64,000 bases of DNA, from NCBI RefSeq assembly GCF_900107665.1, contig NZ_FNQT01000001.1, positions 231,742 through 295,741 on the forward strand, written 5' to 3'. Source of the DNA: Haloplanus vescus. Its GTDB lineage: Archaea; Halobacteriota; Halobacteria; Halobacteriales; Haloferacaceae. Shown here piece by piece: positions 1-64,000 of the stretch (position 1 is its first letter; the number at the start of each line of letters is the position of its first letter). The notes beneath the pieces were generated by a model, which saw only the letters and a list, made by a program, of their open reading frames with translations, did no database searches and had not been told where the DNA came from. Both the position numbers and the translations under genes were made by a program.

Positions 1-1268
1 CCGAGGGGGACGATAGTCCGGACGAACCAGAGCCACGCGAGGGCGCTGGACTCGCTCAACCCCGTCCCGCGGCGGAGTTCGGTGACCGCATCGCCGGCGT
101 CGACCCACCCCACGAACAGGAGCAGGCAGAGCACCGACAGAGGGAGCAGGAGGTTGTACGCGATGGCGTTGTACCAGCCGAGAATCGACAGTCCGAACGC
201 GCTCGGAATTCCGAGGGCGAAGATGGCCGCCCCGAGACCGACGGCGATGCGCGGGCGCGAGACATCGGTGTTGTCGGCGAGATACGACGTGACGACTTCC
301 AGCAGGCTGATTGCCGAGGACAGCGCCGCGAGCAAGAGCACGACGAAGAAGGCGACGCCGAGGATTCGCCCGCCGGGCAGCTGTGCGAACGCACCGGCGA
401 GCGTGATGAACGCCGCACCCAGTCCGCCGCTGCCCGGTTCGACGCCCAGCGAGAAGAGGATGGGGAAGACCACCAGTCCTGCGAGCAGGCCGACCAGCGT
501 GTTGAGGACGACGATGGTCGCGCCGTCCGCCGGCAGCGAGTCGTCACGGCCGAGATAGGACGCGTAGGTAATCATCGCGCCCATCCCGAGCGAGAGGGTG
601 AAGAAGGCCTGGCCCACCGCCGCCGGGAGGATGGTCCAGATGTTGGCCCGGAGCGCACTCACGTCGGGCGAGAGGTAGTAGACGTATCCCGCGGCGCCGC
701 CGTCGAGCGTGCTCGCCCAGACGGCCAGCCCGCCGAGGAGGAGGACGATGCTCGGCACCATGAGCTTCGTCGAGCGCTCGATACCGCCGCTGATGCCGAA
801 GGCGACGACGCCGATGACCAGCGCCATGAAGACGGCGTGGAAGAAGATAGCCTCCGGGCCGGCCGAGATGGACCCGAAGTACGCTTCAGAGCCGCTGAAA
901 TACGAGCCACGGGCGCTGCCGAGGATGTAGCGAATCACCCAGCCGCCGACGACGCTGTAAAAGGAGAGAATCCAGAACGCGGATATCGTCCCGAGCACGC
1001 CGACGATTCGCCAGTTGCGATGCCCGAGTCTGACGAAGGCGTCGATTGGGTTGCGTTCGGCCCGTCGCCCGACGACGAACTCCGCGAGCATCGCGGGGAA
1101 GCCGATGAGGAAGACGGCGACCAGGTAGACGACGATGAACGCGGCGCCACCGTTCGCCCCCGTCTGGAACGGGAACTGCCAGACGTTACCGAGGCCGACC
1201 GCACTCCCCACGGCCGCGAGGATGAACCCCACGCGAGTCGTCCAGGTGTCTCGTTGCGTTTGTGACAT
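1..1268 (-). CDS. Sodium-dependent transporter, SNF/NSS family (C-terminus beyond window)
   Basis: This is a membrane symporter of the neurotransmitter:sodium symporter family, which takes up amino-acid-like or other small solutes with Na+. The N-terminus reads MSQTQRDTWTTRVGFILAAV followed by GSAVGLGNVWQFPF, the family's TM1 Na+/substrate-binding signature. About ten further hydrophobic segments follow before the window edge, so the C-terminus is missing. The start is the ATG at 1266-1268. An oligo-T TATA-like box on the minus strand (about 1292-1299) lies about 27 nt upstream, which fits a leaderless transcript. A 14-bp palindrome (ATGGCTTAAGCCAT, 1267-1280) overlaps the start codon. The substrate cannot be read from the sequence. 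Confidence 0.9.
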   Translation of the reverse strand, partial: MSQTQRDTWTTRVGFILAAVGSAVGLGNVWQFPFQTGANGGAAFIVVYLVAVFLIGFPAMLAEFVVGRRAERNPIDAFVRLGHRNWRIVGVLGTISAFWILSFYSVVGGWVIRYILGSARGSYFSGSEAYFGSISAGPEAIFFHAVFMALVIGVVAFGISGGIERSTKLMVPSIVLLLGGLAVWASTLDGGAAGYVYYLSPDVSALRANIWTILPAAVGQAFFTLSLGMGAMITYASYLGRDDSLPADGATIVVLNTLVGLLAGLVVFPILFSLGVEPGSGGLGAAFITLAGAFAQLPGGRILGVAFFVVLLLAALSSAISLLEVVTSYLADNTDVSRPRIAVGLGAAIFALGIPSAFGLSILGWYNAIAYNLLLPLSVLCLLLFVGWVDAGDAVTELRRGTGLSESSALAWLWFVRTIVPL

Positions 1269-1338
1269 GGCTTAAGCCATCATCCGTATACGAAAAAAGG
1301 CTCACGGTCCGATTTAGGAGAAGCGACCCCTGCCAGCG

Positions 1339-2715
1339 TCAGTCGAACCGCCGATAGAGTTCGATGCGAATCTGTGGGTCCCCCGACTCCGGGAACTCGA
1401 GGCGACCGTGTCCGTTCTCGACGATCCATTTTGCCAGCCACAGCCCCAACCCGCGGCAGTGTTGGAGCTGCGTCTCGGAACCGCTCGTGAGCACGTCGCG
1501 GTCGTTCTTGGGAACCGGCGGTCCCGGGTAGCTGATGTCGATTCGGACCCGCTCCGGCGGGTGGTCGGACACGTCGAGCGTGAGACTCGGCGTGTCTGCT
1601 TCCTGTCGCTCCAGCGCGTATTCGAGCAGTTCGCCGAGCGCGGTGTCGAAGTTCGTGTCCGTCACCACCGACACGTCGTCGTCGCCCCTGACCGTCAGCG
1701 TCGCGTCCGGGCGCGTCTCCTCGGCGCGTTCGATGGCGTCCGCGACGAACGGTGCGAGCGTCGTCCGCTCCATCTGTGACGTGCTTATCGTCCGCTCGAC
1801 GTACCGGGCCTTGTCGGCTATCTCCACGATGTCTTCGATGTGGTCTATCGCTGTGTCGAGCCATCGGGCCGCCCCCGGCGACTCGCTACTGTCCAGCGAG
1901 GACAGAATCCCGCTGACGACGTTCAGATCGTTGCGGATGTTGTGCCGGAGGATGCGGTTGACGACCGACAGGCGCTGTTCGTGGCGCTCGATTTGATTTC
2001 GCGCGTGAGTCAGACTGTGCATCTGTTCCAGCATGAGGCGTGCGTTCAGCGGCCGCGTCTGCTGGGACCGGAACTGCTCCGGCGTGACGTAGTACGGGTT
2101 CTCACAGAGCGTGTAGCGGTAGATGATTCGCTCGTGGGTCCACAGGGCCTTGGCGACGGATTCGTCGTTGAACTGCGTCAGGTCGTACTGGCACAGCGCC
2201 GTAATCGGCAGGTCGGGGCACGTAGCGTCGAAGTCCGCCTCGAAGTCCACGATGTGGTCGTACGAGAGGTCGGTGTGGAAACACCACGTGAGTTCGCCCG
2301 CCACCCAGACCCCGTCGTAGCCCTCGTCGACGCTCACCTCGCACGCGCTCTCGAGCAACTCGATTAGCCTGTCGGGGTCGAAGTCGGCCTCTTGGTAGGC
2401 GTCGCTCGCACTTCGGACGACGAGGTCACCGGCGTCGAGTCGACGGTCGACGTCTACGTCCATCGTTCGCAGGACCCGCCGGACCGTCGAGCGGTCGTTG
2501 GCGTCGGCGAAGTAGAGACATCGGTTGCCGGTTTCCAGCGCGTGTTTGACGAACGCTCCCGCGACCTTCTGCTGGGTCTGTGGCGCGCGATAGAAACACG
2601 CGAGGTGTCTGGGAAGGTCCGCCCGGTCGAGCTCCCCCCGGAGGGCGTCGACTGTCCCCACCACCGGACTCTCACGGTCCACCCGGGTGCGGTCGGCGTA
2701 GCGTTGGCTCACCAC
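1339..2715 (-). CDS. MEDS-domain sensor histidine kinase with degenerate ATP-binding motifs
   Basis: This is a soluble sensor kinase-like protein. The N-terminal about 190 residues match the MEDS/DcmR sensory type (HLACFYRAPQTQQKVAGAF, CLYFADAN). The H-box NRILRHNIRNDL follows near residue 255, then an HATPase domain. The HATPase looks impaired: the N-box reads ELLEYALE where kinases have ELxENA, so Tyr replaces the Mg-binding Asn. The G1 box reads ISYPGPPVP instead of VADxGPGIP. The G2 region (RGLGLWLAKWIV) is intact. There is no transmembrane segment. I chose the GTG at 2715 because a TATA-like TGTTTTAC lies about 27 nt upstream; a TTG at 2745 is possible. It may sense or bind without phosphorylating. 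Confidence 0.85.
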   Translation of the reverse strand: MVSQRYADRTRVDRESPVVGTVDALRGELDRADLPRHLACFYRAPQTQQKVAGAFVKHALETGNRCLYFADANDRSTVRRVLRTMDVDVDRRLDAGDLVVRSASDAYQEADFDPDRLIELLESACEVSVDEGYDGVWVAGELTWCFHTDLSYDHIVDFEADFDATCPDLPITALCQYDLTQFNDESVAKALWTHERIIYRYTLCENPYYVTPEQFRSQQTRPLNARLMLEQMHSLTHARNQIERHEQRLSVVNRILRHNIRNDLNVVSGILSSLDSSESPGAARWLDTAIDHIEDIVEIADKARYVERTISTSQMERTTLAPFVADAIERAEETRPDATLTVRGDDDVSVVTDTNFDTALGELLEYALERQEADTPSLTLDVSDHPPERVRIDISYPGPPVPKNDRDVLTSGSETQLQHCRGLGLWLAKWIVENGHGRLEFPESGDPQIRIELYRRFD

Positions 2716-2752
2716 AGAACAGGTTAGGCATCCAACGTAAAACAAGTGATGC

Positions 2753-3715
2753 CTACGGCGTCACGACGAGTTTGCCGAGGAAGCTGTCGGCCAACACGTC
2801 CTCGTGGGCGTCGGCCACCTCGTCGAGGTCGTACGTGCGCGCGACGCTGATGTCGATGTCGCCCTCGCCGAGGAGGTGCGCGACGCGGCCGAGGGGGTCG
2901 CTCAGGTCCGGCGTGTTGAACATGCTCATGAACTGGAACGTGAGGTCCTTGCTCCGAGCGACACCGTCGTTCGTGAACCCGATTTCGGGGTGGTTCTCGC
3001 CGATGCCGACGACCCGGCCGTCGTGGGCGGCCACGTCGGCGTCGAACTGTAGGTAGTCGTCGAGTCGGTGGTCGAGAATCACGTCCGGCCCACCCGCACT
3101 CGCGTCGACGACGGCGTCACGCAGGTCGTCGCGCCCGTAATCGAGGACGGTGTCGGCGCCGAGGGCTTCGAGGCGGTCGTGATACTCCGGCGCCGCCGTG
3201 GTGACGACGCGCGCCCCCGCCGCGTCGGCGAGTTGGACGGCCGCGTGCCCGACGCCGCCGCTCCCGCCGTGAATCAGCGCCGTCTCGGCCGGTTCGAGGC
3301 CGGCGTGGTCGACGAGCGCTCGCCACGCCGTTACCGCCGCGACGCCCGCACCGCCGGCGGCGACGGGGTCGGCACTCTCGGGGAGGCGCGCGACGCGGTC
3401 CGTCGGGACGGCGACGTACTCGGCGCAGGCGCCGTAGTGGTCCTTGCTCAGTCCGGTGGCGACGACGGCGTCGCCCTCGGAGATTCCGTCGACAGCGGAG
3501 CCGACGGCGACGGCGTCGCCCGCCGCGTCGACGCCCGGAATCATCGGGAGGGTGAAGGGCTGGTACGACCCCTCGCGGAAGTAGGTATCGACGGGGTTGA
3601 TGCCCGCCGCCGCCACCTCAACGAGCACTTCGTCGGCCGCCGGGTCGGGGCGGTCGATATCGTCGACTTGCAGTACCTCGGGACCACCGTGTTCGTGATA
3701 GCGGACTGCGCGCAT
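2753..3715 (-). CDS. NADPH:quinone reductase-like MDR (zinc-independent alcohol dehydrogenase family)
   Basis: This 320-residue medium-chain dehydrogenase/reductase is of the quinone oxidoreductase type. It has an N-terminal GroES-like domain (AAGINPVDTYFREG) and a Rossmann domain with the nucleotide motif IHGGSGGVGHAAVQLA near residue 150. The cysteine and histidine ligands of the structural zinc of true alcohol dehydrogenases are absent, which fits an NADPH-dependent quinone/enone reductase. The start ATG at 3713-3715 has a TATA-like CTTTATT about 27 nt upstream, so the mRNA is probably leaderless. It is separate from the nar operon downstream. Confidence 0.88.
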   Translation of the reverse strand: MRAVRYHEHGGPEVLQVDDIDRPDPAADEVLVEVAAAGINPVDTYFREGSYQPFTLPMIPGVDAAGDAVAVGSAVDGISEGDAVVATGLSKDHYGACAEYVAVPTDRVARLPESADPVAAGGAGVAAVTAWRALVDHAGLEPAETALIHGGSGGVGHAAVQLADAAGARVVTTAAPEYHDRLEALGADTVLDYGRDDLRDAVVDASAGGPDVILDHRLDDYLQFDADVAAHDGRVVGIGENHPEIGFTNDGVARSKDLTFQFMSMFNTPDLSDPLGRVAHLLGEGDIDISVARTYDLDEVADAHEDVLADSFLGKLVVTP

Positions 3716-3818
3716 GGGAAGACGTATGGCCGGGGTGCGAATAAAGTTGCTCGAACGGTCGCGGGTCGTCGCACGTCAACATCCACCTGTTACCACGAGT
3801 GGGCGCGCCCGTCGTGAC

Positions 3819-5081
3819 TCAGGGCTTCGTCGTCTCCAGCACCCAGTCATCGGGCGTCGCGCGCCGCACTTCGATGTCGAACGCCGCCCGCGGCGTCTCG
3901 GCGAGTCGACTCAGGAAGTCGCCGACCGGCGTCGGGTCGCGGTCGCTGACGAGGGTGAACGCACCGCCCCCGTCGAGCGACTCGAACCGCTCCCGGACGC
4001 GTTGCTTGCGTTCCTCTGGCGGGCAGTCGCGGATGTCGACGGCGTCGTCGGGGGCGCCGACCGTCCACGCCTCGTCGAGCGCCGTGCGGACCCGGTCGCC
4101 CAGCGTCGCCACCGATTCGGGCACGTCGCCGGGTTCGGGCGTCCCCTGCAACTCCTTGGTGAACGGGAGTTCCGCGAGCACCGGCGCGTCCAGTGCGTCC
4201 GTCGACGCCTCGAACAGGTCGTTCGGTTCGCCACAGCAGTCACAGACGTACTCCGCCATGTTGACGACGGCACCGAGGACGGGCACGTCGTTGTCGCGGA
4301 ACAGCTCGACGGTACGCCCGGTGTCGCTGATGGCAGAGTGGAAGGGCGTCGTGACGACGACGACGCCGTCCACCGGCACGTCTTGAAGCGTGGTGAGCAC
4401 CACGTCGCCCGTCCCCGGCGGCAGGTCGACGACCAGTACGTCGTCGTTCTCCCACGCCGTGTTCTCGAAGAGGTCCGAGAGCGCGTCGTGGGCCATCGCC
4501 CCCCGCCACGCCAGTGGCGCGCCGTCCTCCATCAGGCCGACGCTCATCACGTCCATGCCGCGCCGGCGGACAGGCATCGGGTCGCCGTCGTCGGTGGCAT
4601 GGATGGGACCGCTCGCCTCGACCAGCGACGGCACGTTGGGGCCGTGGATGTCCGCGTCGAACAGGGCAACGTCGTTGTCGGCGGCGAGCGCACAGGCGAG
4701 GTGGGTCGCCACGGTGGACTTGCCGACACCACCTTTCGCGCTCGCGACGGCGACGACGTGGTCGAAGGCGCCGACGCTCGCTCGCCCCTCGGCCGACGGC
4801 GACGCGCGTTCGACGTGGACGCCCTCGACACCGTCCACGTCGTCGACGGCGCGCAACATGGCATCCACGACGCCCTGTCCCGTGTCGGCGTCGAGCGCGT
4901 GGAGGTCGGCCTCGATTCGCACCTCGCCCTCGGTCACGGTCACGTCCTCGACGAACCCCGCCTCGAAGACCGAGAGGCCGGCCGCCGGGTCGCGGACGGC
5001 GCGGAGTGCCGCCTCCACGCGGTCCGAGAGCGTCGCGTCGTCTGGCTGTGCTACCGTTGTCGTGTCGTTGGTGTCCGTCAT
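3819..5081 (-). CDS. Mrp/ApbC-type P-loop ATPase fused to a C-terminal DUF2249 domain
   Basis: This is a 420-residue Fe-S cluster carrier/scaffold ATPase of the Mrp/NBP35 family with extra domains at both ends. Residues 15-90 form a DUF59/MIP18-type domain. The deviant Walker A (SAKGGVGKSTVATHLA) is near residue 107, with DADIHGPNVP and DLPPGTGDVVLT following. CDCC near residue 265 is a candidate Fe-S ligand cluster. The last about 85 residues (PPEERKQRVRERFESLDGG onward) look like DUF2249. The start ATG overlaps the stop of the HEAT-repeat gene as ATGA, which rejects the longer upstream reading frame. It is the last cistron of the nar operon, so a role in loading Fe-S or Mo cofactors into NarGH is inferred. 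Confidence 0.85.
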   Translation of the reverse strand: MTDTNDTTTVAQPDDATLSDRVEAALRAVRDPAAGLSVFEAGFVEDVTVTEGEVRIEADLHALDADTGQGVVDAMLRAVDDVDGVEGVHVERASPSAEGRASVGAFDHVVAVASAKGGVGKSTVATHLACALAADNDVALFDADIHGPNVPSLVEASGPIHATDDGDPMPVRRRGMDVMSVGLMEDGAPLAWRGAMAHDALSDLFENTAWENDDVLVVDLPPGTGDVVLTTLQDVPVDGVVVVTTPFHSAISDTGRTVELFRDNDVPVLGAVVNMAEYVCDCCGEPNDLFEASTDALDAPVLAELPFTKELQGTPEPGDVPESVATLGDRVRTALDEAWTVGAPDDAVDIRDCPPEERKQRVRERFESLDGGGAFTLVSDRDPTPVGDFLSRLAETPRAAFDIEVRRATPDDWVLETTKP

Positions 5082-5965
5082 AGGTCGGGCATCCGGTTGA
5101 GTCGGTCCTCGCCGGGAAGCAGGCGAGCGTCGTTCTCCAGCGCCCCGAACTGGCGGCGGAACCGCGACGGCTCCGCCTCCAGGGCGCGCTCGGCGGTCTG
5201 TCGCACGACAGTCGCGGGGTCGTCGGTCAGGTCGGCGAGGCGGGCGCGGGCCGCGTCCGAGTCGACGCCGCCCAGCATGTGGGCCGCCCACTCCCGGACC
5301 CGTTCGCTGTCGTCGTGCGAGAGGTCGAGCAGTCGGTCCGCCATCGCCTCGCCCCGGAGCTTGAACAGGGAGATGGCGGCGTTCCGGCGCACGGCGTGGT
5401 GGTCGTCGTCCACCGCCGCCTCGATGTCCGCCTCGTGGGACTCGCGGTCGATGTTGTCGAGGGCGACGACGGCCTCCGCCCGCACCCACGGGTCCGGGTC
5501 GTCGAGACAGGAGACGGCGGCGGCCGCGGCGCGTTCGTCGGCGGCCGTCCCGTCATCGCTCGCCGCGGCTCCGTCGGCCGTCCCGTGTGCCGTCAGCGCC
5601 TCCACCGCGAACTGGCGCACGTCGGCGTCGTCGCCCCGTGTCGCCGCCTTCGCGAGGCCCGCCACGACAGCGTCCGTCGTCGCCTCGTCTTTCAGCGCGA
5701 GGGCGGCGCGACGCCGGTCGACTGGGTCGGCAGCGTCGAGGTCCGCGAGCAACGCCGCCGTCTCCTCGTCGTCGACGGGGTCGGTGTCGGCCGCGGCCAG
5801 CTCCGCGGGGTCGGCGTTGCCGATAGTCACGTCCTCGCGGCTCACCTCGATGTCTTCGAGCGCCTCGATGTCGCTCCGGAACCCCGGGCTCTTCGCCGGG
5901 TCGAGTTGCGGGTCTGGCTCCTCCTCCAGGTGTTTCTGGAACTCCTCGTCGTCGTGGTCGGTCAT
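5078..5965 (-). CDS. HEAT-repeat protein of the nar operon
   Basis: This is a 295-residue soluble, very acidic protein. After an acidic N-terminal tail (MTDHDDEEFQKHLEEE) it holds repeated about 30-residue helical pairs of HEAT/PBS-lyase type, such as DPVDRRRAALALKDE, DPWVRAEAVVALDNI, DDHHAVRRNAAISLFKL and DDSERVREWAAHMLGG. Such repeats make a protein-binding solenoid and carry no catalytic residues. Its start overlaps the upstream membrane gene as ATGA and its stop overlaps the Mrp start as ATGA, so translation is coupled. A scaffold or adaptor role in nitrate reductase assembly is inferred from position only. Confidence 0.82.
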   Translation of the reverse strand: MTDHDDEEFQKHLEEEPDPQLDPAKSPGFRSDIEALEDIEVSREDVTIGNADPAELAAADTDPVDDEETAALLADLDAADPVDRRRAALALKDEATTDAVVAGLAKAATRGDDADVRQFAVEALTAHGTADGAAASDDGTAADERAAAAAVSCLDDPDPWVRAEAVVALDNIDRESHEADIEAAVDDDHHAVRRNAAISLFKLRGEAMADRLLDLSHDDSERVREWAAHMLGGVDSDAARARLADLTDDPATVVRQTAERALEAEPSRFRRQFGALENDARLLPGEDRLNRMPDL

Positions 5966-6780
5966 CGGTCCACCTCCCGGAGCGTCAGCGCCGCGATGCC
6001 GAGTGCGAAGGGGACGGCCCGGTCGAGCGTGGCGGGGGCCCCGGCGAACGCGAGGAGCGCGACGCCAGCGAGGAGGAGCCACTCGCTGCGCCGGACGGCC
6101 GCACTCGCCGTCGTCACCGCGCCCGCCACCGCGAACGCGACGACGGGGAGCGACGTGCCGATGACGCCGCCGGCCACGAGCGTCACCGCGCCGGTGATGA
6201 AGGGGGTCGCGAGGCCGACGGCGACGACGGCGCCGAACGCGAGGCCGCCCGCGATGGCGCCCCGCCCCGTCGTCGCGGCGAAGACTGGCGTCGTCCCGAC
6301 GCCGAGAAGCGCCAGCGTCGACGCCGCCGGACGGAGCGCCGCCACCCCGCCGACACCGCTTCCGAGGCCCACCGCCAGCGCGATGACGAGGCCCCCGACG
6401 GCGACTGCCGAGACGGTCGGCAGCGACTCCCGACGCGCGACGGCGACGGCGGCCACGCCGCCACCGACCGCGAGGGCGGCGGGCAGGGCGACGGCACCCG
6501 AGAGCGTGGAGAGCGCGCCGAACACGCCGACGAAGAGGAGGCCGACGCCGGCGACGGGGTCGGAGGTCGTGAGCGCCAGACCGACCGCCGCGAGTGCGAC
6601 GACGGCCGTCGCAAGACCCACCAGTGACTCGCCGACGCCCGACGGGCCGACCGGCGCGTTCGCGACAGTCGTCGTCAGCGCCCGGGTGACGACGGCCGCC
6701 GCCGCGACGCCCACGACGGCCTCTCGTCGACCTTCGAGGAGCGGCGCCGCACGGCGCCACCCGGTGTGTGTGGCCGTCAT
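5962..6780 (-). CDS. Polytopic membrane protein of the nar operon, unknown function
   Basis: This 272-residue protein is almost entirely hydrophobic, with roughly nine Ala/Val/Gly-rich membrane segments and short loops. The N-terminus is MTATHTGWRRAAPLLEGRRE and the C-terminus ends TLREVDR. I do not recognise the family and see no haem-ligand His pairs, so it is unlikely to be the cytochrome b subunit. The start ATG at 6778-6780 overlaps the narJ stop as ATGA, and its own stop overlaps the HEAT gene. A role in membrane docking of the reductase or in nitrate/nitrite movement is possible but unsupported by motif. Confidence 0.75.
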   Translation of the reverse strand: MTATHTGWRRAAPLLEGRREAVVGVAAAAVVTRALTTTVANAPVGPSGVGESLVGLATAVVALAAVGLALTTSDPVAGVGLLFVGVFGALSTLSGAVALPAALAVGGGVAAVAVARRESLPTVSAVAVGGLVIALAVGLGSGVGGVAALRPAASTLALLGVGTTPVFAATTGRGAIAGGLAFGAVVAVGLATPFITGAVTLVAGGVIGTSLPVVAFAVAGAVTTASAAVRRSEWLLLAGVALLAFAGAPATLDRAVPFALGIAALTLREVDR

Positions 6781-7457
6781 CAGTCTCCCTCCAGTCGTAC
6801 CGCGAGGTCGTTTCGGTCCGCGCGAACGAACGACTCGAGCAGGCGCGCGAGGCCGTCGTACACGTCGGTTCCGGGCTCGTCGTCGATGCGCTCTGCGATG
6901 CCCGCGGCCGCGTGACCGAGGTGGCGGTCGTGGAAGTCGAGGCGCGCGGTGGCGGCCGCGTCGTCGACGGCAGCCTCCCGGCGCGCCAGATAGCCCGCGA
7001 ACTCGAGTTCGTACCGGAGCGCGTCGTGGTTGTCGCGCTGGTCGTCGTCGATTTCGATGCCGTAGTGGTCGTACGCCCGCGCCAGGTCGAGGTTCACGTC
7101 GTTCCACGACTGGTCCGGTCGGTACTTCGACTCGTACAGCGGGACGGGCGGTCCCGACGCCTCCAGCGACCCGTCGGTCCGGTCGGTGTACTCGCTGTAT
7201 CCGAGCTCGAACAGGTCGTTGTACCGGGCCGCCAGCGTCTGGTAGTCGTCGTCGGTCCGCAGGTCTGGGACCGACACGTCGAGAGGCGTCCGGTCGAGAC
7301 ACTGCTGGAGAGACGATTCCAGCGCCCCAGTCACTGCCGCGTCGTGGAACTCGTCGGTGGGGTACTGGAACGCTCGAGCGAGCGTCGCGAACACGGCGCC
7401 CCGCGCGGCGGCGTCGGGGTCCACGCCGTCGCCGAGGGCGTCGTTGACCGTCGCCAT
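6780..7457 (-). CDS. narJ: NarJ/TorD-family molybdoenzyme chaperone
   Basis: This 225-residue all-alpha cytoplasmic protein is of the NarJ/DmsD/TorD type. These proteins bind the apo catalytic subunit and hold it until the Mo cofactor is inserted. The sequence has the family pattern of an N-terminal ARGAVFATLARAFQYPTDEF, a middle YNDLFELGYSE and a later PPVPLYESKYR. It lies five reading frames after narG in the same operon. Its ATG overlaps the preceding haem-protein stop by one base and its stop overlaps the next start. The assignment relies on these motifs plus operon position. Confidence 0.83.
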   Translation of the reverse strand: MATVNDALGDGVDPDAAARGAVFATLARAFQYPTDEFHDAAVTGALESSLQQCLDRTPLDVSVPDLRTDDDYQTLAARYNDLFELGYSEYTDRTDGSLEASGPPVPLYESKYRPDQSWNDVNLDLARAYDHYGIEIDDDQRDNHDALRYELEFAGYLARREAAVDDAAATARLDFHDRHLGHAAAGIAERIDDEPGTDVYDGLARLLESFVRADRNDLAVRLEGD

Positions 7458-8302
7458 CAGGACCCACCTCCGTCGTTACCGCCGCGCGCACGGCGGACGC
7501 CGAACGTCGTCACGCCGACGACGGCGACGATGGCGATTCCCGCGACGGTCCACAGGAGCGTCTGATACGGCGGTCCCTGCGGGCCGGTGCCCGCGAGGAA
7601 GTAGTGCCACTCGCTGACGCTCTTCCGGCCCGCGCGCTCCCCGTTGCCGCCGTTCCACACCGCGAACGCGACGTCAAGCGTGTCGGTCGAGTCGAGGTCG
7701 GTGCGATTGGCGCTCTCGCTCGCCACGCTGCGGGTGTAGACCACCGTCCACGTGCCGTCCTCGTAGGCCGCGTTCGCGTCGACGGCGGGGGAGGGGAACG
7801 GCGTCGTCGACCCCGCGCCGCCGGCGAGAATCTCTTGCGTGGTGCCGTCGCCGCCCCAGTACCAGACGTTCACCCGGTTGTCTTGGCCGCCCATGGCGAT
7901 TGGGGGCCGCGAACTCGTGTCCGCCGGGAACTGGACGGCCGCGGCGTCGACGAACTGTTCCGGCCCCTCCGAACTCGTGTTGCGCGTCGGGTCCTCCCAC
8001 TGCAGGCGGACGTAGAACTGTCCGTCGCTCCGGACCGCCTGCACGTGGACTCGCTCGACCGACGTATCCGCGGCGTTGGGCACGCTACTCGGCGCGCTCG
8101 ACAGCGCCACGTCCGACGCAGGCACCGACGACCACCCCTTTGCGGTCGGGGACGCGAGGTCCGCGTCCGACCGCTCGGTCACCGGAATCTCGTGGGCCGG
8201 GCGGGCGTCGACCACCGGCGAGGCGAGCGCTATCGTCGACCCGAGCACCAGTGCGCCGACGACGAGCGCCGTCGCCAGCGCGCGCGTTCGTTCGTCAGTC
8301 AT
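7457..8302 (-). CDS. DMSO-reductase/ethylbenzene dehydrogenase-type haem b protein (gamma-like subunit)
   Basis: This exported electron-transfer subunit resembles the haem b gamma subunit of ethylbenzene dehydrogenase and related DMSO-reductase-family enzymes. An N-terminal signal/anchor (ALATALVVGALVLGSTIALA) is followed by a beta-rich domain containing VQAVRSDGQFYVRLQWEDPT and RVNVWYWGG. The C-terminus has a membrane anchor (TLLWTVAGIAIVAVVGVTTF) and a short Arg/Gly tail. This would place the haem domain outside the membrane beside a TAT-exported NarGH. I chose the ATG at 8302 because it overlaps narH as ATGACTGA, the same junction seen between the cytochrome b and the small membrane gene. 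A GTG at 8311 is an alternative. Confidence 0.83.
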   Translation of the reverse strand: MTDERTRALATALVVGALVLGSTIALASPVVDARPAHEIPVTERSDADLASPTAKGWSSVPASDVALSSAPSSVPNAADTSVERVHVQAVRSDGQFYVRLQWEDPTRNTSSEGPEQFVDAAAVQFPADTSSRPPIAMGGQDNRVNVWYWGGDGTTQEILAGGAGSTTPFPSPAVDANAAYEDGTWTVVYTRSVASESANRTDLDSTDTLDVAFAVWNGGNGERAGRKSVSEWHYFLAGTGPQGPPYQTLLWTVAGIAIVAVVGVTTFGVRRARGGNDGGGS

Positions 8303-9344
8303 CGAAGACACCCAGTCGGTACTGTTTGGCCGGGTTCTTGTGCTGGAGCAGTTCCATCAGTTCGCTGTCCGCACCCTGTCGGGCGCGCTGTCGCTCGCGT
8401 TCGATGGTGTTCAGCGCCTGGTCGACTTCGTCGCCGAACAGCTCCCGCAGGTACTGCCGTGGGATGCGGTCGACGTCGACCGACTCCCCGTCTTCGGTGT
8501 GCTGGCCGGGCGCGTACGGCGGGATGTAGTAGACGTTCGGCTCGGTGCGGAACTCGGGGTGGAGGGGAAGCGCCACCTCGTACTCCTCGACCAGCTTGTA
8601 GATGGGGCCGTCCTCGTCGTCGAGGAAGCCCACCAGTCGGAGTTGGGGCGGGCACTCCTCCGCGCAGGCGGGGGCGTACGTCTCCCCGTCCGGCCCCTCG
8701 CCTTCGACGCGCGGGTAACAGAAGATGCACTTCTCCGACTTCTTCGAGACGGCGTTGTAGTACACCTTCTTGTACGGACACCCCTCGACGCAGTAGCGGT
8801 AGCCGCGACACCGTTCCTGGTCGGCGAGGATGATGCCGTCCTCCTCGCGCTTGTATATCGCCTGTCGGGGACACGCCTCCACGCAGGAGGGGTGGGTGCA
8901 GTGGTTGCAGATGCGCGGGAGGTAGAAGTAGTAACTGTTGGGGTACTCGCCCGCGCCTTGGTCTTCGTCCCAGTTGGGCCCCCACTCCGCGCCCTCGCGC
9001 GGGCGGAGGGGTTCGTCGCTCCCCTCGTACATGATTTCGGAGTGGTTGAACTCCCACGAGCGACCGTAGTCCTCGCGGGACGGGATTTCGCCTGTCTGGC
9101 GCTCGCTCCCGTCGTCGGTCCAGCCGCCGCCGGAGTCCTCCCAGCCGCGGGGGTACCCCTCGCCGGGCTTGGTTTCGACGTTGTTCCAGTACATGTACTC
9201 GCTGCCGCCGCTCTCGGTCCAGAGCGACTTGCACGCGATGGTACACGTCTGGCAGCCGATGCACTTGTTCAGGTCCATCACCATCGCCACCTGATGGTCG
9301 ATTCCTTCCGCGACGTTGACGTTCGTCTCCTCGTTGGTACTCAT
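8295..9344 (-). CDS. narH: Respiratory nitrate reductase beta subunit, four Fe-S clusters
   Basis: NarH passes electrons from the membrane to NarG. It is 349 residues long, shorter than bacterial NarH (about 510). The cluster motifs are CIGCQTCTIACK near residue 29, CNHCTHPSCVEACP, CRGYRYCVEGCPYKK, and CIFCYPRV with CAEECP. The third motif has Tyr where bacterial NarH has Trp (CRGWRxC), the position that marks the [3Fe-4S] cluster. There is no signal peptide, so export would ride with the TAT signal of NarG. The ATG overlaps the narG stop. Confidence 0.95.
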   Translation of the reverse strand: MSTNEETNVNVAEGIDHQVAMVMDLNKCIGCQTCTIACKSLWTESGGSEYMYWNNVETKPGEGYPRGWEDSGGGWTDDGSERQTGEIPSREDYGRSWEFNHSEIMYEGSDEPLRPREGAEWGPNWDEDQGAGEYPNSYYFYLPRICNHCTHPSCVEACPRQAIYKREEDGIILADQERCRGYRYCVEGCPYKKVYYNAVSKKSEKCIFCYPRVEGEGPDGETYAPACAEECPPQLRLVGFLDDEDGPIYKLVEEYEVALPLHPEFRTEPNVYYIPPYAPGQHTEDGESVDVDRIPRQYLRELFGDEVDQALNTIERERQRARQGADSELMELLQHKNPAKQYRLGVFDD

Positions 9345-12187
9345 TCGGTGTCACCTCCGGTCGGCCGCACGTCCACGTTCACGTCGCTGTTCACGCCGGT
9401 CGGCCCCCAGTAGTTCGGGAAGAAGTGGAGGTGCTCGCCCGTGTCCTCGGGATACTGCACCAACTGCGTCGGCTTCATGTACATCGGCACGAGCGTGTTG
9501 AAGTTGTTCCGCTCGGGGTACTGGAACTTCTCCCACGAGAAGAACTGCCGTGCCGTCCCCGGTTCGCCCGAGGGGTAGACCTTCGCCTGCACTTCTATCG
9601 CGCCGAGGTCGTTGTACACCTCGACGGTGTCGCCGTCCTCGATGCCGCGCTCCTCGGCGTCCTCGGGGTTGAGGTAGACGACGGGTTCGCCACGCTGGAG
9701 GCGGAGCATCTTCGGGTCGTCACGCCACGTCGAGTGAATCGACCACCGGCTGTGCGGCGTGTTGTACGCGAGTGGGTAGTCCCCACCCGTCGACGTCGGG
9801 CCCTCCTTATGAGTCGGAAGTTCCTCGCCGAGTTCGAGGAACCAGTCGTGGTCGATGTAGTACTGCTGTCGACCGGTGAAGGTTGGCCACGGCTCCTTGT
9901 CGTGGACGTAGTCCTGCCACGGGACGTACGGTTCGCCCTCCTTGATGTCGGAGGTCCAGTGGTCGCCGGCATCGAGGAGTCGCTGTGGTTGCTCGACCGT
10001 GTCGTTGAACGTGATTTGCTCGTCGCTGTCGCTCGGGTTCGACTCCTCGGAGTGTTCGAGGATGAACTCCGCGGCCGAGCGGTCGTCGGCCAGCGCACCC
10101 TCCTCGCCCGTCTCCCAGTCGCGGACGTAGTCATCGTAGACCGTCGTGAGGTCGATGGTGCGGTCGAACTGCCGGTCTTCGACCGGGTCGACCCCGCGCT
10201 CTCGCGCCCGTTCCTGAATCTTCTGGGCGAGGTCACGGAAGATGGCCCAGTCCGTCTTCGCCTCACCCAACGGCTCCACCGCCGGCGTGAACGGATGGAC
10301 GTACGTGTGCATGTCCGTCTCCGAGAGGTCGTGTTTCTCGTAGTGGCTGGCCGCGGGGAGGACGATGTCCGAGTACAGCGCCGTCGAGTCCATCCGGAAG
10401 TTGATGTCGACAACCAGGTCCAGTTTGGGCCACAGCTGCTCCTCGACGGCGACGTTGCCCTTGGCTTGGTTGAAGTAGTTCCCCCGCCAGACGAACATCG
10501 TCGAGGGGTCGGGACGGGAGCCGTCGGGGCGCTCGCTGGGGTAGACGGGCATCCACCCGCGGTCGATGGACTCACGAATCTTCGCGGCGGTGTCGGGGTC
10601 GGTGTTGTCAAGGATGCCGGAATGGAAGTACGTCCACAGCGTCGTGGGGACGCCACGGACGTCTCCGGTCGGGAACGAGAGCACCTGCCAGCCGTGGAAG
10701 GTCCAAATCTTCTCCTGGCCGACGTAGTGGTCGAGGCCCGTGCCGGGGTCGCCGAGGTTCCCCGTGAGCGTGACGAGCAACTGAATCGCGCGGTTGCCCA
10801 GGTCGTTGTGGTACCAGTCGTTGACGCCCTTGCCGTGGATTATCTTCGCGGCGTCGGCCTCGGCGAACTCGCGGGCGATGCGCTGGTAGGTGCTCTTGCC
10901 GACGCTCGTCTCCTCGTGGACGAACTCCGGCGTGTACTGGGCGAGTTCGTCCTGTAGGTTCGCCCACACCGACCGCACCTCGACGCTTCCCTCCGCGGCG
11001 TCGACGGACCGGGCCACGTCGAGTTGCGGGTCGAAGTCGAGTTCGATGCTCGCCTCGGGGTCGTGTTGGCCGTCGCGTTCGCCGAGCGACCCCGGTGCGG
11101 CACGCAGGTCCCCGTCGGCGTCGACCATCACGAACACCTTCTCGGGGTCGTCGGCGCCCGTCGCCAAGCCCACCTCGCTCGCCCGGAGGAACTTGCCCGT
11201 GTCCTCGCGGACGAGGAGGGGCATGTCCGTCTGCTCTTTGAGGTGCGCCTCGTCGTGGAGGCCCTCCTCGACAATGGTCCGGGCCATGCCGAGGGCGAGG
11301 GCGGTGTCACTCCCGCCCTCCGGCGCAAGCCACTCGTCGGTGTGGATGGCCGTCTGGGAGTAGTCGGGGAAGATTCCGACCCGCTTTGCTCCCTCGTAGC
11401 CCGCGTCGAGGAAGTACTTCGCGTCGGGGATGCGGGTGACGTTGATGTTCGACCCCCAGGCGATGATGTAGTCGGCGTTGTGCCAGTCCGCGGACTCGGC
11501 GTTGTCCGTCTGGGTCCCCCACGTAATCGGCTGTCCCGGCGGGAGGTCGGAGTACCAGTCGTAGAAGCTGTGCGAGACGCCGCCGAGCAGGTTGATGAGG
11601 CGACTCCCCGACGCGAAGGAGACGGGACTCATCGCCGGGATGGGCGTGAAGCCCGAGATGGCGTCGTACCGCCCCGCTTCCACCTCGTCGATGACGTGGT
11701 CGGCGATTTCGGTCAGCGCCTCGTCCCAGCTGATGCGCTCCCACTGGCCGGAGCCACGCTCGCCGGTGCGTCGCAGGGGGTGCAAGACGCGCTGGTCGGC
11801 GTTGACGTAGTCGGTGTAGCAGGCTCCCTTCTGACAGCCGCGGGGGTTGGGGTCGGGCAGGCTCTCGTCGAAGGTGGGGTAGTCACCCGCCTGCTCCTCG
11901 CGCCAGACCTGGCCGTCCTTGACGAAGACGTTCCACGAGCACGACCCCGTGCAGTTGACGCTGTGGGTGGCGCGGGAGATGGAGTCCCAGTCCCACTGGT
12001 CGCGGTAGAGGTCCTCCCACTCGCGATAGGGGTAGTCGCCGATTGGGTCGTCGACGACATCGAGACCACTCATGCCGTCGTCTGCGAAGGAAAGCCCCGT
12101 CGCACCGAGCAGCGATGCGGCGCCGAGCCCCTTCACGAAGTCGCGTCTGCCGATACCGTCCGTCCGTCCGTCGTTTGTGTTACTCAT
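9341..12187 (-). CDS. narG: Respiratory nitrate reductase alpha subunit (molybdopterin), TAT-exported
   Basis: This is the 948-residue catalytic subunit that reduces nitrate to nitrite. The N-terminus carries a twin-arginine signal (GRRDFVKGLGAASLLGATG), so the enzyme faces outward, as known for haloarchaeal pNarGH. The FS0 region has HSVNCTGSCSW and a later PRGCQKGACY. The Mo-site region reads YDWYSDLPPGQPITWGTQTD, retaining the Asp ligand context typical of NarG. The molybdopterin-dinucleotide-binding domain lies at the C-terminus (YNTPHSRWSIHSTWRDDP). I chose the ATG at 12185-12187, which places the RR motif near residue 13 and overlaps the upstream small gene by 8 nt. Confidence 0.96.
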   Translation of the reverse strand: MSNTNDGRTDGIGRRDFVKGLGAASLLGATGLSFADDGMSGLDVVDDPIGDYPYREWEDLYRDQWDWDSISRATHSVNCTGSCSWNVFVKDGQVWREEQAGDYPTFDESLPDPNPRGCQKGACYTDYVNADQRVLHPLRRTGERGSGQWERISWDEALTEIADHVIDEVEAGRYDAISGFTPIPAMSPVSFASGSRLINLLGGVSHSFYDWYSDLPPGQPITWGTQTDNAESADWHNADYIIAWGSNINVTRIPDAKYFLDAGYEGAKRVGIFPDYSQTAIHTDEWLAPEGGSDTALALGMARTIVEEGLHDEAHLKEQTDMPLLVREDTGKFLRASEVGLATGADDPEKVFVMVDADGDLRAAPGSLGERDGQHDPEASIELDFDPQLDVARSVDAAEGSVEVRSVWANLQDELAQYTPEFVHEETSVGKSTYQRIAREFAEADAAKIIHGKGVNDWYHNDLGNRAIQLLVTLTGNLGDPGTGLDHYVGQEKIWTFHGWQVLSFPTGDVRGVPTTLWTYFHSGILDNTDPDTAAKIRESIDRGWMPVYPSERPDGSRPDPSTMFVWRGNYFNQAKGNVAVEEQLWPKLDLVVDINFRMDSTALYSDIVLPAASHYEKHDLSETDMHTYVHPFTPAVEPLGEAKTDWAIFRDLAQKIQERARERGVDPVEDRQFDRTIDLTTVYDDYVRDWETGEEGALADDRSAAEFILEHSEESNPSDSDEQITFNDTVEQPQRLLDAGDHWTSDIKEGEPYVPWQDYVHDKEPWPTFTGRQQYYIDHDWFLELGEELPTHKEGPTSTGGDYPLAYNTPHSRWSIHSTWRDDPKMLRLQRGEPVVYLNPEDAEERGIEDGDTVEVYNDLGAIEVQAKVYPSGEPGTARQFFSWEKFQYPERNNFNTLVPMYMKPTQLVQYPEDTGEHLHFFPNYWGPTGVNSDVNVDVRPTGGDTE

Positions 12188-12371
12188 GGGAGATGAAGAC
12201 CGTCGCGGTCGCACAGGCGGCGCCGACGACGGCGAGAGCAAAACCGGTCGGCGTCGCGCCGCCAGCTTCGAGGCCGGCGGCGACGAGGCCGAGACCGAGC
12301 AGTTTGCTCGTCGTATCTAGCAGGCTGTACTGGCGGGCGGTGAGCGCCGGGCGGTGGTCGGTTTCAGTCAT
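12180..12371 (-). CDS. Small two-helix membrane protein between cytochrome b and narG
   Basis: This 63-residue protein has two hydrophobic stretches ([19 protein letters not shown] is borderline, [19 protein letters not shown] is clear). The start ATG at 12369-12371 overlaps the cytochrome b stop as ATGACTGA, and the stop overlaps the narG start by 8 nt. That tight packing argues that it is translated. I do not recognise the family. It could help anchor the reductase or stabilise the cytochrome, but this is inference from location. Confidence 0.7.
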
Positions 12372-13719
12372 CGCCCCCACCTCCGGATGCGGGCGTAGCG
12401 GTCGCTCCCGACGCTCCGTCGCGCAAGAGCAGGTACGTGAGTCCGCCGAACAGCGGCGGCACGCCCAGCAGCGCCGCGGTCAGGACGGGGTTGACCACGT
12501 CCGTGGTCGTCCCGAGCACCTGCGCCGCGAGGATATTGTTCATCCCCGCGATGGAAGCGATCATGATGAACGTGACGGCGGCGACGCCGACGGCGGTCTG
12601 TCGCGGTCGGTCTAGCGGGTCGGCCGTGAAGTGCGTCGCCTCCGTTCGGTCCACGAACGGCCACGCGATGATGGCGGCGAACACCAGTCCGGGGAGCACG
12701 ATGCCGCCCAGGAACTCCGTGTTGACGTGGACCGGGCCCACCGAGAAGGTGAGCCACTGTGGGAGCAGTTTCAGGAAGCCGTACACCCACATCAGGAACC
12801 AGTCGGGCATGATGAGCGCCGGCGTGGACGCGGGGTCGTTCGGCCCGTACTCCGCGACGTTGTGGACGGGGAGGAAGCCGGCGAGCGCCGACAGCGTCGC
12901 CGCGGTCAGGAAGAAGACGACGGCGCTTACGGCCGTCTGATTCGGCACGGCCGGGAGCCCGACGATGACGCTGTCGTCGTCGCGGTCGATCGTCTCCTCG
13001 CCGACCTGCACGTCGTCGTCGCGGGGTGCCTCGGTGTGTTTCTGCCGTATCAGGATGGCCATGTGGACCGCCAACCCGATGCCGATGGCGACGGGGATGA
13101 CGAGGACGTGCAGGAAGTAGAGCCGAGGGATGGTCGCACTCGTCGGGAACTGCCCGCCGAAGATGATTTCCCCGAAGAAGTCGCCGACGATGGGCACCGA
13201 GACGGTGAGGTTGTAGCCGATACCCGTCGCGGTGGCCGCGAACTCGTCGAACGGGAGCGCGTAGCCCGTGTACGCGGCCCCCATCGCCAGCACGGCCAGC
13301 CCGGTTCCCACCACCCAATTCGGCTCGCGGGGGTTGCGATACGCGCCCGTGAAGAAGACCCGTAACATGTGCAACCCGATGGAGGCGACGAAGAGGTGGG
13401 CCGCCCAGTGGTGGAGTCGGCGGATGAACATCCCGAACGGGACGGCGTAGGTGATGTGCAGGACGGAAACGAACGCCTCCGGCATCTCCTCGCCTTGGAA
13501 CTCCGCCACGGGACCGTCGTACTGCACGTCGGAGGTGGAGGGTTCGTAGAAGAACCCCAGGAAGGCCCCCGAGAGGACGAGAAAGAGGAAACAGAACAGG
13601 GCGACCTCTCCCAGGAGGAAGGAGTCCTCGGCGGGGAACGCCTTGCCGAGGAAGCCCTGTGCTCCCGCCACGTCGAGACGGCTGTCGAACCAGTCGTAGA
13701 CACGCTTGGAACGGCTCAT
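12364..13719 (-). CDS. narC: Cytochrome b (b6/bc1-type) of the nitrate reductase electron-transfer module
   Basis: This is a 451-residue fused cytochrome b with about nine membrane helices. It combines the haem-binding cytochrome b6 part and the subunit IV-like part. Haem-ligand His pairs lie in [20 protein letters not shown] and [20 protein letters not shown]. The Qo-site motif is PDWF in place of the usual PEWY. With the adjacent Rieske protein it would oxidise menaquinol and feed NarGH. In Haloarcula the cytochrome b gene of this operon is called narC. The start at 13719 leaves one base after the Rieske stop; an in-frame start at 13731 is possible. Confidence 0.92.
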
Positions 13720-13720
13720 G

Positions 13721-14362
13721 TCACTCGCCACCTCCCGGTCCGATGGCGCCCTCGAAGTCGCCGGTCGCGACGAGATAGCCGTCGCTGGTCACGGTTATCG
13801 GGAGCTGTGGGAGGGCGCGCCCCGGCGGCCCGCCGACGACTGCCGCCCCCGACGTGGGGTCGAACTTCCCGAAGTGACACGGGCAGACGAACGTCGACCC
13901 CTCGCGGTTCGAGACCATACAGCCCGCGTGCGTACACACCTTCGAGTAGGCGGCGTAGCCGCTGACGGTGTAGGCCATGTTCGTGTCGCCGCCGAACTCG
14001 TCCTCGGCGAAGCGCACGAGCAGGGTCGGGGCGTCCTCGATTCCCGGTCGGGGCTCTGGGAAGGCGGTCAGCTGCTCGCCTTCCGCCAGTCGGTCCTCGG
14101 TGATGCGCTCGCCCGACCCGTCGACGAGGTGGATGCCGTCGGAGTAGACGGGGCCGCTGTACCCCCGCTCGAACACCTGCGTCAGTCCCGCGAGCGGCGC
14201 GGTGAGGCTCGCGACGGCCGTCAGCCCTCCGACCGTCGCGAGGAGCTTTGCGATGTCCCGCCGCTGAATCTCCATCTGCGCTCGGCGGTCGGTGTAGATG
14301 CTCGGCTGCACCGAGCTCGCCTCCTCCTCACAGGGACAGTCGTCGCAGTCCTCTCCCGTCAT
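13721..14362 (-). CDS. narB: Rieske [2Fe-2S] protein of the nar operon
   Basis: This 213-residue Rieske protein transfers electrons from quinol to the exported reductase. A cytoplasmic N-terminus is followed by a membrane segment after an RR-type motif ([20 protein letters not shown]). The cluster motifs are CTHAGC and CPCHFG, giving two Cys and two His ligands. The N-terminal tail has an unusual extra cysteine run (CDDCPCEEE near residues 6-13). The start ATG at 14360-14362 overlaps the upstream membrane gene stop as ATGA, which rules out a much longer upstream reading frame. Confidence 0.93.
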
Positions 14363-14949
14363 CGGTCGTGCCCCCGTTGCTCCGCGACTTCGATGTGCGG
14401 CATGAACCACGCGTAGTACGCGACGGTGGAGAGCGCCAGCGAGACGAACATGCCGGTGGCGTAGATGCCGAAGTACTGAGTCCGCCCCAGCGTCAGGTAC
14501 TCGCCGGTGAACAGCGCGGCGAAGACGATGGCGAGGACGGTCAGCCCACCCATGGCGAGCAGTCCCTCGATGGCGTCCGTGGCGTCGTGATACGCCACGA
14601 TCCAGCGATGGTCGGTCTGGAGCCACGGGAGGGAGACGACCTCCGTCCCCCCGTCGGCGGAGACTGCGGGCGAGGCGTCGTCTGGCGGCCGCACGGCCTC
14701 GTTCATGAAGCGATGCACCGCAGTCAGGACGCCCACGAGGCCGAACAGGGCGACCCAGACGACGACGCCGACTTGGCTCGGCGAGAGCTTGTTCGGCGTG
14801 TCGGCGACTCCCTGTAGCGGCCGGAGCTCCGTGACGCTCTCGTCGATGGCGACTTCCTCCGACGGTGGTTCGCCGTGGAGAGCGACGTACCACATCGGCA
14901 GCAACACCGTCACGACGAGCGCAACGATGACGACCGTGTTCCGTCTCAT
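14359..14949 (-). CDS. Nar operon membrane protein, first main cistron
   Basis: This 196-residue membrane protein has an N-terminal anchor (VVIVALVVTVLLPMWYVAL), a second segment (VGVVVWVALFGLVGVLTAVH) and two more near the C-terminus. A soluble loop of about 50 residues lies between them. I do not know its biochemical role. Position beside Rieske and cytochrome b suggests a partner in the quinol-oxidising complex; it corresponds in place to the gene called narA in other haloarchaeal operons, but I leave the symbol blank. It is preceded by GGAGG three bases before the ATG, and that site lies inside a 15-codon mini-ORF ending in the ATGA overlap. Confidence 0.8.
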   Translation of the reverse strand: MRRNTVVIVALVVTVLLPMWYVALHGEPPSEEVAIDESVTELRPLQGVADTPNKLSPSQVGVVVWVALFGLVGVLTAVHRFMNEAVRPPDDASPAVSADGGTEVVSLPWLQTDHRWIVAYHDATDAIEGLLAMGGLTVLAIVFAALFTGEYLTLGRTQYFGIYATGMFVSLALSTVAYYAWFMPHIEVAEQRGHDR

Positions 14950-14993
14950 GGTCCTCCGGTCGGCCTGTCGGCTGGTGGTTGTGTGACGCTCAT
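14946..14993 (-). CDS. Leaderless mini-ORF at the head of the nar operon (15 aa)
   Basis: The peptide reads MSVTQPPADRPTGGP. Its ATG at 14991-14993 lies about 30 nt after the centre of the TATA-like TATTTTA (15020-15026, minus strand), where a leaderless transcript would begin. Its TGA overlaps the ATG of the first nar cistron as ATGA, and a GGAGG for that cistron lies inside the mini-ORF. Translation is not proven. It fits a ribosome-delivery or control leader for the whole operon. Confidence 0.5.
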   Translation of the reverse strand: MSVTQPPADRPTGGP

Positions 14994-15018
14994 AACTGAG
15001 CGTGCCGCCACGAGCATC

Positions 15019-15102
15019 GTAAAATACCCCGACCGTTACAAGAAAGTGGGACTGGCGTTCGGGGATAGAGTGTTACCGGATGTTCGCTGCCGTCCCCGAA
15101 CG
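15019..15102 (-). promoter_or_regulatory. nar operon promoter with GTTCG/CGAAC inverted repeats
   Basis: On the minus strand the TATA-like TATTTTA (15020-15026) sits upstream of the nar leader. Further upstream, GTTCGGGG (15057-15064) is mirrored by CCCCGAAC (15094-15101), and TGTTCG (15081-15086) by CGAACG (15097-15102). GTTCG-type inverted repeats are expected for the oxygen/nitrate-responsive Bat-like regulators of haloarchaea. The regulator itself is not in this window. The same interval is the upstream region of sucC on the other strand. Confidence 0.45.
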
Positions 15103-15161
15103 TCATCCACCTGACCGATACTACTAACTCCTGTTCGCCGAAAATGTCGGGCGATTCCACG

Positions 15162-16307
15162 ATGAAACTCCACGAGTATCAGGCGAAGCGTATCTTCGCC
15201 GAGGCCGGGATTCCGACCCCCGACTCCCGGCTCGCCACGAGCGTCGACGAAGCGGTCGACGCCGGCCGCGACTTGGGCTATCCCGTCGCGGTCAAAGCGC
15301 AGGTTCACGTCGGCGGCCGCGGGAAGGCCGGCGGTATCGAAATCGCGAGCGACGAGGCCGAGCTCCGCGACGCCGCGGACGCGATTCTCGGCATGGACCT
15401 GAAAGGTTACACCGTCGACCGCGTGCTCGTCGAGTCGGCGGTCGATTTCGTCGACGAACTCTACCTCGGCGTGACGATGGACCGCGGCGAGGGCGAACCC
15501 GTGGTGATGGTCTCCTCGGAGGGCGGCGTCGACATCGAGACGGTGGCCGAGGAGACGCCCGAAGCCATCGCACGAGAGCACGTCGACCCCGCATTCGGCC
15601 TCCACCCCTATCAGGCGCGGAAGGCGGTGTACGGTGCGGGCATCCCGGACGACGCCGCGCGCGCCGTCACGAGCGTCCTCCAGACGCTCTACGACCTCTG
15701 GGAGTCGAACGACGCCAGCGAGACGGAGATAAATCCGCTGATGGTGACGAGCGAGGGCGACGTGGTCGCCGCCGACGCCGTGTTGAACGTCGACGACGAC
15801 GCACTCTTCCGACACTCCGACCTCGCCGAACTCGAAGAGGAGTCCTACACGGACGACTTGGAGCGCAAGGCCGGCGAGTACGGCTTCGACTACGTCCGTC
15901 TCTCGGGCAACGTCGGCATCATCGGCAACGGCGCGGGCCTCGTGATGACGACGCTCGACTTGGTCGATTACTACGGGGGAGCGCCCGCCAACTTCCTCGA
16001 TATCGGCGGCGGGGCGAAGGCCGAACGCGTCGCCAACGCCCTCGATATGGTGTTCTCCGACCCCAACGTCGACTCGGTGGTGTTCAACATCTTCGGCGGC
16101 ATCACGCGCGGCGACGAGGTGGCGCGGGGCATCAACGACGCACTCGAACAGTTCGACGAGATACCGAAACCGGTGGTCGTCCGCCTCGCGGGCACCAACG
16201 CGACAGAAGGCATGGAGATACTCAACACGGAGCTCGTACAGGTCGAAGAGACGCTCGAAGGCGCCGTCCAGCGGGCGGTTGCGAACGCCGAGGAGGTGGC
16301 GGAATGA
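15162..16307 (+). CDS. sucC: Succinyl-CoA ligase (ADP-forming) beta subunit
   Basis: This TCA-cycle enzyme subunit is 381 residues, close to the family length. It has an N-terminal ATP-grasp domain (MKLHEYQAKRIFAEAGIPTP, KAQVHVGGRGKAGG) and a C-terminal CoA-ligase domain (NIFGGITRGDEVARGI, RLAGTNATEG). The start chosen is the conserved MKLHEYQAK. An in-frame ATG at 15144 adds six residues and has a TATA-like GATACTA about 27 nt upstream, so a leaderless mRNA could start there. The stop overlaps the next mini-ORF as ATGA. Confidence 0.96.
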   Translation: MKLHEYQAKRIFAEAGIPTPDSRLATSVDEAVDAGRDLGYPVAVKAQVHVGGRGKAGGIEIASDEAELRDAADAILGMDLKGYTVDRVLVESAVDFVDELYLGVTMDRGEGEPVVMVSSEGGVDIETVAEETPEAIAREHVDPAFGLHPYQARKAVYGAGIPDDAARAVTSVLQTLYDLWESNDASETEINPLMVTSEGDVVAADAVLNVDDDALFRHSDLAELEEESYTDDLERKAGEYGFDYVRLSGNVGIIGNGAGLVMTTLDLVDYYGGAPANFLDIGGGAKAERVANALDMVFSDPNVDSVVFNIFGGITRGDEVARGINDALEQFDEIPKPVVVRLAGTNATEGMEILNTELVQVEETLEGAVQRAVANAEEVAE

Positions 16308-16393
16308 GTTCCGTCGAGCACGTTCTCGCTCGCAGTGCTCGTGAGACGACGCTCGACGACCTCACGCGAACCACCGGGGGGTGGTTCGCGTGA
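16304..16393 (+). CDS. 29-residue mini-ORF inserted between sucC and sucD
   Basis: It reads [20 protein letters not shown] and then TRTTGGWFA. Its ATG overlaps the sucC stop as ATGA and its TGA overlaps the sucD GTG as GTGA, so it bridges translation between the two subunits. The sequence is flanked by TGAGT at 16305-16309 and 16391-16395. Removing the 86 bp between them would join sucC directly to an ATGAGTATC sucD start. This looks like an insertion that kept the coupling. No known peptide function. Confidence 0.5.
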
Positions 16394-16394
16394 G
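16361..16394 (+). repeat. Perfect 15-bp hairpin covering the sucD start codon
   Basis: The left arm CTCACGCGAACCACC (16361-16375) and right arm GGTGGTTCGCGTGAG (16380-16394) pair perfectly around a GGGG loop. The sucD GTG (16390-16392) and the mini-ORF stop lie in the right arm. A stem this GC-rich would block free initiation at sucD unless a ribosome translating the mini-ORF opens it. Confidence 0.85.
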
Positions 16395-17259
16395 TATCTT
16401 CGTCGACGACGACACCCGCGTCGTCGTGCAGGGCATCACCGGCGGCGAGGGGTCGTTCCACACCCAGCAGATGATGGCGTACGGCACGAACGTCGTCGCC
16501 GGCGCGGTGCCGGGTAAGGGCGGCGAGGTAGTCGAAGGCGTCCCCGTCTACGACACGGTCCACGAGGCGGTGCGACACGAGGACGCCGACGCCTCCGTCG
16601 TGTTCGTCCCACCCGCGTTCGCCGCCGACGCACTCTTCGAGGCACTCGACACCTCGCTGGACCTCGTTGTCGCCATCACGGAGGGCATCCCGACACAGGA
16701 CATGTCGAAGGTGGCCCGTCGCCTCCGCGAGACGGATACGGCCCTCATCGGTCCGAACTGCCCCGGCATCATCACGCCCGGCGAGGCGAAACTCGGCATC
16801 CTGCCGGGCAACATCTTCGACGACGGCAAGGTGGGGCTGGTCTCCCGGTCGGGGACGCTTACCTACCAAGTCGTCGACAACCTCACCAGCCGCGGCATCG
16901 GCCAGACCACCGCCATCGGCATCGGCGGCGACCCCATCATCGGCACCTCCTTCATCGACGCCCTCGAACGATTCGAGGCCGACGAGGAGACGGAAGCCGT
17001 CGCCATGTGCGGCGAAATCGGCGGCGAGGACGAGGAGGAGGCCGCGGAGTTCATCGCGACGGAGATGGACACGCCCGTCGCGGCCTTTATCGCCGGGCGC
17101 ACGGCCCCGCCGGGCAAGCGGATGGGTCACGCCGGCGCCATCGTCTCCGGAAGCGGCACCGGAACCGCCGAAAGCAAAATCGAGGCACTCAACAACGCCG
17201 GCGTCCCCGTCGGCGACACGCCCGAACAGGTCGCCGACCACATCGAGGACTTCCTGTAG
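16390..17259 (+). CDS. sucD: Succinyl-CoA ligase alpha subunit
   Basis: This 289-residue subunit carries the CoA-binding Rossmann domain ([20 protein letters not shown]) and the phosphorylated active-site histidine within [20 protein letters not shown]. Other signatures are [17 protein letters not shown] and SRSGTLTYQ. The start is the GTG at 16390, which overlaps the mini-ORF stop. An in-frame GTG at 16381 also lies in the hairpin and is less consistent with the family N-terminus. A run of five T follows the stop. Confidence 0.95.
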
Positions 17260-17260
17260 G

Positions 17261-17266
17261 TTTTTG
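17261..17266 (+). terminator. Oligo-T tract after sucD
   Basis: TTTTTG follows the sucD stop by one base, as in archaeal oligo-T terminators. The same tract lies about 27 nt before the kptA GTG, so it may also serve as the kptA TATA-like element. Confidence 0.35.
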
Positions 17267-17289
17267 ACGCGGGCCGCTCACTTCGGCCC

Positions 17290-17916
17290 GTGTCCGACCC
17301 CGTTCGACGCTGTCCGGCGCACGGCTACAGCGACGGTGCCTGTCACTGCGGGACCGTGGGCGAGACGGTGCTTCCGGCGGACCGCCGCACCCAGCTCTCG
17401 AAGTTCCTGAGCGGCGCGCTCAGACACTTCCCCGACGACGCCGGCCTGTCGCTGGACGACCAGGGTTGGACGGCGTGGCCGGCGGTAGTCGAGGCGGTGA
17501 GCGAGCGCTACCCGTGGGCCGACAGCGACGCCGTCGCGGCCGTGGTGGCGACGGACCCGAAGGGGCGGTTCGAACGAGACGACGGCCGCGTCCGCGCCGC
17601 CTACGGTCACTCCGTCGACGTCGACTTGGACCCCACCGACGACCCCGTCCCCGACCGACTCTATCACGGCACGTCGCCATCGGCCGCCGACTCGATACGC
17701 GAGGAGGGACTGAAGCCGATGGGGCGCCAGCAGGTCCATCTCTCGGCGACCCGCGAGGACGCGCGGGCGGTCGGGCGGCGCCACGCCTCTGACCCGGTCG
17801 TCTTCGCCGTCGACGCCGCGGCGCTCGCCGAGGAGTTTCGAATCGCCAAGCGCGGCGAGGGGACGTACACCGTCGACCGAGTGCCGCCCGCGTTCCTGAC
17901 CGTCGTCGAGGACTAG
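17290..17916 (+). CDS. kptA: RNA 2'-phosphotransferase (Tpt1/KptA family)
   Basis: This enzyme removes a splice-junction 2'-phosphate from RNA using NAD+, releasing ADP-ribose cyclic phosphate. An N-terminal zinc-ribbon-like segment (CPAHGYSDGACHCG) precedes the catalytic domain. Family motifs are QLSKFLSGALRHFPDDAGL, YHGTSPSAADSIREEGL and QQVHLSATREDA. It is 208 residues. The start GTG at 17290 lies 30 nt after sucD with an oligo-T element about 27 nt upstream, so it is probably leaderless. Its stop overlaps the convergent neighbour's stop at CTAG. Confidence 0.92.
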   Translation: MSDPVRRCPAHGYSDGACHCGTVGETVLPADRRTQLSKFLSGALRHFPDDAGLSLDDQGWTAWPAVVEAVSERYPWADSDAVAAVVATDPKGRFERDDGRVRAAYGHSVDVDLDPTDDPVPDRLYHGTSPSAADSIREEGLKPMGRQQVHLSATREDARAVGRRHASDPVVFAVDAAALAEEFRIAKRGEGTYTVDRVPPAFLTVVED

Positions 17917-18752
17917 TCGTCGGTCGCGTCGTCGGCGACGGGTGCACGTTCGGCCTCTGCCGCCACTTCGACGGTCGAGAGCGGGCCGTGATACGTCGAG
18001 CGATAGCCGAGGAGGACGTCGTGGCCATCCGCGGACATGAGCACGGGCCAGAACGCCTCGTCGGCGACGAGTGCGTCGCCGTCGGCCGTCGCAAACGTCT
18101 CGCCCGGCGCGACGCGTTCGAAGTTCTCGGCGAGGACGTCGTAGGACTCGCCCGGTTCCTTGTAGATGGCTTCGCTGACCTCGTAGAAGCCCGGGTCCGG
18201 AGCCGGCGGGTCGCCGGGGAGGACGCCGGTGTGCTGGAAGAAGGCGACGAGGCAGTCGTAGGCGTTGTCGACGGCGCGCTCGGACCCCTGATACCCCGCT
18301 TCGATGTCGACGAAGCCGGGAAGTTCGACGGAGCGCCCGTCGGCGACGACGGTGAAATCGACGGCGGCGGTGACGGGCAGGTGCGCGACCACGTCGCGCT
18401 TTCGCTCGTTCAGGTACGCGACGTTGGCGAACGCTCGCTCGGAGGACACCGTAGAGTGGATGCCCAAGGAGAGACAGCCCTCGACTTCCGTCAGGAGTTC
18501 GTGCGCGAGTCGTTCCTCGTACAGGTCGCTCTCGGGGTCGCCCGGGAGCGCACGATTCAAATCCGTCTCGACGTAGCGCACGTTGTCTTCCAGTGCGCGT
18601 TCGTTCGCGATAATCAACTTCGCCGGGCGGTCGACGTCGGGGTCCGTCGCGAGGAAGCGTTCGATGGCCCGCGCGCCGCAGGGTTCGTCACCGTGGACGG
18701 CACCGACGACCGCCACCTCCGGCGTTCCCTCACCGACCGTGTGGACCTGCAT
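17913..18752 (-). CDS. Succinylglutamate desuccinylase/aspartoacylase-family metallo-hydrolase
   Basis: This 279-residue M14-like zinc hydrolase is of the AstE/AspA superfamily. The zinc-binding motif is near the N-terminus (VVGAVHGDEPCGARAI), followed by NERALEDNVRYVETDLNRAL and LGIHSTVSSERAF. These proteins cleave acyl groups from amino acids, but the substrate cannot be deduced here. The ATG at 18750-18752 gives the expected short lead before the HGDE motif. It is monocistronic and convergent with kptA. Confidence 0.85.
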   Translation of the reverse strand: MQVHTVGEGTPEVAVVGAVHGDEPCGARAIERFLATDPDVDRPAKLIIANERALEDNVRYVETDLNRALPGDPESDLYEERLAHELLTEVEGCLSLGIHSTVSSERAFANVAYLNERKRDVVAHLPVTAAVDFTVVADGRSVELPGFVDIEAGYQGSERAVDNAYDCLVAFFQHTGVLPGDPPAPDPGFYEVSEAIYKEPGESYDVLAENFERVAPGETFATADGDALVADEAFWPVLMSADGHDVLLGYRSTYHGPLSTVEVAAEAERAPVADDATDD

Positions 18753-18829
18753 GGACGGCCCTTGACAGCGACGGCCGAAAAACTGTTCCCTACCACCCGC
18801 CCGCCGACGCTCGCGACCGACACGCGCCG

Positions 18830-19468
18830 TCAGTAGCCGGTCCCGAGGTAGGTGTGGACGGCGTCCCCGTCCTCGAGTTCGTCGACGAGCGCGATGGCGA
18901 AGTCCGCCATCGAGATGTAGCTCTCACCGTCGTCGTCGGCCACGAGTTCGCGGTCGGCCGTCCGATACTCGCCGGTTCGCTCGCCGGGTTCGATAAGTGC
19001 CGCGGGCGCGACGTACGACCACGCGAGGTCGTCGGCATCGCTGAGAACGTTGTACGCGTCGATAGCGGCCCGTGCGACCGGTTCCCACTCCTCGGGGAAG
19101 TCCGCTGTCTCGATGAGCATCGTCTCCGGCCCGACCATGAGTCCGCCGGCGCCGCCGGTCCAGACGAGTCGAGAGACGCCCGCCCGGCGCAGGCCCTCGA
19201 TGACGGCGCTCATCATGGTCGTGAGAATCTCGGGTGACGCGTCCTCGTCCGGACCGAGGGTCGAGATGACGGCATCGTGGCCTGCCGCGAGCTTCGCCAC
19301 GTCGTCGGCGTCGGTCGCATCGCCGGCGACGGCGACGAAGTCCTCGTCGTCGACTCCCTCGACCGCCCCGCTTCGGGAGACGCCCGTGACGACGTGGCCA
19401 CGGTCGAGGAGTTCGGCGGCCGTTCGCTGTCCGATGCGTCCGCTCGCGCCGAGGAGTAACACGTTCAT
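18830..19468 (-). CDS. NAD(P)-binding atypical short-chain dehydrogenase (NmrA/YwnB-like)
   Basis: This 212-residue Rossmann protein starts MNVLLLGASGRIGQRTAAEL, with the GASGRIG dinucleotide motif at residues 7-13. It continues with SRSGAVEGVD and HDAVISTLGPDED. It lacks a clear YxxxK catalytic pair, so it fits the atypical SDR group of NAD(P)H reductases or regulators. A TATA-like CCTATATTA on the minus strand (about 19,533-19,540) lies 65-70 nt upstream, giving a leader of about 40 nt that contains a small palindrome. Confidence 0.85.
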   Translation of the reverse strand: MNVLLLGASGRIGQRTAAELLDRGHVVTGVSRSGAVEGVDDEDFVAVAGDATDADDVAKLAAGHDAVISTLGPDEDASPEILTTMMSAVIEGLRRAGVSRLVWTGGAGGLMVGPETMLIETADFPEEWEPVARAAIDAYNVLSDADDLAWSYVAPAALIEPGERTGEYRTADRELVADDDGESYISMADFAIALVDELEDGDAVHTYLGTGY

Positions 19469-19492
19469 GAGAGGGTGCTGACGGAGGGAAGT

Positions 19493-19506
19493 CCCGCGAA
19501 CGCGGG
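19493..19506. repeat. 14-bp palindrome in the leader of the SDR gene
   Basis: CCCGCGAACGCGGG is fully self-complementary and lies 24 nt upstream of the start codon, just after the expected transcript start. It could form a small hairpin in the mRNA or bind a dimeric regulator. Confidence 0.6.
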
Positions 19507-19568
19507 TATGGCGAGAATATCGCACACGAGCGTAATATAGGTTGCCGAACGCCGACCGCGACTCGCGA

Positions 19569-20885
19569 TTACGACATGATGGTGGCTAGCTGTCGCTCAA
19601 CGCGGTCGACGTTCTCCACGAGGTCCTCGACCATCTGGTGTTGAGTTTCGTTGGCGTCTGCCAAGCCGTCGATGGACTCGGAGATGTCGGCGGCCCGCCG
19701 CGACACGCCGTCTATCATGCTGGCCATCTCCTCCGCGCTCGCCGCTTGGTCGTCGGTGGCTTCCGCGATTTCGGTGATTCCTTGGTCGGTCTCTATCGTC
19801 GCGGAGCGGATTGCTTCTTGGTTGTCCAAGACCGTCTCCAAGTCCGACAGTCCGCGCTGAATCTCGTCCATCGTCTCTTGGACGGCGTCGACCGTGTGGT
19901 CGGTCATCTCGCTGACCTCCTTGACGATGGTCTCTACCTCGTCGGCGTGCTGTTTCGACTCGTTTGCCAACTCCTTGATTTCGTTGGCGACGACTGCGAA
20001 CCCGTCGCTGTTGCCGTCGCTGCGGGCGGCTTCGATGTTCGCGTTCAGCGCCAGAATGTTCGTCTGGTCCGCGATATCGTTGATTACTTCGACGAACTCG
20101 TCGATTTCTGCAATGTGGTCCTGGAGCTCTGCCGTGTCTGTGGCGACCTGTTCGGCGGACTCCGTCGCCGCGCTGACGCGTTCGATGGTCTCGGTCGCCG
20201 TCTCGACGGACTCTTCGGCGAGGTCTCTCGCTCGCTCGCTTTGGTCGCTCACTTCTTCGGCGCTGGAGGCGATTTCCTCGACGCTCGCACTGAACCCGGA
20301 GACTTCCGACTGGACCTCGTTCAGGTTGCTAGCCTGTTCGTCCGCGACGTCTCGAATCTCACTCGACTGCTCGGTGACCGCCTGTGCCGACGTCCGGAGT
20401 TCGTCGACCGCGGATTCGACGTCGCCGGTCATCTGCGATTGGAGTTCCTGCAGCTCGGTCCGCTGTTCGACGATATCGCTGAAATCGACCAGGAACTCGA
20501 CCGCACCCATAGTGTCACCGTTCGGCCCGAGCAAGGGGACGGCCACCGCGCGAGCGTGGACCGTCGACCCGTCCGGCCGTTCGGCTGACCGAAACTCGGA
20601 CTCGCGTATCGGTGTCGCCGTCCGAATAACCTCCTCGGCGAGCGTCTCGGATTCGCCTTCGGTCCCGAACACGTCGTAGGCGTTCATCCCGACTGCCTCG
20701 CTCGACGGGAGGCCGAGCAGCGTTTCGAGCGCGCCGTTCCACTGCGTGATAACGCCGTCCGCGTCGACGGCAAACGCCGGCTCCGGCAAATCGGCAATCA
20801 GTGATTCGAACGTCCGCCGCCAGAATCCCGCATCGGCGTCCATAGAGTCCGGTAACAGTTCCTGCATCGCGTCGCTTTGTGCCAT
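19569..20885 (-). CDS. Soluble PAS-domain methyl-accepting chemotaxis transducer
   Basis: This 438-residue transducer has no membrane segment. A PAS domain spans about residues 25-145 ([20 protein letters not shown]). It is followed by a long coiled signalling domain with the hairpin tip sequence [20 protein letters not shown] near residue 290. Such proteins signal to CheA/CheW from the cytoplasm in response to an internal cue. The TATA-like TTATAATAAGG (about 20,925-20,935, minus strand) is 45 nt before the ATG. No che genes are nearby. Confidence 0.93.
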
Positions 20886-21105
20886 TGCTAGCTCTTCTTG
20901 GGTGGGTGTTCTAATTGTTGTGACCTTATTATAATCTCTGAGAACAACGGTGCGAAGCGTTCAGCGACGCGAATCAAGTGTCTCTCTGACCGAGTGACAA
21001 ATCACGTCACTCCATCGGCGGAGCACTCACGAACCGTACGTCAATCGAAGACGTACTAATCATACCGCCGAGAAGTCTATATTCGGCTACCCCGACAGAC
21101 TACTA

Positions 21106-21492
21106 ATGATCGAGGATGCCGCACATCGCATCACCACGTATCTCCGCGAGCAAATCGACGACGGACTCCGAACCGTCGTCGTTCTACGGCCCGACCGGTG
21201 GGCCGGGATATATCTCCGCTCGGACCTGCAAGAGACCTACGACGGCGGGTCGTACGAGGACGTTCTCGACACGTTTCGGGACGGAGAGACGTTCGATTTC
21301 GACGACGAAATCGGGGAAATCGGGCAGCGCCGCGCCTTAGTCCACTACTACGAGGAGGCGTTCGTGTTCCTGTTCCCGTTCGACGACGGCGAGGTCATCT
21401 TGGTGAGCGTCGAGGCGGACGCCGGACGAGAGCTGTTGATGTTCATCGAGACGTGTCGACGGCAGATCTACGACGATTTGGAGTATCAGTAG
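21106..21492 (+). CDS. Conserved haloarchaeal 128-aa protein, unknown function
   Basis: This small acidic soluble protein reads MIEDAAHRITTYLREQIDDG, then TVVVLRPDRWAGIYLRSDLQ, and ends ETCRRQIYDDLEYQ. The alternation of helix and strand with a central FVFLFPFDDGEVILVSVEAD suggests a compact alpha/beta fold. No catalytic motif is visible. A TATA-like CTATATT (21,075-21,082) lies about 27 nt before the ATG, so the transcript is probably leaderless. The neighbours are unrelated. Confidence 0.75.
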   Translation: MIEDAAHRITTYLREQIDDGLRTVVVLRPDRWAGIYLRSDLQETYDGGSYEDVLDTFRDGETFDFDDEIGEIGQRRALVHYYEEAFVFLFPFDDGEVILVSVEADAGRELLMFIETCRRQIYDDLEYQ

Positions 21493-21571
21493 GTCGGTAG
21501 GGTTCTCTATTCAGAGTCTTCGATTACTGCCAGAGAACTCACTGTGAGAGTCCTCGACCCGGCTGGCGAGT

Positions 21572-21952
21572 TCAACTGACGACGACATCGAATTCGATTG
21601 CATCGGGATGCACTTCGACATCCAACCCCCGCGAATCTGCGCTATCTGTGAATTCGTGTGTCCCTTCGGGGCCGTCTCGAATCGTGACGTGGACGCGTGC
21701 CGTCTCCGCGCCGACGACGTTGGAATACTGCTTTTTCGTCCCTCGAAGGACGCCCTCGACGGGGGCGAGCGTAAACGTGTCGTCGAGCAGTTGCTTGCTG
21801 TCGTCGACCCGGGTTACGGTAATCTCACCGGTGATTTCACACTCCGTCTCGTTTCGCACCGTGATATCGTCTACGTTGCCCATCGAACAGCCAGAGAGAC
21901 TGCCGACCCCAGCGACCATCATGGCCGTGAATCGCCGTCTGGAACGTTGCAC
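21572..21952 (-). CDS. Secreted lipoprotein, TAT signal, unknown function
   Basis: This 126-residue exported protein starts at a GTG and carries a TAT-type signal with lipobox (RRRFTAMMVAGVGSLSGC). The mature part is a single beta-rich domain containing ITVRNETECEITGEITVTR, resembling small haloarchaeal Ig-like or SipW-type secreted domains. It is monocistronic. No partner is apparent. Confidence 0.75.
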   Translation of the reverse strand: MQRSRRRFTAMMVAGVGSLSGCSMGNVDDITVRNETECEITGEITVTRVDDSKQLLDDTFTLAPVEGVLRGTKKQYSNVVGAETARVHVTIRDGPEGTHEFTDSADSRGLDVEVHPDAIEFDVVVS

Positions 21953-22037
21953 GGGGATTGATCATACTCTCTGCACACGTGTGTCTTGTTGCTAATATGA
22001 CGACGAGGGCAGCGGTCGAGAAGTGGTGATACGCAGG

Positions 22038-22361
22038 CTAGCTCTCCGTCGCAATCTGTAGCGAATAGGCGATACACACCAACCCGGCGAGTTGGGTCAG
22101 CCTGACGAGGAGGCGGACGACGTTTTGGAGGTCGATGGGAAGGACGCGGAACGCGAGCAGTCCTTGGCCGGTGACCGCGAGCGTGTACGTCAGCCCGAAG
22201 AGGAGTATCATCCCGACCGAGAGCCAGCGCATTGACCGCTCGTCGTTTCGTCGAAGCCCGCGATACGCTTGATAGCCGATGTAGAGGCCGATAACCGCGG
22301 AGACGGTCGATACGGCCCCTGCGAGCAGGCCGACCGGCGATCCGAATCCAACGACCGACAT
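22038..22361 (-). CDS. Three-helix membrane protein coupled to an HTH gene
   Basis: This 107-residue membrane protein has hydrophobic segments PVGLLAGAVSTVSAVIGLYI, LSVGMILLFGLTYTLAV and LVRLTQLAGLVCIAYSL. The ATG at 22359-22361 overlaps the stop of the upstream HTH gene as ATGA. Small membrane proteins of this sort accompany HTH regulators repeatedly in haloarchaea, which suggests a membrane-linked regulatory pair. The function is unknown. Confidence 0.72.
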   Translation of the reverse strand: MSVVGFGSPVGLLAGAVSTVSAVIGLYIGYQAYRGLRRNDERSMRWLSVGMILLFGLTYTLAVTGQGLLAFRVLPIDLQNVVRLLVRLTQLAGLVCIAYSLQIATES

Positions 22362-22813
22362 CAGAATTTCCCCCACATGTTCGTCAGTTGGTCCGCGATA
22401 TCGTCGCTTTCCCGGTCGATGTCCCACGCCAACTCGCCGTCGTGAACCGTGAGTTCGAATCGCTCGAGCCGTGAGACGTACACCGTCTCGTGGTGGCCGT
22501 CGGACCGTGGTCGCGTTCGTTCCCCGACGAGGCCGGCATCGGTCAGCCGGTCGAGTCGGCGGTAAATCGACGACGTCGAGACCCCACAGCGCTCGCTGAG
22601 TTCGGCGGCCGACAGCGGTGTCTCGCTGGTCGCCGCCAGAATCGAGCGCACGTGCTCGTCGTCCAGCAGTGAGACGACGGTCGCGAGGTCCACGTCGGGC
22701 ATCTGTCTATCCGGACTCATCAGCGTCGTACAAACATTCTGGATTTCATACTCAATCACCTCGCGGAGACGTCGGCACCTGGCGCTCGGCGCTCGGTACG
22801 CAACGTCAGTCAT
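22361..22813 (-). CDS. Winged-helix (ArsR-like) transcriptional regulator
   Basis: This 150-residue regulator contains a winged helix centred on LSAAELSERCGVSTSSIYRR and LTDAGLVGERTRPRSDGHHE. The C-terminal part (VYVSRLERFELTVHDGELAW) may sense or dimerise. The start ATG at 22811-22813 overlaps the stop of the upstream lipoprotein gene as ATGA. An internal ATG at 22720 would give a more usual N-terminus. It lies in a lipoprotein-regulator-membrane protein operon. Confidence 0.82.
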   Translation of the reverse strand: MTDVAYRAPSARCRRLREVIEYEIQNVCTTLMSPDRQMPDVDLATVVSLLDDEHVRSILAATSETPLSAAELSERCGVSTSSIYRRLDRLTDAGLVGERTRPRSDGHHETVYVSRLERFELTVHDGELAWDIDRESDDIADQLTNMWGKF

Positions 22814-24042
22814 CGGTCGCCCTCCAGGGCCACGTGGAAGAGTACGTGAAAGTGCGTTCCACCCGTCGAGTACACGAGACTGACCCCCCTCGCGTCGCGA
22901 TGCTCGCTCAGGTCCACGGTCGCTTCCGCCCCGGACGAAACGGTGTCGGCGTCCGACCAGAGGGGCCGTTTCTCGATTTCACCGGCGTCGTCCGGATGGT
23001 CGATGTCGTAATAGAGCCTGTCTGCGCGGACTGATTCGCCGGCCTCGTGTCGAATCGTGACGCGCTCCGCCTCGTGGCGTCCGCCCCACGTCACCTGCGG
23101 GAGGTCCAACTGGGGGTCTCTCTCGGGATTCGAATCGAAGGGTATCCGGGTTTCGACCGTCGCGAGCTGGCCGTCTACGTGGACGTCGAAGGTTTCGGCC
23201 TCCGCCGAGAATCGGTAGTCGTCTTCACGGAGGGCGTTCTCCAGTGCCTGCGTCGTCGGCACGGAAGCTCCGTCGTAGCGGTAATAGACTATCTGATAGG
23301 CCGTCTCGCCGTCGAATCTGAACGCGTCGGCGAGCATCGCCTGTCGCCCCGTCGGGTCGTGACTCTCCGTGTTGACGATGAGGTATGCGTTCCCACCGGC
23401 CGCCGTCGTGAGCTGCTCGAATCCCGCGTTCGCCTCGTGATATCGGGGCCGTTCGCCGCCGCCTGCGTCGACGACTGCTTCCAGATTCGGCCGGCTGTGA
23501 ACGTGTTCGCTCTCCCACACGATGACCCCGTCGCCGACGGCGACGCGCCGAGGGACGTCCGAGCGAGCGAAGACGTCGAATCCTCGGTACTGGCCGGTAC
23601 GTTCGTAGCCACTGCCGGCGACAGTTTCGACGACGTGCGCCCGGTCGAAGGCCGCCTCGATGACGGTTCCGAAGCTGGAATCTAGGAACTGGTCGTAGTT
23701 CTCGAAACCGACCCCGAAGTAGTCTACGTCTGCCTTACTGTACGCGCGTCCCGCGACGAACTTCTCCGGTGCGCCGGGCCGAGGACCGGTCGACTGCAAC
23801 GCGACGAACGCGTACGGGTCTGGCGAATCGGTACTCGTCGGCGCGGGAAGCCACGTTCGGTACGTGGGGTCGTCTCCAGCTGGAACGTCGAGACGACCGT
23901 AGCGTTGGTTCCCGCCGAGCGGTGGAAGACTAGAGAGACACCCGGCAGTCAGCGTCGAGAGCGACGTTGCGAGTGCTGCACCGCCGGTTGCGAGCAGGCG
24001 GCGGCGCGTCGAATCGATGGAGGGCCGATGTCGAGGGGGCAT
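22810..24042 (-). CDS. TAT-exported lipoprotein heading an HTH/membrane-protein operon
   Basis: This 410-residue secreted protein has a TAT signal with lipobox (STRRRLLATGGAALATSLST then LTAGCLSS). The mature part is an alpha/beta protein with no motif I recognise; it includes RYGRLDVPAGDDPTYRTWLP and a FEVEDY-like FGVGFENYDQFLD. A TATA-like TATATGG (about 24,071-24,077, minus strand) lies about 30 nt before the ATG. Its stop overlaps the HTH gene, so the lipoprotein and regulator are co-expressed. It could be an extracellular sensor or a binding protein. Confidence 0.75.
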   Translation of the reverse strand: MPPRHRPSIDSTRRRLLATGGAALATSLSTLTAGCLSSLPPLGGNQRYGRLDVPAGDDPTYRTWLPAPTSTDSPDPYAFVALQSTGPRPGAPEKFVAGRAYSKADVDYFGVGFENYDQFLDSSFGTVIEAAFDRAHVVETVAGSGYERTGQYRGFDVFARSDVPRRVAVGDGVIVWESEHVHSRPNLEAVVDAGGGERPRYHEANAGFEQLTTAAGGNAYLIVNTESHDPTGRQAMLADAFRFDGETAYQIVYYRYDGASVPTTQALENALREDDYRFSAEAETFDVHVDGQLATVETRIPFDSNPERDPQLDLPQVTWGGRHEAERVTIRHEAGESVRADRLYYDIDHPDDAGEIEKRPLWSDADTVSSGAEATVDLSEHRDARGVSLVYSTGGTHFHVLFHVALEGDR

Positions 24043-24220
24043 GCTGCAGTTCGACGCTCGGACGGGACGGCCATATAACGAAATTCTCGGCCCCAGTCAC
24101 GCGCAGGTCGTCGGTGGGTTTTTATGTCAGAGTGGGTCGCATCGGCTCTTCGCTACGTCCCTCTCAGTGTGACCGGGCACTATCGCGGAGCGTCGATGGC
24201 GAGTTTTCGAACGCCTCCAC

Positions 24221-25801
24221 GTGGATGGTGTTCGGGACGAGACACCGGACGAGACCGCCATCTCTTTCGTCGGGGATACGCCATCGCCTGCCGTGTCAGC
24301 CCTCCATACCCGACGACAGCTGCTATCGATGCTCGGCGCGACGGTCGCTTGGAGCGGTGTCGCCGCTGCGACACCAAACTCCCCGTCCGAGACGGGAGGC
24401 TCTACAGCGACCCCTACCGCGGCGCCGACTGACCCCGACCAGCCAATCGGGACGCATCGAACGAGCGGCGTCACGCCGGCACGAGCCGGCTACAACGCCG
24501 ACGAATCTCCCCCGGAAGCAGCAGTCTCCCGGCAGTGGTGTGTCGGCACCGACGCTGCGAATCGCCAGTCCGAGGTGGCTGTCGTCGATGGAACGGTGCT
24601 GTCAGCCACCCCCGAGGGACTGCGCGCGCTTGATGCTCGAACCGGCGAGCGGCAGTGGCGAGCGAGAATCGACGGCGGCCCGCCGACGGTCCGTGACGGA
24701 CGCGTGTACGTCGGCACTGGCGACGCAGTCTCCTGTCTCGGGGACGACTCGGGGCGCGAGCTGTGGACTCGTCGATTGTCACGAGTGACGGCGGAGCCGT
24801 TACTCCTCGACGTGGACGGGCAAGGACTCACCGTGTTCACAGCCGCGAAGCGAATGGACGAGGACGGGGCCACCACCGGTGCGGTGTTGCACGCCCTCGA
24901 CGCCGAGACGGGTGAGACGGCCTATCGCATCCAGGGCGACACGGACTCGATATACGGGACGCTCGCCGGTCGGGGCACGCACGTCTACGGCGGCACGACG
25001 GCCGGCACCGTCATCGCGTTCGACGTCGAGGCCCGCGGCGTCGCGTGGAAAGTCGACCTCGGCGAGTACGTCAATTCGGTCGCTGTGACGGGAGAGACTG
25101 TCTTCGCCGGAAGCCACACGGGCGTCGTGGCCGCGCTCGACCGGACCACGGGCGAGGAACGCTGGCGAACGACGCTCGAGGGCGACGACGTCGAGGTGCG
25201 GGCCCGGCCGGCAGTCACAGCCGACACGGTGTACGTCGCCGCGACCGACGGGAACTTGTACGCCTTCGACCGGGAGACAGGCGCGGAACGCTGGCGCTTC
25301 GACGGCGGTGCGAGGCTCAGCCAACGCCCCGCTGTCGTCGGCGCGGACGCCCCGAGCGTCGTCTTCGGGAGCGACGCCGGCAACGTGTTCAGCGTCGACG
25401 GTTCCGGCGACATGCAGTGGACACACCAACTGCGCGACCGAGTCAACACGCCACCGGTCGTTGTCGACGGAATCGTCTACGTCGGCGACGACACCGGACG
25501 GCTCTACGCACTCGCGAACGCGGAGTCGAATCCCGGTTCCGACGGCGCCTCCTGTCGAACACCCACCAAAACGGCCGAGCGTGAACGGAGAGACACCGAC
25601 GGCGACGGTGTGGTGAACCGCCGCGATTACGCGCCCCGAGACGCGGCCGTCCAGAGTGAGCATGACCACCGAAACAGCGTCCGTCGCTCCGCCAACGAAG
25701 ACGAGGGAGCGGGATTCCTGCTGGGGACTGGCGTCGGTGCCGGCGCCTCACTGCTCGGCGTCGGCCTCGGGTACCTGCTCTGGGGTCGCTCCGACGAGTG
25801 A
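24221..25801 (+). CDS. TAT-exported PQQ-type beta-propeller protein with C-terminal anchor
   Basis: This 526-residue protein contains seven or so PQQ-like blades, each with the pattern xxYALDxxTGxxxW, for example LDARTGERQWRARIDGG and FDRETGAERWRFDGG. A TAT signal (TRRQLLSMLGATVAWSGVAA) lies about 30 residues in. The C-terminus has a dockerin-like DTDGDGVVNRRDYAPRD and a hydrophobic anchor (GTGVGAGASLLGVGLGYLLW). It probably sits outside the cell as a binding or assembly protein. An in-frame GTG at 24293 would place the RR motif closer to the N-terminus and may be the real start. Confidence 0.82.
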   Translation: MDGVRDETPDETAISFVGDTPSPAVSALHTRRQLLSMLGATVAWSGVAAATPNSPSETGGSTATPTAAPTDPDQPIGTHRTSGVTPARAGYNADESPPEAAVSRQWCVGTDAANRQSEVAVVDGTVLSATPEGLRALDARTGERQWRARIDGGPPTVRDGRVYVGTGDAVSCLGDDSGRELWTRRLSRVTAEPLLLDVDGQGLTVFTAAKRMDEDGATTGAVLHALDAETGETAYRIQGDTDSIYGTLAGRGTHVYGGTTAGTVIAFDVEARGVAWKVDLGEYVNSVAVTGETVFAGSHTGVVAALDRTTGEERWRTTLEGDDVEVRARPAVTADTVYVAATDGNLYAFDRETGAERWRFDGGARLSQRPAVVGADAPSVVFGSDAGNVFSVDGSGDMQWTHQLRDRVNTPPVVVDGIVYVGDDTGRLYALANAESNPGSDGASCRTPTKTAERERRDTDGDGVVNRRDYAPRDAAVQSEHDHRNSVRRSANEDEGAGFLLGTGVGAGASLLGVGLGYLLWGRSDE

Positions 25802-25852
25802 GCCGTCGTCCGGTCACACGAACTAAGTGTGTCTGCGGCCCAGTTCAGCGCC

Positions 25853-27133
25853 ATGCGTCCCCACTCTCGGCGACGAGTCCTCCAACTGGGCGCCGCCGCT
25901 GGCACGTTCGCGCTCGCGGGCTGTCTCGAGGGAAACCGGTCAGCACGGGCGCCCGCACAGCGTCGAATCGGGCACGCGACACAGCCACCCGACGGGACGT
26001 GGCCGTCGGCGGGCTACGACGCGCGGAACACGCGCACCAACCCGTCCGCGTCGCCGCCGCGGTCGGACCCCGCGACCGTCTGGTCGGCGCCGCTGTCGGG
26101 TGTCGTCTCCGCCCTCGTCGTGGGCCCCGAGTACGTGTACGCGAGCACGGACGCGGAGACGGTCGCACTCGCACGCGACGGGGACGAGGGATGGCGAGTC
26201 GGCGTCGGTGGCGACGCCCTCGCCTATCACGCCGGGCGGGTGTACGTCAGCGGCGACACGCTCCGCGCCCTCGACGCAGCGTCGGGAGCGGAGCGGTGGC
26301 GCAGTTTCACCGGCGACGCCTCGCCCGGGGCGGTGTACGAGACGAGCGGGACGGTCTACGTCACGGGGCGCACGCACGTCTACGGCGTGCATCCGGACTC
26401 CGGCGCGCGTCGCTGGGACGTCGAGACGGCGCGGTATCCTAGCATCGTCGCCGACGACGCGCGGGTCGGAGTCCTCACGTCCGACCGCATCCAGTTCGTC
26501 GCGCCCGGCGAGACGGTCGACGGCTTGCTTCGTGACCCGGGGCCGCGCACGAGCGAGTCGGTTCGGCTGGGGTGGAGTCCGGAGGTGTACTCGGGCGTCC
26601 TGACCGACGACGCACTGTTCGTCCCGCAGTACGGTGACCGCCTCGCCGACACGAACGCCACCGTCAGACGGTACGACCTCCCGTTGGAGGACGACCGATG
26701 GATGACGCCGTACACGTGGGCTGGAATCGGCACCATCGCCGTCGACGAGGACCGCGTGTACGCGTCCCCGTATCGGGCGACGACGGACCCGCCGGACGGC
26801 TCGCTCGTCGCGCTGGACCGACAGCGAGGGACCCAGCGATGGCGCTACGACGGGGCGATGCTCGGCCCGCCCGCGGTGGGCGGCGACACCGTCGTCGCCG
26901 GCGGCGCTGACCCCGGGTCGCCGAGCGTCTGTGTCTCGACGGCCAACACGACGCCGGACTGTCCGCCGGCCGAAGGCCCGGCCGAGACGGGCGTGCTCCA
27001 CGCGTTCGACGCGGCGACCGGCGAGCAGTTGTGGACGATACGACCCGGCGCGTCGTACGGCGGCTATCCGGTCGCACTCGTCGGCGACCGGGTGTACTAC
27101 GGCGACGGCGAGGGCGTCCACGTGCTCGAATAA
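25853..27133 (+). CDS. PQQ-type beta-propeller lipoprotein
   Basis: This 426-residue paralogue of the preceding gene has a TAT lipoprotein signal (SRRRVLQLGAAAGTFALAGC) and repeated propeller blades such as LRALDAASGAERWRSFTGD and LHAFDAATGEQLWTI. No enzymatic PQQ-binding residues are evident, so it is more likely a structural or substrate-binding propeller. The TATA-like AACTAAG (25,820-25,826) is about 27 nt before the ATG at 25853, which supports this start over the in-frame codon 24 nt upstream. Confidence 0.85.
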   Translation: MRPHSRRRVLQLGAAAGTFALAGCLEGNRSARAPAQRRIGHATQPPDGTWPSAGYDARNTRTNPSASPPRSDPATVWSAPLSGVVSALVVGPEYVYASTDAETVALARDGDEGWRVGVGGDALAYHAGRVYVSGDTLRALDAASGAERWRSFTGDASPGAVYETSGTVYVTGRTHVYGVHPDSGARRWDVETARYPSIVADDARVGVLTSDRIQFVAPGETVDGLLRDPGPRTSESVRLGWSPEVYSGVLTDDALFVPQYGDRLADTNATVRRYDLPLEDDRWMTPYTWAGIGTIAVDEDRVYASPYRATTDPPDGSLVALDRQRGTQRWRYDGAMLGPPAVGGDTVVAGGADPGSPSVCVSTANTTPDCPPAEGPAETGVLHAFDAATGEQLWTIRPGASYGGYPVALVGDRVYYGDGEGVHVLE

Positions 27134-27257
27134 ACATCGCCGAGTCGTCGCCGCGTTCGAGTGCGACCCGCCCGGGTGCGACGAAAACCCCGTGACCGTG
27201 TTTCCGAGTGAGAATCAAGAGGTAACACTAAACGCGCGTCTTGACTAACGCGGAACC

Positions 27258-27350
27258 ATGTGGTGCGTTGGAAACCGTCCTCGTCGCTCGTCTGTTCTCT
27301 CGTCATCTGAGTCGGCACCGATTCACGGAGTGAGCACGGCAGACCGATGA
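27258..27350 (+). CDS. Leaderless mini-ORF before a PAS-type kinase (30 aa)
   Basis: The peptide begins MWCVGNRPRRSSVLSSSESA. Its ATG lies about 27 nt after the TATA-like ACTAAACG (27,227-27,234). Its TGA (27348-27350) overlaps the kinase ATG (27347-27349) as ATGA. It would let ribosomes loading on a leaderless mRNA reach the kinase start. Translation is not proven. Confidence 0.45.
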   Translation: MWCVGNRPRRSSVLSSSESAPIHGVSTADR

Positions 27351-28369
27351 CGGGCGATAGCCCTGCGGCGATTCCGCTGGACGCGTTTTCCGACCCCGCG
27401 CTCGCCTACGCCGTCGAGCGTCGGGACGCCCGAATCACGGCGACCAACGAGGCGTTCGAGCGACAGTTCGACGAGTTCGCCACCGACACGCCCGTGTCGA
27501 CGATATTCGACCGCTTCACCGTCCGCGACACGACGGGCACCGAGGACCCGATTACCCACCTCGTTCGGGGTGAGCGCGTCCGTCTCTACTTCGACAGGGA
27601 GGGCGACCGAGGCCCGTTCTGCGCCCGCGTGCTCCCCGACGACGAGGGTGGGTATCTCGTCTTCGCCGACCTGGAGCAGTGCCCTCACTACGACGGCGCT
27701 CCCGCCGTCGACCAGGTCAGCAGCGTCATCAGCCACGACCTGCGGAATCCGCTCGATGTCGCCAAGGCCCACCTCCAGGCGGCGCGCGAGACGGGCGAGC
27801 AAGCCCACTTCGAGTCCGTCGCCGACGCCCACGACCGGATGGAGCGAATCATCCGCGACGTGCTCACGCTCACGCGTGGCGACGCCGTCGTGGACCCCTC
27901 GGATACGGTGTCCATCGAAACCGCCGCGACGGACGCCTGGCAATCGGTCGACACCGAACGTGCGACCCTCGAACTCTCCGACTCGCTCCCCGCCGTCACC
28001 GCCGACCCCGACCACGTCCGACGGGTGTTCGAGAACCTCTTCCGAAATAGTGTGGAGCATGGCTCCACAGATAACCGGCCACAGGCCGATGATAGTGTGG
28101 AGCACGGGGCGGAAACCGAGGTTGACGAGGCGGAGAGCGACCCGACAGTCACCGTCGGCGCGCTCGAAGACGGGTTCTACGTCACCGACACGGGACCGGG
28201 CATCCCGCCGGACGAATTCGATTTGGTCGTCGAACCGGGCTACTCCACCCGCGAGGGCGGCACCGGACTCGGCCTCGCAATCGTCGACCGAATCGTCGTC
28301 GCGCACGGCTGGGACCTGACGCTCACGACGGCGGAAGACGGCGGCGTCAGATTCGAAATCAGAGTGTGA
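27347..28369 (+). CDS. Soluble sensor histidine kinase with a duplicated SVEHG segment
   Basis: This 340-residue kinase has an N-terminal PAS-like domain (residues 10-115, ARITATNEAFERQFDEF). The H-box is VISHDLRNPLDVAKAH near residue 130. The N-box NLFRNSVEHG, G1 box VTDTGPGIPPDEFD and G2 box STREGGTGLGLAIVDRIV follow, so it should be active. Directly after the N-box a 15-residue unit starting SVEHGSTDNRPQADD is followed by a second SVEHG. No membrane segment is present. It is followed closely by the Bat-type regulator. A cognate receiver may be the HalX protein at 29,980. Confidence 0.9.
   Translation: MTGDSPAAIPLDAFSDPALAYAVERRDARITATNEAFERQFDEFATDTPVSTIFDRFTVRDTTGTEDPITHLVRGERVRLYFDREGDRGPFCARVLPDDEGGYLVFADLEQCPHYDGAPAVDQVSSVISHDLRNPLDVAKAHLQAARETGEQAHFESVADAHDRMERIIRDVLTLTRGDAVVDPSDTVSIETAATDAWQSVDTERATLELSDSLPAVTADPDHVRRVFENLFRNSVEHGSTDNRPQADDSVEHGAETEVDEAESDPTVTVGALEDGFYVTDTGPGIPPDEFDLVVEPGYSTREGGTGLGLAIVDRIVVAHGWDLTLTTAEDGGVRFEIRV
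28047..28107 (+). repeat. 45-nt tandem duplication with internal hairpin in the kinase N-box
   Basis: ATAGTGTGGAGCAxGG occurs at 28047-28062 and again at 28092-28107, a 45-nt (15-codon) period that preserves the frame. The first copy also contains the hairpin TGTGGAGC-ATG-GCTCCACA (28051-28069). It inserts an extra acidic loop after the ATP-binding N-box. Confidence 0.8.
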
Positions 28370-28426
28370 TGGCGCCGCTCCCCGAAACTATCAGGTACTG
28401 CGTGACCGAAGGGAGCGTATCGAGTC

Positions 28427-29968
28427 ATGGATGACCGGCTACGGCGGGCACCGATAGGCGTCCTCGACGTCGACGCCAACGGGGTGGTCCGCGACTGCAA
28501 CGAGCGCGGTCGGTCGCTCGTCGACGCCACGGGGGACCCGACCAGCGTGCCGCTCGCCGAGGTGTATCCGCGCTCCGTCGACGACACGCTTCTGACCGCG
28601 TTCGACGGCGACGGAGTCACAGAGACGGAGTTCGAGGAGTACTACCCCGACCTCGAACGGTGGTTCGCCGTCTCCGTCGTGTCGCACGAAGCGGGCGGGA
28701 CGGTCTACGTCCGCGACGTGACGGCGGCCCGTCGCAACGAGCGGTCGCTCCGCCAGTTGCGGCAGGAACGCGAGCGGACCGCCCTCATCGACGACGTGCT
28801 CTCGGACATCCTGACGGCCCTCGTCGACGCCACGTCCCGGCAAGAGATAGCCGAGACTGTCTGTCGGGGGCTGGGCGAGACCGACCTGTACGAGTTCGCG
28901 TGGGTCGGCGAACACGACCTCGGCTGCGACGACCTCGTCGTCCGCGCGGTGGCCGGCGAGACGGGCGAGACCTTCGAGGCCATCCGCGGCGCGCTCGACG
29001 ACGGCAGCGTGGCGACTGCCGAGGAGCGAGCGGTCGAGAGCGGGCAGTTACACGCGGTCCAACCGCTCACGTCGAGTGAGGCAGTCCCCGACGCGGTGCG
29101 GACGGCAGGCTTCGCCGACGGCGTGCAGTCGACGCTCTCGATTCCGCTCGTCTACGGCCCGAACGTCCACGGCGTCGTCGGCGTCTACGCCAGCGGCACC
29201 GAAGCGTTCGCCGAGCGCGAACGCGCCAGTTTCGAGACGCTGGGCGACGTGGCGGGGTTCGCCATCACCGCCGTTCGGAACCGGAACCTACTACTCTCGG
29301 ACGCCGTCGCGGAGATTACCTTCGAACTCGGCGACGATTCGGCGCTGACGAGGCTGAGTCGGTCCCTCGACGCGACGCTGCGACTGGAGGGAACGGTGCC
29401 ACAGGACGACGACGCGATGCTCTGTTTCGTCGCCGTCGAGGGCGACGACCCCGAAGCGCTCGCTCGCGCCGCGGCGGACGTCGAGGCAGTCCAGGAAAGC
29501 CGCGTCGTCGGCGACGCCGAGTCGGGCGGGACCGTCGAACTCACGATGCGTGGCTCGACGCCGCTGCTCGCGGTGTCTTCACTGGGTGGCACGGTTCGGC
29601 AAGCGACGTTCGAGCGAGGGTCGGGTCGACTCGTCGTCGACCTGCCGCCCGACGGCGACGTGCGTCGCATCGTGGAGACGGTCACCCGCGAGTACGACGC
29701 GGCGTTCGTTTCGAAGACAGAGCGCGAACGGCCAGTGACGACAGCGCGCGAGTTCCGCGACGAGGTGGACGACGCGTTGACCGACCGCCAGAAGATGGTC
29801 CTCCGGACTGCATACCTCGCCGACTACTTCGAGTCGCCGCGTGGCAGCACGGCCGAAGAAGTCGCCACCGACCTCGGTATCACGGGGTCGACGCTACTCC
29901 ATCACCTGCGCGCTGGCCAGCGGAAACTGCTGGATGCCTATCTCGAAGAGCGCGCCGAAGAGTCCTGA
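28427..29968 (+). CDS. Bat-type (HTH_10) transcriptional regulator with PAS and GAF domains
   Basis: This 513-residue regulator is of the bacterio-opsin-activator type. A PAS domain (residues 1-110, PIGVLDVDANGVVRDCNERG) and a GAF domain (about 115-285, TLSIPLVYGPNVHGVVGVYA) are followed by a Bat-associated domain. The C-terminal HTH_10 reads LTDRQKMVLRTAYLADYFES and AEEVATDLGITGSTLLHHLR. It should activate or repress genes in response to a small ligand or redox cue. The cysteine cluster typical of NarO-like oxygen sensors is not seen, so it is not obviously the nar regulator. Confidence 0.9.
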   Translation: MDDRLRRAPIGVLDVDANGVVRDCNERGRSLVDATGDPTSVPLAEVYPRSVDDTLLTAFDGDGVTETEFEEYYPDLERWFAVSVVSHEAGGTVYVRDVTAARRNERSLRQLRQERERTALIDDVLSDILTALVDATSRQEIAETVCRGLGETDLYEFAWVGEHDLGCDDLVVRAVAGETGETFEAIRGALDDGSVATAEERAVESGQLHAVQPLTSSEAVPDAVRTAGFADGVQSTLSIPLVYGPNVHGVVGVYASGTEAFAERERASFETLGDVAGFAITAVRNRNLLLSDAVAEITFELGDDSALTRLSRSLDATLRLEGTVPQDDDAMLCFVAVEGDDPEALARAAADVEAVQESRVVGDAESGGTVELTMRGSTPLLAVSSLGGTVRQATFERGSGRLVVDLPPDGDVRRIVETVTREYDAAFVSKTERERPVTTAREFRDEVDDALTDRQKMVLRTAYLADYFESPRGSTAEEVATDLGITGSTLLHHLRAGQRKLLDAYLEERAEES

Positions 29969-29979
29969 AGCGTCGCTCG

Positions 29980-30555
29980 TCACAGTTCCTCGCGCGAGAC
30001 GGCGTCGAACTGGTCGAGCACCGTCTCGTCGGTCAGCAGTCGCCGCGTCCGGCGTTCGAGTCGCGTCGCTCGCTCGCGTATCTCTCCGTAGCCCGCTTGC
30101 TCGGGGTCGGCGCCGCTCAGTTCCGTATCGAGCACCGCGCGCTTGGCCTCCGCGCGGAAGTATTTCCCCAGCGTCTCGTAGGCCAGAATCTGTCGTTGTT
30201 GGTCGATGACGGCGCGGATGTCTTCGCGCTCGACCGGCTTGCAGAGGTAGTCGTCGAACGGCATGTCGAGCACTTCGATGCCGGGGTCGACGGCCGTCAC
30301 CATGACGACCCGCCCGTAGTAGTCGCGCTCGACGAGTTCCGAGAGCACGTCGTCGCCCGACATCCCCGGCATGTGGCGGTCCAGAAGGACGATGTCGACC
30401 GGCGAACTGTCGACGACCGATAGCGCCGCCTCGCCGCTGTAGGACGTCTCCACGTCGCAGTAGTCTCGCAATCGCAGGGCGTAGGCGTCCGCCACTTCCT
30501 GCTCGTCGTCGACGACGAGCGTCCGCACGTCCGCCGTGCTATCGGGTCCAGACAT
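29980..30555 (-). CDS. HalX-type response regulator
   Basis: This 191-residue protein has an N-terminal receiver domain (VRTLVVDDEQEVADAYALRL) with the phospho-acceptor Asp in IVLLDRHMPGMSGDD and Lys in DDYLCKPVE. The C-terminus is the HalX coiled domain (LAYETLGKYFRAEAKRAVL) found only in haloarchaea. It has no DNA-binding domain, so the output is probably protein-protein contact. The start at 30555 gives the normal receiver N-terminus. It is convergent with the Bat-type gene and divergent from the HTH gene at 30710. Confidence 0.92.
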   Translation of the reverse strand: MSGPDSTADVRTLVVDDEQEVADAYALRLRDYCDVETSYSGEAALSVVDSSPVDIVLLDRHMPGMSGDDVLSELVERDYYGRVVMVTAVDPGIEVLDMPFDDYLCKPVEREDIRAVIDQQRQILAYETLGKYFRAEAKRAVLDTELSGADPEQAGYGEIRERATRLERRTRRLLTDETVLDQFDAVSREEL

Positions 30556-30674
30556 CTGTTTCGGTCGCTCACATGAGTGTCGAAACTGAACCCACATAAC
30601 TGATGGTTTTCTCGGTCCGCTCCGTGTCTGCACTCCTAGAGTCGACGCCGTCGGGGCGTCTGCATACCTAGCCT

Positions 30675-30702
30675 GAGACTCCACTAGGGTCGGAATAGTC
30701 TC
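30675..30702. promoter_or_regulatory. Inverted and direct repeats upstream of the 30710 HTH gene
   Basis: GAGACT (30675-30680) is mirrored by AGTCTC (30697-30702), and ACTCCACTAG recurs with changes as TCTCCAGTAG just before the ATG. The position right at the start of the small HTH gene suggests an operator, possibly autoregulatory. Confidence 0.3.
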
Positions 30703-30709
30703 CAGTAGT

Positions 30710-31051
30710 ATGTCCACCCATCTGACTTCGCAGTCGAAGCGAGCCGACGGACCGACGGACGACCTCGACCTCTCGGCGACCGAACTGTTCGAACTCTTCG
30801 GCGATGAATACACGCGGCGCGTCTACTACGCCATCGCGGACCAGCCACGGAGTGGCCGGAGCGTCGCCGAGGCGGCGGACGTCTCCCGGGCGACGGCGTA
30901 TCGCCGGCTCAACGAACTGCAGGACGCCGGCCTCGTCCGCACCGAGACGATGATCTGTGACGACGGCCACCACAAGGAGCGGTTCGAGGCCGTCGCGACA
31001 TCGCTCGCCGTCTCACTCGACGACGGCATCTCGGTCGACGTTGCCGACTGA
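30710..31051 (+). CDS. Small winged-helix regulator
   Basis: This 113-residue protein has a TrmB/ArsR-like winged helix. Motifs are ATELFELFGDEYTRRVYYAI and SVAEAADVSRATAYRRLNEL, with the wing LVRTETMICDDGHHKERFEA. Helix-turn-helix proteins of this size commonly lie beside HalX receivers in haloarchaea and may be the output partner of the divergent HalX gene. No ligand-binding domain is evident. Confidence 0.85.
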   Translation: MSTHLTSQSKRADGPTDDLDLSATELFELFGDEYTRRVYYAIADQPRSGRSVAEAADVSRATAYRRLNELQDAGLVRTETMICDDGHHKERFEAVATSLAVSLDDGISVDVAD

Positions 31052-31369
31052 CGCGCGCGCTCGCAGTCGACGCCCTGCCCGCCACCGAAATCGTCGATTC
31101 GGGCGTGCGACGGTAGGGCAGCGTTTCTGTCGGCGAAACAGCGCCCCCCGTTCTATAAGCGTCGGGGACGACCCTTCGCGTGCCGACCGCCCCCGTTGGC
31201 GAGCCTTCGACCCTCCGACTCGCCAGCTCCCTCCCCCGCTGACCGCGCGTTCCCCGCGCGTCGGCCCTCCACTGTTCGTGACTGACGCCGCTCCGCCGAC
31301 CGATGTGACGCGAGCCGAGGGATTCGCGAGCGCGTTCGACCGACATCTCGGCCGGCGAGGTGTCGAGTG
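31052..31369. other. 318-nt intergenic region with a TATA-like box and GC-rich sequence
   Basis: A TATAAG at 31154-31159 is the only strong promoter-like element. A GTG about 24 nt later (31180) opens a 20-codon frame that stops at 31242. A second frame from GTG 31278 runs to the TGA at 31368-31370, touching the kinase start. Neither is convincing as a gene. Confidence 0.4.
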
Positions 31370-33526
31370 ATGGTGTCCGTGGCGACGCTAGCCCTCGACG
31401 CCCTCGCGTGCCTGCTGCTGGGCTGGGCGACTCGGGAGGCGTTCCGGTCGCGAGAACAGCCCTGCGCGGGGTCGTTCATCGCGCTGCTCGCGACGCTGAC
31501 GCTCTGGGCGGCCTTCTCACTCGCCTCGAGACTGCCCGGTCTGGGGGACGTGCATCTCCTCTCCAGCGGACTGGAGTTGGCGCAGTTCGGCGCCGCGCTG
31601 GCGCTTCCCGGTCTCTGGACGATGTACGTACTCGGCTACACCGGCCGCGGAACCGGATTGACGTGGCGGCGAGTCGTGATGTTGGCCGGGATGGTCCTCC
31701 CGGTGGTCGGGACCGGCGTGGTTATCGCGGTCGCCACCTCCGAAGCCACCGTTCAGCGGGCGATCGCGCCGCTCATCGGCTGGGAGATTCTCTACGTCTT
31801 CGTCCTGTTCGTGTACGCGACGTACCTACTCGCCGACCTCGGCGGCAGCCACGCCCGCGTCTCGAACACGCAGGTGGGCGTGCTCACCCTCGGCGTCGCC
31901 GCCCCGTATCTGCTGAGTCTGCTCGGCAACAACACCGAATTCTCCGGCAGCACGTCGGCTGGCCTCCTCCTGTCCGGGGGGCTGCTTGCTGTCGCCGTGC
32001 GACGATATCCGGTCATGACCGGGTTCCCCAAAGCCGATTACGTCGCCCGGACGCGTGTCGTCGAAACCCTACAGGAGGCACTCGTCGTCCTCGACTCGGA
32101 CGACCACGTCCTCGACGTCAACGAGCGGACGACCGACCTCTTCGGCCAGTCTGCGGAGACGATTATCGGCGCGCCCATCGGGTCCATAGTCGACGCGCTG
32201 GACGGACTCGACCTGCCCGTGGGCGCGACGGGAACGGTCGCCCTGCAGACGTCGAAGGGGCGTCGACAGTTCCAGTTCAGCGTCTCCGCAGTCGACGAAG
32301 CGATGGACGACGCCACGCCCGTCGCGCGGACCGTCCTCCTTCGCGACGTGACCGACCGACGGACTCGGGAACAGCGACTCGCGGTCCTCAATCGCATCCT
32401 CCGACACAACGTGCGGAACGACCTCGACGTGGTGCTCGCGTACGCCGACCACGTCGACGACGAGGAGCTCCGAACGGGGATTCGGTCGAGCACGACCGAC
32501 CTCCTCGAGCTGAGCACGAAAGTCAGGGACGCGGAGGCGGTCATGACCGAGAGCACGGAAACACCGGAACCGGTCGACGTGGTCGACGTTGCACGCGATG
32601 TCGCTGACCAGTTTCGGCCCGACTACGACGCCGCCGACATCTCGCTTCGTGCCCCCGACGAGGTAGTGCTCTCGACTCGCCGCCCCGTCGTTCGACGAAT
32701 CCTCGTCGAACTGGTCGAAAACGCACTCGTCCACACCGACCGGGACTCGCCACACGTCGAAATCGGCGTTCGGACGACGGCAGACGGTGCGGTCGAACTG
32801 TCCGTCGCCGATGACGGACCGGGACTTCCCGAACGGGTGCGAGAGATTCTCGACGCCGGGACCGAGACCCAGCTCGAACACGGCCGAGGCATCGGTCTCT
32901 GGTTCGTCAACTGGGCAGTCACACAGTTGGGTGGCGACCTGATGTTCGAGGAGAACGACCCCAGGGGGAGTGTCGTCACAGTGCGACTCCGACACGGCGG
33001 CGTCGCCGGCCGAGGCGTCGAGAGTGAGTTGTCGGCTCCGAAACACGACAGTCGAATATTTACGGGCGGCGGTGGACGTAGTTCCATGGTCCGAATTGGT
33101 CCCCTCCAGATGAGCGAGACGTGGCGGTACGCCCTCCTGGGCGGCCTCCTCGCGCTCCCCGTCACCGTCTTCGAAACGTTGCAGTCCGCGGACGATATCT
33201 CACTCGGAATGGTCGTCGTCGGGAGCGCCATCGCCGGCTATCTCATCAAGCGACGCGGCGGGAACAGCACGGCGACGGGGTTGCGTGCGGCGCTTATCGG
33301 TGGTATTCCGGTGCTCTGGACGTTTCACGAGTTGGTCTGGGCGATTCCGACGACGCCGAACCCGACGCTGTTCAAGGCAGTCGGCGTCGTGATGCTACTC
33401 TCCGTGACCGGCTTCCTACTGCTTGTGCTGGCCACCTGTGGCGCGCTCTCCGGCCGGTTCGGCGGCTGGCTCGCCGAGCTGCGTGGCGACGACGGCACGG
33501 CCGACACGCACCGTCGGGCGTCGTAA
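31370..33526 (+). CDS. 7TM-PAS sensor histidine kinase fused in frame to a DUF5518 membrane domain
   Basis: The frame encodes 718 residues. Seven membrane segments at the N-terminus (residues 1-210) are of the haloarchaeal N-terminal 7TM type. A PAS domain follows, then the H-box VLNRILRHNVRNDLDVVLAY near residue 345, N-box ELVENALVH, G1 VADDGPGLP and G2 GRGIGLWFVNWAV. The kinase normally would end near residue 545 (VRLRHGG). It continues through a low-conservation linker into a DUF5518-like four-helix membrane domain (YALLGGLLALPVTVFETLQ). The linker holds a promoter-like TATA and an ATG at 33086, so the fusion may be a read-through of two ancestral genes. A GTG at 31367 is an alternative start. 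Confidence 0.85.
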   Translation: MVSVATLALDALACLLLGWATREAFRSREQPCAGSFIALLATLTLWAAFSLASRLPGLGDVHLLSSGLELAQFGAALALPGLWTMYVLGYTGRGTGLTWRRVVMLAGMVLPVVGTGVVIAVATSEATVQRAIAPLIGWEILYVFVLFVYATYLLADLGGSHARVSNTQVGVLTLGVAAPYLLSLLGNNTEFSGSTSAGLLLSGGLLAVAVRRYPVMTGFPKADYVARTRVVETLQEALVVLDSDDHVLDVNERTTDLFGQSAETIIGAPIGSIVDALDGLDLPVGATGTVALQTSKGRRQFQFSVSAVDEAMDDATPVARTVLLRDVTDRRTREQRLAVLNRILRHNVRNDLDVVLAYADHVDDEELRTGIRSSTTDLLELSTKVRDAEAVMTESTETPEPVDVVDVARDVADQFRPDYDAADISLRAPDEVVLSTRRPVVRRILVELVENALVHTDRDSPHVEIGVRTTADGAVELSVADDGPGLPERVREILDAGTETQLEHGRGIGLWFVNWAVTQLGGDLMFEENDPRGSVVTVRLRHGGVAGRGVESELSAPKHDSRIFTGGGGRSSMVRIGPLQMSETWRYALLGGLLALPVTVFETLQSADDISLGMVVVGSAIAGYLIKRRGGNSTATGLRAALIGGIPVLWTFHELVWAIPTTPNPTLFKAVGVVMLLSVTGFLLLVLATCGALSGRFGGWLAELRGDDGTADTHRRAS
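33055..33088 (+). promoter_or_regulatory. Internal TATA-like box and leaderless start for a DUF5518 gene
   Basis: AATATTTA at 33055-33062 lies about 27 nt before the in-frame ATG at 33086. A separate leaderless transcript from here would make a 146-residue DUF5518 membrane protein identical to the C-terminus of the fusion. Confidence 0.45.
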
Positions 33527-33529
33527 CCG

Positions 33530-33907
33530 CTACGACCCACCGTCGAAATCGAGGCGGAGATACGACGTGCCGTGCGTGTAGTTGTATATCTCGACTAGTG
33601 CGCCGAGTGCTGACAGTCCGGTCAGGGCCAGTAGCACCCCGGCGTCCGACCCCGTAACGACGTACGCCACGCCGAACAGGAGCGTCGTGTAGATGGCCGA
33701 GAGAGGTGTGTAGAGCGGATGGGTCCGCACGGCGTCGACCGCGCTCCCGAGCAGAAAGACGAACGTCAGGCCACAGAGCAGGGCGAGTGACGGCCGAATC
33801 CGGCCGTCGAACGCGACTGTGAGAGCGACGACGGCGAGCAGGAAGCCGACCGTGACGAGACCACGCCAGACGCTGATTCGGTCGCGGAGGGTGTTGGAGG
33901 GCACCAC
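33530..33907 (-). CDS. Four-helix membrane protein, unknown function
   Basis: This 125-residue protein is hydrophobic with segments VTVGFLLAVVALTVAF, LALLCGLTFVFLLGSAV, AIYTTLLFGVAYVV and VLLALTGLSALGALVEI. The C-terminal tail YNYTHGTSYLRLDFDGGS is soluble. The start is a GTG at 33907, and a TATA-like ACTAATT about 27 nt upstream supports a leaderless mRNA. I do not recognise the family. Confidence 0.7.
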   Translation of the reverse strand: MVPSNTLRDRISVWRGLVTVGFLLAVVALTVAFDGRIRPSLALLCGLTFVFLLGSAVDAVRTHPLYTPLSAIYTTLLFGVAYVVTGSDAGVLLALTGLSALGALVEIYNYTHGTSYLRLDFDGGS

Positions 33908-33995
33908 GTTCCCGACACCCGGTGGCGCGGAATTAGTGGTTGCGATTCGTCGGTCGTGTCAGCAACCCTTTAGGACCGCGGGTCGTGGCCGGCGT

Positions 33996-34397
33996 ATGAC
34001 GCGTCCCTGGTGGTACGGCGTCGCCCTCTTTCCCGTCGTCGTCGTGACGACGCTTCTCGCTCGCGTCGGCTCCCGAACGTTCATCGCCGTCTCGTCCACC
34101 GGCGGTGACTCGAACGTCGCGGCTGGCATCGCGTCGTTCGTCCTCGCCGTCGCCTCGTTCTGGGGCGGCGTCCTCGTCGCCGTCGTCGTTCTCGGATGCT
34201 TGCTCGCGGATATCCGAGCGCTCGGGGGCGACAGCGAGTGGTCGCCAAGCGTCGCGTGGGGACTCGCTGGCCTCGCACACCTCGGCGGCGCCGTGTTCGC
34301 GCCGCTACTGGCCGTCTCCGTCCCGGCGCTCGCGTACTACCTGTACCGACGCCACGACCGTCTGGGCGTCGTTGAAAACAGTGGGTCCGCCCGTTAA
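33996..34397 (+). CDS. Three-helix membrane protein, unknown function
   Basis: This 133-residue protein starts MTRPWWYGVALFPVVVVTTL and has two further helices (AGIASFVLAVASFWGGVLVA, GAVFAPLLAVSVPALAYYLY). A TATA-like CTTTAGG about 27 nt before the ATG at 33996 supports this start over an upstream extension. The stop overlaps the convergent gene's stop by two bases. The function is unknown. Confidence 0.7.
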   Translation: MTRPWWYGVALFPVVVVTTLLARVGSRTFIAVSSTGGDSNVAAGIASFVLAVASFWGGVLVAVVVLGCLLADIRALGGDSEWSPSVAWGLAGLAHLGGAVFAPLLAVSVPALAYYLYRRHDRLGVVENSGSAR

Positions 34398-35134
34398 GCC
34401 AGCGAGTGCGACGAGGACGCCGTGTCGCCGCCCAGCTGCACGAACGAATCCGCGAGGATGCCGTATATCAGAATCATGATGACCGAGTTGAGGGCGAGCG
34501 AGGCGACCTGACCGGCCGCGGGCGACACGAACGAGAACAGCGAGCCGACGACGCCGCCGATGCCGCCGAGAACGCCGAACAGGATGACCAGCGCGAGTAG
34601 CCGCCAGCGGTTGCCCGTCGCTAGGCCCCAGCTTCGCCGGAGTGCCTCGACGGGGCCGGCGTCCTCAACGGCGACGGCGTACAGCGCGAACTGCAGGCTC
34701 ACCGTCAGAAACAGACCGGGGACGAACAGGAGCACGAATCCGATGGGAATCGCGATTCCGAGGACGACGCTCACGACGAGTCCGGACAGGAGCGCCCTGC
34801 CGATGCGTCGGGTGAAGAGTTCGCCGGGGAGCGACGAGAGCGACCCGAGGTCACGCGTCAGCAACCGCATGACCACGAGCGAGATGCCGATACCGAACAC
34901 CAGCGATACGACGGCGACTGCCGACGCGACTTGGGTCGACAGCGGGAGCGTGAAGCCAATCGGGCTGGCAGCCCCGGCCTGTGCGCTCGGCGGGAGCCGA
35001 TTCGAGATGATGGTGTTCAACGACCCGACGAAGAGAACCTGATAGCCGACCGTCAGCACGAGTGCGACGATACCACTGGTCGAAATTGCGCGCTTGAGGC
35101 CTTGCTCGAGTGCTTGGCCCAATCTGAGCGTCAT
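34394..35134 (-). CDS. Polytopic membrane protein, DUF7847/glycerophosphodiester-type fold
   Basis: This 246-residue protein has six membrane segments. The pattern LRRSWGLATGNRWRLLALVI, with a preceding VEDAGPVEALRRSW, is typical of haloarchaeal permease-like DUF families that look like half of YesL/GlpF-like membrane domains. No transport or catalytic motif is seen. It is convergent with the preceding small membrane gene. Confidence 0.7.
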   Translation of the reverse strand: MTLRLGQALEQGLKRAISTSGIVALVLTVGYQVLFVGSLNTIISNRLPPSAQAGAASPIGFTLPLSTQVASAVAVVSLVFGIGISLVVMRLLTRDLGSLSSLPGELFTRRIGRALLSGLVVSVVLGIAIPIGFVLLFVPGLFLTVSLQFALYAVAVEDAGPVEALRRSWGLATGNRWRLLALVILFGVLGGIGGVVGSLFSFVSPAAGQVASLALNSVIMILIYGILADSFVQLGGDTASSSHSLA

Positions 35135-35257
35135 GCGACACCATTCGGGCGGTTGGGTGGTGAAACCCGAGGCGGCGTTTCTGGCTCAGAATAACCCTCA
35201 GTTGCTCCTCGGGAAACACCGAGGCAGGTTAAACCGCCTCGGCACACATCGACGCTC

Positions 35258-35329
35258 ATGACCACTGCCGACATCGAGTGGACCGCGCAGCCGCGAGACG
35301 GACCGCCACGGGCTCTCTTCCGACGATGA
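35258..35329 (+). CDS. Leaderless mini-ORF before a PQQ lipoprotein (23 aa)
   Basis: The peptide starts MTTADIEWTAQPRDGPPRAL. Its ATG (35258-35260) lies about 27 nt after the TATA-like GTTAAACC (35,228-35,235). Its TGA (35327-35329) overlaps the lipoprotein ATG (35326-35328) as ATGA. No Shine-Dalgarno precedes the main ATG, so coupling is the simplest way to reach it. Confidence 0.5.
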   Translation: MTTADIEWTAQPRDGPPRALFRR

Positions 35330-36423
35330 CGACGCCGAGTGACCGCGCCGACCGCTCGTCGCCTCGCCCCGTCACGCGCAGGACGGCCCTCGCGTCCCTC
35401 GGCGCCGTACTCGCTGGCAGCAGCGCTGGCTGTCTGGGCCAGTCCGGGCCGTCGTCCGACCGGATTCGCTGGCGCAGGCAAATTCGTGGCACGCCGCGCC
35501 TCGACGACGGGACGCTCTACGTCATGGGTCGGCTGACGCTCTACGCGCTCTCGCCGGGCGACGGGAGCACGCAGTGGACGACCGAATACAGCGAGGGCGA
35601 CTTCGACGAGCGACTCTGTCTCCAGAGCGACATCGCCCTCGACGAGCGGCGAATTTACGTCCCCGGCTGCGACGGGTTGCGAGCGCTCGGGCGGTCGGGC
35701 GGCGAGCAACGTTGGGTCGTCGACTCGCCGCTCAGACAGGGCGTCGGCGTCGGCGACGGCCGGGTGTACGCGAACGCCGACGACTTGCTCGCGGTCAAGA
35801 GCGACACCGGCGAAATCGCGTGGCGCGCGGACACCGGCGGCGACCGTCTCACGACGCCAGCGGCGACGGCGGACGGCGTCGTCTTCACCAACCGCGTCGA
35901 CGGCGTCGTCACGGCGTTCGACGGCGACGGTGAGCGCCGATGGCAGCACCGCACCGACACCGAGACGCGGAGTCCGACCGTCGCGGGCGACACCGTCTAC
36001 GTGGCCACGTCGACCGAACCGGGTCGGTCGGGGCGATTGCTTGCGCTGGACCGGTCGGACGGGACCGTCCGCTGGGGCGTCGAGACGCCGTCGCCGAAAC
36101 GCGGAACGCGCCCTGTCGTCGGCGACGACGTGGTGTATCTGGGGTGTAGTGGGCGCGACCACGGAACGCTCGTCGCGCTGGACCGGTCGGACGGGGGCGA
36201 GCGCTGGTCGTTCACGGACGAGAACAGCACCGTGTACGAACCCGCAGTGACTGCCGACGCGGTGTACGCCGGCTCGAACGACAACCACGTGTACGCGTTC
36301 TCGCGGTCGGGCGAGCCACGGTGGCAGCTGGAGACGAACAGCGTTGTCGGGACCGTCGTCGCGGGCGCGGACTTCCTCTACGCGGCGAACAACGAACGGC
36401 TCTTCGCCATCGAGCGGGCGTAA
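35326..36423 (+). CDS. PQQ-type beta-propeller lipoprotein
   Basis: This 365-residue exported propeller has a TAT lipoprotein signal (TRRTALASLGAVLAGSSAGC) and seven blades such as LYALSPGDGSTQWTT, TAFDGDGERRWQHRT and VALDRSDGGERWSF. It is the third such paralogue in this window. The start ATG at 35326 overlaps the mini-ORF stop. An upstream in-frame start would put the RR motif unusually far in. The function is unknown; a scaffold or binding role at the cell surface is likely. Confidence 0.86.
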   Translation: MTTPSDRADRSSPRPVTRRTALASLGAVLAGSSAGCLGQSGPSSDRIRWRRQIRGTPRLDDGTLYVMGRLTLYALSPGDGSTQWTTEYSEGDFDERLCLQSDIALDERRIYVPGCDGLRALGRSGGEQRWVVDSPLRQGVGVGDGRVYANADDLLAVKSDTGEIAWRADTGGDRLTTPAATADGVVFTNRVDGVVTAFDGDGERRWQHRTDTETRSPTVAGDTVYVATSTEPGRSGRLLALDRSDGTVRWGVETPSPKRGTRPVVGDDVVYLGCSGRDHGTLVALDRSDGGERWSFTDENSTVYEPAVTADAVYAGSNDNHVYAFSRSGEPRWQLETNSVVGTVVAGADFLYAANNERLFAIERA

Positions 36424-36482
36424 CGTCGGGGAAAACGCCGCTAGTGATGAAGAATTAAGGTTCCAGTCCGTTACTGACGAGT

Positions 36483-36524
36483 ATGATTGGGGGCGGCCCC
36501 GGCCCGGGTCGGAGTCCACTATGA
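36483..36524 (+). CDS. Leaderless mini-ORF before a membrane histidine kinase (13 aa)
   Basis: It encodes MIGGGPGPGRSPL. The ATG is 27 nt after the centre of the TATA-like AATTAAG (36,453-36,459). The TGA overlaps the kinase ATG as ATGA, and GGAG within it could act as the kinase's ribosome-binding site. Confidence 0.5.
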   Translation: MIGGGPGPGRSPL

Positions 36525-38365
36525 GCCTCGAGTCCTATCTCCCCGACCCCGTTCGCTCGCGGTACGCGCTGAAGCTCCTCGGCGGCGCGTTTCTCATCGT
36601 TCTGGTGATTACGGCGCTCACCACGGTCACCGTGTTTCAGGTGTCCGACCGCGTCCGCGACGACCAGCTTCGGTCCGTCGAGACGAACGCCGAACTCGAA
36701 GCGCGGGCGCTGGGGCAGTGGATAGACGGCAAACAGCAAGTGGTACGGACGCTCTCCAACCACGAGGGACTGACGCCGGTAGACGAGAACCAAACCGAAG
36801 CCACGCTCCGAACCGAACTCGGCCAGCTCTCTCCAGAGACGGCGTCGCTCTCCATCGTCAAGCGGAGTCCGAACACCCACTCGAACGGCACGTCCGAAAC
36901 CATCGTCGCCAGTACCGACAGCCGATTCGTCGGGGAGCCGCTCTCGGCGACGGATATCGACTGGAAGCCGCGGACCGGATTCAACTTCGACGGCACGGAC
37001 GACGTGACGCTCTCGCTCGTCTACACGGACGGCAATCGGACGTTCGTCGCCCTCGCTTCACCGCTGCCGGGTGGCGACCACGTCCTCGTCGCCGAGTACC
37101 AGACGAGCGTCCGCGCCGAGCGGTTCTCGAGTTCTATCAACGGCACTGACACGCTGGTCCTCGGCGGCTACACCGCCTACGTGTTGTTCGACGAGAACGA
37201 CACCAACGGGATGGTACCGTACGAGGGTGACCGGCAGAACACGACCATCGGCCGGACGGTTCTCCGAGCGGAACCGACGGCCGACATCCACGGGACGGTC
37301 CTCACCGACACCGAAGTGAAAGCGTACTACAGCGTCCCCGGCGAGAAGGTGGACTGGGTGGTCGTCAAGGAGGTGCCGCGGTCGAAGGCGCTGGCGGTGA
37401 CCGACCGCGTCCAGCGCGACCTCTGGCTGTTGGTCGGTATCGTGATGGCCGGCTTCCTGTTCGTCGGCGCCGTCATCCAACTGGGGCCGATTCGGTCCAT
37501 CAAACGGCTGTCGAGACAGGCCAACGCCATCGCCGAGGGCGACCTCAGCGTCGACATCGACCGCGGCGACCGAATCGACGAAATCGGTGAGGTTCGCTCG
37601 GCGTTCGACAACACCAGAGCCTACATCGAGACCATCACCGAGCAAGCGGAGGCGCTCTCCCGGCGCGCCTTCGACGACGAGGTCTTGGACGCAGACGTAC
37701 CGGGTCGCGTCGGGCAGTCGGTCGCCACGATGCATCACGACCTCCAGCAGTTCATCACTCGGCTCGAGGTCCTCAACCGAATCCTCCGGCACAATCTCCG
37801 GAATCAACTTGACGTCATCAACAGCCACGCCGAGGCGCTCGATGACGCCGAACACCGCGAGGCCATCTTGGCGGCGACCGGGACGCTGGCGGCCCTCGGC
37901 ACGCGCGCTCGCCACATCGACCACCTCCTATCCAAGGAACCTCAACCGACGAGCCTCGACCTCGCCGAGCAGATAGCGACGGTGTTGAACGACATCGACG
38001 CCGCCGAGGCTGTCACGACCACCGTCGACGACGACGCGACGGTCGTCACCGACGCGGAGATTCTCGCGACCGTACTCCGGGCGCCGCTGGAGAACGCCGT
38101 CACACACGCTGCCGGCGAGGTTCGCGTCACGGTCGCATCGGACGAGTCTGGCTGTAGGATAGAAATTGCCGACGACGGCCCGGGCATTCCGCCGTCGGAA
38201 CTGAAGCCGTTGACGAGCGAGACAGAGACGCCACTCCAGCACAGTCGCGGACTCGGCCTCTGGGAACTGAAGTGGGGCGTCGACAAACTCGGCGGCGACC
38301 TGTCCTTCCGCGCCGACGACGGCACGACGGTGGTGGTCGAACTGCCGAATCTCGACTCGTCGTAA
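36521..38365 (+). CDS. Membrane sensor histidine kinase with extracellular Cache-type and HAMP domains
   Basis: This 614-residue kinase has TM1 at about residues 20-45 (LKLLGGAFLIVLVITALTTV), a large extracellular sensor domain to about residue 300 and TM2 near 305-325 (LLVGIVMAGFLFVGAVIQL). A HAMP domain follows (GPIRSIKRLSRQANAIAEGD). The H-box is NRILRHNLRNQLDVINSH near residue 425, with N-box PLENAVTHA, G1 IADDGPGIPPSEL and G2 HSRGLGLWELKWGV. All catalytic motifs are intact. No receiver domain is attached. The start ATG overlaps the mini-ORF stop. Confidence 0.92.
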   Translation: MSLESYLPDPVRSRYALKLLGGAFLIVLVITALTTVTVFQVSDRVRDDQLRSVETNAELEARALGQWIDGKQQVVRTLSNHEGLTPVDENQTEATLRTELGQLSPETASLSIVKRSPNTHSNGTSETIVASTDSRFVGEPLSATDIDWKPRTGFNFDGTDDVTLSLVYTDGNRTFVALASPLPGGDHVLVAEYQTSVRAERFSSSINGTDTLVLGGYTAYVLFDENDTNGMVPYEGDRQNTTIGRTVLRAEPTADIHGTVLTDTEVKAYYSVPGEKVDWVVVKEVPRSKALAVTDRVQRDLWLLVGIVMAGFLFVGAVIQLGPIRSIKRLSRQANAIAEGDLSVDIDRGDRIDEIGEVRSAFDNTRAYIETITEQAEALSRRAFDDEVLDADVPGRVGQSVATMHHDLQQFITRLEVLNRILRHNLRNQLDVINSHAEALDDAEHREAILAATGTLAALGTRARHIDHLLSKEPQPTSLDLAEQIATVLNDIDAAEAVTTTVDDDATVVTDAEILATVLRAPLENAVTHAAGEVRVTVASDESGCRIEIADDGPGIPPSELKPLTSETETPLQHSRGLGLWELKWGVDKLGGDLSFRADDGTTVVVELPNLDSS

Positions 38366-38372
38366 GGGCGGG

Positions 38373-38723
38373 CTAGTACTCGTCGTACGCGAGGTTCATC
38401 AGCCACTGCGAGAAGGCGTCGCTGCGCGGGTCGACTTCCTCTTCACCGATGAACGGCGAGAGCATGTCGCCCGCCATGAGCAGCGAGAACTGCAGGTCGC
38501 TCGCCGTCGGCATCAGGAAGTAGGTGTTGTGACCCTCATAGACGGTCTCTTCGCGCTGAATCAGTCCTTTCTCGACCAGCGACTCGGCGAGACGACTCCC
38601 CTTTCGCGACGACACGTCGAGTTCCTTCCACAGTTCGCTCTGGTGGATACCGCGCGTCTCCAAGACGAGGTCGAGTGCCGCGCGTTCGCCCTCCGAGAGG
38701 TCGACGTCCTCGGCGGCGCTCAT
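38373..38723 (-). CDS. MarR-like winged-helix regulator
   Basis: This 116-residue protein contains a winged helix (EGERAALDLVLETRGIHQSE, LWKELDVSSRKGSRLAESLV) followed by the wing IQREETVYEGHNTYFL. Haloarchaeal proteins of this sort are Lrp/MarR-type repressors. The ATG at 38721-38723 is preceded by GGAGG eight bases upstream, inside an 11-codon mini-ORF whose stop overlaps the start as ATGA. It is convergent with the membrane kinase. Confidence 0.82.
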   Translation of the reverse strand: MSAAEDVDLSEGERAALDLVLETRGIHQSELWKELDVSSRKGSRLAESLVEKGLIQREETVYEGHNTYFLMPTASDLQFSLLMAGDMLSPFIGEEEVDPRSDAFSQWLMNLAYDEY

Positions 38724-38755
38724 CGGCACACCCTCCAGTCTGCGGTCCCGGACAT
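38720..38755 (-). CDS. Leaderless mini-ORF before the MarR-like gene (11 aa)
   Basis: It encodes MSGTADWRVCR. Its ATG (38753-38755) is 27 nt from the centre of a perfect TTTAAA (38780-38785), the expected leaderless start. Its TGA overlaps the regulator ATG as ATGA, and the regulator's GGAGG lies within it. Confidence 0.55.
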   Translation of the reverse strand: MSGTADWRVCR

Positions 38756-38780
38756 ACACGCACAAACCGTCGGGGCGGGT

Positions 38781-39560
38781 TTAAACTTGACTTTCGTCGG
38801 TGTCACCGACCGACTCGTACGCCGTCTCGCAGGGCGGGCCGGCGGCGAAGCGATATTCAGCATCCTTGCGGCCGAGGCGAATCAGCGACGAAGAGCGCGT
38901 CCCGAAGTCGTCCTCGTGGATACAGACGCCGTAGTCGTGGTCGGCGACGACGTTCGCGCCCCGGTCCAGCCACGAGTCGGCGCTCTCGCCGGGTTCCGGC
39001 GTCAGCGCCGCGCGGACGGCGCGGGCGTTCGCCGCCTGTTCGGTTGCGCGGTCGGCGAGAGCCGGGTCGTCCGGCGCGAAGAAGGCGTCGACGACGGCCC
39101 CGCCGCCGCCGAGTGCGGCACCGCTGTTGACGACGACGTGCACGCCGGGGTCGAGCTGTGACGCGCCGAGACGGCCGTCCCACTCGAAGAGATACGCCGC
39201 GGTGCGGTCGGCGACGACGAGGTTGAACCCCGCGTAGTCGTGGTCGGCGACCGACTGCTCGACGAGACGGGCCGCCGACCGTGCGTCCGATTCGTGGAGC
39301 GCGTCGTCGACGAGGAGCCCACGGGAGCGTCCCGAGCGCAGGCCGTCAACCCAGCGGTTCGTCACCCCGACGAACAGACCGGCGTCGTTGTAGCCGATCC
39401 ACGTCCCGCCGGCACGAGTATCCCGCGGCGCGACGATTTCGGGGTCCGTCCCCGACCGATGCGGTGGCTCGGAGGGGCGGTCACGCTGTTCGTCACGGTT
39501 GGCGGCGACGACGACGGGGTCGTCCGGAAACATCTGCCACGCGAGCGCGAGAGTACACAC
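38781..39560 (-). CDS. NRDE (TANGO2-like, DUF833) family protein
   Basis: This 259-residue protein is named for its NRDE motif (VVAANRDEQRDRPSEPPH near residue 15). The N-terminus with the GTG start at 39560 reads Met-Cys-Thr-Leu, so removal of Met would expose Cys2 as in N-terminal nucleophile hydrolases. Further conserved parts are RDTRAGGTWIGYNDAGLFVG and NLVVADRTAAYLFEW. The biochemical role of the family is not settled. Its stop codon (38781-38783) overlaps the TTTAAA promoter of the MarR-like gene's mini-ORF on the same strand. Confidence 0.85.
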   Translation of the reverse strand: MCTLALAWQMFPDDPVVVAANRDEQRDRPSEPPHRSGTDPEIVAPRDTRAGGTWIGYNDAGLFVGVTNRWVDGLRSGRSRGLLVDDALHESDARSAARLVEQSVADHDYAGFNLVVADRTAAYLFEWDGRLGASQLDPGVHVVVNSGAALGGGGAVVDAFFAPDDPALADRATEQAANARAVRAALTPEPGESADSWLDRGANVVADHDYGVCIHEDDFGTRSSSLIRLGRKDAEYRFAAGPPCETAYESVGDTDESQV

Positions 39561-39592
39561 GAGTCGCGGTAGACGCGCCCGCCGGATTAAGC

Positions 39593-42034
39593 CTACTCTT
39601 GCCAAGCCGAAGGTACGCCCGCGGCGTCGTCGGTGGCGACGGCGGTGCGCACCGCGGCGACGTTCTCGGGCACGTCGTGGACGCGGACGATGTCGGCGCC
39701 GCGGTCGACGGCCAGCGCCGTCCCCGCAATCGTCGCCGACAGTCGCTCGCCGGCGCCCTGTCCGACGTGGGCGAACATGGACTTGTGGGAGTGCCCGAAG
39801 AGGATGGGACAGCCGAGCGAGCGGAACTCGTCGAGGCGGTCGAGGAGTTCGAAGTTCTCGACGGCGTTTTTCCCGAAGCCGAGGCCGGGGTCGACGATTA
39901 TCTGCTCGCGGTCGAGACCCGCACGCTCCGCCAGCGCCACTCGCTCGCCGAGTTCGTGAATCACGTCCGTCACCACGTCGTCGTAGGTGACGTCCTTGCC
40001 GGGGACGACGGGCGCGTCGATGCTGTGCATGACGACGACGGGCGCGTCGAACTCGGCGGCGACGAAGCGCATCTCGGGGTCGGCCAGCCCTGTCACGTCG
40101 TTGAGGATGTCGGCGCCCGCATCGAGCGCCGCGCGCGCCACCTCGGCTTTCCGCGTGTCGATCGACACCAGCGCGTCGAGGTCGTCGAGCGCCTCGATGA
40201 CCGGGCGGACACGACCGATTTCCTCCTCGACCGGAACCACGTCAGCGCCGGGGCGCGTGCTCTCGCCACCCACGTCTATCACGTCGGCACCGGCCTCGAC
40301 CATCGCCTCCGCGCGGGCGACGGCGGCCTCCTGGTCGAAGAAGTCGCCGCCGTCGTGGAAGCTGTCCGGGGTCACGTTCAGAATCCCCATGACCGAGGGC
40401 GTCTCCGTCCACGGATAGTCGCGGGTGGCGTGGGCGTCCTCGACTCGCGCGCGAAGCGTCGTCGCCACGCGTTCGTCGTCGAGTTCGGAGAGGAGTTCGC
40501 GGAGGTCGGCGCGCGTCCCCATCACCACCGCGTCCCGGAGTTCGTGCCCGGAGCGGTAGTCGGCGGTGACGGCCGTCACGCCGACCCGTCCCGCCGCCCG
40601 GTCGAGGGTGCGCGCTTCGCGGTGGTCGAGTCGAATCGTCACGACGCGGTGGTCGCCCTCGGGAGCTGTCTCGGCGACGGTGTCGGGGTCCACGTTCGCC
40701 CGGGCGAGCGCGTCCCGCGCGTCTTCGGTGTCTTCGATTCGGCGGCCGACGGCGAGTCGCGACCACGTCCGCCGCGCCTCGGCGACGGCGAACAGCGACC
40801 CCACGACGAGGACGCAGTCGCCCTCGGTGGCGGCCTCGCGGGCCTGTTCGAGCGCGGTAGCGACGGAGGATGCCGTCCGCACCGCGCCGGCGTCGCTCCC
40901 GGCCTCGAAGGCGCCAGCGAGGACTTCGGGGTCGGCGGCGCGTTCGTGGGCGGGCGCGCAGGTCCGGACCGACGCCGCCGCGGGGAGGGCGTCGACCATC
41001 GACCGGTGGTCCTTGTCGTGCATCGCGCCGAAGACGAGATGCAGGTCGTCGTAGTCGTACTCGCCGAGCGTGTCGGCCACCGCCTCGCAGGCGCTGGGGT
41101 TGTGGGCGCCGTCGAGGACGACCAGCGGGTCGCGTTCGACCACCTCGAAGCGGCCGGGCCAGTGGGCGCTTCGGAGGCCGCGTGCGAGGACGCCCTCGGT
41201 CACTCGCTCCGGGGCTATCTGTCGGGCGAGCGTCGCCGCGACGCCGGCGTTCTGGGCCTGATACGCGCCGGGTACGGGCACGCGCGTCTCGACGCGCCAG
41301 TCACCGCCGTCGACGGCCACCGCCGCCTCGGTGTGGTTGCGGAGGCCGTCGTACCGGACGCTCACGTCCGGGTCCGTCTCGGCAGGGCCGACGCTGAGCG
41401 CATCGGGGGCGTAGCGCCGCACGGCAAGCAGCGAGTCGCCGGTCGCGCCCGTGACCAGCGGCCTGTCGTCGGGTTCGACCGCGACTTTCTCCGACGCGAT
41501 GTCGTCCAGCGTGTCGCCGAGAACGTCCGTGTGTTCGAGGCTGACCGCCGTCACCGCGGCGGCGATGGGGTCGACGACGCTCGTCGCGTCGAGGCGCCCG
41601 CCCAAGCCGACTTCCAGCACCGCCACGTCCACGTCCGACTGCCCGAAGTACCACAGCCCCATCGCGGTGAGCGTCTCGAATGAGGTGAGGGGGTCGCCCT
41701 CGACGGCGCGGTCGACGAGGAACGGGCGGGCGCGTTCGACGAACTCGGCGACTGCCGACTCGGAGATTTTGCGCCCGTCGACTCGAATCCGCTCGCGCAG
41801 GTCGTCGAAGTGCGGGGAGGTGTAGAGTCCGGTCCGATAGCCCGCCTCGCGGAGGACCGACTCCGTCATACGCGCCGTGCTACCCTTGCCGTTCGAGCCG
41901 GCAATCTGGACGAAATCGATGTCCTCGTGGGGGTCGCCGAGATGGGCGAGCAGCGCCCGCGTCGACTCCGTCCCGGGGTCGATGGCGAACCGGCGGAGGT
42001 CCGAGAGAAAATCCGCCGCGGCGTGATAGTCCAT
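39593..42034 (-). CDS. folCP: Fused folylpolyglutamate/dihydrofolate synthase and dihydropteroate synthase (FolC-FolP)
   Basis: This 813-residue fusion carries two folate-pathway enzymes. The N-terminal half is FolC, which adds glutamate to folates, with P-loop AGSNGKGSTARM near residue 45 and EVGLGGRLDATSVVDP. The C-terminal half, from about residue 545, is dihydropteroate synthase. Its motifs are MGILNVTPDSFHDGGDF, DVGGESTRPGADVV and DPGLGFGKNAVENFELL. This order is the known haloarchaeal folCP fusion that serves folate synthesis. The start ATG at 42032-42034 fits the FolC N-terminus. The linker between the domains is a long region of unclear fold. Confidence 0.93.
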   Translation of the reverse strand: MDYHAAADFLSDLRRFAIDPGTESTRALLAHLGDPHEDIDFVQIAGSNGKGSTARMTESVLREAGYRTGLYTSPHFDDLRERIRVDGRKISESAVAEFVERARPFLVDRAVEGDPLTSFETLTAMGLWYFGQSDVDVAVLEVGLGGRLDATSVVDPIAAAVTAVSLEHTDVLGDTLDDIASEKVAVEPDDRPLVTGATGDSLLAVRRYAPDALSVGPAETDPDVSVRYDGLRNHTEAAVAVDGGDWRVETRVPVPGAYQAQNAGVAATLARQIAPERVTEGVLARGLRSAHWPGRFEVVERDPLVVLDGAHNPSACEAVADTLGEYDYDDLHLVFGAMHDKDHRSMVDALPAAASVRTCAPAHERAADPEVLAGAFEAGSDAGAVRTASSVATALEQAREAATEGDCVLVVGSLFAVAEARRTWSRLAVGRRIEDTEDARDALARANVDPDTVAETAPEGDHRVVTIRLDHREARTLDRAAGRVGVTAVTADYRSGHELRDAVVMGTRADLRELLSELDDERVATTLRARVEDAHATRDYPWTETPSVMGILNVTPDSFHDGGDFFDQEAAVARAEAMVEAGADVIDVGGESTRPGADVVPVEEEIGRVRPVIEALDDLDALVSIDTRKAEVARAALDAGADILNDVTGLADPEMRFVAAEFDAPVVVMHSIDAPVVPGKDVTYDDVVTDVIHELGERVALAERAGLDREQIIVDPGLGFGKNAVENFELLDRLDEFRSLGCPILFGHSHKSMFAHVGQGAGERLSATIAGTALAVDRGADIVRVHDVPENVAAVRTAVATDDAAGVPSAWQE

Positions 42035-42098
42035 AACTCACGATTCCGTGGGGCGAGGTTTTAGTCTCACGGGTCGTGACGAGCGTTGCCCGGGGGCA

Positions 42099-43445
42099 TT
42101 ACGCGGCGCCGCGCCGTCGCCGGTACGCGACCAGTTCGCCTCCGAGCCACACGGCGCCGAGGACGGCTGCACAGAGCGTTCGGAGGACACCCCAACTGGA
42201 CATCCAGATGGGACGAATCCAGGGCACGACGTGCGCCCACCGGTCGGCGACGGCGTCTGTCGGTGCCTCGACTGGCGTCCCGTCGGCGACGGTCTGGAGC
42301 CAGTCGGCGACGCCCGTCGCGCCGTCGGTCGTGACGTTGGCGCTTCCGGTGATGGCGTACTCCCCGCTCGCGTTTTGGTCGCGTATCGTCGGCCCGTTCG
42401 AGTCGTCGCCGTGGACCGGTCGCTCCGCGTCGTAGGGCCCCCACGTCGCGTAGTACTCCCAGACCACCTCGCCGGTCGGCGTCACCTCCATCACGCGATG
42501 GTTGAGCGTGTCCGTAATCAGTGTGTTTCCGTTGGGGAGTCGGTCCGCGTCCCGGGGCCAGTTGAGCGACTCCGCACCGACCGTCCACGTCCGCACCCAC
42601 TCGCCGTCTTCCTTCGCGTACTCGACGACTCGGTCGTTCTCGCTGTCGGCGACGAGCACCGTCGGCGTCCCGTTCTCGCTCACGAGCCAGTCGGGGCTGT
42701 GCTGTTCGTGTAGCACGTCGTGGTCGTCGTCCGTCCCGAGGCGGTCGACGACGTCCTTGCTCTCCATATCGACGACGATGGCCTGATCGAAGTTCCGGGG
42801 CGAGAGCAGGAGTCGACCGTCGCCGATTGGCTCGACGTCGTTGACGTGTGTCCAGTCGTCGTTGTAGCCGCCCTCTGTCGATTCGGGGTAGTGGTTTCTG
42901 AACGTCCACTCCCAGGTGAACTCGTCGGTCGAGCGGTTGTAGACGACGATTCGGTCGTCGCTGACACCCGCGGACTCGTTCCACGCCCGCATATTGGCGA
43001 TGGCGATGCGGTCGTCCCCGAGGTACGCGACGCCGTGGGTGTCGGTCATCTCGAAGCGCTCGGACCAGACGCGCTCTTGCGTGTCGGGGTCGAACTCGAA
43101 GACGACCGTCTCCTCCTCCCGCGGCGACGAGACGAGCAGGTTTCCGTTGGGCATCGGGTCGACCTCGAAGAACCACGCGCCCGACTCGGCGTGTGTCCAC
43201 TCCAGGTCGCCGCCGCCGTCGACGGAAACCAGCCGGGCAGGCTTCTTCCTGTTCGTGTCGCCCCGGAAGGTGTAGCCCTGTGCGCTGACGACGGTCGAGC
43301 CGTTGGCGGGGCTTCGAATCGTCCCCGGTTCGAGACTGGTGTCGGCAGCGGGGTCGTACGTGAGCGCAGCGACGACTGAGGGGGCGAGGAGGGCGAGTAG
43401 TACGACTAGAACGACGACTCTAGAGAGCGTTCGACGCGAAGACAC
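42099..43445 (-). CDS. Arylsulfotransferase (ASST)-family membrane-anchored protein
   Basis: This 448-residue protein has an N-terminal signal/anchor (VVVLVVLLALLAPSVVAAL) and a C-terminal anchor (VLRTLCAAVLGAVWLGGELV). The large outer domain is a beta-propeller of the arylsulfotransferase type with repeated WDxxGxVVWE-like blades (LPNGNTLITDTLNHRVMEVT, TPTGEVVWEYYATW) and His-rich loops. ASST enzymes move sulfate between phenolic groups, but haloarchaeal members near glycosylation genes may act on other substrates. The GTG at 43445 has a TATA-like GGTATTGA about 27 nt upstream. Confidence 0.85.
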   Translation of the reverse strand: MSSRRTLSRVVVLVVLLALLAPSVVAALTYDPAADTSLEPGTIRSPANGSTVVSAQGYTFRGDTNRKKPARLVSVDGGGDLEWTHAESGAWFFEVDPMPNGNLLVSSPREEETVVFEFDPDTQERVWSERFEMTDTHGVAYLGDDRIAIANMRAWNESAGVSDDRIVVYNRSTDEFTWEWTFRNHYPESTEGGYNDDWTHVNDVEPIGDGRLLLSPRNFDQAIVVDMESKDVVDRLGTDDDHDVLHEQHSPDWLVSENGTPTVLVADSENDRVVEYAKEDGEWVRTWTVGAESLNWPRDADRLPNGNTLITDTLNHRVMEVTPTGEVVWEYYATWGPYDAERPVHGDDSNGPTIRDQNASGEYAITGSANVTTDGATGVADWLQTVADGTPVEAPTDAVADRWAHVVPWIRPIWMSSWGVLRTLCAAVLGAVWLGGELVAYRRRRGAA

Positions 43446-43513
43446 ACGGGGCGATTGCGATGTGTCTCATCAATACCTTGCGGTTCGGCGCCGCCGGCAG
43501 GCGGTGACGGCGG

Positions 43514-45286
43514 TCAGTCAGACGCTCGCGCCCGCTCCAGCGCCGACTCGTCGATGAAGATGACGATTTCGTCGCTCCAGAGTCGGAAGTCGTGCCGGTG
43601 GCGTTCGTAGCCCGAGAGTTGGCGGGCGACGCGGTCCTCGTCCCACTCGGCGGCGACGACGACCGGCGGCGGATTCGACCCGATGGACGCGTTCGGCGCC
43701 GTGCTCGTCACGTTCGCACCGTAGCGTTCGAGATACCACGGAAGCGGGAGTCGGGTGTGCCACGACGGGCCGCCGGGACGTGGCTGCAACAGCGAGGACT
43801 CGTTCTTGACGTAGAAGCGCACGTCACTCGGGTTGTTCGGGGAGTGGGTGCCGACGAACAGCACGTCCGTCCCCTCGTTCGTGTGGGAGACGATGCGAAC
43901 GAGTTCCAGCGTCTCCTTGAGGTCGTTCTCGGGTTGGGCCCACTGGATGACCTCGCCCGCTCGCTCCTCGGAGGCGGCGTTGGTGTAGGTGACGTTGGCG
44001 CCGACGACGCCGACGACGGCCGCGGAGAGGAGCAACGCCGCAACGGCGGTGCGGGGCGTCCACGCCGCGGCCGTCGTGAGCGTATCGAGGGCGTCGTCGC
44101 CCGTCCAGTCGAACGACGACCGGACCTGCCGGGCCGTGGCGGCGATGCCGACGGCGGCGGGCACCGCGAGGGGGACGACGGCGTGGACGACGGCCCACGG
44201 CGCCCGGATGTCCGTCGCGATGGGATAGCCGATGACGCTCACCGCGCCCCAGTAGGCGGCGAAGGCGACGAGGGGACGCGAGCCGTCGTCGTCGTAGCCG
44301 TCCGCGACGACGCCGACGACGGCGAACAGGAAGACGAAGAACGCGCCGTACAGCGCGGTTTCGAGGAAGTCGTAGACGAAGGGCAGGTAGTCGTGGTTCT
44401 GGTGGCTGCCGCCGATCCAGAGGCCGTAGAAGTCCTTCCACGACCCGACGGTCGCCGTCTCGACGACGCCCGGGAGCTGGCTCGGCGCCGCGAGCGCGTT
44501 CCAGAGTTCGGGCCGCGGCGCGTAGAAGAACGCGACGACGGCGAAGAAGACGGCGACGGCGGCGACGGTGTGACCGAGGGCGAGGCCGAGGCCGCGCGGG
44601 ATGGAGCCACCCCACGACTGGAGACGGTAGGCGACGGCGGTGCGCCAGTCTCGGGTGACGAGACGGCGGACCGAGCGGCCCTCGTGGGACGCACGGAAGA
44701 GGCGGTGGTCGACGAGGAGCGCACCCGCGCCGAGATAGCAGAGCAGGTAGACGACGGCGCTCTCCTTGGTGGTGAAGGCCAGTCCGAAGACGGCGGCGGC
44801 GGGGTAGAGCAGGCGCGCGTCGCTCCGGTCGAGGGCGCGGACGAACAGTGCGAGGGCGGCGAAGGCGAACGCGCCCACGAGCACGTCGTTGCGCATGAAC
44901 CGCGAGTAGTAGACGAGCAGCGGGTTGGCCGCGAGGACGACGGCGAGTGCGACGACTTCGGCGTCGTCGAGGCGGTCACGGAGCAGCCACGCCGTGAGGG
45001 GGAGGAAGCCGCCGACGAGGGCGACGACCAAGCGCGCGCTGAAGTCGCTGGCGCCGAGGCCGGGAATCGCGAACACCCAGTCGTTGACGACGAAGAGGAA
45101 GGGGCCGTGGACGATGGGGCGGTACGCGAACTCGCCCGTCTCGTGATAGCGGAGAATCCAGTAGCCGACGCGGCCCTCGTCCCAGTGGAAGATTCGCCCG
45201 CCGAGGCCGACGAGGCGAGCGAGGAGGGCGAGCACTGTAATCACGAGGACCGCCGGGAGGGTGCGACGGCGACCGTCGAGGCGCAT
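43514..45286 (-). CDS. Agl23-type membrane protein, flippase activity-associated (glycosyltransferase 39-like)
   Basis: This 590-residue polytopic membrane protein has the GT39/ArnT-like N-terminal layout: a first loop WDEGRVGYWILRYHETGEFA with acidic residues, then about eleven helices and a C-terminal soluble domain. The pattern RPIVHGPFLFVVNDWVF matches the Agl23/TIGR03663 group linked to haloarchaeal N-glycosylation. It probably handles a dolichol-phosphate-linked sugar. I used the ATG at 45286; a GTG at 45307 adds seven residues and could be a leaderless start. Confidence 0.82.
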   Translation of the reverse strand: MRLDGRRRTLPAVLVITVLALLARLVGLGGRIFHWDEGRVGYWILRYHETGEFAYRPIVHGPFLFVVNDWVFAIPGLGASDFSARLVVALVGGFLPLTAWLLRDRLDDAEVVALAVVLAANPLLVYYSRFMRNDVLVGAFAFAALALFVRALDRSDARLLYPAAAVFGLAFTTKESAVVYLLCYLGAGALLVDHRLFRASHEGRSVRRLVTRDWRTAVAYRLQSWGGSIPRGLGLALGHTVAAVAVFFAVVAFFYAPRPELWNALAAPSQLPGVVETATVGSWKDFYGLWIGGSHQNHDYLPFVYDFLETALYGAFFVFLFAVVGVVADGYDDDGSRPLVAFAAYWGAVSVIGYPIATDIRAPWAVVHAVVPLAVPAAVGIAATARQVRSSFDWTGDDALDTLTTAAAWTPRTAVAALLLSAAVVGVVGANVTYTNAASEERAGEVIQWAQPENDLKETLELVRIVSHTNEGTDVLFVGTHSPNNPSDVRFYVKNESSLLQPRPGGPSWHTRLPLPWYLERYGANVTSTAPNASIGSNPPPVVVAAEWDEDRVARQLSGYERHRHDFRLWSDEIVIFIDESALERARASD

Positions 45287-45381
45287 CGCTCCTGTCTGCC
45301 CGCTCACCGGTTACAACTCTTTTGTTTTCGGGGGCGCGGGCGACAGTAAGGCCTTTGCCACCCGGCGCCAACCCGGCGGAT

Positions 45382-45786
45382 ATGATAACGCTGGGGTTGG
45401 TGGTGGCGCAGTTCAACGCGTCCGTCACCGAGCCGATGGAAGAAGAGGCACGGGCGGCGGCCGACGACGCCGGCGCCGACGTAGACGCCACCGTCGAGGT
45501 GCCGGGGGTGTACGACGCGCCGCTGGCGGCGGACCGACTCGCGCGCCGAGACGATATCGACGCCGTCGCCGTCGTGGGCGCCATCGTCACCGGCGACACG
45601 AGCCACGACCACGTCATTGGCGACGCGACGGCGCAGGCGCTGACTCGGGTGAGTCTCGACCGGGACACGCCGGTCACCTTCGGCGTCAGCGGCCCGGGCA
45701 TGAGCGGGGCGGAAGCTCGGGAGCGCGTCGAGAAAGGAGCGGAAGCGGTAAACGCGGCGGTCGAGATGGTACGCACGTTACCATGA
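45382..45786 (+). CDS. ribH: 6,7-dimethyl-8-ribityllumazine synthase
   Basis: This 134-residue riboflavin-pathway enzyme joins a ribitylaminouracil and dihydroxybutanone phosphate. Motifs are GLVVAQFNASVTEPMEEEA, EVPGVYDAPLAADRL and VVGAIVTGDTSHDHVIGDAT, which includes the catalytic His region. The length matches archaeal RibH. The ATG at 45382 has a TATA-like element near 45355. Its stop overlaps the aminotransferase start as ATGA. Confidence 0.93.
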   Translation: MITLGLVVAQFNASVTEPMEEEARAAADDAGADVDATVEVPGVYDAPLAADRLARRDDIDAVAVVGAIVTGDTSHDHVIGDATAQALTRVSLDRDTPVTFGVSGPGMSGAEARERVEKGAEAVNAAVEMVRTLP

Positions 45787-46931
45787 ACTTCGACTTCGCG
45801 TCGCGCGTCGAGCGCGTCGAGCCGAGTGCGACCCTCGCGATTAGCAACCTCGCGAACGAACTGGAGGCGGAGGGCATCGACGTCGTCGACCTCTCGGTCG
45901 GCGAACCCGACTTCGACACGCCAGAGAACATCAAGACGGCCGCGAAGGACTCGCTCGATGCCGGGGACACGAGTTACACCTCCTCGAACGGCGTCGCCGA
46001 ACTCCGAGCGGCCATCGCGGAGAAACTGCAGGCCGACGGTATCGACTGTACGGCGGACAACATCGTCGTCACGCCCGGCGGCAAGCAGGCGCTCTACGAA
46101 ATCTTCCACACGCTAATCGATTCGGGCGACGAAGTCGCGCTCCTCGACCCGGCGTGGGTGTCCTACGAGGCACAGGCGAAGATGGCCGGTGCCGACCTCT
46201 CGCGGGTCGACCTCTCACCCTACGACTTCCAGCTCGAACCCGCGCTCGACGACCTCGCGGCCACTGTCTCCGACGACACCGAACTCCTCGTCGTCAACTC
46301 GCCGTCGAACCCGACGGGCGCCGTCTACTCCGACGAGGCTCTCGAAGGCGTCCGTGACCTCGCCGTCGAACACGACATCACCGTCATCTCCGACGAGATG
46401 TACGACGAAATCACGTACGGCGTCGAGCAGACGAGCCTCGGCAGTCTGGACGGCATGGCCGACCGAACCATCACGGTCAACGGCTTCTCGAAGGCCTACG
46501 CGATGACCGGGTGGCGTCTCGGCTACTTCTGTGCGCCCGAGGAGTTCGTCTCGCAGGCGGGCAAGATTCAGTCGCACTCCGTCTCCTGTGCGGTCAACTT
46601 CGTCCAACACGCCGGCATCGAGGCGCTCCGCAACACCGACGAGGCCGTCGGCGAGATGCGCGACGCCTTCCGCGACCGGCGTGACATGCTCGTCAACCTC
46701 TTCGCCGACCACGGCGTCGACGTGCCCGTCGGTGACGGCGCGTTCTACATGATGCTCCCCGTCGACGACGACGACCAAGCGTGGTGTGAGGGCGCCATCG
46801 AGGACGCCCACGTCGCGACGGTGCCTGGAAGCGCGTTCGGCACCCCCGGCTACGCGCGCATCTCCTACGCCGCGAGTCAGGAGAGACTCCAAGAGGGCGT
46901 CGAGCGCTTGGTCGCGAACGACTACCTGTAG
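45783..46931 (+). CDS. Class I/II pyridoxal-phosphate aminotransferase (aspartate aminotransferase-like)
   Basis: This 382-residue fold-type I aminotransferase has the PLP lysine in NGFSKAYAMTGWRLGY near residue 233. Other PLP contacts are TPGGKQALYEIF, NSPSNPTGAVYSDEAL and ISDEMYDEITYG. The closest pattern is aspartate or aromatic aminotransferase; the substrate cannot be fixed by eye. The start overlaps the ribH stop as ATGA, so the two are co-translated, although no pathway link is evident. Confidence 0.92.
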   Translation: MNFDFASRVERVEPSATLAISNLANELEAEGIDVVDLSVGEPDFDTPENIKTAAKDSLDAGDTSYTSSNGVAELRAAIAEKLQADGIDCTADNIVVTPGGKQALYEIFHTLIDSGDEVALLDPAWVSYEAQAKMAGADLSRVDLSPYDFQLEPALDDLAATVSDDTELLVVNSPSNPTGAVYSDEALEGVRDLAVEHDITVISDEMYDEITYGVEQTSLGSLDGMADRTITVNGFSKAYAMTGWRLGYFCAPEEFVSQAGKIQSHSVSCAVNFVQHAGIEALRNTDEAVGEMRDAFRDRRDMLVNLFADHGVDVPVGDGAFYMMLPVDDDDQAWCEGAIEDAHVATVPGSAFGTPGYARISYAASQERLQEGVERLVANDYL

Positions 46932-46979
46932 CGCCGCGACGCCGAGCCTTTAGGTACGGTCCCGACCCACGACTACTCG

Positions 46980-48878
46980 ATGCGCGTTCGGGACCTCCCC
47001 CTCTCGCCAGCGGTCGTCGACCACTTCGAGAGCCGGGGCATCGAGGAGCTCTACCCGCCGCAAGTCGCGGCTGTCGAGGCGGGCATCACCGAGGGGCGCC
47101 GCCTCGTCGCCGCCGTGCCCACCGCGAGCGGAAAGACGTTCGTCGCCACCGTGGCGATGCTGACCGCCGACGGTCCGGGGCTCTACATCGTCCCGTTGCG
47201 GGCGCTCGCCCGCGAGAAATACGACACCTTCTCCGAACTCCCCGGCGTGAGCGTCGGCATCTCGACCGGCGACTTCGACTCCGACGCCACCGACCTCGCC
47301 GACAACGACATCGTCGTCGCCACGAGCGAGAAGGTGGACTCCGCCATCCGCAACGGCGCCGACTGGATTGCCGACCTGGCCTGCGTCGTCGTTGACGAAG
47401 TCCACCTCGTGGGGAGCGAAGGCCGCGGCCCGACGCTCGAAGTGACCCTCGCCACCCTCCAGCGCCGCGCGCCGGGCGTCCAAATCGTCGCGCTCTCGGC
47501 GACGGTGGCGAATCCAGACGAACTCGCGGACTGGCTTGACGCCGCCCTCGTCCAGTCGACGTGGCGCCCGGTCGACCTCCGGACCGGCGTCTACGCCGAG
47601 GGCGACGTGACGTTCGACGACGACACCGCCCACTCGCTCGCAGTCCCGGGCGACCCCGACGACGCAACCGACGCGACCGACGCCCTCGTCAGCGAGACGG
47701 TCGACGACGGGGGACAGGCGCTGGCGTTCGTCCGGTCGCGTCGCGAGGCGGAGACGCTCGCCGAACGCCTCGCGAGCGGCGGCCTCGGGTCGTCGCCCGA
47801 CGTGGCCGAGGAAGTCCGGTCGCTCGACGGCACGGAGACGGGGCGCCGCCTCGCGGACTGCATCGAGGGCGGCGTCGCCTTCCACCACGCCGGCCTGCGG
47901 AGCGCCCACCGCGTCGCCGTCGAACGCGCCTTCCGCGAGCGAAACCTCCGCGCCATCTGTGCGACGCCGACGCTGGCCGCCGGCGTCAACGTGCCCGCGC
48001 GCCGCGTCGTCGTTCGCGACCAGCAACGGTACACGGGGTCGGGCATGGAGTGGTTGCCGACGCTCGAAGTCCACCAGATGTGCGGCCGGGCGGGCCGCCC
48101 CCACCTCGACCCCTACGGTGAGGCGGTGCTGGTCGGGGACGCGGACACGCGCGACGACCTCTGGGAGCGCTACGTCGACGCCGACCCCGAGCGAGTCGAC
48201 TCGAAGCTCGCGGACCCGAACGCGCTCCGGACGCACGTCCTCTCCATCGTCGCGTCGGGGTTCGCCGACTCGCGGGACGGCGTGTTGGGTGTCCTCGACG
48301 CCACCTTCTTCGCGCACGGCACGCCGACGGCGGAGTTGAGCGGCGTCCTCGACACCGCAATCGCGGACCTCGTCGACATGGAGATGCTCGTTGACGACGC
48401 GGGCCTGCGGGCGACGGAGCTCGGCGAGCAGGTGTCCAAGCAGTACGTCACGCCCGAGACGGGTGCGCGAATCGTCGACGGGATTCGGATGGCGACGGGA
48501 CTGTCGTCGGTGACGCGACTGACCGCGCTCGAAATCGTCTGTGACACGCCGGATATGCCCGACACGTATCTGGGCAACCGCGAGCGGGCGGACATGTATC
48601 GATTCGCGCAGACCCACGCCGACGAGTTCACGACGAAGATGGGCGAGACGGACGATTTCGAGGCGTGGCTGACGGCCGTGAAGACGGCGCGCATCCTCCA
48701 CGAGTGGACGGCGGGGACGGGTGCCGAGGAATTGGTCGAGCGGTTCCGCATTGGCCCCGGCGACTTGGAGTCTCGAATCGAGCGCGCCGAGTGGTTACTG
48801 GGCGCGGCGGATGCCATCGCGCGCGTCGTCGACGCCGACGCGGACGTGCCGTTCAGAGACTGTCGCGCGCGGCTCTAA
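46980..48878 (+). CDS. Hel308-type Ski2-like DNA helicase, short C-terminus
   Basis: This 632-residue superfamily 2 helicase starts with the Hel308 Q-motif region (MRVRDLPLSPAVVDHFESRG). It has Walker A AVPTASGKTFVATVAM, DEVH box VVVDEVHLVGSEGRGP, motif III ALSATVAN and motif VI QMCGRAGRP. Hel308 unwinds forked DNA at stalled replication. Most Hel308 proteins exceed 700 residues and end in a helix-hairpin-helix domain. Here the ratchet domain is followed by only a few residues (VPFRDCRARL), so domain 5 appears missing. A TATA-like CTTTAGG lies about 27 nt before the ATG. Confidence 0.9.
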   Translation: MRVRDLPLSPAVVDHFESRGIEELYPPQVAAVEAGITEGRRLVAAVPTASGKTFVATVAMLTADGPGLYIVPLRALAREKYDTFSELPGVSVGISTGDFDSDATDLADNDIVVATSEKVDSAIRNGADWIADLACVVVDEVHLVGSEGRGPTLEVTLATLQRRAPGVQIVALSATVANPDELADWLDAALVQSTWRPVDLRTGVYAEGDVTFDDDTAHSLAVPGDPDDATDATDALVSETVDDGGQALAFVRSRREAETLAERLASGGLGSSPDVAEEVRSLDGTETGRRLADCIEGGVAFHHAGLRSAHRVAVERAFRERNLRAICATPTLAAGVNVPARRVVVRDQQRYTGSGMEWLPTLEVHQMCGRAGRPHLDPYGEAVLVGDADTRDDLWERYVDADPERVDSKLADPNALRTHVLSIVASGFADSRDGVLGVLDATFFAHGTPTAELSGVLDTAIADLVDMEMLVDDAGLRATELGEQVSKQYVTPETGARIVDGIRMATGLSSVTRLTALEIVCDTPDMPDTYLGNRERADMYRFAQTHADEFTTKMGETDDFEAWLTAVKTARILHEWTAGTGAEELVERFRIGPGDLESRIERAEWLLGAADAIARVVDADADVPFRDCRARL

Positions 48879-49772
48879 TTACTCCCCACCGCCGCCACCG
48901 GGCAGTCGCTTCCGGTAGCGATAGACGAGGCCCCCGGCCACCGCGAAGGGCGTGAGGAAGACGAGCAGGTACGGGGCGACGTACGCCCCGGCGACGACTG
49001 TCGCACGGAGGACGACGCCGACGCCGTGGACGGATTCGAGAAACGCCGCGACGACGGGCGTGTCGTACCAGTGGTCGGGCGCCGGGCGGTCGGGACGGGG
49101 TTCGACCATCTCGACGGTGATGGTCGAGTAGGCGACGCGACGCTGGAGGTTCTGGAGTTGCGCTTCCGTCTGCTCGATTTCCGTCTGCACCTCGGAGAGC
49201 CGTTTTTCGACGGCGAGCACGTCTTCGGTGTCGTTGGCGTTCTGATAGAGTTGGCGGAGGCGGTCACGCTGGGCGCGGAGGTTGTCGAGGCGAGCCTGCA
49301 GGTCGACCACTTGATCGGTCACGTCCTGAGTCGAGGTTCGCGATTCGAGGACGGTCCCTTCGCGCTCGACGAGGGTCATCGTCCGCGAGAAGTTGTCGGC
49401 GGGGACCCGGAGGACGACTTGGCCGGAGGACCACGACGCGCCGTCGCTGTCGTGGACTTGCTGGGTGGTGTCGGCGACGTAGCCACCGCGGGCCTCGACG
49501 GCGGCCGTCAGGTTCGAGCGCGACGACTCGTAGTCGTCGACGCGGATGCGAACCTCGCCGGTCCGGATAATCGACCGACCGTCGGCGACGTTTTGGGTGG
49601 TGTCACCGGCGGTCGCACCGTCTTCGGCGCTCCCACTGCCGCCGCCGCTCTCTTGGACGGTCATCGACACGTCGGAGTCACCCCCACTCACCGCGGACCC
49701 GGCCGACCCGCCACAGCCGGCGAGGACGACCAGTACCGCGAGCATCGCGACGACCGTTCGTGAACGGTTCAT
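48879..49772 (-). CDS. DUF4349-domain membrane lipoprotein
   Basis: This 297-residue protein has a lipoprotein signal (VVAMLAVLVVLAGCGGSAGS), a DUF4349 domain with IRTGEVRIRVDDYESSRSNL, a coiled coil (residues 155-205, LDNLRAQRDRLRQLYQNAND) and a C-terminal helix (APYLLVFLTPFAVAGGLVY). DUF4349 proteins are thought to act in envelope sensing or assembly. The start ATG at 49770-49772 gives a normal signal peptide length. It ends one base past the convergent helicase. Confidence 0.85.
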   Translation of the reverse strand: MNRSRTVVAMLAVLVVLAGCGGSAGSAVSGGDSDVSMTVQESGGGSGSAEDGATAGDTTQNVADGRSIIRTGEVRIRVDDYESSRSNLTAAVEARGGYVADTTQQVHDSDGASWSSGQVVLRVPADNFSRTMTLVEREGTVLESRTSTQDVTDQVVDLQARLDNLRAQRDRLRQLYQNANDTEDVLAVEKRLSEVQTEIEQTEAQLQNLQRRVAYSTITVEMVEPRPDRPAPDHWYDTPVVAAFLESVHGVGVVLRATVVAGAYVAPYLLVFLTPFAVAGGLVYRYRKRLPGGGGGE

Positions 49773-49917
49773 GCTCCGGCGTACACGCCCCGACCGCAAA
49801 AACGCACACCAAAACACAAACGAGCGTTTGACCGACGATCACGGGTCCGTTTGTCACGGGAACGAACAATACAGTATATACGTTATTTTTATCCCGACAT
49901 AATGGGATGCGTACTGT

Positions 49918-50028
49918 ATGACGACCGACTCCGACTGCCACCACGCTCCGCTGTCGACGACTGCCGCGGCGAGGCGGGTCACCGGTGCGGTGCCGACGAG
50001 TGGCGACCGAACGGACGCGAGGCGATGA
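49918..50028 (+). CDS. Leaderless mini-ORF before a coiled-coil protein (36 aa)
   Basis: The peptide begins MTTDSDCHHAPLSTTAAARR. Its ATG is about 30 nt from the centre of TATTTTTATC (49,884-49,893). Its TGA (50026-50028) overlaps the next ATG (50025-50027). A second TATA-like TATATA (49875-49880) is 25 nt from an ATG at 49902 that is in frame with the main gene, so that gene might instead begin there. Confidence 0.4.
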   Translation: MTTDSDCHHAPLSTTAAARRVTGAVPTSGDRTDARR

Positions 50029-50768
50029 GCGAGCGAATCGACGACGCACTCGACGCCGTCGCGGCCGAGCGAGCGACGATTAGCGCCGAACGCGACGCGC
50101 TGTCGGCGTTCGACCGGCGCGTCGAGGAGTTGGAGGCGGTGACCGTCTCGGGCGGGCCGTCGCTGCTGGCCGACCAGCGCCAGTCGGACCGCTCGCTCGA
50201 ACGCGTCCGCACGGCGTACGCAGAGACGCTGATGGCCGTCCCGCACTACGAATCAGAGTACGACGACACGCTCGCCGAGAGCCTCGCCGCCGAGTTCGGC
50301 GACGACTTGGCCGCGGCGCTGCTGAGCGGCGAGGCGCTGACGCCGACGATTCGGAACGCCGTCCGCGCCGCCGCGGCGGCCGCCCAAAACGAGCGTGAGG
50401 AGTTCCTCGACGTCTTGGACCGCGAAGCGGCGTCGCTCGAAGCCGCGGCCGCCGATATCGACGAGGTTCGCGCCGAGTTGCGAGCGCTCGACGACGGCCC
50501 GCTCTCGGCCCAGCGCTTCGACGAACTGCGGCGGCGCTGGCAGGGGGTTCGTGACCTCGAAGCCCGCGTCGACGGCATCGGGCGCCGGCGCCAAGAGACC
50601 ATCCGCAGTCACCGGAGCGACCTGCCCGGCGTCCCGACCGACCTGAGCGAGTATCTCTACGCCGACCTGTCGTCGCCGTACCCGGTGCTCGCGACGCTGG
50701 CGACGGTTGGCGAGCGACTGACGGGGGCGCGACGGCGCGTCGAACGCGAATTGGCGGCGACGGCCTGA
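50025..50768 (+). CDS. Haloarchaeal coiled-coil protein, DUF7260-like
   Basis: This 247-residue soluble, Ala/Glu/Arg-rich helical protein begins MSERIDDALDAVAAERATIS. It has several coiled stretches, such as AERDALSAFDRRVEELEAV and LDREAASLEAAAADIDEVRA. No catalytic motif is visible. I chose the ATG at 50025, which overlaps the mini-ORF stop, because the upstream in-frame extension to 49902 looks poorly conserved. The function is unknown. Confidence 0.72.
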   Translation: MSERIDDALDAVAAERATISAERDALSAFDRRVEELEAVTVSGGPSLLADQRQSDRSLERVRTAYAETLMAVPHYESEYDDTLAESLAAEFGDDLAAALLSGEALTPTIRNAVRAAAAAAQNEREEFLDVLDREAASLEAAAADIDEVRAELRALDDGPLSAQRFDELRRRWQGVRDLEARVDGIGRRRQETIRSHRSDLPGVPTDLSEYLYADLSSPYPVLATLATVGERLTGARRRVERELAATA

Positions 50769-50807
50769 CGGGAAACGTTGAGGTGGCCGCCCGCCCGACG
50801 GTGGGGT

Positions 50808-51908
50808 ATGCGACCCGAAGACCTCCGGGCGTCGATTCCGGTCTGTGAGCGCGACGTCTACTTCAACACCGGCGCGTCCGGCCCGGCGCCCCGCCCCGTC
50901 GTCGAAGCGACGACCGACTTCCTCGAACACCACGAGTTCGTCGCTCCGGTCGCCGAGGGTGCCTACCCCGCCGCCTTCGAGGCGTTCGACGAGACGCGGG
51001 GCGTCGTCGCCGAGTTCCTAGGTGCCGACCCAGAGGAAATCGCCCTCACCGAGAGCACCGCGGACGGCATCGCGCGCGTCGCGGCCGCCATCGACTGGGA
51101 CCCCGGCGACGTGGTCGTGCGGACCGACCTCGAACACTCCGCGGGCGTGGTCCCGTGGTGGAACCTCCGGGAACAGGGGGTCGAAGTCCGCGTCCTCGAA
51201 ACCGAGGCGGGCCGAGTCGACCTCGACGAACTCGCCGCGGCCGTCGCGGACGCCCGCCTCCTCTGTCTGAACTCCATCACCTGGAACTACGGGACGCGCC
51301 TGCCCATCGCCGACATCGTCGACATCGCCCACGAACACGGGACGCTCGTCCTCGTCGACGGCGTCCAGTCGCCGGGACAGGTACCCATCGACGTGGAGGA
51401 GTGGGGCGCCGACTTCGTCGCCGCCGCGGGCCACAAGTGGCTCCTCGGGCCGTGGGGCGCCGGCTTCCTCTACGTCGACCGCGAGGTGGCCGACGACCTG
51501 ACGCCCGGGGTCGTGGGCTATCGGAGCGTCGTCGACCCCGGCGCGACGGAGTTGGAACTCACCGCCGGCGCGCCACGCTTCGAAGTCGGCACCACGTCGC
51601 CTGCGCCCTACCGCGGGCTGACCGAAGCCATCGAGACCATCGAAGCGGTCGGCTACGACACCATCACGGGTCGCATCGAGCGGTTGACCGACCGGCTGAA
51701 AGACGGCCTCGGCGACCGGCTTCTCAGCCCGCGCGAGTACGAATCGGGGTTGGTGACGTTCACCGCGGACGACCCCGAGGGACTGGTCGACCGCCTCGCC
51801 GACGAGGGGATACACATCCGCTCGCTGCCGTATCCCGATGCGGTCCGGGCGTCGGTCCACGTCTTCAACACCGCGGGCGACGTGGACGCACTCCTCGACG
51901 CGCTGTAG
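50808..51908 (+). CDS. Class V aminotransferase (cysteine desulfurase-like fold)
   Basis: This 366-residue PLP enzyme has the PLP lysine in VAAAGHKWLLGPWGAGFLYV near residue 215. Other signatures are YFNTGASGPAPRPVVEATTD, LVDGVQSPGQVPIDV and RFEVGTTSPAPYRGL. The catalytic Cys loop of IscS/SufS is not clear, so it may be a different class V lyase or aminotransferase. It is monocistronic with the ATG at 50808. Confidence 0.88.
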   Translation: MRPEDLRASIPVCERDVYFNTGASGPAPRPVVEATTDFLEHHEFVAPVAEGAYPAAFEAFDETRGVVAEFLGADPEEIALTESTADGIARVAAAIDWDPGDVVVRTDLEHSAGVVPWWNLREQGVEVRVLETEAGRVDLDELAAAVADARLLCLNSITWNYGTRLPIADIVDIAHEHGTLVLVDGVQSPGQVPIDVEEWGADFVAAAGHKWLLGPWGAGFLYVDREVADDLTPGVVGYRSVVDPGATELELTAGAPRFEVGTTSPAPYRGLTEAIETIEAVGYDTITGRIERLTDRLKDGLGDRLLSPREYESGLVTFTADDPEGLVDRLADEGIHIRSLPYPDAVRASVHVFNTAGDVDALLDAL

Positions 51909-51949
51909 GGCCCGGCACATATTTGCCGCGCCGACCGGAAGCCGTGTGC

Positions 51950-51982
51950 ATGTTCGACCACCGCGCTGGAGGTGTCGCGTGA
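51950..51982 (+). CDS. Leaderless mini-ORF before the bPH2 pair (10 aa)
   Basis: It encodes MFDHRAGGVA. Its ATG lies about 27 nt after CATATTT (51,918-51,924). Its TGA (51980-51982) overlaps the GTG of the next gene (51979-51981) as GTGA, and a GGAGG for that gene lies inside it. Confidence 0.5.
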   Translation: MFDHRAGGVA

Positions 51983-52440
51983 ATCGCCTCGACCCCCGCG
52001 TTCGCGTCCTCTGGGTGGGACGGGCCGTCGTCACCGCTGTCGTGGTCGGCGTCGTCGCCGCAGTCGCGACGCTGCTGGTCGACGCCATCCCGTGGTGGAC
52101 ACCGGTCGTCGTCTCGCTGCTCGCCCTCGTCGTCGGCGTGAGCGTCGCGCTGGCGCGGTATCGGCTCTGGCGCTACGAGGTGCGTGACGACGCGCTCTAT
52201 CTCGAACGCGGCGTGTTCACGCGCGTCCGAACGGTGGTTCCCTTCGTCCGCATCCAGCACGTCGACTCCTCGCGCGGGCCGCTGGAGCGTCTCGTCGGCC
52301 TCGCCAGCACCGTCGTCTACACCGCCGGCTCGCGGGGCGCCGACGTGACGATTCCCGGGCTGACACCGGGCGGCGCCGACGACCTGCGCGAGCGGTTGAA
52401 GCGCCTCGCCATCCGCGCGGAGGGCGAGGACGCCGTATGA
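51979..52440 (+). CDS. bPH2 (YdbS-like) membrane protein
   Basis: This 153-residue protein has two membrane segments at the N-terminus (AVVTAVVVGVVAAVATLLV, VVVSLLALVVGVSVALA). A bacterial pleckstrin-homology type 2 domain follows (RYEVRDDALYLERGVFTRVR, TVVPFVRIQHVDSSRGPLER). The GTG start overlaps the mini-ORF stop and its own stop overlaps the longer paralogue as ATGA. YdbS/YdbT-type pairs may form a membrane complex of unknown function. Confidence 0.85.
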   Translation: MNRLDPRVRVLWVGRAVVTAVVVGVVAAVATLLVDAIPWWTPVVVSLLALVVGVSVALARYRLWRYEVRDDALYLERGVFTRVRTVVPFVRIQHVDSSRGPLERLVGLASTVVYTAGSRGADVTIPGLTPGGADDLRERLKRLAIRAEGEDAV

Positions 52441-53954
52441 GGCGGGCGCTCTCGCCGCGCTCGATTCCCTACCGCGTCGTCGAGCGCGGGGGCGGACTCC
52501 TCGTCACCGCCTTCTTTCTGTTCTCCAGCGCGTCGGCGATACTCGGTCCGCGCGGGGAACTCGTCGCGCTCGTCCTCGCCGGCCTCGCGGGCTGTCTCCT
52601 CGTCGGCTACGAGGTGGCCTACCACCGCCGATTCGCCTACGCGCTCACCGGCGACACGCTCGACATCCAGTCGGGCGTCATCGCTCGGCGGAGCCGCGAA
52701 ATCCCCATCAAGCGCGTCCAGAACGTCGACATCAGCCGGAATATCGTCCAGCGACTGCTCAGCATCGCCGTCGTCGACTTCGAGACGGCGGGCGGAAGCG
52801 AGACGGAGGCGACCCTCCGCTGTGTCTCCTTCGAGGAAGCCAAGCGCCTCCAGCGAGAAGTGCGGCGACTGAAAGCCGGCGAAGCCGACGAAGAGAGCGC
52901 CGACGCCGAAACCGCGACGGCGACGAACGAGGGGACGGAGCTGTTCGCCCTCGCGCGCCGCGAACTCGCGCTCGTTGGTGCGCTGTCGTTCGACCTGCGG
53001 ATTCCAGGCTTGCTGTTCGTCTTCCTCACTGGGGGTGTTCCCGTGCTGTCGTCGGTGCTGCCGTCCGGTTCGGAGCTGCCGGTCGTCGTCGCCGGTCTCG
53101 TGGCTGCCGTCGTCGTCGCCCTCGTCTCCTGGCTCGCGGGTGCGACCGTCGCCGTTCTCAACTACTACGACTTCCGGCTCTCCCGCGTCGGCGACGAACT
53201 CCAGTACGAACGCGGACTGCTGCGCCGGTACGACGGCTCCATCCCGCTGGACAAGGTGCAGACGCTGACGATCACCGACGACCCGCTGAAGCGGTACTTC
53301 GGCTACGCCTCGCTCCGCATCGGCACGGCGGGCTACGCGCCCGGTGCGGGCGAGAGCGGGTCGGAGGCCGCCATCCCCCTCGCGAACCGTGACCGCGTGT
53401 TCGCTCTCGCGAACCGAATCGAACCGTTCGGCTCGCCGTCGTTCGAGCGCCCGCCCAAGCGAGTGCGTCGTCGGTACACGCTCCGCTATCTCATCGTGCT
53501 CGGCCTCGTGACGGGGGTGCTCCACGGCGCCAGCCTCGTCTTCGGGTGGCCGTTCCCGTGGCCGACGGTCACGCCGCTCGTGCTGGCACCGCTCGCGCCC
53601 GTCGCCGCCCACCTCTCGTGGCGCCACCGCGGCGTCTGGCTCGGCGACCACCACGTCGTCACGCGGAACGGCTTCTTCCGGCGGCGCATCACGGTCGTGC
53701 CGTACTACCGCATCCAGACCGTCATCGACTCGCGGACGGTCTTCCAGCGACGGTGGGGGGTGGCGACCGTGACCGCCGACACCGCGGGGTCGGCGTCGTT
53801 CGTCAGTCGAGGCGCCGCCGCCGTCGACGTGGACGTTGCGACGGCCGAGACGCTGCGGGACGAACTCGAAACCCGGTTCAGAACGGCGCTCGCGGCGCGT
53901 CGTGGGTGGGGCGACGACGATGGAGACGGAGCGGCACCGTCGACCGACGACTGA
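52437..53954 (+). CDS. bPH2 (YdbT-like) membrane protein with three PH domains
   Basis: This 505-residue protein repeats the helix pair plus bPH2 unit: LTGDTLDIQSGVIARRSREI, RVGDELQYERGLLRRYDGSI and LGDHHVVTRNGFFRRRITVV. Each unit carries the IPxxKVQxV-like strand typical of the domain. Its ATG overlaps the stop of the short bPH2 gene. The two together resemble the YdbS-YdbT pair of Gram-positive bacteria, whose role is unclear. Confidence 0.87.
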   Translation: MRRALSPRSIPYRVVERGGGLLVTAFFLFSSASAILGPRGELVALVLAGLAGCLLVGYEVAYHRRFAYALTGDTLDIQSGVIARRSREIPIKRVQNVDISRNIVQRLLSIAVVDFETAGGSETEATLRCVSFEEAKRLQREVRRLKAGEADEESADAETATATNEGTELFALARRELALVGALSFDLRIPGLLFVFLTGGVPVLSSVLPSGSELPVVVAGLVAAVVVALVSWLAGATVAVLNYYDFRLSRVGDELQYERGLLRRYDGSIPLDKVQTLTITDDPLKRYFGYASLRIGTAGYAPGAGESGSEAAIPLANRDRVFALANRIEPFGSPSFERPPKRVRRRYTLRYLIVLGLVTGVLHGASLVFGWPFPWPTVTPLVLAPLAPVAAHLSWRHRGVWLGDHHVVTRNGFFRRRITVVPYYRIQTVIDSRTVFQRRWGVATVTADTAGSASFVSRGAAAVDVDVATAETLRDELETRFRTALAARRGWGDDDGDGAAPSTDD

Positions 53955-53957
53955 CCG

Positions 53958-54710
53958 TCACTCCGTCGTCGGGACAGCGAACGCGCCGGCGACGAAGACG
54001 ACGAGTGCGACGACGGCGAGAATCGCGAGCGGAAGCAGTGGTTCGGCGCCCGCCGCCGCCGCCCGCACGCCGCGCGAGAAGTACGTGAGCGGCGAGAGCG
54101 CGGTGACGGGGCGGAACCACGCCGGTAGCATCGACGGCGGGACGAACGTCTCCGAAAGCATCCAGACCGGGAGCGCGACGGCGTTGCTGGCGGCGATGAC
54201 GCCGTCTTGTGAGTCGGCGACGCGCCCGATGATGGCCCCGAGCCCGCAGAACAGCGCGACGCCGAGGGCGACCAGCGGGGCGAGTGCGAGCAGCGCCGGT
54301 CCGATGACGACCGACGCGCCCGTCACGACGAGGACGAGGCCGAACAGGAGCAGGCCGGCGAGGCCGATGATACCGACGTTGACGAGCGTGTGTGCGAAGA
54401 GCCACTCCCAGCGTCGCAGCGGCGTCGTCGCCAGCTTCTCGAAGCGGTTGCCGTCGCGGTGGCGGGCGATGGTGCTGCCGACTCGCGAGAGCGGCGTGAA
54501 CACGACGACGACGCCGAGATACCCCGGCAGGTAGTACGCAGGTTCGCGGGCGAACAGGCCGCCACCTGTCGGCTGTGTCTGGACCAGCGCGCCGAATATC
54601 AGAATCAACAGCACGGGGAAGAAGAAGGTGAAAAAGACCGCCGTCTTCCGGCGGACGAACGCCCGGAGCGCGGCGACGAAGGCCGACCGAATCCGACGCC
54701 CTCGGCTCAT
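53958..54710 (-). CDS. ABC-2 type transporter permease
   Basis: This 250-residue membrane protein has six helices of the ABC-2/NodJ type (AVFFTFFFPVLLILIFGAL, PGYLGVVVVFTPLSRVGSTI, LVNVGIIGLAGLLLFGLVLV). It would form the channel of an exporter driven by the ATPase gene upstream; the ATG at 54708-54710 overlaps the stop of that gene. The substrate cannot be read from sequence. Confidence 0.9.
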   Translation of the reverse strand: MSRGRRIRSAFVAALRAFVRRKTAVFFTFFFPVLLILIFGALVQTQPTGGGLFAREPAYYLPGYLGVVVVFTPLSRVGSTIARHRDGNRFEKLATTPLRRWEWLFAHTLVNVGIIGLAGLLLFGLVLVVTGASVVIGPALLALAPLVALGVALFCGLGAIIGRVADSQDGVIAASNAVALPVWMLSETFVPPSMLPAWFRPVTALSPLTYFSRGVRAAAAGAEPLLPLAILAVVALVVFVAGAFAVPTTE

Positions 54711-55651
54711 CTCTCTCCCCCCAGTTCGGCTACCGTCTCGTCTAGCGCGTCACCGGTCAAGCGCAGGTAGACGTCCTCCAAATTCGGCTCGCTCCACGTG
54801 AACGACTCCACGTCGACGCCCGCGGCCTCCACCTCGGCGACGACGCGGCCCACGTCCGCGAGCGCCACGTTTCGGACGACGACGTCGCCGTCGCGTTCCT
54901 CGACCGTCGCGTCCAGCGCGGCGGCGACGGCCTCGGCGTCGACCGCCCGGCCCTCGATGCGGAGGTGGCTGTCGCCGGCGTGGGTCTCGATGAGCGTCTC
55001 GGGCGACCCGACGGCGACGAGTTCGCCGTCGCGGAGTAACCCGACCCGGTCGGCGAGGCGTTCGACTTCGTCCATCGAATGACTGGTGAGGATGACCGTC
55101 GTCCCGCCCGCCGCGAGGTCCTCGACGAGCGACCAGAGCGACCGCCGACCCGCGGGGTCGATGCCCGTCGTCGGTTCGTCGAGAAAGAGCACCTCGGGGT
55201 CGTTGACGAGCGCCGTCCCCACGCAGGCGCGACGTTGCTGTCCCCCCGAGAGGTTCTCGTACCACGTGTCGGCGTCCGCGGCGAGGCCAACGTCGTCGAG
55301 GACGCCGTCGACGCTGCGCGGGTCGTCGTAGAGGCCGGCGTAGTACTCGATCAACTCGCGCGCCGAGAGTCGGTCCGCCGGGTGGAACGACTGCGGGAGG
55401 AGGCCGACGCGGTCGGCCTCGACCTTCGATGGCGCCGCACCGAGGACGCGTATCTCACCGTCACAGCGGGTGGTCCCCGTCAGCGAACGGACGAGCGTCG
55501 TCTTGCCCGCGCCGTTCGGACCGACGAGGCCGAACACTTCGCCCTCAGGAATCGAGAGCGAGACGCCGTCGAGCGCGACGGTGTCGCCGTACCGCTTGCG
55601 CACGTTCTGGGCGACGAGTGCCGGTGCTATCTCGGAGCGCGCTTCCGCCAT
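54707..55651 (-). CDS. ABC transporter ATP-binding protein (exporter type)
   Basis: This 314-residue ATPase has Walker A GLVGPNGAGKTTLVRSLTG near residue 42, signature LSGGQQRR, Walker B EVLFLDEPTTGIDP and the His loop LTSHSMDEVE. A C-terminal domain of about 90 residues is typical of CcmA/DrrA-type exporters. The start ATG at 55649-55651 has CTTACT about 27 nt upstream, supporting a leaderless mRNA. An in-frame codon 60 nt further upstream is less likely. It forms a two-gene operon with the permease. Confidence 0.93.
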   Translation of the reverse strand: MAEARSEIAPALVAQNVRKRYGDTVALDGVSLSIPEGEVFGLVGPNGAGKTTLVRSLTGTTRCDGEIRVLGAAPSKVEADRVGLLPQSFHPADRLSARELIEYYAGLYDDPRSVDGVLDDVGLAADADTWYENLSGGQQRRACVGTALVNDPEVLFLDEPTTGIDPAGRRSLWSLVEDLAAGGTTVILTSHSMDEVERLADRVGLLRDGELVAVGSPETLIETHAGDSHLRIEGRAVDAEAVAAALDATVEERDGDVVVRNVALADVGRVVAEVEAAGVDVESFTWSEPNLEDVYLRLTGDALDETVAELGGER

Positions 55652-55710
55652 ACCGACGCTGGCGTCGGTGGCGAAGTAAGGGTTCTGCTTCGTCCGAGCG
55701 AATCGGTCCA

Positions 55711-55716
55711 TTTATG
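55711..55716 (+). promoter_or_regulatory. Box A for the tRNA-Arg gene
   Basis: TTTATG lies about 30 nt upstream of the mature tRNA 5' end, the usual spacing for an archaeal TATA box. Confidence 0.5.
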
Positions 55717-55743
55717 TCTCGGCGTCGCCCGACGATTAATTGA

Positions 55744-55817
55744 GGGCGCTTAGCTCAGCCTGGACAGAGTGTCTGGCTTCGGACCAGATTGTCGCGGGTT
55801 CAAATCCTGCAGCGCCC
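55744..55817 (+). tRNA. tRNA-Arg (anticodon TCG)
   Basis: The sequence folds into a standard cloverleaf. The acceptor GGGCGCT pairs with AGCGCCC. The anticodon stem TCTGG/CCAGA encloses the loop CTTCGGA with anticodon TCG, which reads Arg CGA and, by wobble, CGG. The T-arm is GCGGG-TTCAAAT-CCTGC. No 3' CCA is encoded, as usual in archaea. The last 12 nt are the core repeated near 59,139, so this gene is the attachment site of the adjacent island. Confidence 0.96.
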
Positions 55818-56010
55818 ATGGCCGAATTCTCGTTCGTAATCGCACGACAGCATCGGGGTACTCGTCGACTTTACCCGCTCTCGGCGAAATGGTCTTCCTT
55901 TCGTTCAGCTACCGAACGATCCCGGATCGTGGCGGTTCATCCCGTGGTTCGCTATCGTTAGCATGTGCCACATCGTCCCTAATCATTGGCTCGTTGAACA
56001 TCCCCCACTC
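55806..56010. repeat. Island repeat copy 1: tRNA 3' end plus downstream flank (att-like)
   Basis: The core CCTGCAGCGCCCATGGCCGA (55806-55825) recurs exactly at 59139-59158. About 185 nt of following sequence is also similar in both places, for example ACAGCATCGGGGTA, TTTCCTTTCGTTC, TGTTAGCA-like and TCCCTAATCATTGGC. This marks the tRNA-proximal end of an integrated element. The remaining stretch to 56,211 holds no convincing gene. Confidence 0.8.
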
Positions 56011-56211
56011 ACCAGTAACTGACCCACAACGAGATCACGGGCCGATCCAACTGGTAGCTCGTGGATACGGGCGTTCCATGTCGAGAACCTACGAGTCGGT
56101 TCTCAGTAGACTATCTGCTCGAGAGAGGTGTCTCCCAAGATCCGATCGATACCTTTCAGTTGTACAAGAAATCAAAGTATTCATCGGATATGGAGATGAT
56201 AGGTTCTCCCG

Positions 56212-56544
56212 ATGACCCACATTTCGACGGCCGACTTGGTCGATCAGCTTGAACAGGGAACGACGAACTACTTGGAAGTATTGAGCAAGGACGCGCTGAG
56301 CGTCGAACTCGCACGGTACCCCAATCCTGAGGCAAAAACGGCTCACAAAACCGACGAACTTTATTTCATTATCTCCGGGTCGGGGATGGTCCACGTCGAA
56401 GACGAACGGTATGCTGTCGACGAGGGTGACGTAATCTATGTAGAACAAGGATCCGAACACGAGTTTTTTGATATCGAGGACAAAATCACAGCTCTCGTCG
56501 TCTTTGCGAGTGCCGAAGACACCGTCCTCGGCCACGGCCTCTGA
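56212..56544 (+). CDS. Cupin-domain protein
   Basis: This 110-residue single cupin has the two family motifs: an H/E-poor first motif around ELYFIISGSGMVHVEDERYA and DEGDVIYVEQGSEHEFFDIE as the second. The metal ligands are partly replaced (His and Glu spacing HKTDELYF, SEHEFF). Such proteins bind small ligands or act as isomerases or oxygenases, and the role here is unknown. The ATG at 56212 has a TATA-like GTATTC about 30 nt before it. The base composition is lower in GC than the chromosome upstream, consistent with an island gene. Confidence 0.88.
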   Translation: MTHISTADLVDQLEQGTTNYLEVLSKDALSVELARYPNPEAKTAHKTDELYFIISGSGMVHVEDERYAVDEGDVIYVEQGSEHEFFDIEDKITALVVFASAEDTVLGHGL

Positions 56545-56731
56545 ATGTTATTGAGAATCGTTCGAGCGGCTGTTTGGACAGTTTCTCAAAACCCAGCGCC
56601 AGAGCGTTTTTGCTAACTGCGCCACAGCGTCGATTGAGTTAGTACAGACTCCAAGCCCAGCTGCTCGCGAAGTGTTCGACGACCCTCAAGATACTCGACT
56701 CTTTTTGTATGTACTGCTCATATTAGAATCA

Positions 56732-58156
56732 ATGGAAGACGGTGCGACTCCCGAAGAGAAGAGTAGACACGGGGCTGACTGGTACCGGACGCTCGTTGAA
56801 GAAGTGAACGACCTTGCAACGGTCGTCGATACCGACGGGACCATAACCTACGTCAGTCCGGCCGTCACACGCATCCTTGGCTACGAACCCGACGAGTTGA
56901 TTGGTCACGAGGGATACGAATTCGTCCATCCCGACGACCGAGAGCGAAACGCCGAGGCGGTCGAGGCCGTTCTGTCGATCCCGTCTGAACCGCAGACTGT
57001 CGAAGTCAGATTCCAGCATGCAGACGGATCGTGGCGCTGGATCGAAGCCACGATGAGGAATCGGCTCGATGACGGCCTCATTGACGGGATTCTCCTTAGC
57101 AGTCGAGACATTACTGAGCGAAAAGAGTACGAAATCGAAGTTCGGGAACTCGTCGAAGAGTACGAAGCCCTCCTGAACAATGTCGAGGATGCCATCTTTC
57201 TTATCGATGTTAAACAGTCGGATGATGGTGATATGAGGTTCGAATTCGAACGGCTCAGTCCGTCCTATGAGCGACAAACTGGTCTGACGACCGAGGAAGT
57301 ACAAGGTCGGACGCCACGAAACGTATTCGGTGACGAGCAGGGGGCTGACCTCGAATCAAACTACCACCGCTGTGTCAACGTTGGTGAGCCCATTTCGTAC
57401 CAGGAGGAGCTACGGGTCGAAGAAGGGGCACGGTTCTGGCAAACGAAGCTTGCGCCGGTCGTCACCGATGATGGGATAACTCGCCTCATTGGGGTCACTC
57501 GGAATGTTACCGATCGCGTCGAACGGGAGCGACAGTTACGTCAGCAAAACGAGCGACTCGACGAGTTTGCAAGCGTTATTTCACACGACTTACGTAATCC
57601 ACTCAACGTCGCCCAGGGTCGTGCGACGCTCCTTGCCGAGCGAACAGAAAGCGAACATCTCGACCCACTCCTGCAAGCACTCGATCGAATGGAAGCTATC
57701 GTCGAGGACACGTTGACGCTCGCTCGCCAAGGCGAGACGATCGACGAGGCGGAGTCAATCGGGTTGACCGATCTCGTGGGAAAGTGCTGGGCGACGGTAG
57801 ACACGGCCGATACGACCCTCGAAATTGTCGACGAGATGACGTTCCAAGGCGACCCCGACCGGTTACGGCACGTGTTCGAGAACCTGTTCCGGAACGCTGT
57901 CGAACACGGTGGATCTGACGTGACTGTTCGCGTCGGATGTAACGGCGAACGAGGAATTTTCGTCGAAGACGATGGGCCGGGTATCCCAGTAGACGAACGG
58001 GAAGACGTTCTCGAACCGGGGCATTCGTCGGCCAGTGGTGGTACTGGGTTCGGGTTGACTATCGTAAAACGAATCGTGGAAGCGCATGGCTGGGAGTTGT
58101 CTGTGACCGAGGGAACAGATGGTGGGGCACGGTTCGAGTTCGAGATGGCGGAATAG
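56732..58156 (+). CDS. Soluble PAS-PAS sensor histidine kinase of the island
   Basis: This 474-residue kinase has two PAS domains (residues about 20-135, ATVVDTDGTITYVSPAVTRI, and 145-265). The H-box is VISHDLRNPLNVAQGR near residue 290, N-box NLFRNAVEHGG, G1 VEDDGPGIPVDE and G2 GGTGFGLTIVKRIV. All catalytic residues are present. There is no membrane segment. The ATG at 56732 has a TATA-like TTTTGTATG about 27 nt upstream, which supports a leaderless mRNA over an extension to 56672. It lies between the cupin and VapBC genes. Confidence 0.9.
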   Translation: MEDGATPEEKSRHGADWYRTLVEEVNDLATVVDTDGTITYVSPAVTRILGYEPDELIGHEGYEFVHPDDRERNAEAVEAVLSIPSEPQTVEVRFQHADGSWRWIEATMRNRLDDGLIDGILLSSRDITERKEYEIEVRELVEEYEALLNNVEDAIFLIDVKQSDDGDMRFEFERLSPSYERQTGLTTEEVQGRTPRNVFGDEQGADLESNYHRCVNVGEPISYQEELRVEEGARFWQTKLAPVVTDDGITRLIGVTRNVTDRVERERQLRQQNERLDEFASVISHDLRNPLNVAQGRATLLAERTESEHLDPLLQALDRMEAIVEDTLTLARQGETIDEAESIGLTDLVGKCWATVDTADTTLEIVDEMTFQGDPDRLRHVFENLFRNAVEHGGSDVTVRVGCNGERGIFVEDDGPGIPVDEREDVLEPGHSSASGGTGFGLTIVKRIVEAHGWELSVTEGTDGGARFEFEMAE

Positions 58157-58372
58157 GGAGGCCTACTGTGAGTGGTCGGCCAAGCTCCGCCACCTATGCG
58201 TCGAGAGCTCCGGTTTTAATTCCTGCAACACACCCGTCATGTAGTAGGAATCACTCTAACGGGCTATTGGCAGTGAAGTCTACGCAATCACAGACTGAAC
58301 GAGAGAGCGGGTTCTACCGGCGGTCGCGTCCGTCCGAACTGCCTACTGGAGAGAAGCTCGGCGCCTATCCTG

Positions 58373-58789
58373 TCAGTGCGTGTCGAACGCGTGGATCACG
58401 TCGCTCGTCGAGTATTTCTCGACTACGTTCTGTTCGTCGAAGTCGGAATCGTCACTCCAGATGGCCGCATCGCTCGCAATCGCACAGGCCAAGTAGAGTA
58501 CATCGTCGGGATCAGTGTCGCCGATCGCTGTGTCCGCCTCCTCGATAGCCGGATGGAACTCGTCGGCAGGGGCGACCTCGATGTACTGGAACAGGAGATC
58601 GACGAACTGCGCTACTCGATCCGGATCCATCCCGGACTTCTCCACGATCAACTCCTCGTAGTTCTCGATCTCGTCGTAGACGAACGTGGGAGTCAGGAGA
58701 TCGGGTTCAAGCGTGACGATGAGCTCTCGCGTTTCCGAGTCGGCGATGAGTGCAGAGATGACGACGTTGGCGTCGACGACCAGCTTCAT
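58373..58789 (-). CDS. VapC-like PIN-domain toxin (putative ribonuclease)
   Basis: This 138-residue PIN-domain protein retains the acidic residues of the nuclease site: Asp in VVDANVVISAL near the N-terminus, Glu in VYDEIENYEEL, and Asp in DPDDVLYLACAIA and WSDDSDFDEQ. VapC toxins cleave tRNA or rRNA when not held by the antitoxin. It lies 8 nt after its ribbon-helix-helix partner. The genes face into the island from its right end. Confidence 0.85.
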   Translation of the reverse strand: MKLVVDANVVISALIADSETRELIVTLEPDLLTPTFVYDEIENYEELIVEKSGMDPDRVAQFVDLLFQYIEVAPADEFHPAIEEADTAIGDTDPDDVLYLACAIASDAAIWSDDSDFDEQNVVEKYSTSDVIHAFDTH

Positions 58790-58797
58790 TCGTCGTC

Positions 58798-59028
58798 TTA
58801 CGCCGATTCCTCGTCGACGCGCTCGCGTCCGCTCTCGTTTATCTTGTCGGCGATCTCCTGTACGTCGCTCTCGGTGAGGTCACTCTCGCTCGTGAGTTCA
58901 TCCATCACTTCGAGCGCGTCGATTTTCTCTTCGATCGCCTGCCGCGTGACCTCGCTCCAGTTGATCTCCGGATGCTTCTCCATTCGCTCTTTGAGGTCGT
59001 CGTCTACGTTGACCGTGATGGTAGGCAT
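58798..59028 (-). CDS. VapB-like ribbon-helix-helix antitoxin
   Basis: This 76-residue protein has an N-terminal ribbon-helix-helix domain (MPTITVNVDDDLKERMEKHP, INWSEVTRQAIEEKIDALE) and an acidic C-terminal tail that should bind the toxin. RHH antitoxins repress their own promoter. A perfect inverted repeat sits 13-35 nt upstream of the start, over the expected TATA box, so it is the likely operator. Confidence 0.85.
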   Translation of the reverse strand: MPTITVNVDDDLKERMEKHPEINWSEVTRQAIEEKIDALEVMDELTSESDLTESDVQEIADKINESGRERVDEESA

Positions 59029-59041
59029 AATGAAATCTATG

Positions 59042-59063
59042 AAGACACAGAATACTGTGTCTT
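59042..59063. promoter_or_regulatory. Candidate VapB operator: 9-bp perfect inverted repeat
   Basis: The arms AAGACACAG (59042-59050) and CTGTGTCTT (59055-59063) flank AATA. On the minus strand the centre reads AGTATTCT, a TATA-like box about 26 nt before the vapB ATG. An RHH dimer bound here would block transcription of vapBC. Confidence 0.55.
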
Positions 59064-59084
59064 TCGGTGTGTTCTATTCTCCTC

Positions 59085-59345
59085 GAATTCGACCGTTTCA
59101 GGCCCATCAAGGGACTTCGTTCACCGACCGAACGAGCGCCTGCAGCGCCCATGGCCGATTTTCCGGGTCGTAATCGCATGACAGCATCGGGGTAATACTC
59201 AGTTTCACCCTCTTTCGACGCAATGGGTTTCCTTTCGTTCGCAGAGCGAACGATGCTGGATTGTGGCGGTTCAATCCCATGGTTCGCTATTGTTAGCACG
59301 CACCACACTATCCCTAATCATTGGCCCACTGAGAACCTCTCAGTT
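59085..59345. repeat. Island repeat copy 2: att-like core and flanks
   Basis: The 20-nt core of copy 1 is identical here (59139-59158), followed by about 190 nt similar to the flank of copy 1. The 45 nt before the core (ATTCGACCG to GAGCG) is also similar to that before copy 3 at 61,571-61,620. The stretch from 59,346 to 59,658 holds no supported gene. Confidence 0.75.
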
Positions 59346-59658
59346 ACGATCACCGGCCTGCAGGCGTTCCATATCGAGAAACTACCAGTAGACACACCAT
59401 TGAAGCCGCTGCTGAATACAGGGTGCGAATGTTACACGACGGGGTACCGAGTACGAACTCGCAAGTCACCGTTGACGAACCAGTTAGCGTCCTCACAGCA
59501 CTTGGGATGCTCGTGAACAGCCACGGGCGTGAGGACCCGTTTCTTCTCCTGCAGGTCAGTGTGACATGCCCGTGAGTCCCGACGTAGTGCCCTCGGGAGG
59601 CCATCCAGCAGCATAAATGGTCGTCACCTATTTCACGACTTCCTACAGAACTACTGCC

Positions 59659-60573
59659 ATGTCCTATTCACTTCTCTACGTTGATCCAGATGAATCAACC
59701 CAGACAGAGACGGCCGCTACTCTGAGCGATTCTCTCGCAGACCTTGATCCGGACATTAGTACGGCAGTTTCCCTTGCGGAGGCTACGGAGGCACTAACTG
59801 TTGATCTCTCTGTCCTTATCACAGAGTATGATCTTCCGGACGGCACTGGGTTTGAGCTTATCAAGAAGGCCCAAGACGTCTGCCCGGATGCGGCGTGTAT
59901 TCTCTATACCGATGCGGATGTCTCCCAACTCAATACCGATGACCTCCACGGGGCAATTACCGAATATGTTGGCAAACACTCTGTGTTTGGAGACAATCGC
60001 TTGACCGATCTTGTACGCACGAGCCTCACTACCACACCCCACACCGACTATCCCAAGCCCCAGACGGAAGCCGAACGTCTCACCGCTCTCCGCTCATACG
60101 CACTTGATGATCCTAAGTTGGTTGGGTCGCTTGATCGAATCACGGACTTGGCCGCCGCTCATTTCGAGGTTGAGATTGCGTCAGTCAATATCATTGACGA
60201 TCGGAGTCAAGAATTTCTTGCGTGTCATGGGGCCGCCGAAGAGTGGGAGTCGATGCATCGGGAAGATTCGATCTGCACGTTTACGATTGTTGAAGATGCG
60301 GACGTCATGACTGTTGCGGACGTCGCTGAGGATCCCCGGTTTGCGTCCCGTAGTGGGTCACTCATCGATATGGGGATACGCTCGTACATGGGTGCGAGTT
60401 TGGTGACCGCTTCCGGCTTGCCGATCGGGACTCTGTGTGTCTATGATAACGAGGTACGATCGTTTTCAGCAGACGATGAAGCCTACCTCAAAGATTTGGC
60501 AACCACCGCGATGAATCTGATCGACGCATACGCTCGGACTCCAGCGATGACTGATGATGGAGGTGCCCAATGA
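59659..60573 (+). CDS. Response-regulator receiver plus GAF protein
   Basis: This 304-residue protein has an N-terminal receiver-like domain (YSLLYVDPDESTQTETAATL) with the acidic residue in SVLITEYDLPDGTGFELIKK; the usual phospho-acceptor position is Glu-Tyr-Asp. A GAF domain (residues 150-285) follows with VASVN-type IASVNIIDDRSQEFLACHG and GASLVTASGLPIGTLCVYD. The ATG at 59659 has CCTATTT about 27 nt upstream. Its stop overlaps the next gene as ATGA. AT-richer than the chromosome. Confidence 0.86.
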   Translation: MSYSLLYVDPDESTQTETAATLSDSLADLDPDISTAVSLAEATEALTVDLSVLITEYDLPDGTGFELIKKAQDVCPDAACILYTDADVSQLNTDDLHGAITEYVGKHSVFGDNRLTDLVRTSLTTTPHTDYPKPQTEAERLTALRSYALDDPKLVGSLDRITDLAAAHFEVEIASVNIIDDRSQEFLACHGAAEEWESMHREDSICTFTIVEDADVMTVADVAEDPRFASRSGSLIDMGIRSYMGASLVTASGLPIGTLCVYDNEVRSFSADDEAYLKDLATTAMNLIDAYARTPAMTDDGGAQ

Positions 60574-61259
60574 GCGGAAGTCAGGACGTCAGTTACCAGT
60601 TCTCAGATCGGCTCCCGATTAATCCGATTGAGCCGGGATCGACGGTGATGGTTGCCGGCCCCAAGTTCAGTCCGGCCGAGGACCTCGCCCTCTCGATGGT
60701 CGCTGATGCCGCAACACATGAGGAGGGGATGTTGTTCCTCTCCACGAACATGACCGTAGAGAGATTGCTATCGGCTTGTCAACAATCACAGCCAGGATTA
60801 GAGCCGTCTCATGTCGGCGTTGTTGACTGCACAGGCCAAGATATCGGGGATGCCGACTCCGAGGCAGAGGTCATGTACGTTTCGACACAGAGTGATCTGA
60901 CCGGAATGGGGATGAAATTCTCGTCATTGTACGAGTCGTTATATCAGAATCACCCTGACGGCCGAGTGCGGATCGGACTGGTAAGTTTGTCATCACTCGT
61001 GATGTATGCCGACTTACGAGACGTGTTCAGGTTCGCGCAGACGATTTCAGCCCGGATTGAGAGTGCTGGTGGGCTCGGGGTATTTACTATTGATCCATCG
61101 ATGCACGATACACAAATAGTGAACACTCTAAAGCAGGTCGCTGACGGGCTCGTTCAGGTCCGCGACGCTGATGCAGACACATCGAAGACTGCTGACGGAG
61201 AACTCCAAATCAAGGGCTTTCGTAATCAGTCTCCTGACTGGCAGCCCTTCAGCCTCTAG
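60570..61259 (+). CDS. KaiC/RecA-like superfamily protein (DUF7504/HTR-like) coupled to the REC-GAF gene
   Basis: This 229-residue protein resembles KaiC-like or RecA-like proteins that have lost the Walker A motif. It has GSTVMVAGPKFSPAEDLALS where a P-loop would be, then FLSTNMTVERLLSACQQS and VRIGLVSLSSLVMYADLRDV. Haloarchaeal HTR-like proteins of this type lie beside receiver or bat-type genes. The ATG overlaps the REC-GAF stop. It may act as the output or partner of that signal protein. Confidence 0.75.
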   Translation: MSGSQDVSYQFSDRLPINPIEPGSTVMVAGPKFSPAEDLALSMVADAATHEEGMLFLSTNMTVERLLSACQQSQPGLEPSHVGVVDCTGQDIGDADSEAEVMYVSTQSDLTGMGMKFSSLYESLYQNHPDGRVRIGLVSLSSLVMYADLRDVFRFAQTISARIESAGGLGVFTIDPSMHDTQIVNTLKQVADGLVQVRDADADTSKTADGELQIKGFRNQSPDWQPFSL

Positions 61260-61620
61260 TGACGATTGGTTGGCGTTGAACATTCCTGTGCCTTCTAACT
61301 CCCAGGGAGTGCCACCTGGGAGGCCGCGGTTCTATACAGGCTCCAGCCGTGAGCGATGGGCGTTCCAATAATCTTAGCTGGACGTGTGCCCACCCCAGAG
61401 ATGAGGTGAGAACTCAGCTGTTGAGTGGGGAGTCAATCCAAGAACGCTCTTAGGTGAGCGATTGTTGGTGGGCTGCTATCTGGTTTTGGAGGCGGGATAC
61501 ATTCGCCAACGGCAGCGCAGAAGCCACCGAACAGAGGATCAAACTGGAGGGGTCCTCGGTACGCCATAAATTCGACCGCCTCACGCCCGAAAGGACGATT
61601 CATTCATTGTTCGAACAAGC
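61260..61620. other. Gene-poor island stretch with a small inverted repeat
   Basis: CTCCCAGG (61299-61306) is mirrored by CCTGGGAG (61315-61322), 40 nt after the KaiC-like stop, and could be a terminator-like hairpin. I see no supported gene. A short frame ending near 61,660 resembles the 45-nt pre-core flank of copy 2, so this is partly repeat. Confidence 0.4.
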
Positions 61621-61840
61621 GCCTGCAGCACCTATCTTGCTGCCGCGAACGAATCCGTGAGCGGCGGCAACGTGAACTGATTTGAATCCGGCAGTGGCAA
61701 CGTAAGTGGGCCCACGGTGAGGTTCAACTTCTGCAATGCCTATGGTTGAACTCTCGTTCGCAATCGCACGATTCCGGATTGTGATGGTCCGGATTGCGGT
61801 CCACTGCTGTTAGCATGCACCACAATATCCAGATTATAAT
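61571..61840. repeat. Island repeat copies 3a and 3b: decayed att core and tRNA 3' fragment
   Basis: GCCTGCAGCACC (61621-61632) is copy 2's core with one change, preceded by the shared pre-core flank. About 90 nt later, GGTTCAACTTCTGCAATGCC (61721-61740) matches the tRNA-Arg T-arm and 3' end with changes, followed by TATGGTTGAACTCTCGTTCG, ATCGCACG and GTTAGCATGCACCAC as in copy 1. Confidence 0.65.
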
Positions 61841-61975
61841 TAAATTTACATATATAGAATCGTAGTATTGAGTCAATCTACATCGTTACGCCCCATGGGA
61901 GCAACACAAACACACTTCAACCCCGATTTCACCCTTCCGAGATTTTATGCAACCAACTTTTGAACTGTGACATGT

Positions 61976-62362
61976 ATGCCCTCCATTACACGACGAAAGG
62001 CGATTTCCCTACTCACAGGGTGTGTTGCACTCGGCGCAATCGGCGGTGTCGTTGCCCATACGACACAAAAGGATGCCCCGAATCTACTCGTGAATAATCA
62101 GACAGACAGCGAACTACAGGTCACGACGGTCATCCGTACCGCTGACGATGGTGAAGTGATCGTCGACGACACTGCATCGATTTCAGCGAATGGCGATCAC
62201 GGATACACAGGCCTTGCTGCAAACGAGCCGCTCGATGTGACGATTCGGACGAATACCGGATTGGAGAACTCGTACCGATGGGAGCAAACCAATCCGGAGA
62301 ATACGCTGTCTGTCGGCATCTCCGCCGACGAGATCGGGTTCGTCGTTGCGATGCCGCCCTAA
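61976..62362 (+). CDS. TAT lipoprotein-like hypothetical protein
   Basis: This 128-residue protein has a twin-arginine-type signal with a possible lipobox (TRRKAISLLTGCVALGAIGG). The mature part is beta-rich with NLLVNNQTDSELQVTTVIRT, similar in style to the protein at 21,572. I chose the ATG at 61976 because a TTTTATG (61,944-61,950) is about 27 nt upstream; a GTG at 61967 would add three residues. AT-richer than the flanks. Confidence 0.7.
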   Translation: MPSITRRKAISLLTGCVALGAIGGVVAHTTQKDAPNLLVNNQTDSELQVTTVIRTADDGEVIVDDTASISANGDHGYTGLAANEPLDVTIRTNTGLENSYRWEQTNPENTLSVGISADEIGFVVAMPP

Positions 62363-62367
62363 CGTAG

Positions 62368-62822
62368 CGATTCGGACTGCTCTCGAAACACTGGCGCCGA
62401 TTCGATATCACCCGCGATAGCCTGCGCGTATTCGCACAAGAGCCAACTCTCGTTATCCTGCCGGTGTTGAGTCTTCTCGCGGTCGGGAGCGGCGATTACG
62501 ACGAGCGCATCGTCGAGCAGTTCTCCCGCGACCAGAGTCGGTTTGGCTCGGCTTTGATCAGTGGCTCTCCCGAAGCTGTCGCCGACTCTAGGGTGATGCC
62601 GGGACCCCTAGACGGCATCCTCGAGAGAGACGACGAGCAGATGCTGACGGCGGTGGCGAGGAAGTAGACATCCTCGGGATGGGGGCAGAGAAGATGTCTG
62701 CGGCGGCGCTGGACGCCCCACTCGTCCATCTCGCCGGTGCGCAGGAGCTCTCGAGCGCCGAGAAGGAAGCAGCCGCGGACGAAATCGAGTGCTGTTTCGA
62801 TTATACCGATTATCGCGACGAA
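62368..62822 (+). pseudogene. Broken reading frames: DUF6159-like N-terminal fragment and unidentified remains
   Basis: An open frame from 62368 to the TAG at 62667 begins with FDITRDSLRVFAQEPTLVIL then PVLSLLAV, which resembles the first helix of DUF6159 membrane proteins. It then changes to an unrelated charged segment (DERIVEQFSRDQSRFGSALI). A second frame resumes near 62,640 (GEEVDILGMGAEKMSAAALD) and ends at 62822. Neither part has a good start codon, so this is debris of at least two genes. The rest to 62,955 holds nothing I can support. Confidence 0.5.
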
Positions 62823-62955
62823 TGAACCAAGAGTGCTCGATCGAGAGTCACCGCGCTAAACAACCGGTGAACGAGCACTCACACGCTCAGAGGGTCTACG
62901 CCGTGACCTACGGAGAGTCAAGACCTCCCGTCGGACTGGAGGGCCCATCGGTGAC

Positions 62956-64000
62956 TCACAGACCAAGTCCCGTACTGTATTCCAACGTTCCGAACCCGGT
63001 ACCCATCGACTCGCCGTCTATCCGCGTGCCGCCGACATGTCCAGCGAGTCCGGTCGTCCGGAACATGAACTCGTTGTAACTCCAGTGAGACGTAAAGCGG
63101 CCACCGAGTCTCGACCGGTCGAGCCAGTTTCGCGCCCGGCCGTAGGTCCGGGCAACGAACCGGACGTAATCGCCGTCCTCGTTCTCGACGCGAACGTCGA
63201 AGTCAGGCGAATCGCCAGTCCCCAACAGTGGCTCGATAGATATTCTATCAAACTCGACATGCCCCTCTCTCGAGCCCCAGCTCCAGAATCCGGACTGTCG
63301 AAGCGGTATCGTCAGTCGTTCGAGTCTGTTCGAGGAGAAGAACTTGTAGCCTCGGCGGAATAGTTGTGGCCCGATAAACGGAATCAGTGCCGAGAAAGAG
63401 GTGCCGTCCGGGAAGAGCGCCCAGATCCACTTCCAAGGGAGCAGCGGCATGTCGAAACACACGCGCTGGAAGTAACACGACCCAGACAGCGTCTCGGGGC
63501 CGTCCGGCAGGTCGAACTCTCCTTCGAACTCCATCTGGCGCCACGCAACGACTTCGGCGCCACCCAGCGGTGTGTCGATATCCAGTGAGTGGTGTGGTGA
63601 GGTCATCTTCGAGTCGAGGGTACCCCACGCCTCGAACTCCGCCTCGGCGTCGTCGCCGATGACGTGGGCCTGCAATCCAAGGGGGCGGTCCGAGAGCGCG
63701 GCCATCTCGCTTCCGCGTCTGGTGCCGTCCTCGCGGTCTGCCCAGGCCTCGAGACGTTGGTCCTCGCGGCAGAGCACCGCTTCGGCTGGTTGTCTGACGA
63801 CGTGGTCGTGGACCGCTTCGTCGTCGCCGGTCCAACCAACCGTCGTCGCGTTGAATCTGTCCACACCGTTGACGATAGGACGGTCGGCATCCATCCGCTG
63901 AGGCGGGAGGTCGTTCACACGGCACTGGTCGCCCACACAGGCAGCTATCGAGAACATCAGCTGTCTCGGACCGTAGCCCTCCTCACCCTCCGGAAACAGG
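62956..64000 (-). CDS. Lipocalin-like protein (CrtC/AttH or DUF2804-like), N-terminus beyond window
   Basis: The frame remains open to the window edge (LFPEGEEGYGPRQLMFSIAA), so the gene is truncated at its 5' end. The visible 347 or so residues are strand-rich with Trp motifs, notably LSGSCYFQRVCFDMPLLPWK and WIWALFPDGTSFSALIPFIG, and SGFWSWGSREGHVEFDRISI. This resembles two-domain lipocalin-like proteins related to carotenoid hydratase or DUF2804. The function is unknown. The internal ATG at 63957 is unlikely to be the true start. GC content is again chromosome-like. Confidence 0.7.
   Translation of the reverse strand, partial: LFPEGEEGYGPRQLMFSIAACVGDQCRVNDLPPQRMDADRPIVNGVDRFNATTVGWTGDDEAVHDHVVRQPAEAVLCREDQRLEAWADREDGTRRGSEMAALSDRPLGLQAHVIGDDAEAEFEAWGTLDSKMTSPHHSLDIDTPLGGAEVVAWRQMEFEGEFDLPDGPETLSGSCYFQRVCFDMPLLPWKWIWALFPDGTSFSALIPFIGPQLFRRGYKFFSSNRLERLTIPLRQSGFWSWGSREGHVEFDRISIEPLLGTGDSPDFDVRVENEDGDYVRFVARTYGRARNWLDRSRLGGRFTSHWSYNEFMFRTTGLAGHVGGTRIDGESMGTGFGTLEYSTGLGL

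Follow-up and report, generated by a model that had tools for sequence, protein, structure and literature searches.

Tandem cassettes without an integrase gene behind tRNA-Arg(TCG) of Haloplanus vescus, probably mobilised in trans

The window, a 64,000-nt stretch of the Haloplanus vescus genome (G000), carries a tandem array of modules behind its tRNA-Arg(TCG) gene. With a probability of about 0.76, these modules would be cassettes without an integrase gene that were mobilised in trans and stacked in succession at the 3' end of the tRNA gene. The first-pass annotation had proposed tandem integration seeded by the tRNA in the absence of a local integrase. This proposal was upheld by a near-empty counterpart of the site in G101, by boundaries that run from core to core, by module sets that differ between related genomes and by a cognate integrase found elsewhere with the same ends. 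Sequence comparison established the arms, core and target of the repeat, the near-empty site, a cassette that is conserved although its flanks are unrelated, and the integrase gene beside the right arm in relatives.

Layout of the array

The array starts at window position 55,806 and ends slightly beyond the window, at what would be position 64,389; two modules lie wholly within the window and a third for the most part. The order is tRNA-core-L-cargo-R-core-L-cargo-R-core: core and L stand at the tRNA, R, core and L between modules, and R and core at the far end. The core equals the tRNA 3' end, and an intact tRNA gene is retained at one border. The elements are listed below.

55744..55818, + strand: tRNA-Arg, anticodon TCG, the integration target (ARAGORN; Rfam RF00005)
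55806..55825, + strand: attL core, the last 13 nt of the tRNA gene and the bases after it, CCTGCAGCGCCCATGGCCGA
55806..56036, + strand: left end L of cassette 1, core and about 220 nt (nhmmer, 176.7 bits)
55901..55919, + strand: palindrome TCGTTC-N7-GAACGA in L of cassette 1
58210..58235, + strand: decayed T-arm and core (GGTTTTAATTCCTGCAACACACCC), left boundary of the VapBC mini-cassette (alignment to the intact VapBC-cassette cores of G074 and A07HR60)
59078..59158, + strand: right end R and core, close of cassette 1 (84.4 bits)
59117..59135, + strand: palindrome TCGTTC-N7-GAACGA in R of cassette 1
59139..59378, + strand: core and left end L of cassette 2 (171 bits)
59235..59253, + strand: palindrome TCGTTC-N7-GAACGA in L of cassette 2
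61568..61636, + strand: decayed R and core, close of cassette 2 (43 bits)
61622..61720, + strand: half-tRNA scar with homology to the stretch that follows tRNA-Arg in near-empty G101 (77% over 79 nt)
61721..61777, + strand: T-arm, core and decayed start of L, cassette 3 (82% to the tRNA copy; 20.6 bits)
G000:C1:296065-296130 (window equivalent 64,324-64,389, beyond the window): R, close of cassette 3

The 20-nt core CCTGCAGCGCCCATGGCCGA at the tRNA-Arg 3' end has the exact second copy at 59139-59158 that the first-pass annotation had described, and the repeated flank downstream of it, put there at about 190 nt, was recovered as about 187 nt at 81% identity (E 2.4e-42). The reported drop in GC content inside the array, from about 0.70 to about 0.53, was likewise found. 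The two decayed copies placed at 61,621 and 61,721 are both real; however, they are of two different kinds, with a scar of about 85 nt between them. The 3.3-kb module is bounded by repeats as described, but it is not a single unit. A decayed T-arm and core at about 58,222 splits it in two, at the position that corresponds to the intact core of free-standing VapBC cassettes of about 0.94 kb in G074 and A07HR60 (78-79% nucleotide identity).

Anatomy of the repeat

Alignment of the copies across related genomes gave an attachment unit of three parts, namely R (about 60 nt), the core (about 20 nt, the tRNA-Arg(TCG) 3' end) and L (about 220 nt). A palindrome, TCGTTC-N7-GAACGA, lies directly upstream of the core in R, 3 nt apart from it, and recurs in L about 95 nt past the core start. 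No more than one mismatch to it was seen in 28 of the 36 R copies and 37 of the 43 L copies; among shuffled copies the corresponding fractions were 0.0001 and 0.0006. The symmetrical motif common to both arms suggests that R and L may be bound by a single protein. Since each cassette is flanked by the same two arms, neighbours are joined by R-core-L, the form that attP would take on an excised circle.

L is non-coding and well conserved. The possibility that it is an RNA gene was considered and rejected: the covariation term of the consensus fold was -0.74 and the credible Rfam match was to the tRNA only.

Cargo genes

The genes carried by the three cassettes are as follows.

56212..56544, + strand: cupin protein, 110 aa (PF07883)
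56732..58156, + strand: PAS-PAS-HisKA-HATPase sensor kinase, 474 aa
58373..58789, - strand: PIN-domain (VapC-like) toxin, 138 aa (PF10130)
58798..59028, - strand: VapB-like antitoxin, 76 aa (weak VapB-family match)
59617..60573, + strand: GAF protein with a weak REC match, 318 aa
60570..61259, + strand: DUF7504 protein, 229 aa (PF24336)
61976..62362, + strand: cassette 3 protein of 128 aa with a signal-like N-terminus (from ORF calling; no confident family match)
62956..64000, - strand: cassette 3 protein of 385 aa, no family assigned, extending beyond the window

Domain matches were obtained for the cupin, the kinase and the VapBC pair that the first-pass annotation had placed in the 3.3-kb module, the last as a PIN toxin and a VapB-like antitoxin. 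Of the REC-GAF assignment in the 2.5-kb module the GAF part held, and REC gave only a weak match. No recombinase gene was seen among the array genes, as had been stated, and no virus genes were recognised among them. Pfam analysis of the cargo proteins tested gave no transfer genes, and none of the cassette proteins submitted to PADLOC belonged convincingly to a defence system.

The start codon of the window's VapB-like gene lies 50 nt from R, which is the slot occupied by the integrase gene in other elements. In most cassettes with vapB the distance is 48-52 nt, again that of the integrase slot.

Evidence for movement and order of arrival

A 1.6-kb cassette was found in G096, G090, G106 and G111 with a core-to-core identity of 89-96%. 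Its flanks are unrelated (34-40% identity), except that G090 and G111 have the right flank in common (62%). It encodes a PIN-like protein ('DSSVLISCGRRD', no Pfam match) and a TrmB-type/DUF7437 protein; all four copies are colinear and lack an integrase gene. Because the cassette is conserved from core to core between unrelated flanks, cassettes appear to move as units without an integrase gene, and because all four copies are colinear and without that gene, its loss would have preceded their spread.

The near-empty syntenic site in G101 has the same left neighbours (77% nucleotide identity) and an identical tRNA-Arg, and between this tRNA and the helicase gene (84%) lies just a half-tRNA scar of 106 nt; in G000 an 8.6-kb array fills this interval. 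The scar is homologous to window positions 61622-61694, between modules 2 and 3, which implies that modules 1 and 2 were inserted between the tRNA and the scar, later than module 3. R scores fall with distance from the tRNA (84, 43 and 34 bits), and this decay is consistent with the same order of arrival.

Distribution of the repeat

The repeat was searched for in 148 genomes of the family and 12 of the genus. It was present in seven of the 12 genus genomes, the window genome and six others, and full-length matches were essentially confined to the genus. Nearly all matches in other genera, within the 148 family genomes, comprised the tRNA 3' end alone; the exceptions were a weak L-like copy in G145 and R with a partial L on a Natrinema plasmid. 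The repeat was not found in phage records, and the junction pattern had no match in viral_contigs or genome_contigs, possibly because these sets exclude near relatives.

Three genomes, G106, G111 and that of the window, have tandem copies of the repeat behind tRNA-Arg. The repeat also occurs at sites without a tRNA, with many such copies in relatives; the dispersed repeats are about 85% alike and lie on both strands. Twenty-five complete L-to-R units, with lengths from 1.6 to 14.4 kb and a median of 4.3 kb, were counted in the genomes whose loci were read, and one of these contained an integrase gene.

The module sets at the tRNA-Arg locus differ between related genomes, the comparison that the first-pass annotation had proposed. 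At tRNA-Arg(TCG), several cassettes were found in G106 and in G111, a VapBC cassette in G074, a 16-kb integrase-carrying element in G101 and an unrelated element with a restriction-enzyme-like protein in G024; in G096 no array adjoins the gene. That annotation would have given way to a dispersed element unconnected with tRNA genes. Copies away from tRNA genes do exist, but their core is the tRNA-Arg(TCG) 3' end, so the repeats fit such an element only in part. Simple tRNA targeting does not account for these copies.

A cognate integrase in relatives

A tyrosine integrase family (F9; 336 aa, with PF02899, SAM-like, and PF00589, Phage_integrase) has members next to the repeat. In G096, at 439 kb, the gene adjoins R on the opposite strand with its start codon 45 nt from R, and in G111 a truncated copy lies 44 nt from R. 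In G096 (2.55 Mb), G101 and G046 a relative of this integrase adjoins the core, and R there is different or degenerate. In all, an integrase gene adjoins the core CTGCAGCGCC at two loci in G096, in G101, G111 (truncated) and G046, and on plasmids of DL31 and Haloterrigena. R and the core stand together beside the gene on the latter plasmids; the core on a Halolamina plasmid, whose integrase is 82% identical, is broken. Truncated or broken remnants beside R or the core were seen in G111, G062 and G096.

Membership of the SNJ2 integrase family was judged by an identity of 30% or more across most of the protein and by the SAM-like and Phage_integrase domains. The cognate integrase shares 45% identity with IntSNJ2 across 99% of its length, and the catalytic R, HxxR and Y residues are conserved between the two. 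Its scores are well under the cut-offs for XerC, XerD and archaeal XerA. By identity and predicted domains the cognate integrase, not the array, is thus a member of this family.

Among GTDB genomes, those of Halorubrum halophilum and Natronomonas aquatica encode relatives at 93-95% identity, and the exact tRNA-Arg(TCG) core was beside the gene at nine of 30 genome loci. The core lies about 104-118 nt upstream of the integrase start in most members and 174 nt upstream in G046. More distant Halorubrum members have a different core, one of them near tRNA-Arg(CCG). The cognate integrase had no match in viral_contigs. It was also not found in the window genome, which holds two family members only (49% and 39% identical), and the sequences adjacent to these match other tRNA 3' ends.

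Salinadaptatus halalkaliphilus has, behind tRNA-Arg(TCG), a 2.49-kb element made up of a PIN-like/TrmB pair, an integrase gene and R-core in that order. The 1.6-kb cassette is colinear with this element but for the missing integrase gene, at 79.6% identity across 1.1 kb and 86% across the R end; the left end of the element is not recognisable as the same L. In the uncultured archaeon A07HR60, the array at tRNA-Arg(TCG) mixes an integrase-carrying unit with units that lack the gene, one of them with VapBC.

Probable mechanism and alternative explanations

Cassettes would enter one by one at the tRNA-Arg(TCG) 3' end, most likely catalysed by a SNJ2-type tyrosine integrase specific for this gene. 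The enzyme, encoded beside R in the integrase-carrying relatives, would act in trans on two-armed cassettes that do not encode it, by way of a circular intermediate with R-core-L as attP. Every arrival would restore the tRNA 3' end and displace older cassettes outward. Toxin-antitoxin genes in the integrase slot next to R probably help to retain the cassettes. The array is probably stranded in the window genome because the cognate integrase was not found there and the distal ends are decayed. Both fates offered by the first-pass annotation, mobilisation from elsewhere or remnants, therefore apply: the family appears to have moved without an integrase gene, and the window copy is decaying without its cognate integrase.

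It was considered that homologous recombination between the repeats of about 300 nt, rather than an integrase, spreads and shuffles the cassettes. The repeats, similar to the extent of about 85%, dispersed and on both strands, would allow this, and the genes on the right flank of the G106 array sit 1.45 Mb from the tRNA array of G111, on the other strand and beside another repeat. However, the core is a tRNA 3' end, the newest copies adjoin the tRNA, the tRNA site of a relative is near-empty, and a cognate integrase occurs together with these arms; all four indicate site-specific recombination. As the whole explanation homologous recombination is improbable, yet it may have a share, above all in the copies that lie apart from tRNA genes. 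Somewhat less probable still is that each module brought its own integrase gene and lost it after integration, with no movement in trans. In archaea the absence of an integrase gene is usually explained by its loss after integration (PMC8371274), and the gene remnants in G111, G062 and G096 are what it would leave. Against this, the 1.6-kb cassette without the gene is colinear at four unrelated positions, so that loss came before spread, and only one of the 25 units has an integrase gene.

A genus-specific dispersed element, MITE-like or a regulatory RNA, with a tRNA tail acquired by chance, is very improbable. Copies without a tRNA and the conserved non-coding L are what such an element would present, but neither the covariation term nor the sole Rfam match, to the tRNA, fits an RNA gene. 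Furthermore, R and L are paired around cargo, and R with the core stands beside the integrase gene on plasmids.

Comparison with known systems

CIMEs of Streptococcus have retained att sites, have lost integration genes and accrete in tandem with related elements. The haloarchaeal cassettes likewise keep both att ends, lack integration genes, show no transfer genes among the cargo tested with Pfam, and stand in tandem with their relatives. A tandem with an integrase-carrying element at the same site was found in A07HR60 and G096, though not in the window genome. The cassettes are, however, much smaller and more numerous than CIMEs and have one common att unit of about 300 nt, and no conjugative helper was seen. 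Integrons are arrays of short cassettes in which one integrase acts on a shared site, and toxin-antitoxin cassettes are common in them. The present array is like integrons, including the archaeal ones (PMC9668308), in its short cassettes, shared site and toxin-antitoxin genes. It differs in that no IntI is adjacent and cassettes enter at a tRNA gene; moreover, its site appears to be an attP-like unit with two arms about a tRNA core instead of a folded attC.

The ssrA islands of Dehalococcoides lie in tandem behind one tRNA-like gene with direct repeats of its 3' end, and about half lack an integration module and were proposed to be cis-mobilisable elements (PMC3146451). Tandem order, 3'-end repeats and members without an integrase gene are common to both systems. 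The islands have a serine recombinase and reductive dehalogenases, whereas the cassettes are archaeal and linked to a tyrosine integrase. The cassettes differ further in that they share two long arms in which the same palindrome recurs, can be as small as about 0.9 kb, carry toxin-antitoxin genes in the integrase slot and often lie elsewhere than at the target gene.

SNJ2-type elements (betapleolipoviruses; PMC8371274, PMC7911831) match the cognate integrase in domains and in a short att at a tRNA 3' end; unlike them, the array has no integrase gene and no recognised virus genes. The pleolipovirus attP lies in coding sequence starting near the end of the integrase gene, whereas the core of the integrase-carrying relatives is about 100-175 nt from the integrase start codon. 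Integrase loss and tandem integration are both known in archaea (PMC8371274). The array belongs neither to the integrons nor to the pleolipovirus proviruses and is best read as the equivalent, in haloarchaea, of cis-mobilisable elements. The part of the literature covered gave no account of haloarchaeal cassette arrays of this kind.

A broader proposal, put forward tentatively, is an integron-like cassette economy in haloarchaea. A clade of SNJ2-type integrases on plasmids and integrative elements would serve cassettes without an integrase gene through the common unit of about 300 nt; these would accumulate at tRNA-Arg(TCG), be shuffled between sites and species, and be held by toxin-antitoxin genes in place of the integrase gene. 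If movement in trans is true, haloarchaea exchange packets of 1-10 kb with sensors, transporters and toxin-antitoxin pairs, which searches keyed to an integrase would overlook; the Islander method, for example, demands an integrase in every island (PMC4383910). The precise attP and attB sequences and the matching integrase make the idea directly testable. Additionally, the repeats may help to account for rearrangements between species of the genus.

To the left of tRNA-Arg stands one of two gene blocks, A or B, which may reflect a rearrangement, although G101 has a tRNA-Arg at both; one approximate probe in this comparison served to place a gene only.

Integrase-carrying elements at tRNA-Arg(TCG)

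Elements carrying the SNJ2-type tyrosine integrase gene were found at tRNA-Arg(TCG) outside the genus, one of them in Salinadaptatus halalkaliphilus.

L168 4638-7130, reverse complement: S. halalkaliphilus integrase-carrying element, 2.5 kb, at tRNA-Arg(TCG)

When this element was compared with the 1.6-kb integrase-less PIN-like/TrmB cassette of the genus, the integrase gene was the sole departure from colinearity. In the uncultured archaeon A07HR60 (L175), a unit with the integrase and units without it occur together in a tandem array at tRNA-Arg(TCG). A07HR60 and comparison genome G074 also contain a free-standing counterpart of the VapBC mini-cassette, which in the window lies within the 3.3-kb module.

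58210-58235: decayed T-arm and core, left border of the VapBC mini-cassette

Halorubrum and Halobellus relatives of the integrase (L169-L174, L178) have a different core, CCCGTCGCGCCC, and tRNA-Arg(CCG) is present at one of these loci; together these observations make a target switch inside the integrase family possible.

Repeats and tRNA loci

The gene pair to the right of the G106 tRNA array (L033) adjoins other junctions between cassette ends (R-core-L repeats) in G111 (L047, L044), with the tRNA 1.45 Mb away on the opposite strand, and in G090 (L042), about 450 kb from the tRNA. From this displacement, the repeats may lie at breakpoints of chromosome rearrangements. On the 881-kb plasmid of Natrinema sp. 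SYSU A 869 (L145), arsenic genes adjoin an R-core-L junction, close to which is an interrupted integrase.

All examined genomes have a single tRNA-Arg(TCG), at left-flank gene block A or B, except G101, whose two genes (L106, L109) each adjoin a different block. Immediately 3' of tRNA-Arg in several species is a hairpin and half-tRNA scar of about 100 nt (L032 6350-6450, L105, L051, L109), of which 61622-61720 in the window is a decayed copy.
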